Shown here piece after piece: positions 1-60,314 of a stretch of 60,314 nucleotides of DNA. The notes beneath the pieces were generated by a model. The model was not told the DNA's origin and did no database searches. It saw nothing but the letters and a program-made list of their open reading frames with translations. The stretch comes from Draconibacterium sp. Its GTDB lineage: Bacteria > Bacteroidota > Bacteroidia > Bacteroidales > Prolixibacteraceae. Numbering within the stretch: the stretch's first letter is position 1; every line of letters starts with the position of its first letter. Position numbers and translations under genes: made by a program. The stretch spans positions 1-60,314 of the forward strand of contig WOYV01000018.1 of NCBI GenBank assembly GCA_011620585.1, read 5' to 3'.

Positions 1-353
1 CTGTTGGCTTTTTGTGGTACAACTCGTATCCGGCACAGGTTTTTATGGGCGATACCGGAAGCCTGGCTCTCGGCGGAATCCTGGCAGTGTTTGCGATTAT
101 CATTCGCAAGGAATTCCTGATCCCGCTTTTGTGCGGCATTTTCCTGATCGAGAATCTGTCGGTAGTAATCCAGGTGTCGTATTTCAAATATACCAAACGC
201 AAATATGGTGAAGGCCGCCGGGTTTTCCTGATGAGCCCGATCCACCATCACTTTCAGAAAAAAGGTTTTCCCGAGCCCAAAATCGTTACACGGTTCTGGA
301 TCGTCGGGATCATTCTGGCAGTGATAACTGTGGCAACATTAAAAATGAGGTAG
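1..353 (+). CDS. mraY: MraY, phospho-N-acetylmuramoyl-pentapeptide transferase (3' end only)
   Basis: C-terminal part of the membrane enzyme that moves phospho-MurNAc-pentapeptide onto undecaprenyl phosphate to make lipid I. The 5' part lies outside the window and the frame is open to the left edge. Visible are the MraY-type stretch [16 protein letters not shown], with the Asp-rich loop, and a [13 protein letters not shown] segment, the family's conserved His-rich loop. Hydrophobic helices flank these, and the protein ends in a last transmembrane helix. The stop lies two bases before the murD start, so the genes are surely co-transcribed. Identification is firm; only the start is missing. Confidence 0.97.
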
Positions 354-355
354 AA

Positions 356-1693
356 GTGGAAAAACGGATCGCAATATTAGGTGCAGGCGAGAGCGGGGTG
401 GGTGCAGCCATCCTGGCTCAGATGCAGGGCCATGCGGTCTTTGTATCTGATCTTGGAAAAATTAAGGACAAGTACAAGGAAGTCCTGTCAACCAAAAATA
501 TTGATTTTGAAGAAGGCAAACATACCGAAGCTTATATTCTGAATGCCGAACTGGTGGTAAAAAGCCCCGGAATACCGGATACTGCTCCGTTGATTGTAAA
601 ACTAAAGGAACAAGGAACACCGGTTATTTCTGAAATTGAATTTGCAGGTCGTTACACCAACGCTAAAACAATTTGCATTACTGGCAGTAACGGAAAAACC
701 ACCACGACGTTGCTTACTTATCACATTCTGAAAAGTGCAGGTTTGAACGTGGGACTGGCCGGAAACGTAGGTAAAAGTTTTGCATGGCAGGTAGCCGGAG
801 AACAGCACGAAGTTTATGTGATCGAACTTAGCAGTTTTCAGTTGGACGGGATGTACGAATTTAAAGCCGATGTGGCAGTTCTGCTCAACATTACTCCCGA
901 TCATCTGGATCGTTACGGCTATCAAATGCAAAACTATGTCGACTCCAAGTTCAGGGTTCTTCAAAATCAAACAAACGCCGATTATTTCATCTATTGCGCC
1001 GACGATGAAGTAATTAAACAGGAAATGAATAAAAGAGAAATTGCTTCTGTTAAGGTTCCTTTTGGGTTGGGAACACCGGCAAACCCCGGGGCAGGAGTAC
1101 AAGAGAACCGGATAATTATCAATTTAAATCAAAACCAATTCAGCATGTCTATTCTGGATTTATCTTTAGAGGGAAAACACAACTCGTACAACAGCATGGC
1201 GGCAGGCATTGCCAGCATGGTGTTTCAGATTCGTAACGAGCAATTAAGAGAAAGTCTTTCCGATTTTAAAGGCGTGGAACACCGCCTCGAACGTTTTCTG
1301 AAAGTACACGGAATCGAATTTATCAACGATTCGAAGGCTACCAACGTGAATTCGAGCTGGTACGCTCTCGAAAGTGTTCACAAACCAATAGTCTGGATTG
1401 TTGGCGGTGTGGATAAGGGCAACGATTACTCGATGCTCAAGGGCCTGGTTACCAACAAGGTAAAAGCCATTGTTTGTTTAGGAAAGAATAATGCGAAAAT
1501 TAAGGAAGCCTTTGCCGACTGTGTGGCCAGTATTGTGGAAACCTCAAGTATGGAAGAAGCTGTTAAAGCATCGTATTACCTGGCACGCAACGGCGACACC
1601 GTTTTGCTTTCGCCGGCCTGTGCCAGCTTCGATCTTTTTGAGAATTACGAAGACCGTGGACGTCAGTTTAAAGAACAAGTAAGAAATTTATAA
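356..1693 (+). CDS. murD: MurD, UDP-N-acetylmuramoyl-alanine--D-glutamate ligase
   Basis: Cytoplasmic ATP-dependent ligase adding D-Glu to UDP-MurNAc-L-Ala. At 445 residues it has the family's usual length. It has an N-terminal Rossmann-like domain (ILGAGESGVGAA, about residues 7-18), the Mur ligase P-loop GSNGKTT at 110-116, the middle-domain ELSSFQL and NITPDHLDRYG segments, and the C-terminal-domain motif NDSKATN. The start is GTG at 356, two bases after the mraY stop; no ATG fits as well. Its stop codon overlaps the ftsW start by one base (TAATG), the arrangement expected for translational coupling. Confidence 0.98.
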   Translation: MEKRIAILGAGESGVGAAILAQMQGHAVFVSDLGKIKDKYKEVLSTKNIDFEEGKHTEAYILNAELVVKSPGIPDTAPLIVKLKEQGTPVISEIEFAGRYTNAKTICITGSNGKTTTTLLTYHILKSAGLNVGLAGNVGKSFAWQVAGEQHEVYVIELSSFQLDGMYEFKADVAVLLNITPDHLDRYGYQMQNYVDSKFRVLQNQTNADYFIYCADDEVIKQEMNKREIASVKVPFGLGTPANPGAGVQENRIIINLNQNQFSMSILDLSLEGKHNSYNSMAAGIASMVFQIRNEQLRESLSDFKGVEHRLERFLKVHGIEFINDSKATNVNSSWYALESVHKPIVWIVGGVDKGNDYSMLKGLVTNKVKAIVCLGKNNAKIKEAFADCVASIVETSSMEEAVKASYYLARNGDTVLLSPACASFDLFENYEDRGRQFKEQVRNL

Positions 1694-2916
1694 TGGATTT
1701 TTCCTTTGGAAAAATATTAAAAGGCGACCGGGTAATCTGGGCGGTATTGATCCTCTTGTCGCTGCTTTCGCTGCTGATAGTGTACAGCGCTACCGGCGCT
1801 TTGGCCTATCGCGTAGCCGGGGGCAGAACCTGGATTTATCTGGTTAGGCACACAGTTTTTCTTGGACTCGGGTTTGGGCTTATGGTGCTGATGGTAAATG
1901 TTTTTCCGGTGAAGATTTACTCGATGGTTGCTAACCTGGCCTTATACGCAAGCATTGCCTTGCTGATGTTGGCAGTGGCGCTTAAGTTCACCCATATTAT
2001 TCAGGGAAGTGGGCGTACCCTGCCCTTGGGGCCACTTTCGTTTCAACCCGCCGAATTGGCCAAAATCTCACTCATATTGTACACGGCCAAAGTATTAGGC
2101 AAAAAGCAAAAAACTACGCACGAACTTTATCTTGCTTTCAAAGGAATAATCATACCCACTGCTGTGGTATGTTTCCTGATATCCTTATCCGATTTTTCAA
2201 CCTCAGCCCTGCTTTTTGCCACCATCATGACGATGATGTTTATTGGAAGGATCCCGATGAAATATATGTTGCTGCTACTGGCCGCCGGTATTGCTTTTGT
2301 TGCACTCATGTATGTTGGTGCCGGCTTGATGGAAGACCCGCCCGCTCGTGTGGCTACCATAAAAGGCCGTATCGATCGTTTTATCCATGGCGATCCAAAT
2401 TCTGAAAACGGAATTACACAGGCCGACTACGCCAAACTGGCCATTTATTCGGGCGGAATATTCGGGAAAGGCCCGGGTCATTCGGATGTGAGCAATTATA
2501 TGGCAGCGGCGTACAACGACTTTATTTTTGCCATCATCGTTGAAGAGTACGGATTGATTATTGGGGTGGGAGTTATTTTCCTGTACCTGATCTTTTTTTT
2601 CAGGGGAGTGACGATTGTCCGGCGGGCCACGCGAACGTTTCCGGCTTTTATGGTGGTTGGGTTAACAATGATACTGGTTTACCAGGCGATGATAAATATT
2701 GGAGTTTCAAGCGGCGCCCTGCCAGTTACCGGACAACCGCTGCCCTGGGTTAGTTACGGGGGGACCGCCATGTTGTTCACAGCCATTTCGTTTGGCTGTA
2801 TATTAAGTGTCAGTTACCAGAACCAGGTGAACCGCGAAGCCGTGGACCAACCGGTAATGATAAAGGCGCCCGACGAAGATTATGAAATAGAGAATGAGTC
2901 AAAAAAAGATAAATAG
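1693..2916 (+). CDS. ftsW: FtsW, SEDS-family septal peptidoglycan glycosyltransferase
   Basis: Polytopic inner-membrane protein (about 10 helices) that polymerises lipid II at the septum with its cognate class B PBP. At 407 residues it is typical. The SEDS signature is seen at residues 340-357 (GALPVTGQPLPWVSYGG), and NDFIFA around 275-280 holds the conserved Asp thought to be catalytic in SEDS proteins. The large extracytoplasmic loop between about 210 and 275 fits FtsW/RodA topology. Position between murD and murG favours FtsW over RodA. A soluble acidic tail of about 30 residues follows the last helix. The ATG overlaps the murD stop by one base, and the 3' end overlaps murG by 23 bases. 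Confidence 0.97.
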   Translation: MDFSFGKILKGDRVIWAVLILLSLLSLLIVYSATGALAYRVAGGRTWIYLVRHTVFLGLGFGLMVLMVNVFPVKIYSMVANLALYASIALLMLAVALKFTHIIQGSGRTLPLGPLSFQPAELAKISLILYTAKVLGKKQKTTHELYLAFKGIIIPTAVVCFLISLSDFSTSALLFATIMTMMFIGRIPMKYMLLLLAAGIAFVALMYVGAGLMEDPPARVATIKGRIDRFIHGDPNSENGITQADYAKLAIYSGGIFGKGPGHSDVSNYMAAAYNDFIFAIIVEEYGLIIGVGVIFLYLIFFFRGVTIVRRATRTFPAFMVVGLTMILVYQAMINIGVSSGALPVTGQPLPWVSYGGTAMLFTAISFGCILSVSYQNQVNREAVDQPVMIKAPDEDYEIENESKKDK

Positions 2917-4000
2917 GGTCATTATAAGTGGAGGTGGAACCGGGGGACACATTTTCCCGGCATTGGCCATCGCCAATGAAATCAGGCGCCGGAACCCGGA
3001 TGCTAAAATTTTGTTTGTGGGTGCACTGGGCCGAATGGAAATGGAGAAAGTTCCCGCCGCGGGATATGAAATTATTGGATTACCGGTGGTGGGCTTTCCG
3101 CGAAAACCAAGCCTGAAGATGATTGTTTTTTTTAAGAAACTGATGCAGAGTTCGTTGATGGCCCGAAAAATCGTTAAAAATTTTAAGCCCGACATAGCGG
3201 TTGGAGTGGGAGGTTATGCCAGTGGACCACTCTTGCGGGCTGCTGCCGGGAAAGGGGTACCAACTTTAATTCAGGAACAAAATTCGTACGCGGGGATTAC
3301 CAATAAAATGCTCAGTAAAAAAGTAAAAACCATTTGCGTGGCTTACGATAACATGGAGCGTTTTTTCCCGCCAGAAAAAATTGTACACACCGGAAACCCT
3401 GTGCGCGAAAACCTGGTCCGGAAAATTGACCGGAAAACGGCGCTTGACTTTTTTGGTCTGAAAGGAAAAGGAAAAGTGATCCTGATTGTGGGCGGAAGCC
3501 TGGGTGCGCAATCCATCAATCAATCGGTATTAAAAAATATTCAGCGTATAGCCAAATCCGGGGTTGAAGTGATCTGGCAAACCGGCGGTCTTTATTACGA
3601 TCGTATTATCGATGAACTGAAAGATACAAAACCCGCCAACCTGCAAATACATAAGTTTATTATGGAAATGGATTTGGCATATGCAGCAGCCGATTTGGTG
3701 ATTTCGCGGGCTGGCGCGGGCACAATCTCCGAACTTTGCCTGGTAGCAAAAGCATCGGTTTTGGTGCCGTCGCCAAATGTTGCTGAAGATCATCAGACTA
3801 AAAATGCCATGGCGCTCGTTGAAAAAGATGCGGCTTTAATGGTTCGTGATAATGAAATAGATGAACGCCTTTTCCCACTGGCATTTGCAACTGTTCAGGA
3901 TCATGAAATGTGTGAGAGGCTATCAGAAAAAATAAAAGATATGGCAAGGCCCGAAGCCACGAATACAATTGTTGATGAAGTTGAGAAATTAGTAAAATGA
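2894..4000 (+). CDS. murG: MurG, lipid II-forming N-acetylglucosaminyltransferase
   Basis: Peripheral inner-membrane GT28 glycosyltransferase transferring GlcNAc from UDP-GlcNAc to lipid I. It has 368 residues, standard for the family. Visible are the N-terminal GGGTGGH loop (13-19), GVGGYASGP, the second glycine-rich loop IVGGSLGAQSIN, and the donor-binding segment ISRAGAGTISEL with PSPNVAEDHQTKNA. The start ATG lies inside the last codons of ftsW (23-base overlap), and the stop shares four bases with murC (ATGA). Both overlaps support a single transcript with coupled translation. Confidence 0.98.
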   Translation: MSQKKINRVIISGGGTGGHIFPALAIANEIRRRNPDAKILFVGALGRMEMEKVPAAGYEIIGLPVVGFPRKPSLKMIVFFKKLMQSSLMARKIVKNFKPDIAVGVGGYASGPLLRAAAGKGVPTLIQEQNSYAGITNKMLSKKVKTICVAYDNMERFFPPEKIVHTGNPVRENLVRKIDRKTALDFFGLKGKGKVILIVGGSLGAQSINQSVLKNIQRIAKSGVEVIWQTGGLYYDRIIDELKDTKPANLQIHKFIMEMDLAYAAADLVISRAGAGTISELCLVAKASVLVPSPNVAEDHQTKNAMALVEKDAALMVRDNEIDERLFPLAFATVQDHEMCERLSEKIKDMARPEATNTIVDEVEKLVK

Positions 4001-5382
4001 AGAGCATCGAGAAAATAAGGAATGTATATTTCCTCGGAATTGGAGGAATTGGGATGAGCGCGCTGGCCCGCTATTTTAAGTTTATGGGCAAAAATGTGGC
4101 GGGCTACGATCGCACACCAACAGCACTTACCGATGCCCTGCAAGAGGAAGGGATTGATGTTCACTTTGAGGACGATATCCGCAAAATTCCGTCGAAGTGG
4201 AACCCGGCAGAAACCATTGCCGTTTACACACCGGCACTGCCCGAAGATCACCACGAATTGAACTGGTTTAAAAGTCAGCCGATTAGTTTATTCAAACGGG
4301 CGAAGGTTTTGGGAATGATCGCCAACGAAAAAAGCGGGATTGCCGTAGCCGGAACGCATGGAAAAACTACCACCAGTACCATGGTGGCTAATATTCTGAA
4401 TAAAACCCCGCAAGGCTGCGGGGCCTTTTTAGGTGGTATTTCAAAAAACTTTGGGAGCAATCTTTTGCTTCCCAAAGACGATTCGCCATGGATAGTGGCC
4501 GAAGCGGATGAGTTCGACCGTTCGTTCCTGCATTTGCAACCCCAGTTGGCGCTTGTTACTTCGCTCGATGCCGATCACCTTGATATTTACGGCGACAAAG
4601 CGCATATCGAAGAATCGTTTGAGAAATTTATCTCGCAAATTCGACCGGGAGGAAAACTGGTCCTTAAAAAAGGGGTAGGGCTGAATACCGCTAAAACCTC
4701 TGCAGAAGTGTTTTCTTATGCATTAAAAGAGGAAGCCGATTTTCAAACTGTCAACCTTCGGCTTGAAGATGGTTCTTACCTTTTCGATTTAAAAACGCCT
4801 GATGGGATTATTGCCAACTGCCGGATGAATTATCCGGGTTTGGTAAATGTAGAGAATGCAGTGGGCGCGGCTGCACTGGCATGGCTGGCGGGAATTGCCC
4901 CCGATGCCATTAAAACCGGAATTGAAGATTATTTGGGAGTTGCACGCCGTTTTGATGTACATTTTCGCTCAGAAAATAAAATATATATCGATGATTACGC
5001 ACATCATCCTGAAGAGTTAAAAGCCTTTATCACGTCGGTTCGGGCACTTTACAAAGGGAAACGGATCACTGGAATATTCCAGCCACATTTGTATTCGCGG
5101 ACCCGCGATTTTGCCGATGAATTTGCCGCCAGTCTTGATTTGCTCGACTCAGCCATTTTGATGCCTTTGTACCCGGCGCGCGAGGAAGCGATTCCCGGAG
5201 TGTCGTCAAATACGATTTTGGAACGGATGAAGTTGCAGGACAAAAAACTTTTGCCAAAAGAAGAAATTATTGAATGCGTTGAAGACGACCAGAATGAAAT
5301 TATACTGACCATGGGAGCCGGAGATATCGACCGCATGGTAAAACCAATTGTCGAAATATTAAATAAAACAAAGGGTGTTTAA
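3997..5382 (+). CDS. murC: MurC, UDP-N-acetylmuramate--L-alanine ligase
   Basis: Cytoplasmic Mur ligase adding L-Ala to UDP-MurNAc. It has 461 residues. GIGGIGMSALA at 14-24 forms the nucleotide-sugar domain, the P-loop GTHGKTTT lies at 119-126, then EADEFDRSF and DADHLDIYG in the ATPase domain. The C-terminal domain carries DDYAHHP and FQPHLYSRT. The MurC-type AGTHGKTTTS and YAHHP motifs separate it from MurD, E and F. No ddl follows, so murC leads directly into ftsQ. The 3' end overlaps ftsQ by eight bases. Confidence 0.97.
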   Translation: MKSIEKIRNVYFLGIGGIGMSALARYFKFMGKNVAGYDRTPTALTDALQEEGIDVHFEDDIRKIPSKWNPAETIAVYTPALPEDHHELNWFKSQPISLFKRAKVLGMIANEKSGIAVAGTHGKTTTSTMVANILNKTPQGCGAFLGGISKNFGSNLLLPKDDSPWIVAEADEFDRSFLHLQPQLALVTSLDADHLDIYGDKAHIEESFEKFISQIRPGGKLVLKKGVGLNTAKTSAEVFSYALKEEADFQTVNLRLEDGSYLFDLKTPDGIIANCRMNYPGLVNVENAVGAAALAWLAGIAPDAIKTGIEDYLGVARRFDVHFRSENKIYIDDYAHHPEELKAFITSVRALYKGKRITGIFQPHLYSRTRDFADEFAASLDLLDSAILMPLYPAREEAIPGVSSNTILERMKLQDKKLLPKEEIIECVEDDQNEIILTMGAGDIDRMVKPIVEILNKTKGV

Positions 5383-6124
5383 GAAACTTTCGAAAATAGG
5401 AGGGATTGTTTTACTGTTGCTTTTTGTAGCGGTAACACTGGCATTTACTTCGCTGGAGTATAGCCACGCGACCTTCAAAAACATCGAAATTGAATACAAC
5501 CCCGACGATAAAATCACGATCGATAAGGAAGTGGTTCGGAAAATTGTTTTGGCAGCCGACAAGGATATTATTGGGAAGGCTTTTGACCAGGTAAATGCTG
5601 CAAAACTTGAAGCGCTGGTTGAGAAAAACGAGTCGGTGAAAAATGCGGAGGTTTTTAAAGTAGTTGCGCGTGACGATGGGAATTACAAAGGGATCCTGAC
5701 CGTAAAAGTGAAACACCGCGAACCTTTGTTAAGAGTGATCACAGCAAAAGAAAGTTATTATCTCGACGATACCGGCCATCGATTTCCGGTGTCGACTGCT
5801 TCGCCGCCACACGTATTGGTGGCCACGGGCGCAGTTAAGGAAGAGTTTGCGAGAACTGAGTTGCTGCCCTGCATCCGTTTTATCGAATCAGACGAATTCT
5901 GGTCGGCGCAAATCGAGCAGGTTCATATTACCGATGATGGCGAAGTGATCCTGACTCCACTTATCGGAAATCACCTCATCGAATTGGGTACTGTAGATAA
6001 TTATCAGGAGAAGTTCAGAAATATGAAAGCCTTTTACAAAGAGGTACTCGCAAAAAACAACTGGAACAAATACAAGACAATAAGTATAAAATATAAGAAT
6101 CAGGTAATAGCAAAACGACGGTAA
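5375..6124 (+). CDS. ftsQ: FtsQ/DivIB-type cell division protein
   Basis: Bitopic membrane protein that links the early and late divisome through FtsL/FtsB in other bacteria. It has 249 residues: a short cytoplasmic N-terminus, one transmembrane helix at about 8-27, then a periplasmic part whose first region (about 35-105, KNIEIEYNPDDKITIDKEVV) fits a POTRA domain, and the beta domain after it. Sequence conservation of FtsQ is low, so the call rests on size, topology and the slot between murC and ftsA. The GTG start lies inside the murC stop region; no ATG is available. It ends two bases before ftsA. Confidence 0.9.
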   Translation: MFKKLSKIGGIVLLLLFVAVTLAFTSLEYSHATFKNIEIEYNPDDKITIDKEVVRKIVLAADKDIIGKAFDQVNAAKLEALVEKNESVKNAEVFKVVARDDGNYKGILTVKVKHREPLLRVITAKESYYLDDTGHRFPVSTASPPHVLVATGAVKEEFARTELLPCIRFIESDEFWSAQIEQVHITDDGEVILTPLIGNHLIELGTVDNYQEKFRNMKAFYKEVLAKNNWNKYKTISIKYKNQVIAKRR

Positions 6125-6126
6125 TC

Positions 6127-7410
6127 ATGGCTTCAAAACAAAATTTTTCGGTAGTTATCGATCTGGGCACATCAAAACTGGTGGCGCTTGCCGGAAAGCT
6201 CACGGAATTGGGCAAAATGGAAATTTTGGGATTGTCGAAAATGCCTTCAAAAGGCATAAAACGAGGTGTTATCTTTAACATCGACGAGGCGGCTGACGCC
6301 ATTACCGCTTTGCTCGAAAATCTGGCTGGGCAATTTGATGAAGAGATCAATACAGTGGACGTGATTATGGCCGGTTCAAAAATGCGCACTATCGATTACC
6401 AATGTACCGCACTAACTTCGGGCGAAGGTTTTGTTACTGCACGCGACGTGGAAAGATTGATGGAAGAAGCGCGTAATGTTAGCATTCAGCAAGATTACAA
6501 GGTAGTAAAAGTGATCCCGGCTTCGTATATAATCGACGATGAAAACGAAGTGGAAAAACCTGTGGGAAGCACCGGGCAAAAGTTGGATGCACGTTTTAAA
6601 CTTATAGTGGTTCCTGAAGTTTATCTGAATAACATCAGGCTGGTGCTGAAAAAAGTAGGAGTAGAGCTGGGTGAACTTATTCACGCGTCGCTGGCGGTTT
6701 CAGAAGCGGTACTATCAACCGAAGAAAAGGAAGTGGGAGTGATTGTTGCCGATTTTGGGGCAGGCACAACAAATCTGGCTGTTTTCCAGGATAATGTGTT
6801 GAAACATACCGCAGTAGTCCCATTTGGGGGCGAAGTAGTAAGCAACGATATTAAAGAAGGCTGTTCGATTTTCCTGAAAAAAGCAGAACTCTTAAAAGTA
6901 AAATACGGACAAGCCATGGGCGATTTTGCCGACGACCAAAAAGTGGTGACCATTGCCGGGGAAAATGGTTGGGAACCCCGCGACATTTCGTTTAAAAGTT
7001 TGGCTTACATTATCCAGGCACGTTTAGAAGAGATAATCGAATGTGTTCATGCCGAAATCAGGCGTTCGGGTATTGAAGAAAACCTGGGATCGGGCATTGT
7101 TATAACCGGGGGAACATCGAATCTTGAAAACATTATTTCGCTGCTAAAATTTAAAACAGCCATGGATGCACGTAAGGCACACGCAGTAATCCATCCGGTA
7201 AACCGGCGCGAAGAATTTCAGAACAGCGAATTGCTAAGTGCGCTGGGCGCCTTAAAACTTGTTTTAAGTTCGGCTGATTCCGGCGCCGGAAACACGCATG
7301 GACGAAGCAAAAAAGCAAAGGAACGACGTTTTGCTCCGCTATTTAAAGACGTGGTACAGGGAGCACTTAATTTATTTGATACCGATAATTCAGATGCAGA
7401 GTTAAATTAA
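6127..7410 (+). CDS. ftsA: FtsA, actin-like membrane tether of FtsZ
   Basis: ATP-binding actin-fold protein that anchors FtsZ filaments to the inner membrane. It has 427 residues. Seen are VVIDLGTSKLVALAG (phosphate-1 motif, 9-23), the SHS2-type subdomain in the first third, VADFGAGTTNLAVF (phosphate-2) and VITGGTSNLENI (adenosine motif). The last about 30 residues contain an amphipathic helix (FAPLFKDVVQGALNLF) that fits a membrane-targeting sequence, followed by an acidic tail. Two FtsZ paralogues follow; the FtsZ tail known to dock on FtsA is recognisable only in the second one. Confidence 0.96.
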   Translation: MASKQNFSVVIDLGTSKLVALAGKLTELGKMEILGLSKMPSKGIKRGVIFNIDEAADAITALLENLAGQFDEEINTVDVIMAGSKMRTIDYQCTALTSGEGFVTARDVERLMEEARNVSIQQDYKVVKVIPASYIIDDENEVEKPVGSTGQKLDARFKLIVVPEVYLNNIRLVLKKVGVELGELIHASLAVSEAVLSTEEKEVGVIVADFGAGTTNLAVFQDNVLKHTAVVPFGGEVVSNDIKEGCSIFLKKAELLKVKYGQAMGDFADDQKVVTIAGENGWEPRDISFKSLAYIIQARLEEIIECVHAEIRRSGIEENLGSGIVITGGTSNLENIISLLKFKTAMDARKAHAVIHPVNRREEFQNSELLSALGALKLVLSSADSGAGNTHGRSKKAKERRFAPLFKDVVQGALNLFDTDNSDAELN

Positions 7411-7421
7411 AAAAACACGAT

Positions 7422-8726
7422 ATGGCCGAAGAATTCGTAAACTTTCAATTTCCAAAAGCAACTTCATCCATCATTAAAGTAATTGGTGTTGGAGGGGCAG
7501 GTTGTAATGCGGTCAATCATATGTTCGAAGAAGGCATAAAAGGGGTTGACTACATTATATGTAATACCGATGCGCAGGCGCTGGAGAATAGCCCGGTACC
7601 GGTGAAACTTCAGCTCGGGGTAACGTTAACCGAAGGTAGGGGAGCCGGCAATAAGCCCGAAATGGGGGAAGAAGCTGCCCGCGAGAACTACGAGGATCTT
7701 AAAAAAGTGTTACAAGACAATACCAAAATGCTGTTTATCGCCGCAGGAATGGGTGGCGGTACCGGAACCGGAGCCGCACCGGTAATTGCCAGCCTTGCCC
7801 GCGAACTCGATGTGCTCACCATTGCCGTAGTAACCATTCCATCGCCTGCCGAAGGGAAAAAGCGTTACGATCAGGCTCAGGAAGGTATCCGAAAACTAAA
7901 GGAATATGTGGATAGTATGCTGGTAATCAGCAACGACCGCCTACATAATATTTATGGCGACCTGCCTGCCAGTCAGGCTTTTAAAATGGCCGACAATATT
8001 ATTTCAATAGCGGTGAAAGGTGTTGCCGAAATCATAACGGTTCACGGTAATGTAAACATCGATTACACCGACGTGCACACAGTGATGCACAAAAGCGAGG
8101 TGTTTATTATGGGTACTGGTTTTGCCGTTGGCGAAGGTCGGGCGATGGATGCGGTACATGAAGCCCTCGAATCGCCGTTACTCGACAGCAACGATATTTA
8201 CGGAACAAAAAATATTTTACTGAATATCATTTCAGGGAGCGAAGAAATCCGTATCGGGGAAATTGGTGAAATTATCGAAACCCTTCAGGAAAAGGCTGGT
8301 CAGCAGGCCGATATTATCTGGGGAAATGGATACGACGAAAATTTGGGCGACCGGATCAGTGTTACAATTTTGGCTACAGGTTTCGAGACCAATCCAAATC
8401 GGGTACTTCAACCTAAAAAGGAAACGCAGAAATTTGATTTGGAAGATAAACCGTCAAAACCGGATTCTGATGATTTTGCTTCGTTTCAGTTCGACGACGG
8501 GCCGGTTAATGAACCGGTAGCTGTTTCAACCGAACCTGAAGAAACGATCATTGTTCGGCCTCCGGCTGGAAACAGCTTTCTTCGAAAAGATAAGAAGGAA
8601 AAAAGGGAGAAAAAGGAGAAGAAGAGAAAAGATCAACCGGTAACAGAGTCGAATGTCGACAACTGGTTTTTTAAAAACTTTGGTTTGGGTAAATTATTTG
8701 ATGAGGACGACCAGAGTATGGATTAA
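7422..8726 (+). CDS. ftsZ: FtsZ-family GTPase, paralogue 1 (divergent C-terminus)
   Basis: Tubulin-like GTPase of the division ring. It has 434 residues. The GTPase core is intact: GVGGAGCNAVN at 22-32, signature GGGTGTG at 111-117, and a T7 loop reading VNIDYTD with N212, D214 and D217, the positions needed for GTP hydrolysis in the neighbouring subunit. The T7 loop departs from the usual NVDFAD. After about residue 325 the protein differs from standard FtsZ: an acidic linker, a Lys/Glu block at about 385-405 (KKEKREKKEKKRK), and an aromatic end (NWFFKNFGLGKLFDEDD) instead of the Bacteroidota tail. The basic block could bind membrane or nucleic acid (inference). It starts 11 bases after ftsA and 19 bases before the second ftsZ. 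Confidence 0.93.
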   Translation: MAEEFVNFQFPKATSSIIKVIGVGGAGCNAVNHMFEEGIKGVDYIICNTDAQALENSPVPVKLQLGVTLTEGRGAGNKPEMGEEAARENYEDLKKVLQDNTKMLFIAAGMGGGTGTGAAPVIASLARELDVLTIAVVTIPSPAEGKKRYDQAQEGIRKLKEYVDSMLVISNDRLHNIYGDLPASQAFKMADNIISIAVKGVAEIITVHGNVNIDYTDVHTVMHKSEVFIMGTGFAVGEGRAMDAVHEALESPLLDSNDIYGTKNILLNIISGSEEIRIGEIGEIIETLQEKAGQQADIIWGNGYDENLGDRISVTILATGFETNPNRVLQPKKETQKFDLEDKPSKPDSDDFASFQFDDGPVNEPVAVSTEPEETIIVRPPAGNSFLRKDKKEKREKKEKKRKDQPVTESNVDNWFFKNFGLGKLFDEDDQSMD

Positions 8727-8745
8727 GCAGAAGTAACCCTAAAAA

Positions 8746-10146
8746 ATGGATGAGATGATGGAGAAATTGGAGGATTTTAAATTTGATGAATCGCCGGGTG
8801 CAGCCATAAAAATTGTGGGTGTAGGTGGTGGCGGCGGAAACGCTGTAAACCATATGTACGGGCAGGGCATTCGCGATGTGGACTACCTGATCTGCAACAC
8901 CGATGCCCAGGCAATGGAAAACAGCCCGATCAGGGCCAGGGTTCAGTTGGGTTCAACACTTACCGAAGGTCGGGGGGCAGGCAACAAACCCGAAGTGGGC
9001 AAGCAGGCTGCCCTCGAAAACATCGATGATGTGAAAAAGGCACTCTCGCAAAACACGAAAATGGTATTTATCACTGCCGGAATGGGTGGTGGGACCGGCA
9101 CTGGCGGTGCGCCTGTAATTGCGCAGGCCTGTCACGAAGAAGGTTACCTTACCGTGGCCATTGTTACCATTCCTTTTCGCAACGAAGGGCGACGTCGTGT
9201 AAAACAGGCGTACGAGGGAATAAAAGAACTCGAACAGTATGTCGATTCGCTGTTGGTGATCAATAACGAACGAATTCGCGAAATGTATGGCGATTTTGGA
9301 ATTTCAGAGGCTTTCTCGCGAGCCGATAATATACTGGCCACCGCAGCCCGCGGGATTGCTGAAATTATTACAGTACCCGGGTACATTAATGTTGACTTTG
9401 CCGATGTGGAAACGGTAATGCGCAAAAGCGGACATGCCTTGATGGGGACCGGTGTGGCCGTTGGTGAGAACCGGGCAGAGGAAGCAGTTGAGCTGGCATT
9501 AAACTCGCCTCTTTTAAATAATAACGATATTCGCGGAGCGCGTAATGTGCTGATTCATATTACTTCGGGCGAGCGCGAAGTTACTATGGCCGAAGTGGGA
9601 AAGATTACCGATTATGTGCAGAATAAAGCAGGTTTTGATGCCGATATGATTTGGGGAAATGGTTTCGACGAAAACCTCGACGAAGAGCTTTCGGTTACCG
9701 TAATTGCAACTGGTTTTTCGAACAGCATTCTTTCGCATCTTTCTGAAAATGAACAGAAGGCCGAACGGGTAGTTTTAAGCACATCAATTGGCCACGAAAC
9801 TCAGAACGACGGATCAAATGCCAATCAGGATCAACAGGTTAATACAAATCAGAAAACCTTTGAATTCGATATTCAAAAAGAGAAACAAAAGGAAGACATT
9901 GAATTTGAAAACCTGTATCCGAACACTACGCGTGAACGCAGCAAACACGGCGGGCTTTTAAACATGAACGATTTTTCGAATCTTAGCGACGAGGATATGG
10001 ATAACCTCGATAAAACGCCTGCCTACAAACGTCGGCAAATACGAATGAACGATCCGAAATACCAGAAGAACCTGTCGAAATACAGCGTAACCCGAAACAA
10101 CCAGATTTCGGATAGAAACAGTTATTTACACGATAAAGTAGACTAA
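8746..10146 (+). CDS. ftsZ: FtsZ, paralogue 2 (canonical Bacteroidota C-terminal tail)
   Basis: Second tandem FtsZ, 466 residues. GGGTGTG lies at 114-120, and the T7 loop INVDFAD has N215, D217 and D220. All are canonical. The glycine-rich first loop reads GVGGGGGNAVN, without the Cys of paralogue 1. A long Gln/Asn-rich linker follows residue about 330. The end carries a KTPAYKRR segment and a final NSYLHDKVD, which match my recollection of Bacteroidota FtsZ tails and should be the docking peptide for FtsA and other partners. This copy is therefore probably the ancestral division FtsZ. The two cores align along their whole length with clear divergence, so the duplication is old. A few codons for alternative starts (M1, M4, M5) lie together. 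Confidence 0.95.
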   Translation: MDEMMEKLEDFKFDESPGAAIKIVGVGGGGGNAVNHMYGQGIRDVDYLICNTDAQAMENSPIRARVQLGSTLTEGRGAGNKPEVGKQAALENIDDVKKALSQNTKMVFITAGMGGGTGTGGAPVIAQACHEEGYLTVAIVTIPFRNEGRRRVKQAYEGIKELEQYVDSLLVINNERIREMYGDFGISEAFSRADNILATAARGIAEIITVPGYINVDFADVETVMRKSGHALMGTGVAVGENRAEEAVELALNSPLLNNNDIRGARNVLIHITSGEREVTMAEVGKITDYVQNKAGFDADMIWGNGFDENLDEELSVTVIATGFSNSILSHLSENEQKAERVVLSTSIGHETQNDGSNANQDQQVNTNQKTFEFDIQKEKQKEDIEFENLYPNTTRERSKHGGLLNMNDFSNLSDEDMDNLDKTPAYKRRQIRMNDPKYQKNLSKYSVTRNNQISDRNSYLHDKVD

Positions 10147-10156
10147 AACAGAAACC

Positions 10157-10606
10157 ATGACATTATTCGATCAAATCAGCAACGACCTGAAAGAGGCAAT
10201 GAAAGCCCGTGAAAAGGAGAAACTGGAAGCACTGCGCGGAATAAAAAAAGTGATGTTGGAAGCGCGTTCAGAAAAAGGTGCAGGTGCAGAACTCAGCGAT
10301 AAGGAATCGCTGAAAATTATTGCTAAACTAGCCAAACAGGGAAGCGATTCGGCCACTTTGTTTAAAGAACAGGGACGAATGGATTTGTATGAACAGGAAA
10401 TGGCTCAGGTTGCTGTTTTCGAAACTTACCTTCCGGTAAAAATGTCGGACGAGGAACTAACTGCCGCCGTGAAAGCAATAATCGCTGAAACGGGAGCAGT
10501 TTCGATGAAAGACATGGGAAAAGTTATGGGAGTGGCAAGTAAGAAACTGGCAGGTCAGGCCGATGGAAAGGATATTTCGGCCAAGGTAAAATCGCTTTTG
10601 GGATAG
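10157..10606 (+). CDS. GatB/YqeY domain protein
   Basis: Small soluble protein of 149 residues, the size of stand-alone YqeY proteins. It is all-helical and charged, with the family pattern DLKEAMKAREKEKLEALRGIK at the start and VMGVASKKLAGQADGKDISAKVK at the end, equivalent to the tRNA-interacting tail domain of GatB. The molecular role of stand-alone YqeY is not settled. It follows ftsZ by 10 bases. In my knowledge of Bacteroidota genomes this gene often sits directly after ftsZ, so it is probably the last gene of the dcw transcript. A bidirectional terminator follows. Confidence 0.93.
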   Translation: MTLFDQISNDLKEAMKAREKEKLEALRGIKKVMLEARSEKGAGAELSDKESLKIIAKLAKQGSDSATLFKEQGRMDLYEQEMAQVAVFETYLPVKMSDEELTAAVKAIIAETGAVSMKDMGKVMGVASKKLAGQADGKDISAKVKSLLG

Positions 10607-10644
10607 AATCCTTTAATCCGGATATATTTTCAGTACACAAAGAA

Positions 10645-10678
10645 AAAAGGCTGGTTTAACCAGCCTTTCGTTATTTTA
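10645..10678. terminator. Bidirectional rho-independent terminator
   Basis: Near-perfect hairpin with stem AAGGCTGGTT / AACCAGCCTT, flanked by an A-run on the left and T-rich sequence on the right. It lies between the convergent yqeY-like gene and the acidic-protein gene, so it can end both transcripts. Confidence 0.85.
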
Positions 10679-11074
10679 AAAATCATCGTCGTTATCTGCT
10701 TCATCATCGTCGTCGACATCGTCCGCATCTGCCTCATCATCATCTTCTTCCTCTTCATTCATCTGTTCGGCAATGTGGTCGAGTTCCGAATACTTATCTA
10801 CATATTCCTGTTTTACCTCGTCTTTCAGGAAGCCATCATCATCGTAATCCTCATCTTCGTCAACCAGGGCAACGGCTTCGTTCTCGGTCATGCGCAACAT
10901 ATAATATTTGTCTTCGGTTTCGAACGGAAGTACCGTAATCTTTTGTCCGTTCTTATCAAAAAAATGGATCAGGTTATCGGCAAAACCATCAGCATAAATC
11001 AACTTGATCTGTTGCTGTAATTCTTTATCCAGTTTGTTATAATCTTTAATTACCCTGGGTTTGCTACTTGTCAT
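10676..11074 (-). CDS. Conserved acidic Bacteroidota protein of unknown function
   Basis: A protein of 132 residues. The first about 75 residues form a compact mixed region (VIKDYNKLDKELQQQIKLIY, then LPFETEDKYYMLRMTENEA). The last about 55 residues are extremely acidic, ending in runs of Asp and Glu. I recall relatives of this N-terminal region in Bacteroidota, sometimes labelled DNA primase without visible basis; no primase motif is present here. The acidic tail could mimic nucleic acid or bind basic proteins (inference). It shares the terminator with the yqeY-like gene. Confidence 0.8.
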   Translation of the reverse strand: MTSSKPRVIKDYNKLDKELQQQIKLIYADGFADNLIHFFDKNGQKITVLPFETEDKYYMLRMTENEAVALVDEDEDYDDDGFLKDEVKQEYVDKYSELDHIAEQMNEEEEDDDEADADDVDDDDEADNDDDF

Positions 11075-11332
11075 TTGTTAACAGTTAAGTATTTGTAAAT
11101 TAGCTATTCAAAATGCAGGATGTCTTGTTATCCTTTTTTTATAAACGAGCCGAATAAATTCAGCGTTGATTGAACAAATAAATAGGTTCGGATTGACATT
11201 TGCAATAGCTTAACCTGATTTTTTTACTTTAAAATGCTGCATGACTGTTTATGAAACAGTTCCGGCGTTCAGAACTTTCTTGTTTTTGTTATCTTGTTTC
11301 TGATAATCAAAAAGATATCGGGCATGAACATA
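11075..11332. other. Intergenic stretch between the acidic-protein gene and the cyclophilin
   Basis: AT-rich and without a credible reading frame. It should hold the promoter of the acidic-protein gene (minus strand), but no clean TAnnTTTG box is seen. A small inverted repeat, ACTGTTT-ATG-AAACAGT, lies around 11243-11259, with no obvious role. Confidence 0.5.
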
Positions 11333-11366
11333 AAAAAAGGGAAATGTTTGATTTCCCTTTTCCTTG
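11333..11366 (-). terminator. Rho-independent terminator of the cyclophilin gene
   Basis: Read on the minus strand, a stem AAGGGAAAT / ATTTCCCTT with a five-base loop is followed by a run of T. It lies just downstream of the cyclophilin stop. Confidence 0.85.
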
Positions 11367-11380
11367 GTTGATACCGGGTT

Positions 11381-11818
11381 TTATTCTTCGGTAATCACTA
11401 TTTTTTCAATTACATCTCCCTGACGGATCTTGTCGATTACGTCGATTCCATCATACACTTTGCCAAAACATGTGTGATGACGATCGAGATGCTGAGTGTT
11501 TTCACGGTTGTGACAAATAAAAAACTGTGAGCCGCCGGTATTACGGCCGGCATGTGCCATGGATAATACACCGCGGTCGTGGTACTGATTGTTCCCATCC
11601 AGTTCGCAATCGATAGTATAACCAGGCCCGCCTGCGCCGGTTCCGTCAGGGCAGCCTCCCTGAATTACAAAGTTTGGAATTACCCGGTGAAATGACAGCC
11701 CATCATAAAATCCCGATTCCGATAACTTGATAAAATTACTAACTGCTCCCGGAGCATCTTCTTCGTAGAACTTAACTTTCATTACCCCTTTGGCGGTATG
11801 AATTTCTGCTATTCTCAT
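11381..11818 (-). CDS. Cyclophilin-type peptidyl-prolyl cis-trans isomerase
   Basis: Catalyses cis-trans isomerisation of X-Pro bonds. It has 145 residues, a minimal single-domain cyclophilin with no signal peptide, so it is probably cytoplasmic. The active-site stretch FHRVIPNFVIQGG contains the catalytic Arg (R45). GPGYTIDCE and the SMAHAGRNTGGSQFFI stretch contribute the rest of the hydrophobic pocket. The ATG is followed directly by a beta strand, as in PpiB-like proteins. It is monocistronic, with its own terminator. Confidence 0.95.
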   Translation of the reverse strand: MRIAEIHTAKGVMKVKFYEEDAPGAVSNFIKLSESGFYDGLSFHRVIPNFVIQGGCPDGTGAGGPGYTIDCELDGNNQYHDRGVLSMAHAGRNTGGSQFFICHNRENTQHLDRHHTCFGKVYDGIDVIDKIRQGDVIEKIVITEE

Positions 11819-12060
11819 AATTTGTATACTTAATTTCAGCGTAAATGTAGAAAAACTTCCAAAATATCATCCTCCACGCATTTCGGCTATTCCCAGGTTG
11901 GCGCCCTCAATTGTCTGCTAATTTCGTTCCGTTAGTATTAAATACCGTTTATGTACACCTCTTGTACCCAGTATCACCTATTCAATTTTAACAGGGCAGA
12001 ATGATGGCTTTTCCCGTGCCGTACAAATATGTTTCTTGGAAGTATTTGATAATGAGAGGT

Positions 12061-12141
12061 TGGAAAGAAAGAAGGAGACTCATCAGTCTCCTTCCTAAAT
12101 GTTAACCCCCAAACACACAATATGGGATGAATCCCAAATGC
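12061..12141 (-). ncRNA. Candidate small RNA with two hairpins
   Basis: On the minus strand a perfect TATCTTTG box (12146-12153) with a TTTTTG element 18 bases further upstream predicts a start near 12140. The predicted RNA of about 80 nt has hairpin TGGGAT-TC-ATCCCA (12123-12136). A perfect 10-bp stem, GAAGGAGACT / AGTCTCCTTC with a four-base loop (12071-12094), follows and then a C/T-rich stretch that could act as a weak terminator. No known RNA family is recognised. The 10-bp hairpin could alternatively be only a terminator for an unseen transcript. Confidence 0.35.
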
Positions 12142-12145
12142 GCTA

Positions 12146-12153
12146 CAAAGATA
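12146..12153 (-). promoter_or_regulatory. Bacteroidota -7 promoter box for the candidate small RNA
   Basis: Perfect TAnnTTTG match (TATCTTTG) on the minus strand, with TTTTTG at 12172-12177 as a possible -33 element. No protein gene starts downstream of it on that strand before the cyclophilin. Confidence 0.5.
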
Positions 12154-12332
12154 ATCAATTTTGAAAGCGAACAAAAATGACTTTTATCATTTAACTTTTT
12201 TAAGTATTTATTTGAAAATATTCACATTTCCAAATTCCAACTTTCAACAAAATTCGTGAGTGAAGGAACAATTTCCTGATGTGCAAAAGTTTGCTGAAAT
12301 TGTATAACTTTATAGGACTTAATCCACCTTCT

Positions 12333-12974
12333 ATGAAACAAAATTTTGCTATAATACTACTGGTAAGTTTACTCTCTTTTTCAGCCAGGGCCCAATATCC
12401 AAAAGTGGAAAACGATTTTGATAAAAGGGTAAAAGCTTTTTTGGAAGAAAATTCAAATAACTGGCGCGACATGAATGTTCCGATTTCTGATGGGAAATTG
12501 CTCTACGATATTATTGTGAAAAACAAATACACCCGCGCGGTGGAAATTGGCACTTCAACCGGGCATTCAGCAATTTGGATGGCCTGGGCATTAAGCAAAA
12601 CAGGAGGAAAACTGATCACGATCGAAATTGACAAACGACGTTACCTTGAGGCACAGGCAAACTTTAAAAAAGCGGGTGTTTCTGATTTCATCGATGTTAG
12701 GCTTGCCGACGCACACGAGTTGGTACCTCAACTGGAAGGAATGTACGATTTTGTTTTTAGCGATGCTGATAAGTACTGGTACAAAAACTACTTTATTGCC
12801 ATGGATCCAAAATTGGTTGTGGGAGGCTGTTTTACGGCTCATAATACCGCAATGAGGACGAATGGAATTAATGATTTTCTTGAATACATCGAAAGTCTGA
12901 GCAACTACGAAACGACAGTCGACAAAAAAAGCCGGGCTGGAATTTCCATTAGTTATAAAAAGGCTGCCAAATAA
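12333..12974 (+). CDS. Class I SAM-dependent O-methyltransferase-like protein with signal peptide
   Basis: A protein of 213 residues from the ATG at 12333. This start is chosen over an in-frame ATG at 12279 because it opens a clean signal peptide, MKQNFAIILLVSLLSFSARA, before Gln. The rest fits the catechol O-methyltransferase-like family: SAM motif I VEIGTSTGHSAIW, acidic ribose-binding ITIEIDKRR, metal-site-like FVFSDADK. A conserved fold with an export signal is odd, because SAM is not known to be available in the periplasm. It may be a lipid- or membrane-facing enzyme, a repurposed fold, or have a non-cleaved anchor. Its stop lies seven bases before the permease start, so the two are probably co-transcribed. 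Confidence 0.85.
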   Translation: MKQNFAIILLVSLLSFSARAQYPKVENDFDKRVKAFLEENSNNWRDMNVPISDGKLLYDIIVKNKYTRAVEIGTSTGHSAIWMAWALSKTGGKLITIEIDKRRYLEAQANFKKAGVSDFIDVRLADAHELVPQLEGMYDFVFSDADKYWYKNYFIAMDPKLVVGGCFTAHNTAMRTNGINDFLEYIESLSNYETTVDKKSRAGISISYKKAAK

Positions 12975-12981
12975 ACTGAGC

Positions 12982-14331
12982 TTGACAGGGCATAATCATA
13001 AACTTCAACGACAACTTGGACTTTTTTCTGTTACAAATATTGTAATAGCCAATATTATTGGCGCCGGTATTTTTACTACTACGGGCTATGTTTTGGGTTT
13101 TCTCGGAGACCCGGTTGTGATGCTCGTGTTGTGGATTTTAGGTGGTCTTATTTCGTTGTGTGGTGCGCTGGCTTTTGGCGAATTGGGCGCTGCTTTCCCT
13201 GACGCGGGCGGTGAGTATGTTTTTATTTCAAAGTTATTTAACCCGCTACTCGGATTTTTAAGTGGCTGGTTGTCGCTCATTGTCGGTTTTTCGGCACCTA
13301 TCGCGGCTTCTGCCATAGGTTTTAGCAAATATCTGTGCTGGGCTTTTCCCGATATTCAAAGCTGGCTTTGGTTACATGGAGTTATCAGTGTTGAATCATT
13401 TAACCGGATTTTAGCCATTCTGGTGATTCTGGTTTTTAGCCTGATTCATGCCAAAGGATTGGCCATTGGGGCGAAAGTGCAGAATGGGTTAACGCTTATA
13501 AAAATTTTGTTGGTTGTAGGATTAATCGTTGCCGGATTTTCTGTGGGCGAAGGAAGTTTAAAAAACCTGCATGTCGATCGATCTTTCGATTTTGGTTTCG
13601 AAAACTGGAAAGCGATCGGTCTTTCACTCATGTTTATTATGTTCGCTTACAGTGGCTGGAATTCAGCTACTTATATTGGTTCTGAAATTCGTTCTCCACA
13701 AAAAGTCATTCCCCGTTCGTTACTTATTTCAACACTTACAGTTATAGTTTTGTATGTTTTGCTAAACCTGTTTTTTGTGTACGCAGTTCCGCCTGGCGAA
13801 ATGAGAAACGAGCCCGAAGTAGCTGGTCTTGCTGCAGGTTTTGCGTTTGGAAAGGTGGCTGAAAAAGTAATTTCGATACTGATTTCGTTTGCACTTTTTT
13901 CGTCGTTAAGTGCATTTATAATACTGGGGCCGCGAGTGTATTATAAGATGGCGCAAGATGGCTTGTTTTTTAAATCCATTGCCAGAATCGATCCCCGTAA
14001 GAAAGTACCTGTGAATGCTATCTTTCTTCAGGCAATAATTGCTATTATCCTGGTGCTTTCCGGCACTTTTGAGCAGATTTTGACTTACATGGGTTTCTCT
14101 CTTGGTATTTTTCCCGTGTTAGCGGTAGCTGGTGCTATACGGTTGCGAAGGCAGGGGAAAAGTGTTATTCGTTTACCCGGCTATCCATTTGTACATATTA
14201 TTTTCATTGTTACGGGAGTAGGTATGTTGGTGCTAACTTATTTCGAACGTCCTGTAGAATCAACAGTTGCACTGTTCACCGCTTTGTCGGGGATACCCGT
14301 TTACTACTGGTTTAAATACAAAAAAAAGTAA
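12982..14331 (+). CDS. APC-superfamily amino acid permease
   Basis: Inner-membrane transporter, 449 residues, with about 12 predicted helices. The first-helix motif IIGAGIFTTTG is the APC substrate-binding unwound segment, and the second helix has the family's GALAFGELGAAFPDAGGEY. It resembles the L-type/basic amino acid permease group of Bacteroidota; the substrate cannot be told from sequence. The start is TTG at 12982, with no ATG in the first about 25 codons that would keep helix 1 intact. It ends exactly one base before the convergent acyltransferase stop, with no room for a terminator between them. Confidence 0.9.
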   Translation: MTGHNHKLQRQLGLFSVTNIVIANIIGAGIFTTTGYVLGFLGDPVVMLVLWILGGLISLCGALAFGELGAAFPDAGGEYVFISKLFNPLLGFLSGWLSLIVGFSAPIAASAIGFSKYLCWAFPDIQSWLWLHGVISVESFNRILAILVILVFSLIHAKGLAIGAKVQNGLTLIKILLVVGLIVAGFSVGEGSLKNLHVDRSFDFGFENWKAIGLSLMFIMFAYSGWNSATYIGSEIRSPQKVIPRSLLISTLTVIVLYVLLNLFFVYAVPPGEMRNEPEVAGLAAGFAFGKVAEKVISILISFALFSSLSAFIILGPRVYYKMAQDGLFFKSIARIDPRKKVPVNAIFLQAIIAIILVLSGTFEQILTYMGFSLGIFPVLAVAGAIRLRRQGKSVIRLPGYPFVHIIFIVTGVGMLVLTYFERPVESTVALFTALSGIPVYYWFKYKKK

Positions 14332-15078
14332 TCAGCCTTTCTGTATTTCAAGCAACATTTTTTCGATATATGCTTTGGTAGCTGATCTTAGTTTCTTGTA
14401 GTCGGAATCGATTAGTGGTTCGCCGTAACGAACAGTAACATGTGTAATTGGTTTTCCCATTTGCCGGAAAAAATGGGGAACAAATTTATCGTCATCCACC
14501 CAGGCATCGTTTTTATCACGGTATTCGATGGCCATTGGAATTACAGGAATTCCGGAATCGGCAGCAATTTTGAAACTACCTGATTTGAACTTTTTTGTTA
14601 AAGGGCCTTTGTAAGTAGTACCCTCAGGAAACAAAGCTACAGGAATTCCCTTTGAAACTGAATCTTTGATTTTTACCATTGTACTGATCAGGCTCCGCGT
14701 ATCTTTTCTGTTCACCGCAATAACCCCGGCAACTTTCATTGCCATTCCAAGAAATGGCCAGCTACTGAGTTCAGCTTTGGCAACCATTGCCGACGGCGTA
14801 TAACCCGAAACAATAAAAATATCGAGGTAACTTCGATGGTTGGGCATCAGAATGTAATTATTGAATTTAGGCAATTCATTGCGGTCAATTTTAACTCCGC
14901 ACGAAAACAGAACCGATTTCCCCCAGCTACTCATCGTGATGCGTTGAAGACCACGGCTCTGACCAAACAATTTCAACCAAACAAAACCAAGAGATGAAAT
15001 AAGTCCTGATGAGAGGATAGTTAGGAACAGGCGCAGCAGAGCCAGCGGAGAAAGCAGAAGGATCTTCAAAAACTTCAT
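14332..15078 (-). CDS. 1-acyl-sn-glycerol-3-phosphate acyltransferase (PlsC family)
   Basis: Makes phosphatidic acid by acylating lysophosphatidic acid at the inner membrane. It has 248 residues from the ATG at 15078. The open frame extends further up through the tRNA-Cys gene, which rules out the longer start. An N-terminal hydrophobic segment (about 1-35) anchors it. Catalytic motif I is NHRSYLD (NHX4D), motif III is FPEGTTY, and a GIPVIPMAIEY stretch gives motif IV. Substrate could also be an ornithine- or glycine-lipid precursor, since relatives do this in Bacteroidota. It lies 112 bases downstream of tRNA-Cys on the same strand. Confidence 0.92.
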   Translation of the reverse strand: MKFLKILLLSPLALLRLFLTILSSGLISSLGFVWLKLFGQSRGLQRITMSSWGKSVLFSCGVKIDRNELPKFNNYILMPNHRSYLDIFIVSGYTPSAMVAKAELSSWPFLGMAMKVAGVIAVNRKDTRSLISTMVKIKDSVSKGIPVALFPEGTTYKGPLTKKFKSGSFKIAADSGIPVIPMAIEYRDKNDAWVDDDKFVPHFFRQMGKPITHVTVRYGEPLIDSDYKKLRSATKAYIEKMLLEIQKG

Positions 15079-15190
15079 GAACACAAATATGGAAAAAGTA
15101 TTTTTTGTTTGAGTACAATAGCTATTAAAAAGTTGATCAAAAAAGAGCATGAAAAAAGAGAATAGTAACAAAACCATTCTCTTTGTATTG

Positions 15191-15261
15191 AGGTTCCTGG
15201 CGGATTCGAACCGCCGTACACGGTTTTGCAGACCGCTGCCTAACCACTCGGCCAAGGAACC
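15191..15261 (-). tRNA. tRNA-Cys (GCA)
   Basis: 71 bases on the minus strand. The acceptor stem GGTTCCT / AGGAACC pairs perfectly and the discriminator is U, as expected for tRNA-Cys. The anticodon loop CTGCAAA gives GCA. The TTCGAAT T-loop and the D-loop with GG are present. CCA is not encoded. No other tRNA lies nearby. Confidence 0.96.
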
Positions 15262-15325
15262 CTAAATCAGGTGTGCAAAAATATAAAATTTTATAGTTCT
15301 TGCAACACTCAACTATAAACTAGAA

Positions 15326-15487
15326 TTATTTCCGCAAATCCTGCCACCGGGCATTGCTGTGTGATGTGGCCGGCCTGTGGCCCGCAATTTCCTTTGGGTT
15401 GTTCCCTTCGCGCAATTCCCTTTTTCGACCTTCTTCGTGTTTTTCCTGATTTGCGCCTTCGTTTAATGCGTTAGTATTTAGAAACAT
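15326..15487 (-). CDS. Small hydrophilic protein (53 residues), unknown
   Basis: An ATG-initiated frame on the minus strand reading MFLNTNALNEGANQEKHEEG and ending HSNARWQDLRK. It is strongly charged, without Cys or hydrophobic stretches, and the composition is protein-like rather than random for AT-rich intergenic DNA. An approximate -7 box (TATTTTCG) lies about 30 bases upstream. Its middle (EGNNPKEIAGHRPATSH) looks like a conserved linear motif, but I do not recognise a family. It could be a small basic/acidic DNA- or RNA-associated protein. Confidence 0.5.
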   Translation of the reverse strand: MFLNTNALNEGANQEKHEEGRKRELREGNNPKEIAGHRPATSHSNARWQDLRK

Positions 15488-15648
15488 TGTTTAACGGTTT
15501 TAATTGACTTTTCGAAAATACGAAATATTTGTTTGAATAATTCAACAATAGTCAGTTTTGTACTGGCAGTTAAATATTTAGTAACATCAAAATAGGATGA
15601 AATAAAAAGGATTTTAAACCAAAATACATTTTTACACCTTTATTGAAG

Positions 15649-16443
15649 ATGAGAAATTACCTGCTTCTTATCGTCCTTTTCGCAGCGTCTTTTTGGGCTC
15701 TTGCGTAAGAGGGGTATCCCGAAAAATGATAACCGGCCGGCCCGACCAAACAGAATCGGCTGAAGTGGTGCCACACGGAAGCCTGCAAATTGAGACAGCT
15801 TTTGTAAGGGAGCTAAATAAAATTGGTGAGGTAAGTTATGTCGATTATGCTTTTAACTCAACCTTATTGCGTTATGGCTTACTGAAAACGCTGGAATTAC
15901 GTCTGGGTATTGAATATCTGGGAGAACGGGTTGATTACTCTTTGGATGAACCTATGACAATTAGTGGTTTGGGTGGGTTGTTTCCCGGAGTAAAATATAA
16001 GATTTTAGATGAGGATGGCCCGAAGCCTGGAATAGCCGTTCTGGCTAATCAGGTTTTCCCGTTTACGGCGGATGACAGATATAAAACTGATCACACTGCT
16101 ACAGGTTTGCGTTTGGCTTTATCTCAATCATTGTCAGATAAATTGACTTGTGGGTACAACCTTGGTGCTGAATGGGATGGAAACTCGGATGCAGTTGCCT
16201 GGTTTTATTCTGTTTCAATGGGGTTTAACCGACAAATAAACTCGGAATGTTTATTGAACCGTATGGCTTGATTCCGAACCGGGATGAAGCAATTCACTTG
16301 CTGGATGCAGGAGTCATTTATTTGATTTACCTAATTTACAGGCAGATATTTCAGGTGGTATTGGAATAAATGAGTTGGCCATCGATAATTTTATCAGCTT
16401 GGGTTTTAGTTACCGAATTCCGGGACCCCGCGAAAAGCGCTAA
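15649..16443 (+). pseudogene. Decayed outer-membrane transporter-like gene (MetA-pathway phenol-degradation/alpha-amylase-like barrel family)
   Basis: The intact ancestor would begin at ATG 15649 with a signal peptide (MRNYLLLIVLFAASFWALA), then the family opening TGRPDQTESAEVVPHGSLQ. Three kinds of lesion are visible. A TAA replaces the expected Gln codon right after the signal peptide (15706). One base is lost in the A-run at 15722-15726. Further frameshifts lie near 16235 and between about 16305 and 16335, where the homology moves to other frames (MFIEPYGLIPNRDEA, then DLPNLQADISGGIGI). The last frame ends in GFSYRIPGPREKR and TAA at 16441. A 192-codon central frame stays open (from 15693) but lacks a signal peptide and the C-terminal strands. 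Confidence 0.85.
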
Positions 16444-16465
16444 AAATTGAAAATGAATCTGAAAT

Positions 16466-16816
16466 TTAGCGTTCCAGCGTAACGCTCACTTTTTCAATTT
16501 CGCCACCCATTGGAGGATTTAATTTCGAAATTTTTAATCGGGTCTTTCCGATTACGGGAAAACGCAGGTATAATGCATCTAGTATTCGTTTAGCCACATG
16601 TTCGAGCAGGGCCGATTTAACCTGCATCACTTCTTTTATGGTTTCGTATACCGATTGGTAATTTAGCGCATCTTCCAACGCGTCGCTTTGGGCAGCTTTA
16701 CCACAATCCGTTTCGATACGAATGTTCACTTCAAAATAATTCCCAACCACCTGCTCGGCTGCAAAATGCCCGTGGTAGGCATAAAATTTCATTCCTTCAA
16801 TTTCGATAATTCCCAT
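16466..16816 (-). CDS. folB: FolB, dihydroneopterin aldolase
   Basis: Splits dihydroneopterin to 6-hydroxymethyl-dihydropterin and glycolaldehyde in folate synthesis. It has 116 residues, the usual length. Family signs are the opening IEIEGMKFYAYHGHFAAEQ with the conserved Tyr/His, DALNYQSVYETIKEVM, LLEHVAKRI and the closing KLNPPMGGEIEKVSV, where the catalytic Lys sits. It is monocistronic, divergent from glnS, with its own -7 box. Confidence 0.95.
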   Translation of the reverse strand: MGIIEIEGMKFYAYHGHFAAEQVVGNYFEVNIRIETDCGKAAQSDALEDALNYQSVYETIKEVMQVKSALLEHVAKRILDALYLRFPVIGKTRLKISKLNPPMGGEIEKVSVTLER

Positions 16817-16836
16817 TGATAATTAAAAAATTGAAA

Positions 16837-16844
16837 CAAAAGTA
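16837..16844 (-). promoter_or_regulatory. -7 promoter box of folB
   Basis: Perfect TAnnTTTG match (TACTTTTG) on the minus strand, 21 bases upstream of the folB ATG. No clear -33 TTTG is seen. Confidence 0.6.
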
Positions 16845-16885
16845 ATAATTTGGGGAGGTCTTCGCCTTTCTAACGAATCATTTTT

Positions 16886-16893
16886 TAATTTTG
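16886..16893 (+). promoter_or_regulatory. -7 promoter box of glnS, with leader hairpin
   Basis: Perfect TAnnTTTG match (TAATTTTG) 37 bases upstream of the glnS ATG. Directly downstream the leader can form CCCCT / AGGGG (16895-16912), close enough to the start site to affect the 5' end of the mRNA. Whether it is regulatory cannot be told. Confidence 0.6.
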
Positions 16894-16929
16894 TCCCCTT
16901 AATTTACAGGGGTTAATTCAAAAAAAAAT

Positions 16930-18636
16930 ATGGTTCAAAATAAAACAATTACAGCTGCTGATCCTCAAAAGAAATCGAATTTTATCCACATGCAGATCGA
17001 TGCTGATCTGGCAGCAGGAAAAAACGATGGCAGGGTGCACACCCGCTTCCCTCCCGAACCAAACGGCTATTTACACATTGGGCACGCCAAGTCGATTTGT
17101 TTGAATTTCGGATTGGCCGAACGATACGGCGGGAAAACCAACCTGCGTTTCGACGACACCAACCCATCGAAAGAAGAAACTGAATATGTCGATTCGATAA
17201 TGGAAGATGTTCGGTGGCTGGGTTTCGACTGGGAAGACCGTTTGTATTATGCCTCCGATTTTTTTCCAAAACTCCACGAGTTTGCAATTCAACTGGTAAA
17301 AGAAGGAAAAGCATATGTAGATGATCAGGATGCAGAAACCATCAGCCAGCAGCGTGGAACCCCTCAAAAACCGGGTGTCGAAAGTCCCTTCCGAACACGT
17401 TCGGTAGAAGAAAACCTCGACTTATTTGCCCGGATGACTGCCGGTGAATTTAACGAAGGAGAGAAAGTTTTACGCGCAAAAATTGACATGGCTTCGCCAA
17501 ATATGCACATGCGCGACCCAATTATGTACCGGATAATGAAAGCGCATCATCATCGCACAGGCGACAAATGGTGTATTTACCCGATGTATGATTATGCACA
17601 CGGTCAGTGCGATTTTTGGGAAGGCATCACTCATTCGATTTGCACCTTGGAATTTGAAGTGCATCGTCCGTTGTACGACTGGTTTGTTGATCAGTTGCAA
17701 GAGTCCGATTACCGTCCGCGACAAATTGAATTTGCCCGTTTAAACCTGACCTACACCGTTATGAGCAAGCGTAAATTGCTCGAACTGGTTAAAGATAATC
17801 ACGTAAATGGTTGGGACGATCCAAGGATGCCCACCATTTCGGGTTTGCGCCGCCGGGGTTATACACCCGAGTCGATCCGTAATTTCTCTGATAAGATTGG
17901 CGTTACCAAAGTAGATGGAATGATCGATGTTTCGCTGCTCGAATTTAGTGTGCGCGAACATTTAAATAGAACTGCACAACGTGTAATGGGGGTTATTAAC
18001 CCCTTGAAAGTGGTAATTACCAATTATCCGGAAGGACAAACAGAAGAATTGGATGCTATAAATAACCCGGAAGATGAATCGGCCGGAACACGAAAAGTAC
18101 CTTTTAGCCGTGAACTTTATATTGAACGCGACGATTTTATGGAAGATCCGCCACACAAGTTTTTCCGCTTAGGTCCGGGCAGGGAAGTACGTCTGCGTTA
18201 TGCATATTTTATTGCCTGCACCGATGTAATCAAAGACGAAAACGGAGAGATTGTTGAATTACATTGTACCTACGATCCAGCCTCGAAAGGCGGAAATTCG
18301 CCCGACGGCAGAAAAGTTAAAGCTACCTTGCACTGGGTTTCTGCCGCGCATGCTGTTAAATCGGAGGTGCGCATGTACGACCGTTTGTTTAACGATGAAG
18401 ATCCTTCGGGACACGAGGATGTTGACTTTAAAGATTTCATGAACCCCGGTTCGTTAAAAGTTCTGCCTGATTGTTATCTCGAACCATTTGTGAAAGATTC
18501 GAAACCCTTCGATCATTTCCAGTTCGAGCGTTTGGGTTACTTTAATATGGATCCCGATTCAACACCCAATAAACCGGTTTTTAATCGTACGGTTGCTCTT
18601 CGCGATTCGTGGGCAAAAGAACAAAGCAAACAATAA
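16930..18636 (+). CDS. glnS: GlnS, glutaminyl-tRNA synthetase
   Basis: Class I aminoacyl-tRNA synthetase charging tRNA-Gln. It has 568 residues. The HIGH motif lies at 49-52 in [15 protein letters not shown], and [11 protein letters not shown] is the GlnRS form of [24 protein letters not shown] and the C-terminal anticodon-binding beta-barrel domains follow. GlnRS-specific features ([14 protein letters not shown]) separate it from GltX. Having GlnRS means tRNA-Gln need not go through the amidotransferase route, although a YqeY-like protein is present at 10.2 kb. Confidence 0.97.
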
Positions 18637-18637
18637 A

Positions 18638-18669
18638 ATAAAAGCGGGAATTTCTCCTGCTTTTTTATT
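18638..18669 (+). terminator. Rho-independent terminator of glnS
   Basis: AAAAGCGGGA / TCCTGCTTTT hairpin with one G-U pair and a five-base loop, followed by T-rich sequence, directly after the glnS stop. Confidence 0.8.
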
Positions 18670-18743
18670 TCTACCACAATTCCAATCAAGAGCAGCATCA
18701 TTTTCTTTTTTCAAAATCATCGTGTTTTACCGACACATACCTG

Positions 18744-18792
18744 ATGTTAACCGAATGTTAATCCTGTTTGTCAAAAGGGTTTGTTACATTTG
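18744..18792 (+). promoter_or_regulatory. Promoter of the Lia-like/LytTR operon with direct repeats
   Basis: A perfect -7 box TACATTTG lies at 18785-18792, 25 bases before the first ATG. Upstream are two direct repeats ATGTTAA (18744-18750 and 18755-18761) with an 11-base period, and further GTTTG elements. LytTR regulators bind direct repeats with a GTT core, so autoregulation by the downstream regulator is plausible, but spacing differs from the best-known LytTR sites. Confidence 0.4.
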
Positions 18793-18817
18793 ATTCGCTA
18801 ATTTAAGGAAACAAATC

Positions 18818-19207
18818 ATGGAACGAATCGACCGGGAACAGTTATCAAACAAAGATCAAACAAGAAATGGATTAGCTATTGTTCTGATCGTAATCGGAGT
18901 ATTATGGATAGTAAAACAAACGGGATTCTTATACGGCTTTCCGTTTTTTCATATCAATCATATTTTTGCTCCCGTTGGAAAAGTATTTGGAGGTTTGGCC
19001 CACATTGTCTTTTCGTGGCAGATGGTTCTGATTTTGGTCGGGCTGGTTTTGATGGCAGGCAGACGTTCATCCGGATTGGTGTTACTTATTATCGGAGGCA
19101 TATTTTTATTGCCGGGGCTTTTCGTATTTTCGGGAGCCGTATTCTTTTTGCTCCTGCCACTTTTGTTAATTGGGGTTGGAATTGCCATTGTAGCACACAT
19201 ATTTTGA
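18818..19207 (+). CDS. Small polytopic membrane protein, LiaI/LiaF-like transmembrane region
   Basis: A protein of 129 residues with a charged start (MERIDREQLSNKDQ) and then four hydrophobic segments at about 19-35, 64-80, 85-104 and 106-127. The spacing IGVLWIVKQTGF ... WQMVLILVGLVLMAGRR ... GLVLLIIGGIFLLPGLF is typical of the LiaI/LiaF-like membrane domain (DUF5668 type). It has no extracytoplasmic domain of its own. The next gene repeats the same membrane module and adds a LiaF-type C-terminal domain, so the pair probably act together. First gene of a four-gene operon with kinase and regulator. Confidence 0.85.
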   Translation: MERIDREQLSNKDQTRNGLAIVLIVIGVLWIVKQTGFLYGFPFFHINHIFAPVGKVFGGLAHIVFSWQMVLILVGLVLMAGRRSSGLVLLIIGGIFLLPGLFVFSGAVFFLLLPLLLIGVGIAIVAHIF

Positions 19208-19298
19208 ATGCTTACACCGATAATTAAAGGAAATTTACCGATTGCTGACAATATTATTAGAAGTGGGATTCGATATTTGAAACCGAAAAAATACAGAA

Positions 19299-20018
19299 AT
19301 GGAAAAAATGCATTCATCGAATAAAAGGGTTTATTTTGGAGTATTCATGATTGTCGTGGGCAGTCTTTGGATACTTGAACGATTGAACCTGATCCCGAAA
19401 TTCTGGGACGATATCCTGATCTCGTGGCAAATGCTATTGATAGGTATCGGGATTTTCTCGATTATTGGCGGCAACAAAACAACAGGAACGATACTTATCG
19501 TTATAGGTGGTTTTTTCCTTCTTCCCGAAATCACAAATATTCCTCCCGAACTGAAAGGAATTGGCTGGCCCATGCTAATTGTTGGCGTGGGTGTAGTACT
19601 TCTTGTTACGCAAGGCGGAAAAAATAAAAAAGAGCCACTTATATTTGAAGCCGGACACACCAGCAGCAACCATAATTTTTTCGATGATTTTGTAATTTTT
19701 GGTGGTCGCGAAGTGTACATTGATTCTCAAAATTTTATGGGAGGTAAAACCAGTTCAGTTTTTGGCGGAACGGAGTATGACCTTCGTCAGGCCAGGCTTT
19801 CTGAACACGGTGCTGTAATCGACTGTCTCACACTATTTGGCGGCGCGGGTTTTAAAGTTCCGCCCGACTGGACCGTTAAAAACGAGGTCACTGCTGTTTT
19901 TGGCGCATTTACCGATAAACGCGGTTCTTCGATTAACCACATTATAACCGATCCGTCGAAGACCCTCATTATTAAAGGTTTTGCAGCTTTCGGGGGCGTC
20001 GAAATAAAATACATGTAA
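19299..20018 (+). CDS. LiaF-like membrane protein with cell-wall-stress response domain
   Basis: A protein of 239 residues. The first about 105 residues hold four hydrophobic segments with the pattern WQMLLIGIGIFSIIGGNKTTG and GTILIVIGGFFLLPE, echoing the preceding gene. The C-terminal half (about 120-239) is soluble and beta-rich with repeated FGG motifs (VIFGGREV, VFGGTEYDL, LFGGAGFKV, AFGGVEIKY), as in the LiaF C-terminal domain family. In Firmicutes LiaF restrains a three-component envelope-stress system; here the partner kinase and regulator are of the LytS/LytTR type. It ends two bases before the kinase start. Confidence 0.88.
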   Translation: MEKMHSSNKRVYFGVFMIVVGSLWILERLNLIPKFWDDILISWQMLLIGIGIFSIIGGNKTTGTILIVIGGFFLLPEITNIPPELKGIGWPMLIVGVGVVLLVTQGGKNKKEPLIFEAGHTSSNHNFFDDFVIFGGREVYIDSQNFMGGKTSSVFGGTEYDLRQARLSEHGAVIDCLTLFGGAGFKVPPDWTVKNEVTAVFGAFTDKRGSSINHIITDPSKTLIIKGFAAFGGVEIKYM

Positions 20019-20020
20019 CA

Positions 20021-21082
20021 ATGGATTTTCGCCACCCTTTCTTTACCAATCCGAGACTGAGTGTTGGCTACGGCATATTTTGGCTCGTGGCTTCCACGGT
20101 GGTTGTTTTGATTGCCACCCTGGTGAACGGTGTGCCGGTTGAAAGGGCTATGATCGAAATTTTTGCGTTTATTATCCTGTATGCAGTAATCGGCGCTGCG
20201 ATTTGGTATGTAATCAAATTCAGTACTCTCGAAGATTCTGGTGTGCTTCGAATTATTCTGGCTCATCTGATTGCTGCAACCATCATCGTTTTTTTATGGA
20301 TGTACATCGGAGTGGTGATCATTAAAATATTTCACCCCAACACTGAGGAATGGCTCGGACAAACCGTGTTTAACCGCGCTGTGGCTGGCTACGCCATGTA
20401 TGTTGCTTTTGTGATTTTCTTTTATGCAGTTAACTATTATTACGCATTCAAAGATAAAGTAAAGGACGAAACACATTTAAAGGCATTGGTGAAGGAAGCT
20501 GAACTTCAGGCTCTGAAATCGCAGATTAATCCACATTTTTTGTTTAATAGTTTAAACAGCATTTCGTCGCTGACCATGACCGACCCGGCACGTGCCCAGG
20601 AGATGGTGATCAATCTTTCGCAATTGATGCGCTATTCGCTAAAACACGACCAACACGAGAAAGTATCGTTTAAACAGGAACTCGAAAACAACAAGTTATA
20701 CCTGAGCATTGAAAAAGTGCGTTTCGGGAGAAAACTCAACCCGGTTTTTGCTATCGAAGAGGCGTGTTTGAACGCTGAAATCCCAAACATGATCCTTCAA
20801 CCTTTGTACGAGAACGCCATTAAATACGGGGTGTACGAAGCCACCGAAGCAGTGGATGTGATCACGCATTGCAAATATATCGAAAACCATTTGGTGGTTA
20901 GTATCAGCAATACTTACGATAAAAATGTGATGAGCAAAAAAGGCGAGGGCATTGGTTTGCGGAATATCCGCGACCGTCTTCAGGTTATTTATGCCAACCC
21001 GCATTTAATGAAAATTGAAAATACGAACAACGAATTTACCGTAACATTAACTATTCCTCAAAATCCAAAAAACAATGAATGA
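20021..21082 (+). CDS. LytS/YehU-type sensor histidine kinase
   Basis: A protein of 353 residues. Four transmembrane segments fill residues about 15-145 with little extracytoplasmic loop, so it probably senses membrane state or takes its signal from the Lia-like partners (inference). The catalytic part has the phospho-acceptor motif LKSQINPHFLFNSLNSISSL of the His_kinase family, then QPLYENAIKYG (N box) and GEGIGLRNIRDRL (G box). The 3' end overlaps the response regulator by eight bases, which fixes the pair as cognate. Confidence 0.95.
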   Translation: MDFRHPFFTNPRLSVGYGIFWLVASTVVVLIATLVNGVPVERAMIEIFAFIILYAVIGAAIWYVIKFSTLEDSGVLRIILAHLIAATIIVFLWMYIGVVIIKIFHPNTEEWLGQTVFNRAVAGYAMYVAFVIFFYAVNYYYAFKDKVKDETHLKALVKEAELQALKSQINPHFLFNSLNSISSLTMTDPARAQEMVINLSQLMRYSLKHDQHEKVSFKQELENNKLYLSIEKVRFGRKLNPVFAIEEACLNAEIPNMILQPLYENAIKYGVYEATEAVDVITHCKYIENHLVVSISNTYDKNVMSKKGEGIGLRNIRDRLQVIYANPHLMKIENTNNEFTVTLTIPQNPKNNE

Positions 21083-21824
21083 AACATTGCGGACCATAAT
21101 AGTGGAAGATGAAGAGCTGGCTCGCCATCTGATGAAATCATTTCTGAACGATATCGAAGGCATCGAACTGATCGCTGAATGTGAAAACGGTTTCGAAGGC
21201 GTAAAAATGATCAACGAACTAAAACCCGATCTTGTTTTTCTCGACATACAGATGCCCAAGATCACGGGTTTCGAAATGCTCGAATTACTGGAGCACAAAC
21301 CACAGATTATTTTTGCTACGGCATACGATCAATATGCGCTGAAGGCTTTTGAATATAACGCGGTGGATTATCTCCTGAAACCATATTCACGCGACCGTTT
21401 GGAAGAAGCCGTGGCAAAGGTCATCGCCCGGATTCAGAAAGAAGGAAAAGAATCGGACGTAATCGAAAAACTGGGCGAATTTCCACGCGAAGAGTACCTC
21501 GACCGGATCGTGGTAAAAGACAGAAACAAAATCCACATTGCCCCGATCGATGCGGTACGTTACATCGAGTCGATGGACGACTATGTGATGATCTACACCA
21601 ACGAAGGTCGCTGGATGAAGCAAAAAACCATGAAGTATTTCGAAACCTCGCTCAACCCGAACGACTTTGTGCGTATACACCGTTCGTACATTGTTAAAGT
21701 GAACGAAATTGCCGAGATTCAGCAGTACGAAAAGGAATCGTACATAGTTATTCTTCATGATAAAACCAAACTGAAAGTCAGTAAAACAGGATACAAAAAC
21801 CTGAAAGATGTATTGAATTTTTAG
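21075..21824 (+). CDS. LytTR-family response regulator
   Basis: A protein of 249 residues. The receiver domain (1-125) has acidic residues EDE at 11-13, phospho-acceptor D57 in VFLDIQMPKITG, and K101 in YLLKPY. The LytTR DNA-binding domain (about 148-248) shows the usual pattern VKDRNKIHIAPIDAVRYIES, MKYFE and RIHRSYIVKVNEI. It is expected to bind direct repeats; candidate repeats lie before the first gene of the operon. A strong terminator follows. Confidence 0.96.
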   Translation: MNETLRTIIVEDEELARHLMKSFLNDIEGIELIAECENGFEGVKMINELKPDLVFLDIQMPKITGFEMLELLEHKPQIIFATAYDQYALKAFEYNAVDYLLKPYSRDRLEEAVAKVIARIQKEGKESDVIEKLGEFPREEYLDRIVVKDRNKIHIAPIDAVRYIESMDDYVMIYTNEGRWMKQKTMKYFETSLNPNDFVRIHRSYIVKVNEIAEIQQYEKESYIVILHDKTKLKVSKTGYKNLKDVLNF

Positions 21825-21851
21825 GCAAAAACAAAAAATATAAGTATTCAT

Positions 21852-21883
21852 AGAATGGCGCATCCAACGATGCGCCATTTTTG
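21852..21883 (+). terminator. Rho-independent terminator of the Lia-like/LytTR operon
   Basis: Perfect stem AATGGCGCAT / ATGCGCCATT with a six-base loop, followed by TTTT, 28 bases after the regulator stop. Confidence 0.9.
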
Positions 21884-22050
21884 CGTTTATGAGACCTTTT
21901 CTGATTTTTGCTTTATTGACATTTATCTTGTTTTCAATACCGGATTTTTGTTATATTCAGCAGCTTCAACCTATACCAATGTTTCATGATCGATTAACAC
22001 TTTTCGAAACCTGAACCAACGTGAATAATTTTTAATTCAAATATTACTTT

Positions 22051-25000
22051 ATGAAAAAGCTTGCACTGTTCATGCTTGCCGTGCTTATTTCCTCCACGGT
22101 AGGTTTTGCCCAAAAGAAAAAAGAGGATAAAAAGGACGAACCCAAAGCCTTTGTGAATTCGGATTTGGTTAGTGGATTAAAATGGCGCAGCATTGGCCCC
22201 GCCTGGGCCAGCGGCCGAATTGCCGATTTTGCGGTAAATCCCGAAAACACCAAAGAATATTACGTGGGTGTAGCCAGTGGCAACGTTTGGAAAACCGAAA
22301 ACAACGGAACTACCTGGAAACCCATTTTTGATAACTACGGTTCGTATTCGATTGGTGTGGTAAAACTCGATCCGAACAACGCCAATGTGGTTTGGGTGGG
22401 TACAGGCGAAAACAACCACCAACGCGCACTCGGGTATGGCGACGGCGTTTATAAGTCGCTCGACGGCGGAAAATCATTCAAAAACATGGGGCTGAAAGAA
22501 AGCCGGCAAATTGGCGGGATCGTGATCGACCCGCGAAATTCGAATGTGGTTTTTGTAGCAGCCGAAGGATCGGCATGGGGCCCTGGCGGCGAACGTGGTT
22601 TGTATAAAAGTACCGATGGTGGCGAAACCTGGAATAAGGTATTGGAAATTAGTGAAAATACCGGGGTGAACAACGTGGTCATCGATCCATGCAATCCCGA
22701 TATTATGTACGCCACTTCGGAACAACGTCGCAGGACATCGTTCACCAAAATTGGTGGCGGACCTGAATCGGCCGTGTATAAAAGTACCGATGGGGGCGAA
22801 AACTGGAGAAAGGTTACCAAAGGTTTGCCCGGAGTTGATTTAGGTGGAATGGGAATTGCGGTGTCGCCGGTGAATTCGAATTACGTGTACCTGATTATGG
22901 AAGCTGCCGATGACAAAGGCGGTTTTTTCCGCTCGACCGACAAAGGCGAAAGCTGGAATAAAATGAGCGACTATCATTCAAGCGGTCAGTATTACAACGA
23001 AATTGTTTGCGACCCTGTTAATGTCGATAAAGTATATTCCACCGAAACGGTTTCACGTTTTACCATCGATGGTGGCAAAACCTGGACAACCATCAGTACC
23101 AATGGCCGCCACGTTGATGATCATGCCATTTGGATTGATCCAAAAGATACCGAACATTACATGATCGGTGGCGATGGCGGAATCTACGAAACCTGGGATG
23201 CCGGGGCAACCTTTGATTTTAAGGAAAACCTGCCTGTTACACAATTCTATCGCGTGGTTGTCGACAACACGGAACCTTTTTACTATGTGTATGGGGGAAC
23301 CCAGGACAACAATTCGATGGGTGGCCCGTCGATGACAACCAGCCGAAGTGGCGTGATTAACGACGAGTGGTTTGTTACCACCGGCGGCGATGGTTTCTGG
23401 TCGGCAGTTGAAACCGATAATCCCGATATCGTTTACAGCGAATCGCAATACGGAAACGTGGTGAGATATGATAAAAAAAGCGGCGAACGCATTGATATTC
23501 GCCCTACCGAACGCAAAGGCGAACTTACCTACAAATGGAACTGGAACACACCGTTGTTTGTTAGTCCGCACAAACCAACCCGTTTATACATGGCTGCCAA
23601 CAAGGTTTTCCGTAGCGAAGATCGTGGAGATACCTGGGAAGTAATAAGCGACGACCTTACTGCACAGGTCGACCGTAACTCTTTCCCGGTGATGGGGAAA
23701 TACTGGCCGGCTGATGCTGTGGCAAAAGACGTGTCAACCTCGCAGTGGGGAACCATCGTGGCTTTAAATGAATCGCCGTTAAAAGCAGGTTTGCTGTATG
23801 CCGGAACCGACGACGGAGTGATTTCGGTAACTGAAGATGGCGGTAAAAACTGGAGCCAGGTAAAATCATTCCCCGGTGTTCCTGAATATACCTACGTGAG
23901 CGATATTCAAGCCGATCAGTTTGATGAGAACGTGGTTTACGCCACTTTTGATAACCTGAAGCGTGATGATTTTAAACCTTACGTATTTAAAAGCTCCGAC
24001 AAAGGAAAAACATGGGTTTCTATCAGCGGCAACCTTCCTGAAAATGGTTCGGTGCACACGGTCATTCAGGATTACAAACGTCCAGAACTGCTTTTTGCAG
24101 GTACCGAATTTGGCATTTTCTTTACCATAGACAACGGCGCCAACTGGGTGCAACTAAAATCGGGCCTTCCTACAATCCCGGTAATGGATATCGTGATGCA
24201 ACAACGCGAAAGCGATTTGGTTATCGCCACCTTCGGACGCGGTTTTTACATTCTTGACGACTACAGCCCCTTGCGCGAAATCTCGGAAGAAATGAAGGAT
24301 GAAAAGGCAGCTATTCTGCCGATAAAAGATGCCATGATGTTTGTACAGACCAGTGGGAAAAGCAACCAGGGAAGTACCTATTTTACTTCGGATAATCCTG
24401 GTTTTGGGGCAACTTTTACATATTATCTGAAAGAAGTTCCAAAAACAAAAGCACAGTTGCGCAAAGAACAGGAGAAAAAGCTTTTCGAAGCCGGCGAACC
24501 CATTCCACAACCCACCTGGAGAGAGCTTGAACTGGAAGAAAAACAGGAAAAATCGCATTTGATCTTTACCATTTACGATGCCGATAACAATGTAGTCCGT
24601 CAGTTAACCGCATCGCCATCAAAAGGCCTGAACCGCATCAACTGGGATTTGCGTTATGCCATGCCAACAACTGCAAGCGTGAATGGAAGTTTTAGCCCGG
24701 TAGCAGAGGGTGGCCGTGGCCGTGGCCGTCGTTATGGCGGCGGCGGGGGTATTTTGGTAATGCCCGGCGCCTACAAAGTGGGTATGCAATTGTGGCACGA
24801 AGGCGAACTGACAAACCTTGTCGATCCGGTTGAATTTACCTGTAGAAAACTGGACAATACAACTTTGCCGGCTGCCGATTACAAGGAAAATGTTGAGTTT
24901 GCCAAAAAAGTGCAAAAACTGGCCATTGCCGTGGTTGGCACTGGCCGGCTGATTGGCGAGGCCAGCAGCAAGGTTGAAAACATCAAGCAGGCGATTTACT

Positions 25001-25356
25001 CGACTCCGGGCGCCAGCCAGGACCTGATGAACAAAGCCCGTGCATTGGGAGTTGAACTCGAAGAACTTAACTTTAAAATGAACGGTTTAAAAGCCAAGGC
25101 CAGCGCCGAAGAAGTGCCGCCGGCCGAAGTTTCGCTGAATACCCGGTTGAGTAATATTACCTACACGCACATGGGGTCGACCAGTGGAATTACCACCAGC
25201 GAAAAACAGAATTACGAAATTTTAAAAGAAGAATTCCCTCCGGTACTCAATACACTGAAACGCATTGTGGAAACCGATATCCCGGCCATCGAGACCGAGC
25301 TCAATAAAATTGGCGCTCCATGGACTCCCGGAAGAATGATCGACTGGAAGGAATAA
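22051..25356 (+). CDS. Large exported BNR/Asp-box repeat protein (sortilin/VPS10-like propellers)
   Basis: A protein of 1101 residues with a signal peptide (about 1-20, MKKLALFMLAVLISSTVGFA). At least ten Asp-box repeats of the form S-x-D-x-G-x-T/S/N-W are visible between about residues 80 and 690 (for example STDGGETWNK, STDKGESWNK, TEDGGKNWSQ, SSDKGKTWVS), indicating one or two beta-propellers. Residues about 690-900 resemble an immunoglobulin-like or linker region, with a basic Gly/Arg stretch at about 890-905, and a helical C-terminus follows. Databases often call such proteins glycosyl hydrolase, but no sialidase Arg triad is evident. Role unknown; probably periplasmic or surface. It is monocistronic between two terminators. 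Confidence 0.9.
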   Translation: MKKLALFMLAVLISSTVGFAQKKKEDKKDEPKAFVNSDLVSGLKWRSIGPAWASGRIADFAVNPENTKEYYVGVASGNVWKTENNGTTWKPIFDNYGSYSIGVVKLDPNNANVVWVGTGENNHQRALGYGDGVYKSLDGGKSFKNMGLKESRQIGGIVIDPRNSNVVFVAAEGSAWGPGGERGLYKSTDGGETWNKVLEISENTGVNNVVIDPCNPDIMYATSEQRRRTSFTKIGGGPESAVYKSTDGGENWRKVTKGLPGVDLGGMGIAVSPVNSNYVYLIMEAADDKGGFFRSTDKGESWNKMSDYHSSGQYYNEIVCDPVNVDKVYSTETVSRFTIDGGKTWTTISTNGRHVDDHAIWIDPKDTEHYMIGGDGGIYETWDAGATFDFKENLPVTQFYRVVVDNTEPFYYVYGGTQDNNSMGGPSMTTSRSGVINDEWFVTTGGDGFWSAVETDNPDIVYSESQYGNVVRYDKKSGERIDIRPTERKGELTYKWNWNTPLFVSPHKPTRLYMAANKVFRSEDRGDTWEVISDDLTAQVDRNSFPVMGKYWPADAVAKDVSTSQWGTIVALNESPLKAGLLYAGTDDGVISVTEDGGKNWSQVKSFPGVPEYTYVSDIQADQFDENVVYATFDNLKRDDFKPYVFKSSDKGKTWVSISGNLPENGSVHTVIQDYKRPELLFAGTEFGIFFTIDNGANWVQLKSGLPTIPVMDIVMQQRESDLVIATFGRGFYILDDYSPLREISEEMKDEKAAILPIKDAMMFVQTSGKSNQGSTYFTSDNPGFGATFTYYLKEVPKTKAQLRKEQEKKLFEAGEPIPQPTWRELELEEKQEKSHLIFTIYDADNNVVRQLTASPSKGLNRINWDLRYAMPTTASVNGSFSPVAEGGRGRGRRYGGGGGILVMPGAYKVGMQLWHEGELTNLVDPVEFTCRKLDNTTLPAADYKENVEFAKKVQKLAIAVVGTGRLIGEASSKVENIKQAIYSTPGASQDLMNKARALGVELEELNFKMNGLKAKASAEEVPPAEVSLNTRLSNITYTHMGSTSGITTSEKQNYEILKEEFPPVLNTLKRIVETDIPAIETELNKIGAPWTPGRMIDWKE

Positions 25357-25390
25357 AATAGAGGCGGACGCATAGCCGCAAGCCATAAGC

Positions 25391-25440
25391 GATTCACCCG
25401 ATGATCTGTCAACTGACAGACATCGGGTGAATTTGTTTTT
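25391..25440 (+). terminator. Long-stem rho-independent terminator
   Basis: A nearly uninterrupted stem, ATTCACCCGATG / CATCGGGTGAAT extended by TCTGTCA / TGACAGA with a single-base bulge and a tiny loop, followed by TTTGTTTTT. A second hairpin, CCCGGG / CCCGGG, lies at 25556-25572 with A and T flanks and may act as a back-up. Confidence 0.88.
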
Positions 25441-25833
25441 AAATGAGATTAGCCCTTTACCGGTGCGAATTAGCAATTCTACGACAACTTCTCAAACAGA
25501 ATATATTATTACGAATTACCCAAACAAGGGACCGAAAAGCTGTATAAATAAAAATCCCGGGGCGAACCCGGGTTTATCAGACTATTTTTATGTGCAGAAA
25601 CTAAAACGAAGATATCTGATAGTTTACGTCAACGAGTTGGCTGAAGATCAGGTTATCCCTTGTTTTGCAGGCTGTTTTGCGAGGTCAGGTTATTAGCAGA
25701 AGAGCTGCGAAATATTTTTAGCTCATAATTCATCAGACCAGGTTTTGTCGATTAAGGCATTGCGGTTTTTGGGCGAAAACACCAGGTGAAAATAGGCTTG
25801 TGTGTAGGTATTTGCCATTTTATTATTATTTGA

Positions 25834-25977
25834 AAGGTTACCGGTGCGCTGCACCTTGTGTTTTGTTTATTGTTCTATAAATCTACACATATTTTCGGTG
25901 CGTTGCACCTTATGATTAGGTTTTGCCCTATTAAATCCAATTATTTTTGAGCAGCAGCGCGTTGGGATATTTATAGG
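25834..25977. repeat. Palindromic intergenic repeat, copy A
   Basis: Begins with a palindrome GGTGCGCTGCACC, then a spacer with TGTTTATTGTTCTATAAATC, a second palindrome GGTGCGTTGCACC, a spacer GATTAGGTTTTGCCCTATTA, and an end AGCAGCGCG-TTGGGATATTTAT. Copy B, 307-308 bases downstream, repeats the same order almost base for base. Confidence 0.85.
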
Positions 25978-25991
25978 AACCATTGGTTTAT

Positions 25992-26085
25992 GGGGTATCG
26001 GCGCGTTGTACCTTTTGTTTTCGTTTTGCTCTATTAAACCCGATCATTTTTAAGCAGCAGCGCTGCAAGATATTTATAGATACAA
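25992..26085. repeat. Palindromic intergenic repeat, partial copy C
   Basis: Diverged partial unit between copies A and B: GGTATCGGCGCGTTGTACC, a spacer TTTTGCTCTATTAAACC, then AGCAGCAGCGCTGC and GATATTTATAG. It corresponds to the second half of copies A and B. Confidence 0.7.
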
Positions 26086-26142
26086 ATTTTCCGTTGTAGA
26101 TAAAGGAGCAGAGCTCCGAAACATTAGTGCAAAAGAATGAAT

Positions 26143-26280
26143 AAGGTATCGGTGCCCTGTACCTTATGTTTGTTTATTGTTCTATAAATCTACACATATT
26201 TTCCGCGCGTTGCACCTTATGATTAGGTTTTGCCCTATTAAATCCAATTATTTTTGGCAGCAGCGGTGGGATATTTACAC
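26143..26280. repeat. Palindromic intergenic repeat, copy B
   Basis: Same architecture as copy A: GGTGCCCTGTACC, the shared TGTTTATTGTTCTATAAATC spacer, a palindrome with changed bases (CGCGCGTTGCACC), the shared GATTAGGTTTTGCCCTATTA spacer, and a shortened GCAGCAGCGG-TGGGATATTTA end. Spacers are better conserved than palindromes. Confidence 0.85.
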
Positions 26281-26364
26281 GAAGAACTATAACATCCGGA
26301 GATAAGCCCTGTATGGGCAAAATAGATATAAATATCAGACATGAATGAAACATCCTTAAGGGTT

Positions 26365-27081
26365 TTAGCCAACCTGTACATTAAAAAGATACCCAACCAA
26401 AGCGGTCAATCCCATGGCAACCGTTCCCCAGAAAGTAATACGGATAACCGCTTTATTAATACTCGAACCCCCTGTTTTTGCAGCCAGCGCTCCCAACACA
26501 ATCAGGAAAAACAAGGCAGAAGTATACAAGGCGTACTCCATATTTTTGACTGGGAAAAATAAGGTCACGATCAGGGGTAGGATGCCACCGGCGGTAAAGG
26601 CTGCACCCGAAGCCAAGGCGGCCTGAATCGGGTTGGCCCTGTTGATTTCGTTGATGCCGAGTTCGTCCCTGATGTGTGCCGCCAGCGCGTCCTTTTCCGA
26701 CAGCTCTTTTGCCACGGTCATCGCGGTTTCTTTTTGCAAGCCTCTCTTTTCATATATTTCTGCCAATCGTTGCAATTCAAGCTCAGGCATATCTATCAGT
26801 TCTTCCTTTTCACGCTCAATATCTGCTGTCTCAACATCGGTTTGCGAGCTAACCGAAACATATTCACCGGCGGCCATCGATAAGGCGCCGGCTACCAGTC
26901 CGGCCAACGCTGCCAACACAACCGGTTCACGCGATGCACTTGCGGCAGCAACCCCGATAGCGATACTCGCAGTGGATAATATCCCGTCGTTGGCGCCCAG
27001 AACTGCCGCGCGTAACCAATTGCTTTTATGGATATAGTGGTTGGCTAAATAATCGTCCGTTTCTAACGTTTCCTTGTTCAT
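26365..27081 (-). CDS. VIT1/CCC1-family iron/manganese transporter
   Basis: A protein of 238 residues. The family opening is present: HYIHKSNWLRAAVLGANDGILSTASIAIGVAAA, with the helix-1 motif ANDGI, then ALSMAAGEYVSVSSQ in helix 2. A charged cytoplasmic helical domain with many Glu (about 85-140) would be the metal-binding domain. Three further helices close the protein. Such proteins export or sequester Fe2+ or Mn2+. It is upstream of nothing on its strand but lies 85 bases from the end of a TonB receptor gene, so the two may be one transcript. Confidence 0.93.
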   Translation of the reverse strand: MNKETLETDDYLANHYIHKSNWLRAAVLGANDGILSTASIAIGVAAASASREPVVLAALAGLVAGALSMAAGEYVSVSSQTDVETADIEREKEELIDMPELELQRLAEIYEKRGLQKETAMTVAKELSEKDALAAHIRDELGINEINRANPIQAALASGAAFTAGGILPLIVTLFFPVKNMEYALYTSALFFLIVLGALAAKTGGSSINKAVIRITFWGTVAMGLTALVGYLFNVQVG

Positions 27082-27166
27082 ATTCGTCTTAATAAATTAC
27101 ATTTTTAATTTAGCGGGTAAGATAAGCCAGTAAATTAATATCGCCTCAGGTTATACCGCAATTTTA

Positions 27167-29776
27167 TTAATTCATTGTCCTCGACCGCCGTTTTTCCTTT
27201 TCACCAAAGTTCCAGGTTAGTTTAGTCCCGATCATTCGCGGTGGCCCGGGCACAAAAGTAGGCACGCCAAACAGGGCGCCGGTGTTTCCGCCGCTGGTGG
27301 CGTAATCCTGATCAAGAACATTACTGGACCAAACCGAGAAAATGATGTTGGGTTTATCAAACTCCAGTCCGCCGTTGATGTTGAGCAAGCCGTAAGCATC
27401 CTGTTCCAGTCCGGGAGTGTTGGCGTCTTCAAAAAACATATGCGATTTCCAGGAATAGGAAGGGGTTATAAAAAGTTGAATGGTTGGCAGGATGTGAACG
27501 TGCGCATATAACCCGACATTAAAACTCTGCTCGGGCGCCAGCCTGAAAACGTTTCCTGCATATGCCTGTGTCATTCCGTCAACATCTGTCGAATCGAACG
27601 AAGTAACCAGCCAGGCATAGTTGGCAAAAATATCGAGTTTTTCGAGCACGGCTGCACGAATACTGGCTTCGGCGCCATAGGCGGTGGCTTTTCCACTGTC
27701 TTTAAAAAGCAGGTTGAATTCGCCGTTTTCGGGACCGGCTACCCAAGCCTGGGTTTGGAAATTCTTGTACAACTGGTAAAATCCGTTTATATCCAGAAAA
27801 ACACGGTTGAGAAAATCGGCCTTAAAACCCAGCTCGAAGTTGTCGAGCACCTCGGCATCCAACACTTCTTTTTCGCCGGTAGAAGTAAACTGCAATACAT
27901 TTGGCCTGCGTCCGCGCGAATAGTTGGCATAAATGTTCCCGTACTCGCTGATCCGGTATTTTAGCCCGCCCCTCCAGGTAAACGACAAAGTGTTTTTGCT
28001 GATGGACTGTTCGTCGCCGGGCCGGAAAAACACATTCGGATAATTACCCGACAGCACTCCAAGCCCTGACGGATCGCCACCCACAAAGTCGGCCTGGTTA
28101 TTTAGTTTGTAACGGTCGTACACGGCGCGCATACCACCCGAAACAAAGAATTTCCGGGTAAGCTGGTAACTCACATCCAGAAAAGCTTCGGCGGCCATGT
28201 TGTTGGCCCGGCTGTAATTATCTTCCTGGTGATTGGTTGGCAAAATAATTGGGTCTTCGATTCCGGCTTCGGGATTGGCAGGTACAAATGGAATTACCAC
28301 TGGCTGTCCGTCGGGAGTTACGGGCCTGGGTTCGGGGAGGAGCATCAGGCTGGCCAGGTTTTGCTCGTTGGGCGAAAACCAGTAGCGTTGATCGGCCTTT
28401 TCCCACCAGTAACCGGCACCCATCACGCCGTTCATCCTGGCATTCGAGAAATTGCCCCTGATTTCCTGGTAGAATTGGGTTGCGCCGCCGTCTTCTGACA
28501 TGTCGATAGCTGCCGAAGCGGTCCCGTCGCCATCCCATCGGGCATTCGATTGAGTGCTGCGGTATGAAGTTAGTGACGACCAGTAATTATGCTCGTTGAT
28601 ATAGAATTTATAGTTGAGTATGGCATCAAAAATCTGTTTTCCTGTTCCGAGGTAAGCGCCCTGCTCGTGCGAGGCAACTCCGCTGAATATATCTGCAACC
28701 CCCTCGGTGTTCGGAAAGACAGGGCTCATAAATGCAATGCCAGGAGTCTGGTCTTTCTGGTAGTTCAGCGCCAGGTCGATGTGGTGGTTCCAGGCGGGGT
28801 GATAGCGTGCTGAAAAACGTCCCCCCAGTGTTTCTTTTCCCATAAGCTTGCCGCCAAAGGTATTGCTTACATAGCCATCCATTACACTGTAAATACCAGC
28901 GGCCCTTACAGCCAGTTTATTTTCAATGATTGGTACGTTTAACGCTCCGCGCACTTCTTTTTGTCCGTATTCTCCAAAACCGGCGCTCAGGGTCCCTTCA
29001 AACTCGCTGGTGGGCATTTTACTTACAAAATGAATGGCCCCGGCTTGTGCGCTTCTTCCAAAAAGTGTATTCTGCGGGCCTTTTAAAACTTCTACCCGGT
29101 CCATATCGTATAGTTCGAGCGAAGCGCCACTTGCCCGGTTGATGGGTACATTATTAAAATACACCGAAACACGGGGCTGCGCGCTCGGGCTCACTTCGTC
29201 GCTGGTGAGTCCGCGTATCACAAAAGTGGGAAGGTTGGCGCCTTGTTCGCGGATATACAAACCGGGTACAAACTCACTCATCAAACTCAGGTCGGTAATG
29301 TGTGAATTCGTCATCGTATTATTGCTCACCGATGAAATAGCGGTGGGAACGTCCAGTATTTGTTGCTCGCGTTTCTGGGCACTCACCAAAATTGGTTCGA
29401 GGTGAATGTCATCCTGTTGCAGCATTACGTTTTTTTCGTTTTGCCCGGCGCGCAAAATTATATCCGAAGTATGGGTTTTGTATCCAATAAACGACACCCT
29501 GATCCGCGCGGTTCCGGTAACCAGTCCCTGGACTAGGTACTCGCCGTCTTCGTTGGTATTTACTCCTTTGGCAGTTCCATCAATAGTTATTGTAGCGCCG
29601 GGAAGAGGATGGTATTCTTCGTTGTAAATGGCGCCACGGATAAATACCGAAGGTAGCGTGGCCGAAACGGCTTCCACACTGCGGTATTTACGCTTTACCT
29701 TGTCGCGTTTTTTGCCTTGCGCACCGGCAGGACTGATCATAACCAGGAGGAGAAGAATGCTTAGTAGTGACTTCAT
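27167..29776 (-). CDS. TonB-dependent receptor with carboxypeptidase-regulatory-like N-terminal domain
   Basis: Outer-membrane active transporter, 869 residues. Signal peptide about 1-19 (ISPAGA-Q). A CarboxypepD_reg-like domain at about 44-130 contains PLPGATITIDGT and SFIGYKTHTSD. The plug starts at about 135 with PTAISSVSNN and has VEVLKGPQNTLFGRSAQAGAI. The barrel ends in an aromatic-rich strand (MIGTKLTWNFGEKE) followed by a short basic tail RRSRT, so the last strand is not quite at the C-terminus. The plug is of the iron-complex or general type. Neighbouring VIT gene hints at metal uptake, but substrate is not deducible. Confidence 0.92.
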   Translation of the reverse strand: MKSLLSILLLLVMISPAGAQGKKRDKVKRKYRSVEAVSATLPSVFIRGAIYNEEYHPLPGATITIDGTAKGVNTNEDGEYLVQGLVTGTARIRVSFIGYKTHTSDIILRAGQNEKNVMLQQDDIHLEPILVSAQKREQQILDVPTAISSVSNNTMTNSHITDLSLMSEFVPGLYIREQGANLPTFVIRGLTSDEVSPSAQPRVSVYFNNVPINRASGASLELYDMDRVEVLKGPQNTLFGRSAQAGAIHFVSKMPTSEFEGTLSAGFGEYGQKEVRGALNVPIIENKLAVRAAGIYSVMDGYVSNTFGGKLMGKETLGGRFSARYHPAWNHHIDLALNYQKDQTPGIAFMSPVFPNTEGVADIFSGVASHEQGAYLGTGKQIFDAILNYKFYINEHNYWSSLTSYRSTQSNARWDGDGTASAAIDMSEDGGATQFYQEIRGNFSNARMNGVMGAGYWWEKADQRYWFSPNEQNLASLMLLPEPRPVTPDGQPVVIPFVPANPEAGIEDPIILPTNHQEDNYSRANNMAAEAFLDVSYQLTRKFFVSGGMRAVYDRYKLNNQADFVGGDPSGLGVLSGNYPNVFFRPGDEQSISKNTLSFTWRGGLKYRISEYGNIYANYSRGRRPNVLQFTSTGEKEVLDAEVLDNFELGFKADFLNRVFLDINGFYQLYKNFQTQAWVAGPENGEFNLLFKDSGKATAYGAEASIRAAVLEKLDIFANYAWLVTSFDSTDVDGMTQAYAGNVFRLAPEQSFNVGLYAHVHILPTIQLFITPSYSWKSHMFFEDANTPGLEQDAYGLLNINGGLEFDKPNIIFSVWSSNVLDQDYATSGGNTGALFGVPTFVPGPPRMIGTKLTWNFGEKEKRRSRTMN

Positions 29777-29891
29777 GATTTTTGTTTTCTGAAAATTGAC
29801 GTGTATAAATAACGAAAAAAATGAAGAAACGATATGAGCCGGGCGAACAGATTTGACATCTTGCGATGAAAAAGGATATTAAAGGGATGAA

Positions 29892-30368
29892 TCAGTGTTT
29901 TACCGAATACACCGGAAGCTTTAACCAAATCGAAAATTCATCGATGCTTTGCAACCCGCTTTCCAGTGTTTTGCAACGCTTAATTTCCACCGCCGGTTTT
30001 TTGGCGCTGTTTACCAGGTAGATCCTGAATTCCTGGTTTTCGGAAGTATTTTCGCGGTTCGAACGACTGTACATCCGGTACACACTTTTCATCGGGACGA
30101 GGGTAAGGCCAATAAAGTTATCGAGCGAATGCCACTGTCCCGACTTTAACAGACCGAAATGTTTATTGTATGCTTTGTAGATACGTTTGTCTGCATCGAT
30201 TTCTATGCCGGAATAAGTACCAAAAACATACCACATAATTGCCAGGGAAATAATTGATCCAGATACATTATGATTGCTTAAGGAGAAAAATAAAAAGGGA
30301 ACAAGGATTAATCCGAAAAAGAGGTAAGGACCGGTCAGGAAAGGCGTTATTTTATTGTTGATCTGCAT
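29892..30368 (-). CDS. Small membrane protein of unknown function
   Basis: A protein of 158 residues. Two hydrophobic helices (about 9-31 and 36-53) come first, followed by a soluble beta-rich region of about 100 residues (GIEIDADKRIYKAYNKHFGL, EFRIYLVNSAKKPAVEIKR). The layout resembles membrane-attached PH-like domains, but I cannot assign a family. It is 34 bases downstream of the glycosylase gene on the same strand, so the two are probably co-transcribed. Confidence 0.75.
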   Translation of the reverse strand: MQINNKITPFLTGPYLFFGLILVPFLFFSLSNHNVSGSIISLAIMWYVFGTYSGIEIDADKRIYKAYNKHFGLLKSGQWHSLDNFIGLTLVPMKSVYRMYSRSNRENTSENQEFRIYLVNSAKKPAVEIKRCKTLESGLQSIDEFSIWLKLPVYSVKH

Positions 30369-30402
30369 CGGTTTTTGGTAAAGATATAAAAAGGCTAAAT
30401 AC

Positions 30403-31038
30403 TTATTCCAATGTTAGTTTGCGTTTTTCGATGTAGGCATGCCATAAAATATAAGTGGCCACCGAGCGGTAAGGCGAAAAGCCCTTCATGTATTCAATGA
30501 TATCTTCTTTGGTATGTTCAGGCGGTACAAGATTTAGTTCGTAAACTGCTTTGATGGTAGCCAGGTCGCCGGGAGGGAAAATATCGGCAAAGTGCAGGCT
30601 CATCAATACGTACATATCTACAGTCCAGTTTCCGATGCCTTTTAGCGTGGCCAGGCGCTTGCGTATCTCATCTTCGGGAAGTCTGTTCAATTCTTCCAGG
30701 TTAAGGTTTCCCTCAATAATTTCGGTAGCCAACACACGGGCATAACTAATTTTTTGACGACTGAAATAGCAGGTACGCAATTCTTCATCGCTAAGCCGAA
30801 GAAGGTTAAAGGGTGTAACTTCCTCTACCATTTCTACCAGTTTCAGGAAAGCCGCTTTGGCAGCAGCCAGCGAAACCTGTTGTTCGAGAATCGTAAGAAT
30901 TAAAGTGGCAAAGTTGGGCTCGCGGTGCCAGAACGGCGGGTACCCGTATTCGCGGATCACCACGTCGAGTTTGGGTTCGCGGTCGATGCACCAGTCGCAA
31001 AGCCTTAGAAATTCTTCTTCGTTTTCTATTTTCTTCAT
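30403..31038 (-). CDS. DNA-3-methyladenine glycosylase 2-like (HhH-GPD, AlkA family)
   Basis: Base-excision repair glycosylase removing alkylated bases. It has 211 residues. The helix-hairpin-helix LKGIGNWTVDMYVL and the catalytic-Asp loop FPPGDLATIKAV give the HhH-GPD signature. No Fe-S cysteines are seen after it, unlike Nth/MutY. EQQVSLAAAKAAFLKLV matches the AlkA-type interrogating helix region. The N-terminal AlkA beta domain is missing, as in short bacterial AlkA-like proteins. Confidence 0.9.
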   Translation of the reverse strand: MKKIENEEEFLRLCDWCIDREPKLDVVIREYGYPPFWHREPNFATLILTILEQQVSLAAAKAAFLKLVEMVEEVTPFNLLRLSDEELRTCYFSRQKISYARVLATEIIEGNLNLEELNRLPEDEIRKRLATLKGIGNWTVDMYVLMSLHFADIFPPGDLATIKAVYELNLVPPEHTKEDIIEYMKGFSPYRSVATYILWHAYIEKRKLTLE

Positions 31039-31135
31039 TTTCCGAAAATAGGAATTGATTTTGTATCCGCTTGCTTTGTGCCCTGAAACTTGACTTTATC
31101 TGGTGCTAATTTCCTTTTGGGGAGGTGGGAGGGGC

Positions 31136-31168
31136 TAAAAAAAGAGGGATGCCTTGCACCCCTCTTTG
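31136..31168 (-). terminator. Rho-independent terminator of the susC-susD-GDPD operon
   Basis: On the minus strand AAAGAGGG / CCCTCTTT with an 11-base loop is followed by a T-run. It lies 136 bases past the phosphodiesterase stop. Confidence 0.8.
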
Positions 31169-31303
31169 AAGGCAATACCGAATTAAATAAATGAAAATCT
31201 TCTCTCAAAGATTGTTTTCTGCCTTCAGCCTAAAAACGTTGTTTATCTAACTTTATTATTGGCACGAGTTTTATTTCGGTTTTTATAAGCAAGTCCGGAA
31301 GTC

Positions 31304-32008
31304 TTAACCACAGAATAGCGTGCGGATTTTAAATATTCCGGGAAAAATGCCCGGGACTACTATGTAAGAAATAATTCTATTGAGATTAAATATCTTTATA
31401 ACGGTTGTTTTCAACAAGGCCTTATTCAATAAATCAAGATTATCGGTCATTATCGAATCCACGCCAAGCTCAATTAGGGTTAACATATCATTTTCTTCCA
31501 GAACACCCCAAACCGCCACTGATAAACCATGCAGTTTACTTTCGTGGAGAAATGTTTCATTGGCATCTTTTAAATCGATATTTACAAAACAGTTTCCTTT
31601 GGCAACATTAAAAGCCTCCTCCAGGGTTGGGATAGTCAGTCCTTTAAAATCAGAAGATTTCCATGAACCTGCATCCAGCTTTTTTAATTTATCCAGACTC
31701 AGGTTATGGACAAAACCTTGTCCGTTGGTGGTGCGGTCAACAGTTTCGTCGTGGACAATCACCATTTTTCCATCAGAACTTAGTCTTAAATCCATCTCAA
31801 TCCGGTCGGCACCGGTTTTAACAGCGGCTTCAAAGGCTGGGATGGTATTCTCAGGAAAAAGTCGGATGAACCCGCGATGACTTTCTCTCAGTATGCTGGT
31901 ACTGCTGTTTTTTATCAACTTTTTTAAGGTAGTGCTTTTTGAGGGAAAGGGTGAAATCATTATTGCTGTGGCGCCTAAAAATGCACCTGTAAATTTTCTT
32001 CGATCCAT
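31304..32008 (-). CDS. Glycerophosphodiester phosphodiesterase family protein, internally shortened
   Basis: A protein of 234 residues. It starts MDRRKFTGAFLGATAI, a Tat-like or short export signal. The front half of the GDPD barrel is intact: SHRGF, FPENTIPAFEAAV, EMDLRLSSDGKMVIVHDETVDRTTNG, IPTLEEAF. The strand reading NIDLKDAN is followed almost at once by LSVAVWGVLEENDMLTLIELGVDSIMTDN, the last strands. Some 60-90 residues usual between them are missing. The last about 35 residues (from KTTVIKIFNL) do not look like GDPD. This may be an inactive remnant. It lies 74 bases after susD and would cleave glycerophosphodiesters imported by the SusC/D pair. Confidence 0.8.
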   Translation of the reverse strand: MDRRKFTGAFLGATAIMISPFPSKSTTLKKLIKNSSTSILRESHRGFIRLFPENTIPAFEAAVKTGADRIEMDLRLSSDGKMVIVHDETVDRTTNGQGFVHNLSLDKLKKLDAGSWKSSDFKGLTIPTLEEAFNVAKGNCFVNIDLKDANETFLHESKLHGLSVAVWGVLEENDMLTLIELGVDSIMTDNLDLLNKALLKTTVIKIFNLNRIISYIVVPGIFPGIFKIRTLFCG

Positions 32009-32082
32009 TTTCGCAGATAATTGAAAGGTCTGCCGGCAAGATTACCAACAGACCTTGTAATAACTATTTCTATGAAAAAAAA

Positions 32083-33561
32083 CTATTGTAACCACCAGGG
32101 AGTTACTCTTGTTTTGTCATTGCCTTCGCCAAACTGACGGGTAATTGCATCGGTTACATTTACACTGTTTTGCTGGTATTCGCTGTTTGGGTACATCCAG
32201 CGCAGCGGAGGTGTAACGCCTTCAGTAATTCTGAATTCAGGGTATCCTGTTCTTAAATGGTCAAAATACATTCGCCAGCCGCCCTGCAGGAATGAGAGAA
32301 GGTATTTCTGCATCATTATCAGTTCCATTTTTGCATCATCGGTATTGGCATTGGCGAAGTCGACAAGTGTTTCCGATAAATAGGTTTCTGCAGCCGCTTC
32401 ATCCACATAACCGGCATAATCAGCTGCATAGGTATTATAAAATCCAAAAGATGCTTTTACTGCATTTTCGTAATGATCTTTTGCAGGGGAACTAATCCAG
32501 CCCCGAACACTTGCTTCGGCCAAAATCAGCTCCAGTTCTGAGTAGCCCATAAATACACTGGGTTCGGTTGTCGGGTCAGTCGTATATCTCAGGTTTATTT
32601 TCGAAACTTTTCCATCGGCAGCTTTCAGGTTTACCTCGTTGTACGGTGCAATCGGGTCGCCACCTTCATAAGCAGAAAAGTCGTTGATAGCCAAACCTGT
32701 TTCCTTGGCAACACGTGTTTGCCCGCAGAAAATAAACAGGCGGGGATCGTGTCTGTCCTGAAGACGCTGAATAAATGTTGAATCCATATAACGGGCAGAA
32801 CCATAACTGCTGCTGTTGTACTCGGTGTAGCGGCTTCCCAGCTCATCGACAAACAGCAACTGGCCGTTGTCGGCATTCGATTCAATCAAGGGAGAATTTG
32901 CAAAAATGTTTTGGAAAGCTGTCTTAACATTTAAATCGGAATCTGAAGTTTTTTTCGACAAGGAAATCAGAACTTTTAAACGGAAAGAGTTTACGCATTT
33001 TCTCCATTGTTCTGTGTTCCCGTTGTAGATAATGTCGCCTGCAATGATACTGTTATCATTCGCCAGTAATTCTTCCGCTTCTTTCAGTTCCTGTAAAATC
33101 CCGGTAAATACTTCTTTTTGTGTATCGTAAACAGGAGTGTAAGTTTCATCGGTTTCACCTTTCAGCGCGTCGCGGTAAGGAACATCGCCAAAAGTGAGGG
33201 TAAGGTTGAAGAAATAATAAGCACGAAAGAATTTGCCAAGGGCAACATAAGCCGGACTTTCGATCCGATGGGCTTCTTCTATCATTTTCGTAACATCTCT
33301 AAGATTATTATAAACGCCAAAGTCTCCCCTTGTCCAGGTGTAATATTGATTGGCGTCTTCGCCATCGGTTTGAAGTACCATTCGCGATGCAAACATCGGC
33401 CCAACACCTTTTACCTGGAAAGCATTCCATTCGATGTTGGTCAGCAGAAGCCGGGGGTGTGTTTCAGGAACATTGTTTGGATTAATGTTCAGTTCTGTTA
33501 AATCTTTACATGAACTTAGTGTCAGAACAAACAGAAATAATATTAAAATATGTTTTTTCAT
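32083..33561 (-). CDS. SusD/RagB-family outer-membrane lipoprotein (SusD-like_2 type)
   Basis: Surface lipoprotein forming the lid of a SusC channel and holding the substrate. It has 492 residues. The lipobox LTLSSC puts the lipidated Cys at 18. It opens with the family's DLTELNINPNNVPETHPRLL. Helical TPR-like parts (for example EVFTGILQELKEAEELL, YSELELILAEASVRG) are as expected. The NINPN start points to the SusD-like_2 subgroup, often next to peptide- or unknown-substrate SusC proteins rather than classical starch systems. It starts 29 bases after susC. Confidence 0.93.
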   Translation of the reverse strand: MKKHILILFLFVLTLSSCKDLTELNINPNNVPETHPRLLLTNIEWNAFQVKGVGPMFASRMVLQTDGEDANQYYTWTRGDFGVYNNLRDVTKMIEEAHRIESPAYVALGKFFRAYYFFNLTLTFGDVPYRDALKGETDETYTPVYDTQKEVFTGILQELKEAEELLANDNSIIAGDIIYNGNTEQWRKCVNSFRLKVLISLSKKTSDSDLNVKTAFQNIFANSPLIESNADNGQLLFVDELGSRYTEYNSSSYGSARYMDSTFIQRLQDRHDPRLFIFCGQTRVAKETGLAINDFSAYEGGDPIAPYNEVNLKAADGKVSKINLRYTTDPTTEPSVFMGYSELELILAEASVRGWISSPAKDHYENAVKASFGFYNTYAADYAGYVDEAAAETYLSETLVDFANANTDDAKMELIMMQKYLLSFLQGGWRMYFDHLRTGYPEFRITEGVTPPLRWMYPNSEYQQNSVNVTDAITRQFGEGNDKTRVTPWWLQ

Positions 33562-33590
33562 CTTTGTAAGCTTTTTATTTCAATCATTCA

Positions 33591-36500
33591 TTAAAATGTA
33601 ACGGTTAATCCCAGCCCAAGATATCTTGTTGATGGGTCCTGCAGGTTTTCATCGTCGCCGTAATCGGGGTCAATGATATCTGCTTTTTTCCACATTAAAA
33701 GGTTATAGCCATAAGCTGTAGCTTCAATTTTTTTGAAGGCGTGGATGTTAACCAGTTCGGTTAAATCGTAGTTAAAAGCCGCTTTCCGGAGTTTCACATA
33801 ACTTCTGTCGAAAACATTGGCAAACGTTTTACTTTCGGCTTCGGTGACTTTAGCGCGGTATGGATAATTCTGGCTCCAGGTTTGCCAGCTAACGGCGGTT
33901 TCGTTGGATTTGTAAACACGTGTATCCGAAATAACCTTGCCGTTGGTGTCGGTGGTCAATTCGCCGCTAACTATATTAACCGCAACGGGAACATAAACCG
34001 GCTGGCCGGCAGCGTATTCAGCATCGCGGTACTCCACCGAATTGGGATGTTTGCCACCCCACCACATCTTTTCTATCGTAAGTGAACGGATAACACCACC
34101 AACTACCCCATCGATATCAACATCGAGCGATAATTTTTTGTATTTAAAATGGTTTTGCAACCCGAATCTCCAGTTTGGATCAAGGTGCCCAAACATTTGG
34201 GGGAATGGATCCCGGGTAGGTAATCCGGTTGATTCGGATACAATTAATTCGCCATCGGCAGTTTTCATCCATCCGGTAGAGTAGTAATTGTCAACACGTT
34301 CATTTAGCGAATAGTTACCGTATTTTTCAGCTCCGCCATAAATATCCGTCAGTTTTTTTACGCTGGCCGACCAGTTTAAACCTAAATCCCAACGGAAGTT
34401 TTTGTTTTTAACAGGATTGGCGTTCAACATTATTTCGAAACCGTTGGTAGTATACTGGTTCCCATTCACTTTTCTGGATTCAAACCCACTGGCTTCCGAG
34501 GTTGGCAGGTTAATAATCTGGTTTTCATCCACAATATTATAGTATGTAAAATCAAAACTTAACCTGTTTTTGAAAAACACTGAAGAAAGGCCTAACTCAA
34601 ACGATGTCGACTTTTCTGGTTTAATGTTTGGATTTATTATGGTTGAAGGATAAGTAACTTTTGAGTTCCCGTCGTATATCCCTGCATTATTGTAGTACGA
34701 CGAAATTTGATAAGGGGATAAATCGCTTGAAACTTCGGCCCACGATCCGTAAACTTTCAGATAATCAAAAGCTTCAGGAAGTTGGATGAGGTTCGAAACC
34801 AAAGTACTCAGCGAAACAGATGGGTAGAAATACGAGTTGTTCAATTCGGGTAAGGTTGACGACCAGTCGTTTCTTGCCGTGAGCGTTAGAAAGAATGTAT
34901 TTATCATGTCCATGGTCAAGGTGCCAAAAATACTGCGCGTTTCCCGTTGTTCGTAATAAGTCGATGCCTTTACATTTCCGAGCGAGTTGTTAAGGCTGTA
35001 AACCCATGGCGCAACCAATCCATCGGTTGCGTTGTATTCCTGCTGGTATTTTTTGTAAAACATGGAAGCACCGGCATTCACGCTCATCCCGAATTTATCA
35101 GAGAAGTCCTTTTTATAAGAAAGCAAAACATCATTGTCCACATTCACCTGGTCGTAGTTCCAGGTCTTATAGTCGCCTTCGCGCGGGTCGCCGTAGTTCA
35201 GATACGATTTTGGACTTTCCCTGTTTTCGAAAAGATGTTTTAATACAGCCGAACTTCTTCCCTGAAGGCTCAGGTCTCCGGTGATGTCCCATTTCAGTTT
35301 AATTTGTCCGTTTACAGTATTTTGGTCGTATTTCTGATTTAACTCGTATGCGGCAAAATATACGTTGTTGTACCAGGCATAGTTGTAATTGGCCTGGCGA
35401 TAACCTTCCTGGCCAGGAATGTACAAGTGTTCTTTAAGGTCCTGCCCGTTCACGTCGTCTCCCATCCAGATAAGAATAGTGTACATGTGGTTTTTTGGCC
35501 CGTAACCATATCGCGGATAGTTGGGCGAATACACTTTATTGAATGAAAGTTTGGTGTCGAGGGTTACCGTTTCTGCCAATTTGTAAACGGCATTGTAAGT
35601 AAGCCCACCGGTTTTTAATTCGGTATTCGGAACCCTTCCTTTTTCTGACTGATAAAAGCCTGAAAAGCGTGTTGAGGATTTTTTGCTTTTTGAAGCAACC
35701 GAAAAATTGGTAGTTGATATAATGCCTGTTCTTAAAAAATCTTTCAGGTTATTGTGGTATTCCCATGGAGTTGGAACTCTTGAGTAGCGCGATTTATCGT
35801 CGTATTGTGTTCCCGAAACATCGCCCCACCATGGAATTGTTTCACCGGTAACATTGTCGTAAACAGGGCTGTTCCACTGCGGAATATCCAGGTTATCCGA
35901 AAATTTTGGCCCCCAAATCATGTCACCGTCAGAAATCCCGCCATCTTGTCCGTCCCAGAATTCATACTTTCCGTTCGAGCCGTTACCATATTCAGTTTGT
36001 GTTTCAGGGAAAACGGTAAACCCTGCCGAAACCATGGTGTTATTGGAAACAGTAATTTCGAGGCCTTCGTTTTGGGCTTTCTTGGTGGTAATAAGGATGG
36101 CCCCGTTTCGTCCGCGCGAGCCATAAAGTGATGAAGCTGTCGGGCCTTTTAAAACCACAATATTTTCAATATCATTAGACGAGATGTCGAAAAAATCAGT
36201 CTCCACCGGGATTTCATCTACAACAATTAATGGAGCTTTTCCTCGCAGCAGAAAATCCGGCTTTTGAAAAATACCGGTTTTGGTATTCACAGTTAATCCG
36301 GCCACCTGGCCGCTTAACATGTTTCCCATGTTTGGCGCATTAACACTGGTAATTTCTTTGGCATCGACTTTCTGCGTGGCATATCCAATCGATTTCTTCT
36401 CCTGGCTAATGCCAAGTGCTGTAACCATCACCTCATCAATGGCCTGCATACTTTCTTCGAGCGTAACATCGATTTGATTTTTCCCTTCAACCGCAACTTC

Positions 36501-36734
36501 TTTGGTTTCGTAACCTACAAACGAGAATAGCAAAGTACTGTTTGAGTTGACTTGGATTTGGTAAATCCCGTCAACATTCGAAACCGAACCGTTGGTGGTG
36601 CCTTTTTCCATTATGGTAACGCCGGGCAGCGTTATCCCGGAGTTATCAGCCACCTTTCCTGTGACCTTGATATTTTGGGCGAAACTGCTAATGCCCCAAA
36701 TCAAAAATCCAATAGTGAACAGTAGTTTTTTCAT
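33591..36734 (-). CDS. SusC/RagA-family TonB-linked outer-membrane transporter
   Basis: A protein of 1047 residues. Signal peptide about 1-19 (WGISSFA-Q). CarboxypepD_reg-like domain about 23-95 (GITLPGVTIMEKGTTNG, LLFSFVGYETKEVAVEG). The SusC hallmark EVMVTALGISQEKKSIGYATQ follows, then the plug with IVVLKGPTASSLYGSRGRNGAILITTKKA and a 22-strand-size barrel ending STRYLGLGLTVTF. First gene of susC-susD-GDPD. No adjacent sigma/anti-sigma pair or hybrid two-component regulator is present, so regulation is not visible. Confidence 0.95.
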   Translation of the reverse strand: MKKLLFTIGFLIWGISSFAQNIKVTGKVADNSGITLPGVTIMEKGTTNGSVSNVDGIYQIQVNSNSTLLFSFVGYETKEVAVEGKNQIDVTLEESMQAIDEVMVTALGISQEKKSIGYATQKVDAKEITSVNAPNMGNMLSGQVAGLTVNTKTGIFQKPDFLLRGKAPLIVVDEIPVETDFFDISSNDIENIVVLKGPTASSLYGSRGRNGAILITTKKAQNEGLEITVSNNTMVSAGFTVFPETQTEYGNGSNGKYEFWDGQDGGISDGDMIWGPKFSDNLDIPQWNSPVYDNVTGETIPWWGDVSGTQYDDKSRYSRVPTPWEYHNNLKDFLRTGIISTTNFSVASKSKKSSTRFSGFYQSEKGRVPNTELKTGGLTYNAVYKLAETVTLDTKLSFNKVYSPNYPRYGYGPKNHMYTILIWMGDDVNGQDLKEHLYIPGQEGYRQANYNYAWYNNVYFAAYELNQKYDQNTVNGQIKLKWDITGDLSLQGRSSAVLKHLFENRESPKSYLNYGDPREGDYKTWNYDQVNVDNDVLLSYKKDFSDKFGMSVNAGASMFYKKYQQEYNATDGLVAPWVYSLNNSLGNVKASTYYEQRETRSIFGTLTMDMINTFFLTLTARNDWSSTLPELNNSYFYPSVSLSTLVSNLIQLPEAFDYLKVYGSWAEVSSDLSPYQISSYYNNAGIYDGNSKVTYPSTIINPNIKPEKSTSFELGLSSVFFKNRLSFDFTYYNIVDENQIINLPTSEASGFESRKVNGNQYTTNGFEIMLNANPVKNKNFRWDLGLNWSASVKKLTDIYGGAEKYGNYSLNERVDNYYSTGWMKTADGELIVSESTGLPTRDPFPQMFGHLDPNWRFGLQNHFKYKKLSLDVDIDGVVGGVIRSLTIEKMWWGGKHPNSVEYRDAEYAAGQPVYVPVAVNIVSGELTTDTNGKVISDTRVYKSNETAVSWQTWSQNYPYRAKVTEAESKTFANVFDRSYVKLRKAAFNYDLTELVNIHAFKKIEATAYGYNLLMWKKADIIDPDYGDDENLQDPSTRYLGLGLTVTF

Positions 36735-37379
36735 ACATGAATAAATTTTAGCTTTTGTTCTTAATAGTGTTTTTTATGTTTATTATCAGACATAGCAATA
36801 GCGCTTTAATATTTTTGACAGTATCAAATTGCTGGGTGTTAAATATTTGCAGTTGAGGCGCTTCCCCTAACCTTTGAGAGGACTATTAGCCAGGAACCCC
36901 GGTGCCATTTTTCGAAATCAGACTATCGTTCTTTTTTCTTTTTTTTGAATTCATTGCGTTGGGTTATTTGTTAAATTTTAAATTATTTGATAAAAAATAA
37001 TAGCATAAACAGCGCGAGTGAAGGGGTTAAGAATTATTTGCAAAGCCATATATTTACCTGAAGAATTTAGCGTACCCACATCTTATTTATTTGTTGGCAA
37101 AGGTCAATTATAAATGTGAACTTAGTGTTACACCTTAATGTAAATTCGATTAAAATATTTTTACAAAAATGTAACCGAAATCATGAACAAAATGGAAAAC
37201 ATTACTGTCAGTAAGGGAGCATTGAAAGGTGAAAAAGCAATCTAACGATTTCGATAAAAATTATAAAGTGAAATATCCGTGTGTCGACAAACACCTTCTG
37301 ACGATTGTTATCGCCATTAGAGGCTGCAAGCACAGAGTCCCATTACATTTAACCGGGCATTTTTGTATGAGAATTACGT
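36735..37379. other. Intergenic region upstream of susC
   Basis: About 645 AT-rich bases. It should hold the susC promoter on the minus strand, but I see no perfect -7 box. A plus-strand frame of 20 codons (37183-37245, MNKMENITVSKGALKGEKAI) and an 85-codon GTG frame (37229-37486) that runs into the next gene on the opposite strand are not convincing. The first could be a remnant of a lost gene. Confidence 0.5.
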
Positions 37380-39773
37380 TTAGAACTGTACGAGCAGCGA
37401 AATCACAAAATTTATCCCGGGTGAAACCATTCCCGACGAATACGGCCGATATCCCTGATCGAGTATGTTTTCCACCCCTCCACTGAGAAAGAAATGCTTG
37501 CCCACCTTAAAATTCCCTTTCAAATTCAGGGTCCACCAGGCAGGTGAAAAAGGGTTCCCGTTTTTATCGATAGCGTACATGTAAGGTTTGTCCTGTTCCG
37601 ATGGGGCAAGATCTTCGTAGGCTATTTCCCCGTTGTACATCAGGTACAAATCGGCAAACCAACGGTTATTTTCAAATATGAGGTGCGAACTTCCAAAGAT
37701 GGGTGGCGCATGCCGAACCGGAAACCCATCCGAATCTTTTCCTTTGGTGATGGTGAAATCGTGTTTGGTACGCAGGTGTGTTGTTAAAACATATCCGAAA
37801 GCCACCGATCCACCGTAAATATCGGCCGCATCGGCATTCACCAGCGCTTCCACTTTACTTAAGGTTCCATCGTACATTATTGAGTCCTGTCCGTCGTTTA
37901 AAGGAAAATCGCGGCGGACCATGGCATTTTTCAAACGGGTGTAGAAAGCGCCTATTTCGATACTGGCTTTATCAGCAAAAGTTTTCTTGATTTCCATATC
38001 GATGGTGCGGGTGTACTCGGGTTCAAGATCGGGATTGGGAACGATCACATTTCCGGGTTCCGAATCAAATACTTTCGCTACATCGTCGATATTTGGCGAG
38101 CGGAACCCGGAAGAGAGATCCATGTTGATCTGCCAGTCGGTAGCCGGATGCCACACCAAACCGATATTTCCGATAATCGCCGAGTTTTTCATATCGAAAC
38201 CTTCAAATGGAAACCCATAATCAGTTTGACTGAAATCGCCGCTCATCCAGGTGAAGGTGTAGCGGGTGCCGGCTTGCAGGATTAGTTTTTCCCAGCGGTG
38301 TTTGTACGAAATATAACCTGCAAGGCTTCCATAATCCGAATCGCCCGGGTAACGCGAAGGAATACTTTCTGTGTTTCCGCTAACCAGATTATAGACCGTT
38401 CCTTTGGAAGAGATGAGGTTGTAATACGATTCTACCCCATAAAAGAATTCGTTCTGGTTGTCGAGGCCTTTAGCCAGGTCGAGGTTGGCCGAATAAATTG
38501 ATAGATCTTCTTTCCTGCCGTTTTTGCCGGCTTTATTGATCGCCCGGTCGTAACGGCTTTCGGCATATTTCTGAAAAGCGGTTTGCAGGTTGATTTTGTC
38601 GGCCAGTACACTGTTCAGGTGTAGTACCAATTGTCCGCAGAACATCGACCAAACCTGGGGGCCGTAATACCATTCGCCGTAACGAAGTTTGTCGTTCCGG
38701 TAAACAATCAATCGGTCGTAACGCGGAATATCAGAAGTTTGCGAGTGGTTGGCGCTCAAAATCAGTTCGGTTTTATCCGAAGGCCGGTATCGGAGTTTCC
38801 CCAGGATATTGAACTGGCTATAACCGGTGTAACGTTGTATCAGTTCATTATCGTTTTGAATTACATGATCAGCGCCGTCGAAGCCGTCTTTCAGCACATA
38901 CTCAGGGCGTTTGTATTCATCACGCGCTTTCGATCCCATTCTCAAATCGTCAAAATCGGTGTAAGTACTGCTTACAAGTGCTGCCCACTTCTGTCCGCCA
39001 AGATTGATTGTAGCATGCAATGTTTTTTCGAAGTTGGCGCTTGAATAACGTGTCATTATTTTTCCCGATGGGGTAATTCCTTCGTGTGTCGATAGTTTAG
39101 GTTTCAGGGTAGTGAAGCTCATAACTCCCCCAAGTGCATCGCTTCCGTAAATAACAGTGCCCGGCCCCAAAATCACTTCGGTATTTTCAAGGCTGTTTGC
39201 ATCAATCGAGATTACGTTTTGCAGGTTTCCGCTTCTGTAAATAGCGTTGTTCATTCGGATTCCATCAACCACAATTAGCAAGCGGTTAGCTGCAAATCCA
39301 CGGATCATCGGACTTCCGCCACCCATCTGGCTTTTTTGAATATACACTCCGCTACCTGTGCTGAGCAAATCGGCAGTGGTTTGCGGGTTGTAATGCAAAA
39401 CATCTTCAGCAGGTATCGAAACCACACTTTGAGGAACTTCGGCCCGCGACTGTTCCCAGCGGTTTACCGAAACTACTACTTCGTCTATTTTTATAGGGTT
39501 TTCGCTTAGCTGCACGGTGTTGCCCTGTTGTACAATCTTTTGCTTGCTTATTGTTTGTTCGAGGTAAGATGAGAGTTTAAAAAGTATTTCTTCAAGGTCT
39601 TGAAATTGATCCAGCCTGACGGTACCATTCTTGTCGGTTTGTGTTGTGAAGTTAGCCGATCTCACGATTACCCCGTCCAACGGCAATCCCGTTTTTTTAT
39701 CGAGTACGCGAATGGTTTGTGCTTGAGAAAGTATGCAGGAAAAAACAAATACCAGTGTTATTAGATATCTCAT
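37380..39773 (-). CDS. TonB-dependent receptor, hemoglobin/heme type
   Basis: A protein of 797 residues. Signal peptide 1-18 (SCILSQA-Q). A short N-terminal carboxypeptidase-regulatory-like domain at about 20-95 (TGLPLDGVIVRS), then the plug with VPQSVVSIPAEDV, a GGGSPMIRGFAANRLLIVVDG stretch, RMNNAIYRSGNLQNV and LGPGTVIYGSDALGGVMSF. This plug form is that of the TonB-dependent hemoglobin/transferrin/lactoferrin receptor family. The end SPGINFVISLLVQF closes with Phe as barrel proteins do. Substrate, heme or another compound, is inference. No hmuY or other heme-handling gene is adjacent. Confidence 0.9.
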   Translation of the reverse strand: MRYLITLVFVFSCILSQAQTIRVLDKKTGLPLDGVIVRSANFTTQTDKNGTVRLDQFQDLEEILFKLSSYLEQTISKQKIVQQGNTVQLSENPIKIDEVVVSVNRWEQSRAEVPQSVVSIPAEDVLHYNPQTTADLLSTGSGVYIQKSQMGGGSPMIRGFAANRLLIVVDGIRMNNAIYRSGNLQNVISIDANSLENTEVILGPGTVIYGSDALGGVMSFTTLKPKLSTHEGITPSGKIMTRYSSANFEKTLHATINLGGQKWAALVSSTYTDFDDLRMGSKARDEYKRPEYVLKDGFDGADHVIQNDNELIQRYTGYSQFNILGKLRYRPSDKTELILSANHSQTSDIPRYDRLIVYRNDKLRYGEWYYGPQVWSMFCGQLVLHLNSVLADKINLQTAFQKYAESRYDRAINKAGKNGRKEDLSIYSANLDLAKGLDNQNEFFYGVESYYNLISSKGTVYNLVSGNTESIPSRYPGDSDYGSLAGYISYKHRWEKLILQAGTRYTFTWMSGDFSQTDYGFPFEGFDMKNSAIIGNIGLVWHPATDWQINMDLSSGFRSPNIDDVAKVFDSEPGNVIVPNPDLEPEYTRTIDMEIKKTFADKASIEIGAFYTRLKNAMVRRDFPLNDGQDSIMYDGTLSKVEALVNADAADIYGGSVAFGYVLTTHLRTKHDFTITKGKDSDGFPVRHAPPIFGSSHLIFENNRWFADLYLMYNGEIAYEDLAPSEQDKPYMYAIDKNGNPFSPAWWTLNLKGNFKVGKHFFLSGGVENILDQGYRPYSSGMVSPGINFVISLLVQF

Positions 39774-39934
39774 TGGTTAGGTATTTAACAAATACTGAAA
39801 AAGTTCAGGCGAATTTAAATAAATTTCATCCAAAAGATAATCAGACTGGAGATTAAATCGGAATATTTAAAATGAGGATGAACCTTATTTCCAGCGGTGT
39901 TTCGCAGTCATTTCGTCACCGTTAGTTGAAGACT

Positions 39935-39972
39935 AAAAAAATCCGAACGACAAAAAGCAACCCGGATTTTGA
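39935..39972 (-). terminator. Terminator downstream of the gdhA pseudogene
   Basis: On the minus strand AAAATCCG / CGGATTTT with a long loop is followed by a T-run. It is correctly placed for the former gdhA transcript. Confidence 0.6.
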
Positions 39973-39992
39973 GATATAAGCTTGGTCAATTT

Positions 39993-40677
39993 TTAAACAA
40001 GGCCCTGTGCCATCATCGAGTTGGCAACTTACACTCCACGGGCGTTTCCCATCACGATAGGTTGCATTATATTTTTCGGCATACTCGCGAATTCTTCCAC
40101 GATGTATATTTTTAAGCTCCATTACATAAGCCAGCTTTTCGGCATCAATTCCATCCGGATCATGAATTGAGCCGCTGGAGTCGGAAAGTGTAACAACCTT
40201 GCCTCCCAGTTCAGTCATGAAACTTTGGCAAAACCGCATCACTTCATTGTCCGATTTATTTTTTGGGTCGAAATCAGAACCTCCCTTGCCTCCTCCCATC
40301 GGCAACGAAGTCAGGCTGTTTTTCAGCACCTGTTCAAAAGCCAAAAATTTCAGGATACTCTGATTTACGGTTGGGTGAAAACGCAAGCCTCCTTTGTATG
40401 GGCCAATCGCGCTGTTCATTTCAATCCTGTAACCACGGTTGATGTGAATATTGCCCCGGTCATCGGTCCAGGGAACACGAAATTGCATAATCCGTTCTGC
40501 TTCACACATCCTTTCGGGCACTTTCGCGTGCAAATAGCGTGGATTATCCATTAAAAAATCTGCCAGAGATTCTACAACTTCATGAACAGCCTGGTGAAAT
40601 TCGGGCTGTCTTGGGTCCTTACTTCTTACATAGGCCATAAAATCCTCTACAAATGACTTGCTGTTTTTAGTATTCAT
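39993..40677 (-). pseudogene. gdhA: gdhA (glutamate dehydrogenase) pseudogene with two internal deletions
   Basis: Starts at ATG 40677 (MNTKNSKSFVEDFM); the open frame further upstream is not homologous. The N-terminal domain is perfect for hexameric GDH: NRGYRIEMNSAIGPYKGGLR and LPMGGGKGGSDFDPK. After FCQSFMTEL the sequence jumps straight to GGKVVTLSDSSG. In intact GDH these are separated by roughly 100 residues containing GDIGVG and the dinucleotide-binding core, which are missing in frame. After DGKRPWSV the gene jumps again, now out of frame, to the normal end VANSMMAQGLV and stop (39993). The 280-codon frame still open reads into unrelated residues. The product cannot be an active dehydrogenase. 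Confidence 0.93.
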
Positions 40678-40868
40678 TGTACTTAATTTGATAATTAGAT
40701 GGTGTAAGTTAGGAAAATTAAGTGAAGCTATTGTCTTGCTTTTCAGTATGTTGATAAATCGCATAAATCTTAGTCTGAAATTTCTATTGTGTGATTAATC
40801 TCAAATCAGTACTTACGGGTCGGTTTTGTTTTGAATGTGCAAGAAACCGCTAGCTCAAACAAATTATA

Positions 40869-40876
40869 TATCTTTG
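40869..40876 (+). promoter_or_regulatory. -7 promoter box of leuS
   Basis: Perfect TAnnTTTG match (TATCTTTG), 37 bases before the chosen leuS ATG and downstream of the ATG-like start at 40835. It supports the shorter start. Confidence 0.65.
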
Positions 40877-40912
40877 CGGCTTAATTTTTTGAATCCTGTA
40901 CAATCGAAAAAA

Positions 40913-43564
<2,652 letters not shown>

Positions 43565-43598
43565 CCTTTATAAAAAGAAATTTCTTAGAAAAGTGTGA

Positions 43599-43629
43599 GA
43601 AGGATGAATATTTGTTTATCCTTTTTTTG
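43599..43629 (+). terminator. Rho-independent terminator of leuS
   Basis: AAGGAT / ATCCTT stem, with further AA / TT pairing inside an about 12-base apical region, followed by seven T. Confidence 0.8.
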
Positions 43630-43740
43630 TGCTCTTTTTTGTAACAAAGTTGCTGAGCTACCAAAAAACTGTTTGAAGAGATATCACGTATCAACATTTT
43701 TCTTAAATTACAAGACCAATAATGATTAACTAAACCAACC

Positions 43741-45873
43741 GTGAAATCTGAGATTCAATCGATTCGAAAAAACGTCACCGACAAAATCATTGTCATTACA
43801 CTCATTTTTCTTTCTCCGGCATATTTTTTTGCGATGGCACGCAGCTTTGAAGTGGGCTGGCTCAATATCAATTATATTCACACAGCCCTTTATGTTTTTA
43901 TGATAGCTTTGGCCATATTCAGAAATCGGCTGCATACCGACACAAAAATTTATTTGCTGGTTGCTATATATACCATTCTCGGGTTATCCGCCTTGTGGTT
44001 TATTGGTTTTAGCGGGATACATTATTTTGTAATCGTTGCCATTGCCATTGCTTCGGTCCTGGCTCAGCGTAAGATTGCCTTTGTATTAATTGCCTTTATC
44101 GCAATCATGTATGTTGCAATTTCTATTTTCTACATGCTGCATATTCACGAGCCTTCGGTTAAACCCGATACTTTTACTCACTCCATATTACAGTGGACCA
44201 CCATCATACTTTCACTCATTGCTTTCTCGGCCATTTTTATCGAAGGATTTGGTGAACTTTTTCATAAACTCATCGGCTCTATCGAAGAAAAGCAAAGAAT
44301 AAGCGAAAAGCTAAAAGAACAAAACGAAAAATTGCAGACCACGAAAAATGAACTGGCCCAAAAGGTAGAAGAGATTCATGATATCAATATCCAGTTAAAA
44401 TTAAGCGAGGAAAAATACCGGAACCTGGTTAATTTTTCGCCCAATGTTATTTACTGGTACTCAACACTTGATGGGGGTTTGTTTTATTCCGATCGAATTC
44501 AGGAAATCCTGGGTTACAAACCCAAAGAGATTGAAAGAGTACCGAATTTCTGGGAATCATCGATCCATCCGGATGATAGGATAGGATTTAAAAGGATATT
44601 CGGGAATTTTGATCCGGAGAAGAAATACAATTTGAAGTATCGGGTAAAAGCAAAAAACGGAAATTGGGTGTGGCTGAGAGATACTTTGCTTACATTAAAA
44701 CAAACAAACGATGAAATTATTTTTCAGGGACATTTAACAGACATTACGGCTGAAAAGGAAATGGAAGAAAAATTGCGCGAAAGTGAGATGAGGTGGCATT
44801 TCTCAGTCGATGGAAGCAATCTTGGGCTTTGGGACTGGGATATAAAAACAAACCAGGTATTCTACTCGAAACGTTGGAAAGAAATGCTGGGATACGATGA
44901 GTACGAAGTTTCGGATACATTGGAAGATTGGAGAAAAAGGGTTCATCCTGATGATTTGGAAATAGCAAAACAGGTACTGCAAGGTTATCTTGATGGCGAA
45001 ACAGAATCGTACTCAAGCGAGCATCGAATGTTATGTAAAGACGGAACTTATAAATGGATTCTTGACCGTGGAAAAATTGTTTCGTATTCCGATGACGGAA
45101 AGCCTCTCCGAATGATAGGAACCCATTCCGATATTCATGATAAAAAACTGGCAGAACTCGATCTGAAACGACTCAATAACACAAAGGATCGTTTTTTCTC
45201 AATTATTGCTCACGACTTGAAAAACCCATTCAATTCGATGATTGGCTTATCCGAAATATTGAATGAAAACTTTGATGAACTGGATGTTAATACTCAAAGG
45301 AAATTTATTTTGGCTATTCACCAAGGCATATTGAAAACCTATGATTTGCTCGAAGATCTATTGTTGTGGTCGCGGGCGCAAAGGAATACGCTTGATTTTT
45401 TCCCAAAACGCGAGGATTTGCTGATAATTGCATCGGAAGTTTTAGAACCCTTAAAAATGTCGGCTGAAAATAAATCAATCGAAATCAATATTGATATCCC
45501 GGCAGGTGCAGTAATATTTGCCGACAAATTCATGTTTTCGTTTATTTTACGAAACTTGATTTCGAATGCGATAAAATTTACTCCACGGGAAGGATCAATT
45601 CTGATAACCAGTAAAGCTGTCATTTACAAGGGGCGCAAATCAATGCAAATCGAGGTGCGCGACTCGGGAATCGGGATGGATGCGTTGTACTGCGAACAAC
45701 TTTTCGATCCCGGTCAGAATGTATCAAGGCCGGGAACCGAGGACGAAAAGGGAACCGGGATGGGATTATCAATTTGTTATGAGTTTGTGAAAAAGCATGG
45801 TGGCGATATTTGGGTGGAAAGCGAGCCGGAGAAAGGTTCGCACTTCTTTTTTACACTTCCGTTAAACAGATAG
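43741..45873 (+). CDS. Membrane PAS-domain sensor histidine kinase (orphan)
   Basis: A protein of 710 residues from a GTG start. Residues about 15-175 hold five to six transmembrane segments, then a coiled coil (about 178-225, EEKQRISEKLKEQNEKLQ). Two PAS_3-type domains follow: about 228-345 (NLVNFSPNVIYWYS, SSIHPDDRIGF) and about 350-475 (GSNLGLWDWDIKTNQ, KRVHPDDLEIA). The HisKA motif has H491 in SIIAHDLKNPFNSM. The ATPase domain has NLISNAIKF, DSGIGM and GTGMGLSIC. The second PAS carries GLWDWD, common in Bacteroidota PAS domains. There is no response regulator or receiver domain next to it, so its partner is elsewhere. Confidence 0.94.
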   Translation: MKSEIQSIRKNVTDKIIVITLIFLSPAYFFAMARSFEVGWLNINYIHTALYVFMIALAIFRNRLHTDTKIYLLVAIYTILGLSALWFIGFSGIHYFVIVAIAIASVLAQRKIAFVLIAFIAIMYVAISIFYMLHIHEPSVKPDTFTHSILQWTTIILSLIAFSAIFIEGFGELFHKLIGSIEEKQRISEKLKEQNEKLQTTKNELAQKVEEIHDINIQLKLSEEKYRNLVNFSPNVIYWYSTLDGGLFYSDRIQEILGYKPKEIERVPNFWESSIHPDDRIGFKRIFGNFDPEKKYNLKYRVKAKNGNWVWLRDTLLTLKQTNDEIIFQGHLTDITAEKEMEEKLRESEMRWHFSVDGSNLGLWDWDIKTNQVFYSKRWKEMLGYDEYEVSDTLEDWRKRVHPDDLEIAKQVLQGYLDGETESYSSEHRMLCKDGTYKWILDRGKIVSYSDDGKPLRMIGTHSDIHDKKLAELDLKRLNNTKDRFFSIIAHDLKNPFNSMIGLSEILNENFDELDVNTQRKFILAIHQGILKTYDLLEDLLLWSRAQRNTLDFFPKREDLLIIASEVLEPLKMSAENKSIEINIDIPAGAVIFADKFMFSFILRNLISNAIKFTPREGSILITSKAVIYKGRKSMQIEVRDSGIGMDALYCEQLFDPGQNVSRPGTEDEKGTGMGLSICYEFVKKHGGDIWVESEPEKGSHFFFTLPLNR

Positions 45874-46008
45874 GGTGCTTTTCATCAATTTTATATATGT
45901 TGATTTTAAATCTGTGTTAATTTGCTGGTTCACTGATAAAACTCAGCATATTTAATGGGCATGCTTTGTTCATTTGCGCGATTTTTCAACCACTTAATAT
46001 TAAACGAG

Positions 46009-46887
46009 ATGTTTACCGAAATGCTCACAAGCAACAAACGATTGATGAAAATCATCGAAGACTATGCAATAATGACCTTAGGGTTGCTGGTTTTCTCATT
46101 GGGCTGGGTCGTTTTTATTATTCCTGCTGAACTCACCGGGGGTGGAATCAGTGGTCTGGCTGCCGTGGTTTATTACGCGACTGGGTTCCCGATCAGTGTC
46201 ACTTATTTGCTGGTTAATGTGGTTTTGGTGCTTGTGGCCATAAAGATCCTGGGAGCTAATTTTGGCGTTAAAACCATTTATAATATACTGGTACTCACTT
46301 TTTTCTTTGCCATCTTCCCCGGAATTGTTAAAAAACCACTTGTCGATGATATGTTCCTGTCTTCGGTATTGGGGGGCATTTCGGGTGGGGTAGGTTTAGG
46401 AATCGTGTTTTCGCGGGGCGGAAGTACAGGTGGCACCGATATTTTTGCGATGATCATTAACAAATACCGCAATGTGAGTCCCGGCAGCGTGATTATGCTC
46501 TGCGATGTAATTATTATAGGATCGGTGTTTTTTGTATTCCGTTCAGTCGAAAAACTGGTTTACGGTTATGTGGTAATGTGGGTGGTTTCTTATGCCCTTG
46601 ATTCTTTTTTAAGTGGCGCCAACCGCTCGGCACAAATGTTTATAATATCAAAAGAATACGCACAAATTGCCGAGTACATTAACAGGGAAGTTACCCGCGG
46701 CGTAACAATACTCGATGGCTCGGGCTGGTATACCAAAGACAATGTGAAAGTGATCATGTCGGTAATGCGGAAAAAAGAAACCAGCGCTGTTTTTCGCCAC
46801 ATAAAACACATCGATCCCAATGCTTTTATTTCAATGGGCAGCGTAATGGGAGTTTACGGTCAGGGTTTCGATAAAATCCGTCTTTGA
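46009..46887 (+). CDS. YitT-family membrane protein (DUF161 plus DUF2179 domain)
   Basis: A protein of 292 residues from ATG 46009; starts at 45955 and 46021 are also possible. Family members normally begin a few residues before the pattern seen as KRLMKIIEDYAIMTLG, which favours a late start. Five to six transmembrane segments (about 20-210) carry the repeated glycine pattern LTGGGISGLAAVVYYATG and SRGGSTGGTDIFAMIINKY. The soluble C-terminal DUF2179 domain contains SAQMFIISKEY and the GVTILDGSGWYTKDN stretch. Function of the family is not established. It overlaps the first, rejected codons of the next frame only. Confidence 0.9.
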   Translation: MFTEMLTSNKRLMKIIEDYAIMTLGLLVFSLGWVVFIIPAELTGGGISGLAAVVYYATGFPISVTYLLVNVVLVLVAIKILGANFGVKTIYNILVLTFFFAIFPGIVKKPLVDDMFLSSVLGGISGGVGLGIVFSRGGSTGGTDIFAMIINKYRNVSPGSVIMLCDVIIIGSVFFVFRSVEKLVYGYVVMWVVSYALDSFLSGANRSAQMFIISKEYAQIAEYINREVTRGVTILDGSGWYTKDNVKVIMSVMRKKETSAVFRHIKHIDPNAFISMGSVMGVYGQGFDKIRL

Positions 46888-46962
46888 GCGGACAAAACCA
46901 TCAAACCACACTATTAATTATTTTTTCGCGAGATACTAAATTCGCTTTCTGTTTAGTTTTTA

Positions 46963-46970
46963 TATTTTTG
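46963..46970 (+). promoter_or_regulatory. -7 promoter box of the M23 peptidase gene
   Basis: Perfect TAnnTTTG match (TATTTTTG) just six bases before ATG 46977. If used, the mRNA would be almost leaderless from that ATG or have a leader of about 15 nt before ATG 46992. Confidence 0.5.
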
Positions 46971-46976
46971 CCCGGT

Positions 46977-48266
46977 ATGAAACTAAACAGGATGAGATTT
47001 TTTGGGAAAGGGATGTTAGTAAGCCTTGGCTTCCTGATCGGCCTGATATCGTTTTCGTGTACACAAAATGTATCGAAAAATGAAGATTCCAACATTCAGG
47101 ATACCCCGATAGTAGCGCTGGAACCTGTTTTAAAATATGGACTTCCGCTTGACTCTTTTGAGGTGGAATATGGTAAGGTAAAAAACAACCAATACCTCAG
47201 CCAGATTTTGAATGAGAAAGGAGTTGGGATGGGAACCATCGACCAGATTGCAAAAAAATCCAGGTCCGTTTTCGACGTTCGGAAAATTAAAAGCGGCGAG
47301 AATTATGCCATTTTTACTACACCCGATTCACTCCGCGAACCCAAATATTTTGTATACGAAAATTCGTCAATCGATTATACCATTTTTGAACTTTCAGATA
47401 CACTTGGTATTTATCAGGGTAAAAAAGAGGTGGAAACACAATTGCGCCAGGCCAGCGGTGTGGTGGAAACTTCGTTGTGGAATACAATGGTCGATAACCA
47501 GCTCGACCCGATGTTGGCGCTCGAGTTATCCGATATTTATGCGTGGACCATCGATTTCTTTGCCATTCAGAAAGGCGACCGTTTTCGGGTAATTTACGAT
47601 GAATTATTTGTTGATTCGGTTTCGATCGGGATTGGCGGGATTTACGCCATAGAGTTTGAACATTATGGCGAGCCGAATTATGCTTTTCTGTTCGATCAGG
47701 ACGGGCAACTGGATTATTTCGACGACAAGGGACAGAGTTTGCGAAAAGCTTTCTTAAAAGCGCCATTGAAATTCTCACGTATCAGTTCGCATTTCTCGAA
47801 TAGCCGCATGCACCCGGTTCTGCGAATCCGTCGTCCTCACCATGGAGTAGATTATGCAGCGCCAAAAGGAACACCGGTAATGAGTATTGGCGACGGAAAC
47901 GTAGTTGCAAAAACGTATCAGAAAAATGGTGGGGGTAATTACCTGAAAGTAAAACACAATTCAGTATATACTACCACATACATGCATTTATCGGGTTATG
48001 CAAAGGGAATCACAACCGGATCGCGCGTCAAACAGGGGCAGGTTATTGGTTATGTGGGGATGACCGGATTAGCTTCAGGACCACATCTCGATTTCAGGGT
48101 TCAAAAGAATGGCAGCTATATCGATCCTCTAAAAGTAAAAGCACCGCCTGTTGAGCCGGTAAAAGAGGAAAATATGGCTCGCTACATTCTACTCAAAGAC
48201 TCGTTGATGCAAGAACTACAAAAGATACATTGGGAAGAAGAGACAGATATTCTGGTAAGTAATTAG
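46977..48266 (+). CDS. Lipoprotein M23-family metallopeptidase
   Basis: Probable envelope peptidoglycan endopeptidase, 429 residues. Lipobox LIGLISFSC after a short basic start. ATG 46977 is chosen; ATG 46992 fits the promoter equally well. The C-terminal LytM domain has the first zinc motif HHGVDYAAP (H288/H289 and D292), GDGNVV, and YMHLSGYAKG. The second zinc motif reads GPHLDFRV: H370 is kept but the usual final His ligand of HxH is D372. Asp can bind zinc. I recall similar replacements (Asp or Cys) in Bacteroidota relatives, so it is probably a family feature and not decay. The middle (about 60-270) is a beta-rich region typical of these relatives. Confidence 0.9.
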   Translation: MKLNRMRFFGKGMLVSLGFLIGLISFSCTQNVSKNEDSNIQDTPIVALEPVLKYGLPLDSFEVEYGKVKNNQYLSQILNEKGVGMGTIDQIAKKSRSVFDVRKIKSGENYAIFTTPDSLREPKYFVYENSSIDYTIFELSDTLGIYQGKKEVETQLRQASGVVETSLWNTMVDNQLDPMLALELSDIYAWTIDFFAIQKGDRFRVIYDELFVDSVSIGIGGIYAIEFEHYGEPNYAFLFDQDGQLDYFDDKGQSLRKAFLKAPLKFSRISSHFSNSRMHPVLRIRRPHHGVDYAAPKGTPVMSIGDGNVVAKTYQKNGGGNYLKVKHNSVYTTTYMHLSGYAKGITTGSRVKQGQVIGYVGMTGLASGPHLDFRVQKNGSYIDPLKVKAPPVEPVKEENMARYILLKDSLMQELQKIHWEEETDILVSN

Positions 48267-48476
48267 AATTTTTAACTAAAATTTCTCAGAGTATTAATTT
48301 TCAGGATTTCATATTCTAAACGCTCAGCGCCATCAGCATGTAATTGTTTCTAAACTTGAACATAAGTTTGAAAAAAGTAATAACTGAACAAGTATCTTGC
48401 TCATATTCGGTACTTTAGGTTCATTCTTGAATACTAAAAAACACTCTCTGTCCGTATATAGAAATAATTAAATATT

Positions 48477-48484
48477 TACATTTA
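48477..48484 (+). promoter_or_regulatory. Possible -7 box of the multiheme operon
   Basis: TACATTTA, one mismatch from TAnnTTTG, 29 bases before the ATG of the cytochrome b-like gene. The rest of the 247-base gap to the M23 gene is AT-rich without hairpins strong enough to call a terminator. Confidence 0.3.
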
Positions 48485-48513
48485 TATCACAAACCTGGAA
48501 TAAAATAATTTTA

Positions 48514-49383
48514 ATGGGATACGTAACGCATAAGATTTTCCTGTATGCATTAATAATAATTACAGTTGCCGTATTTCTGTTTTTGTCAGTTTACGGAGCT
48601 GATTATTATACCACCAGCATTAACGAAAGGCATTTTCACGGGCAAAACGAATTGCTAAAACCAACCGGGCTGATTGGTCATGGAATCGGAATCCTTGGGT
48701 CGGCAATGATGCTGGTTGGGGTTTTTGTGTATATGGCACGCAAACGGATTCGACTTTTTTCGAGAATTGGCAGATTAAAACACTGGCTTGAATTTCATAT
48801 TTTTCTTTGTACGCTGGGCCCGATACTGGTTTTATTCCACACCTCGTTTAAGTTTGGCGGGTTAGTGTCAGTTAGTTTCTGGAGTATGATTGCAGTGGTG
48901 ATGAGCGGTGTAGTAGGCCGGTTTATTTACCTCCAGATACCACGGACCATTGAGGGGCGCGAAATGAGTTTGAACGATCTGAATAGTATGGAAACCGACT
49001 TGTTTGCGAAATTGAATGACCAGTTTGAGATTCACCCTGAAATTCTTTTACGCGCCAACGAAATGTTGTTACAGGACCGGGGAGGAAGGGGTAATAATTA
49101 CCTGGTCCGTATTTACAGGCGGTTTGCATTTGAACGTCAACTTAAAAATCAATTCCGAAAAGAATTGAAGGAACAAAATATACGTGGGAAAAACCTGCGG
49201 AACGCAGTGAAAATATTTCAATCAAAAATAATATTGAACCGAAGGATTGCCTGGTTGTCTTCGATGCAGGATTTTCTGCGCTACTGGCACGTGGCACATC
49301 TTCCATTTGCGCTGATCATGCTCGTGATAATGGTGGTGCATATTGTGGTGGCTGTACTTTTTGGATATAAATGGATTTTTTAG
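48514..49383 (+). CDS. Cytochrome b-like integral membrane protein (first gene of the multiheme operon)
   Basis: A protein of 289 residues with five predicted helices at about 8-28, 56-74, 92-110, 118-140 and 262-286. Histidines sit in or at helix ends: H56, H90, H95, H109, H259, H262, H276. The pair H95/H109 and the group H259, H262, H276 (YWHVAHLPFALIMLVIMVVH) are the kind of ligand positions used for b hemes. A charged, mostly helical loop of about 110 residues lies between helices 4 and 5. No named family is recognised with certainty. In this operon it probably carries electrons between the flavoprotein encoded next (3 bases on) and periplasmic cytochromes, possibly with quinone exchange (inference). 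Confidence 0.8.
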   Translation: MGYVTHKIFLYALIIITVAVFLFLSVYGADYYTTSINERHFHGQNELLKPTGLIGHGIGILGSAMMLVGVFVYMARKRIRLFSRIGRLKHWLEFHIFLCTLGPILVLFHTSFKFGGLVSVSFWSMIAVVMSGVVGRFIYLQIPRTIEGREMSLNDLNSMETDLFAKLNDQFEIHPEILLRANEMLLQDRGGRGNNYLVRIYRRFAFERQLKNQFRKELKEQNIRGKNLRNAVKIFQSKIILNRRIAWLSSMQDFLRYWHVAHLPFALIMLVIMVVHIVVAVLFGYKWIF

Positions 49384-49386
49384 CCA

Positions 49387-50724
49387 ATGGAAAGTTTCTG
49401 GGAAAAAATATTGATTTACGGCGGGGTCACCTTCTTCCTGGTCGGTGTAATCTACATCTATATTCGCAAGCTCAGACGAGAATCGAAAATAGTTGAAGAG
49501 AAGATAAAAATTGCCAAGGAAGATGGTCTGCACGAGCCTGTTTCGCTGCATCCGGTGGTAGATGTTAATTCGTGTATACAAAGCGGTGCTTGTATTCGGG
49601 CGTGTCCCGAGCACGACATTCTCGGAATAAGAAACGGTAAAGCCACCGTTATAAATGCCAGCCGTTGCGTGGGGCACGGCGCCTGTTTCCATGCCTGTCC
49701 AACCCAGGCGATTACACTCTATATCGGAACTGAAAAACGTGGTGTCGATCTGCCTCACGTAAACCAGTATTTCGAATCGAATGTGAAGGGAATTTCGATC
49801 GCCGGCGAAATGGGAGGAATGGGTTTGATAAAAAATGCGGTAGAACAAGGCAGGCAAGCGGTCAATAATCTTGTACGCGGGATCAATACTAAAAATACAA
49901 GTGATTATGATCTTATTGTAGTGGGAGCGGGACCTGCAGGAATTTCGGCCACGCTTGAAGCAAAACGTTTAAAACTTCGTACATTAACTCTCGAGCAAGA
50001 TACGCTGGGGGGCACAGTCTTTACTTTTCCACGGGCCAAAATAGTAATGACCTCTCCAATGGATATTCCACTTCACGGTAAAGTGAAATTGTATGAAACC
50101 AGTAAAACCGAACTTCTCGAACTTTGGGAAACGGTACTCACAAAAAATGAAATTGCGATTCTTGAAAATCATAAAGTTGAGCGAATAACTAAATACGAAA
50201 ATGGGTTTGGGCTCGAATGTAGCAATGGGAAAAAATTTACTACGCAACGAATTTTGCTGGCAATTGGCAGACGAGGGACACCACGTAAATTAAACGTTCC
50301 CGGCGAAGACCTTCACAAGGTGTATTACCGTTTATTAGAGCCCGAACTGATATCGGATAAAGATATTCTGGTGGTAGGTGGAGGCGATTCCGCCATCGAA
50401 TCGGTCTTGTTGCTCGCTCCTCAAAACAGGGTAAGCCTTTCGTACCGGAAAGAAACCTTTTCGCGTCTGAAATCAAAAAATAAACAAAAGCTGGATGAAG
50501 CGATTGCTCAACAAACTATTAACGTAATCTTGAATTCATCGGTTCAATCAATTGAAGAGAATACAGTAACCATTAAAATTGACGGGAAGGAAGAACTCAA
50601 ACTTAACAACGACCTGGTGTATATTTTTGCAGGGGGGGAACTGCCAACCGATTTCCTGAAAAATGCAGGAATAGAGATCACTACAAAATTTGGCGAAGCC
50701 ATCTTAAAACACGAGAAAAGATAA
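49387..50724 (+). CDS. Membrane-anchored Fe-S/FAD/NAD(P) oxidoreductase with permuted domain order
   Basis: A protein of 445 residues. One N-terminal helix (about 10-27) is followed by a cytoplasm-facing basic stretch. Two Fe-S motifs lack the second Cys: C63-x5-C69-x3-C73-P (CIQSGACIRACP, Ser in place) and C94-x5-C100-x3-C104-P (CVGHGACFHACP, His in place). Next comes GISIAGEMGGMGLIKNAVEQ (136-155), the FAD-binding element normally at the C-terminus of thioredoxin-reductase-like enzymes. Only then follow the FAD loop GAGPAG (180-185) and the NAD(P) loop GGGDSA at about 340. It likely takes electrons from or gives them to NAD(P)H or ferredoxin. Close partners are the cytochrome b-like gene before and the multiheme gene six bases after. 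Confidence 0.88.
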   Translation: MESFWEKILIYGGVTFFLVGVIYIYIRKLRRESKIVEEKIKIAKEDGLHEPVSLHPVVDVNSCIQSGACIRACPEHDILGIRNGKATVINASRCVGHGACFHACPTQAITLYIGTEKRGVDLPHVNQYFESNVKGISIAGEMGGMGLIKNAVEQGRQAVNNLVRGINTKNTSDYDLIVVGAGPAGISATLEAKRLKLRTLTLEQDTLGGTVFTFPRAKIVMTSPMDIPLHGKVKLYETSKTELLELWETVLTKNEIAILENHKVERITKYENGFGLECSNGKKFTTQRILLAIGRRGTPRKLNVPGEDLHKVYYRLLEPELISDKDILVVGGGDSAIESVLLLAPQNRVSLSYRKETFSRLKSKNKQKLDEAIAQQTINVILNSSVQSIEENTVTIKIDGKEELKLNNDLVYIFAGGELPTDFLKNAGIEITTKFGEAILKHEKR

Positions 50725-50730
50725 AACCTG

Positions 50731-52326
50731 ATGAGATACTGGTTAAAATATGTGCTGTTATTGTTTGCCTTAATTTGGGGAAGCAAAAGCCTGCATGCCC
50801 AAATTTCACCCGGCGATCTTACCAGGGCACATGCCCATCTCGATGGCCTTACAAAATGTACCCAATGCCATGTTTTAGGTGAAAAGGAAACCACTTCGAA
50901 ATGTTTGGAATGCCATAAAGAGATCAAATCGCTCATCGATCAGAAAAAAGGTTATCACGCTTCGGTTGAGGTGAAAGGAAAAAAATGTGCCGAATGCCAT
51001 GGCGAACATTTTGGCCGCGACTTTAAGATTATTCGGTTCGATGAGGATAAATTTGATCACGAACTGGCTGGTTTTGAGCTCGTAGGAAAACATGCAACAA
51101 TTAATTGTGCCGAATGTCATAAATCGGAATTGATAACAACAAAAATGTCGCAAAGAAAGGAAACAGGCACTTTCCTGGGAATGGGAACCGAATGTCTGGC
51201 ATGCCACGAAGATGTTCATCAAAATACACTTTCAAAAAACTGTACATCGTGTCACAACCAGGATGCGTTTAAACCCGCAACAGTTTTTGATCATGCGAAA
51301 ACTGATTTTGTGCTAGTTGGAAAACACAAGGAAGTAGATTGTGCCAAATGTCACTTGACAACGGTACAGAACGGGAAAAAATTTCAACAATTTGCAGGTG
51401 TTGCTTTTTCAACTTGTACCAGTTGCCACGAGGATGTGCATCAGAATAAATTTGGAAACGACTGTATGAAATGCCACAACGAGTTCTCGTTTAAAACCGC
51501 GAATACCAGCAAGAACTTCAACCATAATAAAACGGATTATCCATTACTGGGAAAACATCTTTCGGTTGATTGCAAAAAATGTCATACCAGTGGCAACTTT
51601 ACAAAAACATTAAAGTTTAGTCGGTGCACCGATTGTCACAAGGATTATCACGAAGGACAGTTTCGAAAAAATAAAGCGGCACCCGACTGTGCTGAATGTC
51701 ATTCGGTTAATGGCTTTACTACTTCCTTTTTTTCGATTGAAAAACACAATAAAACACAATTTGCACTGGAAGGGGCCCACATGGCGACGCCTTGTCTGGC
51801 TTGTCATAAAACCAACGAAAAATGGAATTTCAGGATAGCAGAACACCGTTGTGTGGATTGCCATGAAAATATTCATTTAAACCTTATGGACAAGAAGTAC
51901 ATTCCTGAATCGGATTGTAAAGCTTGCCATTCGGTTAATATTTGGAAAGAAATTTCATTCGATCATAATCTAACTAAATTTCAACTTTTGGGAAAACACG
52001 CGCAGGCAACTTGTCGCGATTGTCATTTCAAGGAAGTTGATGGCGCAGTTAAACAGCAATTTGCCAATCTTGCATCGAGCTGCGAAAACTGTCACGAAGA
52101 TATCCATTTCAAGCAATTTGAAGTACTTGGGAAAAATGATTGCGGACGCTGCCATACTTTTAACAACTGGTCGCCCGAAAAATTCAATCATAATAATGCG
52201 AGGTTCAAACTCGATGGGAAACACGATGGTTTGCAGTGTATTGCCTGCCATAAACCTACCGATCATTTGATCCGAAACTATGTTGTTTACAAATTTGAGG
52301 ATATATCATGCGCAAGTTGTCATTAA
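50731..52326 (+). CDS. 20-heme periplasmic cytochrome c
   Basis: A protein of 531 residues with a signal peptide (about 1-24, GSKSLHA-Q). Twenty CxxCH heme-c motifs are counted, and none is degenerate. From about residue 100 the chain is built of modules carrying three hemes: CxxCH-ED-V/I-H-x3-F, then DCxxCH, then F-D/N-H-x3-x-F-x-L-x-GKH-x4-CxxCH. The extra conserved His residues can serve as distal ligands, giving bis-His hemes. The last heme motif CASCH is the very C-terminus, and its codons overlap the start of the next gene by 19 bases. No lipobox or sorting domain is seen, so it is probably soluble in the periplasm and bridges inner and outer membrane. Confidence 0.94.
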   Translation: MRYWLKYVLLLFALIWGSKSLHAQISPGDLTRAHAHLDGLTKCTQCHVLGEKETTSKCLECHKEIKSLIDQKKGYHASVEVKGKKCAECHGEHFGRDFKIIRFDEDKFDHELAGFELVGKHATINCAECHKSELITTKMSQRKETGTFLGMGTECLACHEDVHQNTLSKNCTSCHNQDAFKPATVFDHAKTDFVLVGKHKEVDCAKCHLTTVQNGKKFQQFAGVAFSTCTSCHEDVHQNKFGNDCMKCHNEFSFKTANTSKNFNHNKTDYPLLGKHLSVDCKKCHTSGNFTKTLKFSRCTDCHKDYHEGQFRKNKAAPDCAECHSVNGFTTSFFSIEKHNKTQFALEGAHMATPCLACHKTNEKWNFRIAEHRCVDCHENIHLNLMDKKYIPESDCKACHSVNIWKEISFDHNLTKFQLLGKHAQATCRDCHFKEVDGAVKQQFANLASSCENCHEDIHFKQFEVLGKNDCGRCHTFNNWSPEKFNHNNARFKLDGKHDGLQCIACHKPTDHLIRNYVVYKFEDISCASCH

Positions 52327-54863
52327 TTTTAGGTATGATGTTTTGGGCTTTTTTGCTCAAAGCACAGGATAGTCCGCACGGCGATAAATTGTCGTTCGAC
52401 TGTTTGGATTGTCACACTACCCAGGGATGGACCTTTTCGGCTGCAACTGCAAAGTTCAGCCACGATAAAACCAATTTCAAGCTCGAAGGGCAGCATGTTT
52501 TTACCGATTGTAAAGCGTGCCACACCACTTTGGTATTTTCAGAAGCGAAGTCTAATTGCATGGATTGCCACACCGACATGCACAACAGCACCGTAGGAAT
52601 GGATTGCGCCCGTTGCCACGACACCAAATCGTGGTTGGTTTCGAATATTTCCGAAATTCACCAATCGAGCCGGTTCCCGCTTCTCGGAGCTCATAATACC
52701 GCTGACTGCGCCGCTTGTCATACTTCGGCATCAAGGTTGGAGTTTCAACCTTTGGGGGTTGAATGTATCGATTGTCATAGGAGCGATTACCTTGCTACTA
52801 CCAATCCAAACCATCAACAGGCCGGTCTTTCTACCGATTGTATCGAATGCCACAAAATCGACGCTTTTACCTGGGGTTCTCAGGGATTTAACCACGATTT
52901 CTTCCCACTCGTAAAAGGCCACGCTATTAACGATTGTGCCAGCTGTCATACTTCAGGGGTTTTTGAACCTGTTTCGACAGATTGTTACAGCTGTCATCAA
53001 AGCGATTTTTTATCAGCTTCCAATCCATCGCATAATAACTCAGGATTTACAACAACTTGTAACGATTGTCATACCATCGACCCTGGCTGGAAACCGGCAA
53101 AGTTTGATATACACGATCAGTTTTATTTTCCAATTTATTCGGGCGAACACAGGGGCGAATGGGAGAATTGTGCCGAATGTCATACGCAACCTGAATCATA
53201 TGCAGTGTATAGTTGTACTACCTGTCACGAGCACAATCAAAGCAAGATGGACGATGAACATAGTGGGGTAAATGGGTATCATTACGATGGTGTTGCATGT
53301 TATGTTTGCCACCCTGTTGGACGGGCCGATGGCGCGTTTAATCATGATGCTACTGGCTTTCCTTTAAAAGGGGCCCACACGCAAACCGAGTGCTTGAGTT
53401 GCCATACAAACGGATATGCCGGGACCCCAAATACCTGTAGCTCGTGTCATACTCCCAGTTATAACCAGGCAGTAAATCCAAATCACCTGGCTGCCGGAAT
53501 TTCTACTGAGTGTCAAATCTGTCATACCGAAGCTGGGTGGGTGCCTTCGCAATTTAATCACACAGCTACTACTGGATTTGAACTTGCCGGAGGACATTCG
53601 GGAAAACAGTGTGCCGAATGCCATGTTGGAACTACGACTTCAGCGAGCCCCGAATGTATCAGTTGCCACCAGGCAAACTACAACAGTGCGCCGGACCACG
53701 TGGCACAGAATTTCCCGACCGAGTGTTTGCAGTGTCACACGGTAAATAGCTGGGATGCTGCAAATTTCGATCACAACGCCACTAATTTCCCGTTAACGGG
53801 AGCACATATTTCTACCGAATGTACTGCCTGCCACACCAGTGGTTATGCAGGTACGCCAACAAATTGCGACGCCTGTCATACCAATAATTACAATGCCGCC
53901 CAGAATCCGGTTCATACGACAGCTGGATTACCAAAAGATTGCGAGACTTGTCATACCACGACAGCCTGGGTTCCATCGCCGTTTGATCATCTGGTAACAA
54001 CCGGTTTTGGATTAACCGGAGGACATTCGGGAAAACAGTGTGCCGAATGCCATGTTGGAACTACGACTTCAGCGAGCCCCGAATGTATCAGTTGCCACCA
54101 GGCAAACTACAACAGTGCGCCGGACCACGTGGCACAGAATTTCCCGACCGAGTGTTTGCAGTGTCACACGGTAAATAGCTGGGATGCTGCAAATTTCGAT
54201 CACAACGCCACTAATTTCCCGTTAACGGGAGCACATATTTCTACCGAATGTACTGCCTGCCACACCAGTGGTTATGCAGGTACATCGATGGTTTGTAGTT
54301 CATGTCACACGAATGATTACAATGCAACTGTAAATCCTTCACACGCTTCATTAGGTTTGTCGAAAAGTTGCGATTTGTGTCATACAACTACTCCGGGATG
54401 GGAACCTGCCCAGTTTCCAAATCATAACGACTATTATGCGTTGAACGGAGCACATGCTTCTGTCTCGAATAATTGTTATCTCTGTCACAACGGAAATTAT
54501 ACTTCAACGCCAAACAGTTGTTATGGTTGTCATGCGGCTGATTATAACAACACACAAGATCCGGCCCATGCAGCAGCAGGATTTCCAACCGATTGCGACG
54601 CCTGTCATTCTGAAAATGCCTGGGAACCTGCCACCTTCGATCACGATGGACAATATTTCCCGATTTACAGCGGAGAGCATCGCGGAGAATGGAACTCTTG
54701 TTCCGACTGTCATACAAATAACACGAACTATACCCTGTTCTCGTGCATAACCTGCCATGAACACAGTCAGTCGAACACCGATGGAGAACACACCGGTGTT
54801 CGAGATTATGTATACTCGGCAACCAGTTGTTATACCTGTCATCCTGATGGACGAGAAGATTAG
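52308..54863 (+). CDS. 34-heme exported cytochrome c
   Basis: A protein of 851 residues with a signal peptide (about 1-19, FWAFLLKA-Q). Thirty-four CxxCH motifs are counted, about one per 25 residues. Repeated three-heme modules of about 70 residues follow the pattern CxxCHxxxYN...H...F/A-P-T-x-C-xx-CH-T...W-x-PAxFDHxATxFPLxGAH-xx-T-x-C-xx-CH. Two longer segments containing FPIYSGEHRGEW (about 275 and 785) repeat as well. Its Asn/Thr/Gly-rich surface, unlike the Lys-rich 20-heme protein, would suit a location outside the cell or within the outer-membrane barrel (inference). No T9SS sorting domain or lipobox is seen. Part of the gene is a perfect 268-base repeat. Confidence 0.93.
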   Translation: MRKLSLILGMMFWAFLLKAQDSPHGDKLSFDCLDCHTTQGWTFSAATAKFSHDKTNFKLEGQHVFTDCKACHTTLVFSEAKSNCMDCHTDMHNSTVGMDCARCHDTKSWLVSNISEIHQSSRFPLLGAHNTADCAACHTSASRLEFQPLGVECIDCHRSDYLATTNPNHQQAGLSTDCIECHKIDAFTWGSQGFNHDFFPLVKGHAINDCASCHTSGVFEPVSTDCYSCHQSDFLSASNPSHNNSGFTTTCNDCHTIDPGWKPAKFDIHDQFYFPIYSGEHRGEWENCAECHTQPESYAVYSCTTCHEHNQSKMDDEHSGVNGYHYDGVACYVCHPVGRADGAFNHDATGFPLKGAHTQTECLSCHTNGYAGTPNTCSSCHTPSYNQAVNPNHLAAGISTECQICHTEAGWVPSQFNHTATTGFELAGGHSGKQCAECHVGTTTSASPECISCHQANYNSAPDHVAQNFPTECLQCHTVNSWDAANFDHNATNFPLTGAHISTECTACHTSGYAGTPTNCDACHTNNYNAAQNPVHTTAGLPKDCETCHTTTAWVPSPFDHLVTTGFGLTGGHSGKQCAECHVGTTTSASPECISCHQANYNSAPDHVAQNFPTECLQCHTVNSWDAANFDHNATNFPLTGAHISTECTACHTSGYAGTSMVCSSCHTNDYNATVNPSHASLGLSKSCDLCHTTTPGWEPAQFPNHNDYYALNGAHASVSNNCYLCHNGNYTSTPNSCYGCHAADYNNTQDPAHAAAGFPTDCDACHSENAWEPATFDHDGQYFPIYSGEHRGEWNSCSDCHTNNTNYTLFSCITCHEHSQSNTDGEHTGVRDYVYSATSCYTCHPDGRED
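53587..53854. repeat. 268-base perfect direct repeat, copy 1, inside the 34-heme gene
   Basis: Identical by eye to 54016-54283, an offset of 429 bases (143 codons, in frame). It encodes four CxxCH motifs. The 161 bases after it, and those before, match their 429-offset partners only as diverged homologues. Confidence 0.95.
54016..54283. repeat. 268-base perfect direct repeat, copy 2, inside the 34-heme gene
   Basis: Second copy of the repeat at 53587-53854. Flanks are diverged, so identity is restricted to this core. Confidence 0.95.
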
Positions 54864-54870
54864 CTGAGTT

Positions 54871-56478
54871 ATGAAACAACAAAGATATTTATTATTACTT
54901 TCTTTATTGTGTTGGGGTTCTTACCGGATTCATGCACAGCAAGTTACTGATGTGCTGGAAGGTCGGGTGTCGTACGTCACAGGTGAGAATATTTACGTGA
55001 AGTTTATTTCTACTGAAGGAATCGAGAATGGCGACACTTTGTTTGTTTCATCCACCGGGAAACTTCTTCCTGCCTTACTTGTTCAACACCACTCATCTAT
55101 CTCGTGTTTGTGTATTCCTGTTGGTAGTGGAAAAGTCAAAGTCGAAGATGTTGTAATCCATAAAATTAAAAACAAAGTAATCCCCGTAACTACTCCCGTT
55201 GGTGAAGATGTTCCGGATAAGGATCTAAATCAGCAAATTCTTACTGCGCGAAAGCAGGTTGAACCGAAGAAGGACAAGCAGGATTTTTCGGGCAGACTAT
55301 CCGTCTCATCTTATTCCAATTTCTCGGGCCAGGGAAATGACTCGCACCGTTTCCGATATACTTTTTCATCCTTATTGTCGAATATCGGCGGTTCGAAATT
55401 ATCACTCGAAACCTACGTGTCATTTACACATAAATTGAACGAATGGGATGTAATTAAAGAAAATCTGAACAATGGTTTGAAAGTTTACGACCTGTCGCTG
55501 AAATATGAATTGAACGAAAAGAGCGCTGTTTGGCTGGGACGGACCATCAATCCGAACGTGGCGAATGTTGGGGCCATCGATGGAATCCAGTTTGAATACG
55601 GGTTTAAGAATATCTTTGCCGGAGTAGTGGCAGGATCGCGTCCCGATTACCAGGATTACGGTTTTAATTTCGATTTATTTGAATACGGGGCGTATTTCGG
55701 TCACGGTAAGAAGTTGAAAAACGGCTTTGTGAAAACCAGCCTTGCTTTTTTCGAACAGCGGAATAATGGAAACATCGATCGTCGCTTTGTTTACTTTCAA
55801 CACACCAACTCGCTTGTAAAAAATCTAACACTGTTTTCTTCAGTCGAGCTCGATCTGTATAAGCTGGAGAACGGACTGCCGGTAAATACGCTCAGCCTCA
55901 CCGGGCTGTTCCTTTCGCTGAATTACCGGGCAACACGATCGCTGTCTTTGTCGGGATCGTACGACAACCGGAAAAATGTAATTTACTACGAAACCTTTCG
56001 GAATTTTGCGGATGAAATTTTGCAACAAGCCAGCCGGCAAGGAATTCGTTTGCGTGTGAATTACCGGCCAGTAAATTATTGGTTGATTGGTGTTAACGGA
56101 GGAACGCGATTTATGAAAAACGATCCGAAGCATACAAACACCGCCAACGCTTTTGTTACCTGGTCGAAAGTTCCGGGAATAAATGCTTCGTTAAATGTGT
56201 CGGCTAACCTGATGCAAACTGCATACCTCGATGGACAGATTTACGGGGCAAGGCTTTCAAAAGATTTTCTGAAAGGAAAAATTTATACGACGCTAAATTA
56301 TCGTTGGGTTGATTTCAGGTATGTTAACATGATTACAGAATTGCAACAGCACATCGGGGAGATAGATTTTTCATATCAGCTCAACAAAAGTTTTTATTTG
56401 TCTGTTAATTATGAAGCAACATTTCAGCAAAAAGAAATATTTAACCGATTATATTTGAACCTGAAATATAGATTTTAA
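54871..56478 (+). CDS. Outer-membrane beta-barrel, putative porin of the multiheme conduit
   Basis: A protein of 535 residues with a signal peptide (about 1-22, GSYRIHA-Q). Residues about 25-100 form a small beta domain (VLEGRVSYVTGENIYVKF, with a CLC motif). A charged linker follows (about 115-140). From about 140 to the end alternating amphipathic strands with turns give roughly 18-24 strands. The chain ends NRLYLNLKYRF with the terminal Phe of barrel proteins. No family is recognised. It sits seven bases after the 34-heme gene and 16 bases before the lipoprotein, in the place expected for the porin of a porin-cytochrome complex. Confidence 0.85.
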   Translation: MKQQRYLLLLSLLCWGSYRIHAQQVTDVLEGRVSYVTGENIYVKFISTEGIENGDTLFVSSTGKLLPALLVQHHSSISCLCIPVGSGKVKVEDVVIHKIKNKVIPVTTPVGEDVPDKDLNQQILTARKQVEPKKDKQDFSGRLSVSSYSNFSGQGNDSHRFRYTFSSLLSNIGGSKLSLETYVSFTHKLNEWDVIKENLNNGLKVYDLSLKYELNEKSAVWLGRTINPNVANVGAIDGIQFEYGFKNIFAGVVAGSRPDYQDYGFNFDLFEYGAYFGHGKKLKNGFVKTSLAFFEQRNNGNIDRRFVYFQHTNSLVKNLTLFSSVELDLYKLENGLPVNTLSLTGLFLSLNYRATRSLSLSGSYDNRKNVIYYETFRNFADEILQQASRQGIRLRVNYRPVNYWLIGVNGGTRFMKNDPKHTNTANAFVTWSKVPGINASLNVSANLMQTAYLDGQIYGARLSKDFLKGKIYTTLNYRWVDFRYVNMITELQQHIGEIDFSYQLNKSFYLSVNYEATFQQKEIFNRLYLNLKYRF

Positions 56479-56494
56479 AAAGGAACTTAAATAA

Positions 56495-57232
56495 ATGACT
56501 ATGTACAAAATGAGAGCTTTATTATTTGCGATTTTATTGACCGTATTTTCTTCGTGTGTCCAGAATAAGAATCCGAAGCAGGCACAAGGTGTGGTGCAAA
56601 CCAACCAAAAGGTTTTTGAGGTTACCGATGTAATCCAGGGAAGCAATTATACTTACTTGCAGGTAAAAGAAAATATGATGGATCGCTGGGTAGCAGTTAG
56701 CCGACAAGAGGTGAACAAAGGGGATGTGTATTACTACGACAGCGCCTTGCAGATGACCGACTTTCACAGCAAGGAAGTTGATCGAACTTTCGACGTAATT
56801 TATTTTGTAAACCAGATAAGTAAAACTCCGATTGCTGCTGCAGCTTCAGCCATGGGTGCAGGCGCCATGCCCGCACATTCAGGAAAAGTAGCTGCTGCCG
56901 ATCAGGAAGTGGAGATGACAAAACCCGAAGGTGAACTGAGCATTGCCGATGTTTACGCCAACAAAACAGAATACGCCGGCAAAGAATTCGAAATTCGTGG
57001 TGTAGTGGTAAAAGTAAACGACCAGGTGATGGGCAAAAACTGGGTACACATTCAGGATGGTAGTGCCGCAGGTGGAAACTTCGATTTGACATTAACTACA
57101 CAAGCGGAAGTAAAAGTTGGCGACGAGGTTACCTTTAAAGGCAAACTTACGCTGAATAAGGATTTTGGGGCCGGTTACTACTACGATGTTATTGTGGAAG
57201 ATGCTGAATTGGTGACTAAGAAAGTTTCGTAA
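56495..57232 (+). CDS. Lipoprotein with NrfJ-like and OB-fold domains
   Basis: A protein of 245 residues. Lipobox LTVFSSC puts the lipidated Cys at about 21. Residues about 38-112 match the NrfJ-like pattern: GSNYTYLQVKENMMDRWVAVSRQEV and the hallmark MTDFHSKEVDRTFDVIYFVNQI. NrfJ genes accompany cytochrome c nitrite reductase operons in epsilon-proteobacteria, with unknown role. An Ala-rich linker follows, then an OB-fold-like domain (about 145-240, YAGKEFEIRGVVVKVNDQV and NWVHIQDG). No Cys remains in the mature part besides the lipidation site. Last gene of the operon; it may help assemble or tether the cytochromes (inference). Confidence 0.85.
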   Translation: MTMYKMRALLFAILLTVFSSCVQNKNPKQAQGVVQTNQKVFEVTDVIQGSNYTYLQVKENMMDRWVAVSRQEVNKGDVYYYDSALQMTDFHSKEVDRTFDVIYFVNQISKTPIAAAASAMGAGAMPAHSGKVAAADQEVEMTKPEGELSIADVYANKTEYAGKEFEIRGVVVKVNDQVMGKNWVHIQDGSAAGGNFDLTLTTQAEVKVGDEVTFKGKLTLNKDFGAGYYYDVIVEDAELVTKKVS

Positions 57233-57288
57233 TTATTACACGGAATTTAAGCTGCATGGTATTACCATTCAGATTAGGGTAAAGTTTA

Positions 57289-57315
57289 TATCTTTGTATC
57301 TAAATACTTAGATAC
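57289..57315 (+). promoter_or_regulatory. -7 promoter box with overlapping palindromic operator
   Basis: A perfect -7 box TATCTTTG (57289-57296) is followed at once by the perfect inverted repeat GTATCTAA-ATAC-TTAGATAC (57296-57315), covering the expected transcription start. Palindromes of this kind are operators of winged-helix repressors such as the ArsR family. No regulator gene is in the window. Confidence 0.7.
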
Positions 57316-57320
57316 GTTAA

Positions 57321-57569
57321 ATGGAATTCAAAAAACTCGAAATAAGGGAAGACGGCAACTGGTTGCAACGTAAGATCAAAAATCCACATACAAAAAAGAC
57401 GATGATCTATATGTTGCTGGGAGCAGTTGGCGGCTTCCTGTTTTATTATTTTACCGAAGGAATGCACATGGAAGTGATGCCCCGGGGTGAGGTAATACAG
57501 GGTACTCTGGTTGGTGCTTTTCTGGGGTTCTTCATTACCAACAGCCCTTGTGCCAAAGGACACTGCTAA
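57321..57569 (+). CDS. Small membrane protein with C-terminal Cys motif (DUF6132-like)
   Basis: A protein of 82 residues. An N-terminal charged region (1-26) is followed by two helices (about 28-45 and 59-74). The middle has HMEVM, and the end is NSPCAKGHC, a Cys-x4-Cys with one His. The layout fits small Bacteroidota membrane proteins (DUF6132-like) that I associate with sulfur- or redox-related loci under ArsR-type control; this is from memory. It has its own promoter and operator, so it is likely transcribed apart from the multiheme operon. Confidence 0.75.
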   Translation: MEFKKLEIREDGNWLQRKIKNPHTKKTMIYMLLGAVGGFLFYYFTEGMHMEVMPRGEVIQGTLVGAFLGFFITNSPCAKGHC

Positions 57570-57729
57570 TATTTTTCTTTTTTTCTGAAACATAACTCCC
57601 ACTTTTTCAACTCGGTTTTTTCGGGTTTATTATTAATATTTCAAATTTATATCCGACTGACCTCCTGGTTTTTGTAATTTTATTCAAAAATCAAATACTC
57701 GTTAAGTATCAAACCTAAATTTTACCGGT

Positions 57730-59553
57730 ATGAAAAAAAGGTTCGTTATTACAGTCGGAATTCTTGTGGCACTCTTAGCATGTTCGCCGCAACCAAAGCA
57801 ACCTGAAAAAGATGAAGCTACGATGAAGCACGACCAGAAAATGGAATGGTGGCGCGATGCGCGTTTTGGAATGTTCATCCATTGGGGTTTGTATGCCGAA
57901 CCTGCGGGAGAATGGAAGGGAGAACGGATTCCGGGAATAAGCGAGTGGATCATGTATAACGCTAAAATTCCGGTACAAGAATACGAGAAGCTGGCAGAAA
58001 CTTTCAACCCGGTAAAATTTAACGCCGAAGAATGGGTGAAACTGGCAAAGTATGCCGGGATGAAATACATTGTCATCACTTCGAAACACCACGATGGATT
58101 TGCGATGTTCCATTCTCTGGCATCAAAATACAACATTGTGGATGCCACACCTTTTGATCGCGATCCGCTGAAAGAACTTGCCGAAGCCTGTAAAAAATAC
58201 GATATGCGACTCGGGTTCTACTATTCGCAGGCACAAGACTGGCACGAGCCAGGCGGTACATACTGGAACATTGAAGAAGGAAAACCTCACTGGGATCCCG
58301 ATCTCAAGCGGGAACCGCTGATGAATTATATCAACGGGAAAGCAGTGCCACAGGTAAAAGAAATACTCGAAAATTATGGCGGCCTCGATATTTTGTGGTG
58401 GGACACACCGCGCGGAATGACTGAGGAAGCCGCTCAGAAATTGCAGGCGGTAGCAGATAATTACCCCGACCTGATTACCAATAACCGCTTGTACGATTCG
58501 TGGCCAGGCGATTTTTCAACGCCCGAACAACACATCCCGCCAACAGGGCTCGGTTACGATTGGGAAGTGTGTATGACCATGAATACCAGTTGGGGTTACA
58601 AATGGTACGACGAAAACTGGAAGCCGGGAAAAGACCTGGTAAAAATGCTGGTGGACATTGCCAGTAAAGGCGGTAATTTTTTATTGAATGTTGGACCAAC
58701 AGCCGAGGGTGAATTTCCTGAACCCAGCGTAGAACGTTTAAAAGAAATCGGGGACTGGATGCAGCAAAATGGTGAATCGATTTACGGAACTTCTGCGAGT
58801 CCTTTCTTTAAACTGCCATGGGGGCGTTGTACTACTAAAAAAGTAAAAGGCGGCGCCAATTATTATCTCCATGTTTTCGACTGGCCAAAAGATGGTTTAC
58901 TAACCGTACCGGGTTTCAAAGCCAAAATAAAGGATGTTTATCTGTTATCAAATCCAAATCAGCATTTTGCCTGGAAATTCGATGGTGACAATGTACAAAT
59001 CCATGCTCCTTCAGTAATTTTTAATGAGATCAATACTGTTGTTGTGGTGCAAACTCACGGACCTGTTGAAGTTATCAGTAACATGCCTGGTTTAAAAGAC
59101 GGAAGTGTAATGTTGCCAGCCGATTTTGCAGACATTTACAACCCGGGGTATGGCGAACATGCCGAGATTGTTGGTTCGGGGACCAAGTCGGTGATCACAA
59201 ACTGGGTGGATGCAAATACTCGGATCGAATGGATGTTTAATGTGTCAGAAGCTGGCAAGTACAAAGTGGAAGCACTGGTAAAAGTAAGCGAACCTTGTTC
59301 TATGAATGTTGTGTTTGATTCCAAAAGTCAAACTGCTGAGATGCATACAAATGAAGACGAATTTGCTTTAGTACATCTTGGGGAGATTGAAATTACTGAG
59401 GCAGGGGATAAAGTGATTTCGCTTAATCCGGTGGCAGGTCAGTGGACAGGAATGGAGTTGATGTATCTGGAATTGGTGAAACAGGAATTAAACATTCAGG
59501 CATCTCTTGCGAAACAAAAACACGACGGTGTTAATTTTGAAACCGTTCGTTAA
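57730..59553 (+). CDS. GH29 alpha-L-fucosidase, lipoprotein
   Basis: Retaining exo-hydrolase releasing L-fucose. It has 607 residues. Lipobox VALLACS gives a lipidated Cys at 18. Catalytic domain about 35-390: RFGMFIHWGLYA, VITSKHHDGFAMF with the HHDG fucose-binding motif, LGFYYSQAQDWHEP, and the nucleophile region LDILWWDTPRGM with D225. NTSWGYKW and GNFLLNVGPTAEG are further family markers. A beta-sandwich domain follows to the end, with a C-terminal region (about 465-600) like a carbohydrate-binding module. The acid/base residue cannot be fixed from this view. The 3' end overlaps the convergent gene by 23 bases. Confidence 0.95.
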   Translation: MKKRFVITVGILVALLACSPQPKQPEKDEATMKHDQKMEWWRDARFGMFIHWGLYAEPAGEWKGERIPGISEWIMYNAKIPVQEYEKLAETFNPVKFNAEEWVKLAKYAGMKYIVITSKHHDGFAMFHSLASKYNIVDATPFDRDPLKELAEACKKYDMRLGFYYSQAQDWHEPGGTYWNIEEGKPHWDPDLKREPLMNYINGKAVPQVKEILENYGGLDILWWDTPRGMTEEAAQKLQAVADNYPDLITNNRLYDSWPGDFSTPEQHIPPTGLGYDWEVCMTMNTSWGYKWYDENWKPGKDLVKMLVDIASKGGNFLLNVGPTAEGEFPEPSVERLKEIGDWMQQNGESIYGTSASPFFKLPWGRCTTKKVKGGANYYLHVFDWPKDGLLTVPGFKAKIKDVYLLSNPNQHFAWKFDGDNVQIHAPSVIFNEINTVVVVQTHGPVEVISNMPGLKDGSVMLPADFADIYNPGYGEHAEIVGSGTKSVITNWVDANTRIEWMFNVSEAGKYKVEALVKVSEPCSMNVVFDSKSQTAEMHTNEDEFALVHLGEIEITEAGDKVISLNPVAGQWTGMELMYLELVKQELNIQASLAKQKHDGVNFETVR

Positions 59554-60314
59554 CCACATTGTTATAAATGGAGCCAAATGTAAATTCAAAACCAACCTGC
59601 AGACGGAGTTCATATCCGGTAGCCATTTTTCTCCTGCGCAGGAGCACATCCTCCAGCGACGCATTTCCGGCAGGCAGGTAAAGCTGGTCGTGCACAACCT
59701 GGTACTCAATTTCGCCGTCGTCATAATAATTTTCATGATCGAGGTTGTAATCACCTTCAATTCGGGTTTTCCAGTCTTTGGTAACTTTCTGAATCCGGAG
59801 TTCTGTGCCCAGTGATAATTCATCCTGGCTTTCTTCCTGCTGCAAGTTGCCACCCGCTTCAATGCTGAATACCCATTTTTTCCAGGGGTCTTCCACAATT
59901 TCGGTGGCCGTCATTTCTCTGGTATCTTCCAGGTGTATTTTTACCCGTTCAAAAAAACCGGTTTGGGAATAGTATTGCAGAACACCGGTTTTTATGATTT
60001 TTAATAAACCCTGTCTGACTTCGTCGCGGGTTTCCGATTGGTCGGCCATGTACTGATATTCATAATCCTGCCCCTGAAAAGTATTCAGCCCTATGAAGTT
60101 CAGAAAAAACTTTTCCCCGCCGCTTCCGGTTCGCTGCGAACTGGATAAAATATGAACATCGGCCGGTTTAGGGTCGCGTACAAACGAAACAAATTCCAGT
60201 TCCTGTCTCACAAAGGTAAAGTCGCAATCCCAGCAATCGAGAAAAAAATTAAGAGTGGTTTGTTTTTGCAGGGGAAGGAGAGCCTCAAAATGCAAATGAT
60301 TTAGATTCTAAATA
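59531..60314 (-). CDS. Outer-envelope protein of unknown function, 5' end uncertain
   Basis: At least 254 residues read from the minus strand. Early residues FLDCWDCDFTFVRQELEFVSFVRDPKPADVHIL, shown here as FLDCWDCDFTFVRQE and FVRDPKPADVHIL, look like the start of a mature exported protein, and the second half has strand-like repeats (EAGGNLQQEESQDELSLG, TRIEGDYNLDHENYYDDGE) that suit a barrel. No signal peptide is seen: an in-frame TAG at 60308-60310 lies just upstream, only a few codons before the first plausible mature residue. Either translation starts at the TTG near 60295, or the 5' end is broken by a stop or frameshift. The window edge hides the answer. Confidence 0.6.

Follow-up and report, generated by a model that had tools for sequence, protein, structure and literature searches.

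The stretch of DNA analysed here (the window) comprises 60,314 nucleotides of contig WOYV01000018.1 from Draconibacterium sp., family Prolixibacteraceae. Positions 48514..57232 carry six plus-strand genes in a row, with intergenic gaps of 3, 6, -19, 7, and 16 nucleotides in the ORF table (Table 1). The motif TAnnTTTG is an element of Bacteroidota promoters, and a weak candidate for it precedes the first gene. A 267-nt stretch occurs twice within the 34-heme gene. A tandem-repeat finder run over the cytochrome region returned no row.

Table 1. Features of the six-gene operon (window coordinates).
Feature	Position	Strand	Basis
IMP (inner-membrane protein), 289 aa; predicted cytochrome b-like protein with two hemes	48514..49383	+	ORF, motifs, AlphaFold
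Membrane-anchored flavoprotein, 445 aa	49387..50724	+	Pfam, conserved motifs
20-heme c-type cytochrome, 531 aa, visually assigned signal peptide; putative periplasmic wire	50731..52326	+	CxxCH count
34-heme c-type cytochrome, 851 aa, visually assigned signal peptide; putative barrel/outer wire	52308..54863	+	CxxCH count
Outer-membrane beta-barrel, 535 aa, predicted	54871..56478	+	AlphaFold
Putative lipoprotein (by eye), OB-like domain, 245 aa; accessory	56495..57232	+	Weak Pfam match
267-nt stretch inside 34-heme gene, first copy	53589..53855	+	Internal repeat
267-nt stretch inside 34-heme gene, second copy	54018..54284	+	99.6% identity, offset 429 nt downstream
TAAGTTTG, fits TAnnTTTG promoter-type element; weak candidate	48363..48370	+	Consensus fit; may be chance

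Ten other window proteins were scanned, and those above NCBIfam cut-offs comprised murD, murG, murC, ftsA, glutamine-tRNA ligase, leuS, and a SusC; an Rfam scan of the window returned a tRNA and nothing else. A contaminating locus was considered and rejected, as the neighboring window genes and the genomes of the host genus that carry the IMP speak against it.

The AlphaFold model of the IMP (mean pLDDT 77) contains long helices at residues 3-27, 53-78, 88-109, 117-141, and part of 226-286. The motif WX3HX13H occurs twice (W91-H95-H109 and W258-H262-H276) and is joined by SGXXG at 131-135. In an alignment of 23 sequences found mostly via the barrel, H95, H109, and SGXXG were conserved in 23/23, H262 and H276 in all 22 sequences with a letter there, and W91 in 18/23. 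A second alignment (A6) comprised the window IMP and 77 of 80 related IMPs (L119, L127, and L145 were excluded for odd starts). W91, the four His, and SGXXG were present in 78/78, partly by construction, as A6 derives from a pattern scan built on stretches around H109 and G135. The window IMP had no Pfam match at E up to 0.01; across A6, weak matches to DUF4405 (50/78, best E 2.1e-5) and Ni_hydr_CYTB (12/78, best E 0.0061) were detected. Sequence comparison with the PDB yielded nothing below E 0.2, and Foldseek gave no informative match. We infer that the IMP is a cytochrome b-like protein with two hemes, presumably of the b type.

The flavoprotein comprises an N-terminal helix, two Fe-S motifs, an FAD motif (GxGPxG), and an NAD(P) motif (GGGDSA), with Pfam matches to Pyr_redox_3 (E 9.1e-40) and Fer4_10 (E 8e-10). 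The first Fe-S motif reads C63-x2-S66-x2-C69-x3-C73-P; in the second, C94-x2-H97-x2-C100-x3-C104-P, a His replaces one Cys. Among 99 flavoprotein sequences, the His-type second motif and GxGPxG were present in all, GGGDSA in 97, and the CxxC of thioredoxin reductase in none. An FAD/NADPH fold of the YpdA/thioredoxin reductase type was recognized by sequence, and YpdA/Bdr was the nearest solved relative. However, the flavoprotein has an added Fe-S domain and membrane anchor and scores 148.3 bits against the YpdA model TIGR04018 (cut-off 339.9), placing it outside that family. Its electron donor is probably NAD(P)H.

All Cys of the two cytochromes belong to CxxCH motifs, and these proteins are the only two stop-to-stop ORFs in the window with at least two such motifs, indicating that the CxxCH runs are not due to chance. 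In 22 aligned sequences (L054 and L059 were left out as short or split), all 20 CxxCH of the first cytochrome were invariant. A further 19 His were kept in 22/22 and a twentieth (H34) in the 18 sequences having a letter there. One extra conserved His per heme fits bis-His ligation with no open catalytic heme. A profile of this protein best matched 3ov0_A in the PDB (E 4.4e-11), with 6r2q_A at E 2e-6; we take the latter chain to be MtrA (the search output prints another name). A known catalytic reductase was rejected as an identity for these proteins, given the extra His for each heme of the 20-heme protein and the lack of CxxCK in either window cytochrome.

The 34-heme protein consists of one heme plus eleven triheme units, each 62-78 aa in length. 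Across 68 operons, the first cytochrome has 20 hemes in 56 and 23 in 9 (65/68), while the second varies from 10 to 67. The number in the second is 3n+1 in 60/68 operons when counted by CxxCH and in 66/68 by CX2-4CH; the binomial p of 7e-21 calculated from the heme-number counts is no true probability, as the genes are homologous. A near-constant inner and a 3n+1 outer number would be expected if the first wire must fit a gap and the length of the second is unconstrained.

The AlphaFold model of the fifth protein, based on an alignment of 43 sequences (the window barrel and 42 of 47 found at related loci; mean pLDDT 83.1, pTM 0.64), shows an N-terminal helix (the signal), a small beta domain at 28-98, a low-confidence segment at 101-132, and 22 predicted membrane strands at 138-534, as counted by hand from a DSSP list. 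The barrel had no Pfam match at E up to 0.01 and nothing below E 0.2 in the PDB by sequence. TonB-dependent transporters, for comparison, have a 22-strand barrel with an N-terminal plug domain. Had the model belonged to a solved transporter family, the conduit proposed in the first-pass annotation would have been undermined, but the 50 matches listed for it point to no single such family. MtrB is absent among those 50 matches, which has no bearing on kinship with MtrB.

Collectively, these results agree with the first-pass annotation on the six same-strand genes and their spacing, the five-helix first protein, the Fe-S/FAD/NAD(P) oxidoreductase (by its Pfam domains), the 20 and 34 CxxCH of the exported cytochromes, and a beta-barrel ending in Phe. 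Its description of the sixth protein as NrfJ-like found no support in the family scans: the only Pfam match at E up to 0.01 was to the OB-fold model tRNA_anti-like (E 0.0056; its 16.7 bits fall short of the cut-off of 23.5), and NCBIfam gave none.

The operon is real and widespread. We compiled 80 named loci, of which the 50 with at least 8.5 kb downstream were used for synteny counts. Around the IMP, these encode the flavoprotein (49), at least two multiheme cytochromes (48), the barrel (46), or all three (45). The first-pass annotation had proposed co-occurrence of all six families in Bacteroidota as a check; the IMP, flavoprotein, two multiheme cytochromes, and barrel do occur together in 45/50 loci, but the OB lipoprotein, present in only 16/50, is a minority partner. 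One of the five incomplete loci (L093) is an artefact of an overlap filter, and its flavoprotein is present. By record title, the hosts of the 80 loci, which come from one genome scan, belong to Bacteroidota broadly defined, apart from two labelled only ‘uncultured bacterium’. They include Saprospiraceae, Ignavibacteria, and Prolixibacteraceae, with strains of Maribellus, Draconibacterium, and Mariniphaga. The IMP was identified in 54 of 120 Prolixibacteraceae genomes and, among the genomes listed for the host genus, in 14 others while being absent from 6. The operon is also present in Emticicia; when plasmids were queried with the 20-heme protein (E up to 1e-10) and with the barrel (E up to 0.1), no other taxon was recovered.

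By eye, the signal peptides of the window cytochromes look ordinary, and nothing recognizable as a surface-export signal was seen. This would suit cytochromes that act inside the periplasm, as an electron store or a soluble reductase chain, without exporting electrons, the barrel having another purpose. We regard such an arrangement as improbable, since the barrel is kept in 46/50 loci, mostly directly behind a multiheme gene, the window pair is devoid of CxxCK, and the second cytochrome varies widely in heme number while the first barely does. The first-pass annotation had named loci consistently lacking the barrel, or carrying CxxCK hemes of a known reductase, as evidence against a conduit. 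A conduit whose electrons go to a secreted reductase or to a partner cell, and not to minerals or humic matter, seems more improbable still. The many host lineages may favor such a special-purpose chain, but no further gene type among those labelled recurs in the clusters, a weak argument given that the remaining neighbors are unannotated.

The four-gene core (IMP, two cytochromes, and barrel) matches the description of PCC3 in the available portions of He et al. (2017; PMC5566968), a likeness to published description rather than to sequences. PCC3, described there from Alpha-, Beta-, and Gammaproteobacteria (see also PMC10734462 for Gallionellaceae), has an IMP of ~300 aa and five TM helices, of which TM3 and TM5 each carry WX3HX13H and TM4 carries SGXXG, a signature that the window protein reproduces exactly. 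Its periplasmic and extracellular cytochromes have medians of 21 and 34 hemes, compared to 20 and 34 here, where locations are predicted, and a median of 26 residues per heme compared to ~25. Its barrel, encoded beside the cytochrome genes, mostly has many strands (up to 42, predicted from sequence), compared to 22 modelled here. Thus the statement in the first-pass annotation that the unit is unlike known conduits stands for the flavoprotein, which the PCC3 description does not name, but not for the core. Also new relative to that description are the near constancy of the flavoprotein with its His-type Fe-S motif, the 20/23 and 3n+1 heme numbers, the 20 extra His, and the 22-strand barrel.

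It is possible, though unlikely, that the operon is a quinone-linked conduit of the PCC3 type that may even run inward, with Fe(II) or Mn(II) oxidized outside, the IMP delivering electrons to quinones, and the flavoprotein a side branch. That flow, from an extracellular donor via barrel and cytochromes to the IMP and quinones, is the one proposed for PCC3 with its same-signature IMP (He et al., 2017). Clustering of the flavoprotein gene in 49/50 loci argues against this reading. For donors at the Fe(II) level, reducing NAD(P) is uphill unless a pump drives it, and no pump was recognized in the clusters. Occurrence of the operon in Emticicia, an aerobe, is in turn consistent with the quinone-linked alternative.

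Several other systems offer comparisons. As far as the available text of He et al. (2017) goes, PCC4 also has a barrel and an IMP bearing the same motifs, and its clusters encode additional redox proteins (including an Fe-S gene in Subgroup II). It has no extracellular cytochrome, however, and its three periplasmic ones carry 4, 5, and 10 hemes. MtrCAB, MtoAB, and PioAB likewise combine a barrel with multiheme cytochromes; however, MtrA is a decaheme protein, and the 20-heme protein scores 46.2 bits against the DmsE-family model TIGR03508, below its cut-off of 192.2. To our knowledge, Mtr systems lack such an IMP. OmbB-OmaB-OmcB of Geobacter and relatives, including Ignavibacterium album, also comprises a barrel with periplasmic and outer cytochromes (8 and 12 hemes), and the parts of PMC4245776 available mention no such IMP or flavoprotein. 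Nor is the six-gene unit described in the accessible portions of PMC6344600 (Bacteroidetes MAGs with novel PCCs of unspecified type), PMC8258643 (a Bacteroidetes MAG whose seven-gene cluster encodes six cytochromes plus a barrel), PMC7399161 (OmbB- and MtrB-like porins of Ignavibacteria), PMC11475568 (where Bacteroidota are not named), PMC13374861, or PMC5492636 (Melioribacter, with nothing on multihemes).

IMP matches were detected in 11 plasmid records, five of which were examined. On four proteobacterial plasmids (Alteromonas, Methylophaga, Acetobacter, and Qipengyuania), an IMP-family protein adjoins a cytochrome with seven hemes and a 2Fe-2S-annotated protein, with NAD-binding, FAD-binding, and 2Fe-2S domains in 3/3 scanned. 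The plasmid IMPs match the window IMP family with tblastn E values of 1e-5 to 1e-3 and profile E values of 8e-20 to 5e-25 (set of four sequences). These clusters differ from the operon in their flavoprotein family and single 7-heme cytochrome; no barrel is annotated nearby, where hypothetical proteins are present. Together, the two cluster types indicate that the IMP family adjoins NAD-type flavoproteins of two Pfam make-ups.

Alongside the computed gene set, synteny, cofactor motifs, heme-ligand His, heme-number rule, and barrel prediction stands the interpretation, which we consider likely, that the six genes encode an envelope-spanning electron conduit fed by cytoplasmic NAD(P)H. NAD(P)H would reduce the FAD of the membrane-anchored flavoprotein, whose Fe-S clusters would pass electrons to a cytoplasmic-side heme of the IMP. 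Electrons would then cross the inner membrane over the two b hemes to the 20-heme cytochrome, which may span the periplasm. They could exit via the longer cytochrome, with its conserved N-terminal part (~13 hemes) placed inside or next to the 22-strand barrel and its triheme extension reaching outward to an acceptor such as a mineral, humic matter, an electrode, or another cell. By working analogy with NADPH oxidase and ferric reductase, in which electrons pass from NAD(P)H through FAD to two transmembrane hemes, the IMP and flavoprotein might act as a split module; here, however, the proteins are separate and include Fe-S clusters, and a ferric-reductase domain is absent among the 25 families listed for A6. 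The route from flavoprotein over a b-type carrier to cytochromes and barrel suggested in the first-pass annotation thus remains the best reading and recurs in wide-sense Bacteroidota, with export to the outer surface the more conjectural part.

Most knowledge of extracellular electron transfer comes from Shewanella, Geobacter, and iron oxidizers. A conserved conduit, with its IMP in nearly half of the host family's sampled genomes, would place Bacteroidota among the strong candidates for electron export, and the named Maribellus, Draconibacterium, and Mariniphaga strains with loci are strains to test. Direct feeding by NAD(P)H, if true, would imply an energy logic different from that of quinol-fed Mtr. 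More tentatively, and with somewhat more doubt than confidence, we propose a quinone-bypassing, phylum-wide outlet in which a split NAD(P)H-oxidase-like module (His-ligated Fe-S flavoprotein and di-heme b protein) feeds a two-part heme wire: an inner ruler, its length of 20 (or 23) hemes dictated by the periplasm, and an outer part tuned by triheme gain and loss. The heme-number pattern would make wire length a measurable, evolving trait. In two Draconibacterium loci, the 20-heme proteins are 88% identical, while the second cytochromes have 52 and 13 hemes.

Analysis of open reading frames (ORFs) in the window bore out the six genes and the intergenic gaps described in the first-pass annotation. 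The two cytochromes contain 20 and 34 CxxCH motifs, respectively, neither contains a CxxCK motif, and every Cys in both proteins belongs to a CxxCH. Among all stop-to-stop ORFs in the window, only these two encode two or more CxxCH. Searches of Pfam identified cytochrome c7/c3 repeats in both cytochromes. The product of gene 2 (the flavoprotein) matched 4Fe-4S domains and an FAD/NAD(P) oxidoreductase fold, and no family was detected at E up to 0.01 for the products of gene 1 (the inner membrane protein, IMP) and gene 5 (the barrel).

The six-gene system is real and widespread. A pattern scan of named genomes returned at least 588 matches, including at least 565 relatives, of which the top 80 were retained. 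Judged by their record labels, these 80 were Bacteroidota in the wide sense, plus two labeled only ‘uncultured bacterium,’ and comprised Prolixibacteraceae as well as named Maribellus, Draconibacterium, and Mariniphaga, along with Bacteroidales, Saprospiraceae, Cytophagaceae, Ignavibacteria, Melioribacter, and one labeled Chlorobiota. Homologs of the barrel were identified in 25 of 296 genomes sampled from the whole phylum, and homologs of IMP (alignment A6) in 54 of 120 genomes from the host’s family and 30 of 247 from its order. At a cut-off of E 1e-60, the flavoprotein query (alignment A3) had matches in 50 of the 395 phylum genomes surveyed, with near full-length matches (E up to 2.5e-160) in 38 and partial matches in the remaining 12, 11 of which were inside frames of ~780–910 residues. 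The window’s own genome is counted in all four surveys.

Synteny was evaluated over 10 kb in those 50 of the best 80 named loci whose sequence extends 8.5 kb or more past the IMP gene. The flavoprotein was encoded within 10 kb of IMP in 49 loci, at least two multihemes in 48, and the barrel in 46; 45 loci had all three components, and 16 had the OB lipoprotein. Loci missing the full set were L089, L093, L102, L122, and L135. The miss at L093 was an overlap-filter artefact (the flavoprotein is present), and no multiheme was found behind IMP at L102 and L135. In the phylum sample, the f13, f20, f31, and f39 loci and one f27 locus have the flavoprotein gene behind the barrel or, at L066, no IMP gene that was found. 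Several loci (L051, L052, L055, L060, L062, L065, and others) have an insertion behind IMP that encodes a ~197-residue protein with a hydrophobic stretch at its N-terminus; this protein looks TPR-like by eye and is absent from the window. Loci with this insertion include L102, L112, and L126, labeled Ignavibacteria or Ignavibacteriales. At L063, a barrel relative lacks an adjacent IMP or 20-heme gene; its matched stretch was reported to include two TAG codons, and a 9-CxxCH ORF lies ~3 kb away.

Plasmid pEMTOL02 of Emticicia oligotrophica carries six genes arranged in the order of the window, with 23 and 40 CxxCH in its cytochromes and a sixth gene annotated as a GW dipeptide protein. A separate ccsA cytochrome-maturation gene lies immediately upstream of this copy, so the unit may travel as a package.

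Coordinates of the internal repeat and of features in compared loci
Feature	Sequence	Position	Offset	Identity
Internal repeat of 34-heme gene, 267 nt	Window	53589-53855 and 54018-54284	429 nt	99.6%
Barrel relative	L063	9259-10683		
pEMTOL02 copy with ccsA	L070	10899-13985		
pAM1A3 cluster ahead of hydrogenase genes	L071	11935-18654		

The IMP of the window contains W-x3-H-x13-H twice and SGxxG, the signature of PCC3 and PCC4 inner membrane proteins in the available text of He et al. (2017; PMC5566968). In alignment A1, 23/23 or 22/22 sequences retain the ligand His and SGxxG, and 18/23 retain the first W; the same His and SGxxG are conserved in 78/78 sequences of A6, which was gathered by patterns that include H109 and G135. 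IMP relatives were recognized on four proteobacterial plasmids that were examined, by tblastn (E 1e-5 to 1e-3) and by a profile search of a four-sequence set (E 8e-20 to 5e-25). Each is encoded next to a 7-heme cytochrome and a 2Fe-2S-annotated protein. All three of the latter proteins that were scanned have NAD-binding, FAD-binding, and 2Fe-2S domains. The IMP family thus adjoins NAD-type flavoproteins of two Pfam make-ups and, mainly for this reason, NAD(P)H is preferred over quinol as the electron donor. In Alteromonas, plasmid pAM1A3 has its flavoprotein/IMP/7-heme cluster directly ahead of hydrogenase genes.

Flavoproteins were compared among 99 ORFs (>300 bits and >380 residues) from L042–L070, L075–L154, and the window, regardless of operon membership. 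GxGPxG (FAD) was present in all 99 and GGGDSA (NAD(P)) in 97, and the CxxC of thioredoxin reductase was absent from the 99 sequences. The second Cys of the second Fe-S motif is replaced by His in 99/99; in the first motif, this position is Ser (53), Thr (35), Cys (10), or Gly (1). The invariance of this His suggests a putative His-ligated Fe-S cluster.

Collectively, the system is best read as a predicted envelope-spanning conduit fed by NAD(P)H and a variant of the PCC3 kind. Its core in the window fits PCC3 as far as the latter is described in the available text of He et al. (2017). PCC3 is reported there in Proteobacteria, and that text names no flavoprotein for PCC3; PCC4 clusters are described there as including other redox proteins (PMC5566968). 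No prior description of the operon in Bacteroidota was found in the accessible portions of the open-access literature searched.

Heme numbers were compared in 68 operons from L042–L070, L075–L154, and the window, which have exactly two multiheme genes ahead of the barrel and are not cut by a contig end; these are not fully independent, since L056 and L120 look like one genome. Of the first cytochromes, 56 contain 20 hemes and nine contain 23, whereas counts of 13, 16, and 18 each occur in a single operon. Heme number in the second cytochrome follows 3n+1 in 60/68 by CxxCH and in 66/68 once CX3CH and CX4CH are included, the exceptions being L125 (30 hemes) and L099 (23 hemes), where the genes look swapped because a 13-heme cytochrome precedes the 23-heme one. 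Another nine operons were excluded from this set: eight contain three multiheme ORFs, including some split genes, and the ninth contains just one. By CxxCH only, their later ORFs deviate from 3n+1 with 9 (L043, L045), 38 (L065), 23 and 12 (L083, N-containing), and a lone 18 (L135), and a count of 8 in L132 is a piece of a split gene; all other second and third ORFs fit. In L043, L045, L065, L108, and L134, a 20- or 23-heme cytochrome is followed by the second and then by a 9- to 13-heme cytochrome at the barrel, and this adjacency suggests that the short cytochrome is the barrel’s partner.

Across the 68 operons, the second cytochrome ranges from 10 to 67 hemes, and each additional heme adds 24.4 residues to its length (r = 0.998). 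Heme spacings reveal a three-heme unit of ~15, 25, and 33 residues. In Emticicia, the 23-heme cytochrome resembles the 20-heme form extended by one of these units. Two Draconibacterium loci (L078 and L079) share 88% identity in the 20-heme protein, whereas their second cytochromes carry 52 and 13 hemes. Over 63 loci, the region of the second cytochrome that covers its first ten hemes shows a median identity of 51.5% with that of the window. Single heme counts need care, since short-read assembly can collapse or copy near-identical repeats, but a miscount by whole units would leave 3n+1 intact. The 34-heme gene itself contains a near-identical repeat pair (see table), unlike most of its other units, which are strongly divergent; the pair may reflect a recent conversion or duplication event or, alternatively, an artefact of assembly. 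According to the available text of PMC10734462, the inner cytochrome of Gallionellaceae PCC3 contains 21, 24, or 27 hemes, increments of three that are consistent with the triheme unit described above. The outer cytochrome there contains 10 to 35 hemes, and these numbers are off 3n+1.

In an alignment of 22 proteins with 20 or 23 hemes, all 20 CxxCH of the window and 19 additional His are invariant, and a twentieth is present in 18/18 rows with a letter at that position. These conserved His fit bis-His ligation at every heme, and the predicted inner cytochrome would therefore be a conductor rather than a catalyst.

An AlphaFold model of the barrel built on 43 sequences (mean pLDDT 83) has 22 membrane strands by our own count after a small beta domain. 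Its structural matches are barrels in general at ~10% identity, with ushers ranked first by Foldseek and porins and TonB-dependent receptors tied by VIA-align, and the model points to no single transporter family.

Another multiheme cluster is present on contig C81 of the host genome (L048), where a 19-CxxCH protein with a formate-dehydrogenase-gamma-like end is encoded with NrfH-like and CcsB-like proteins, all three resemblances being below family cut-offs.
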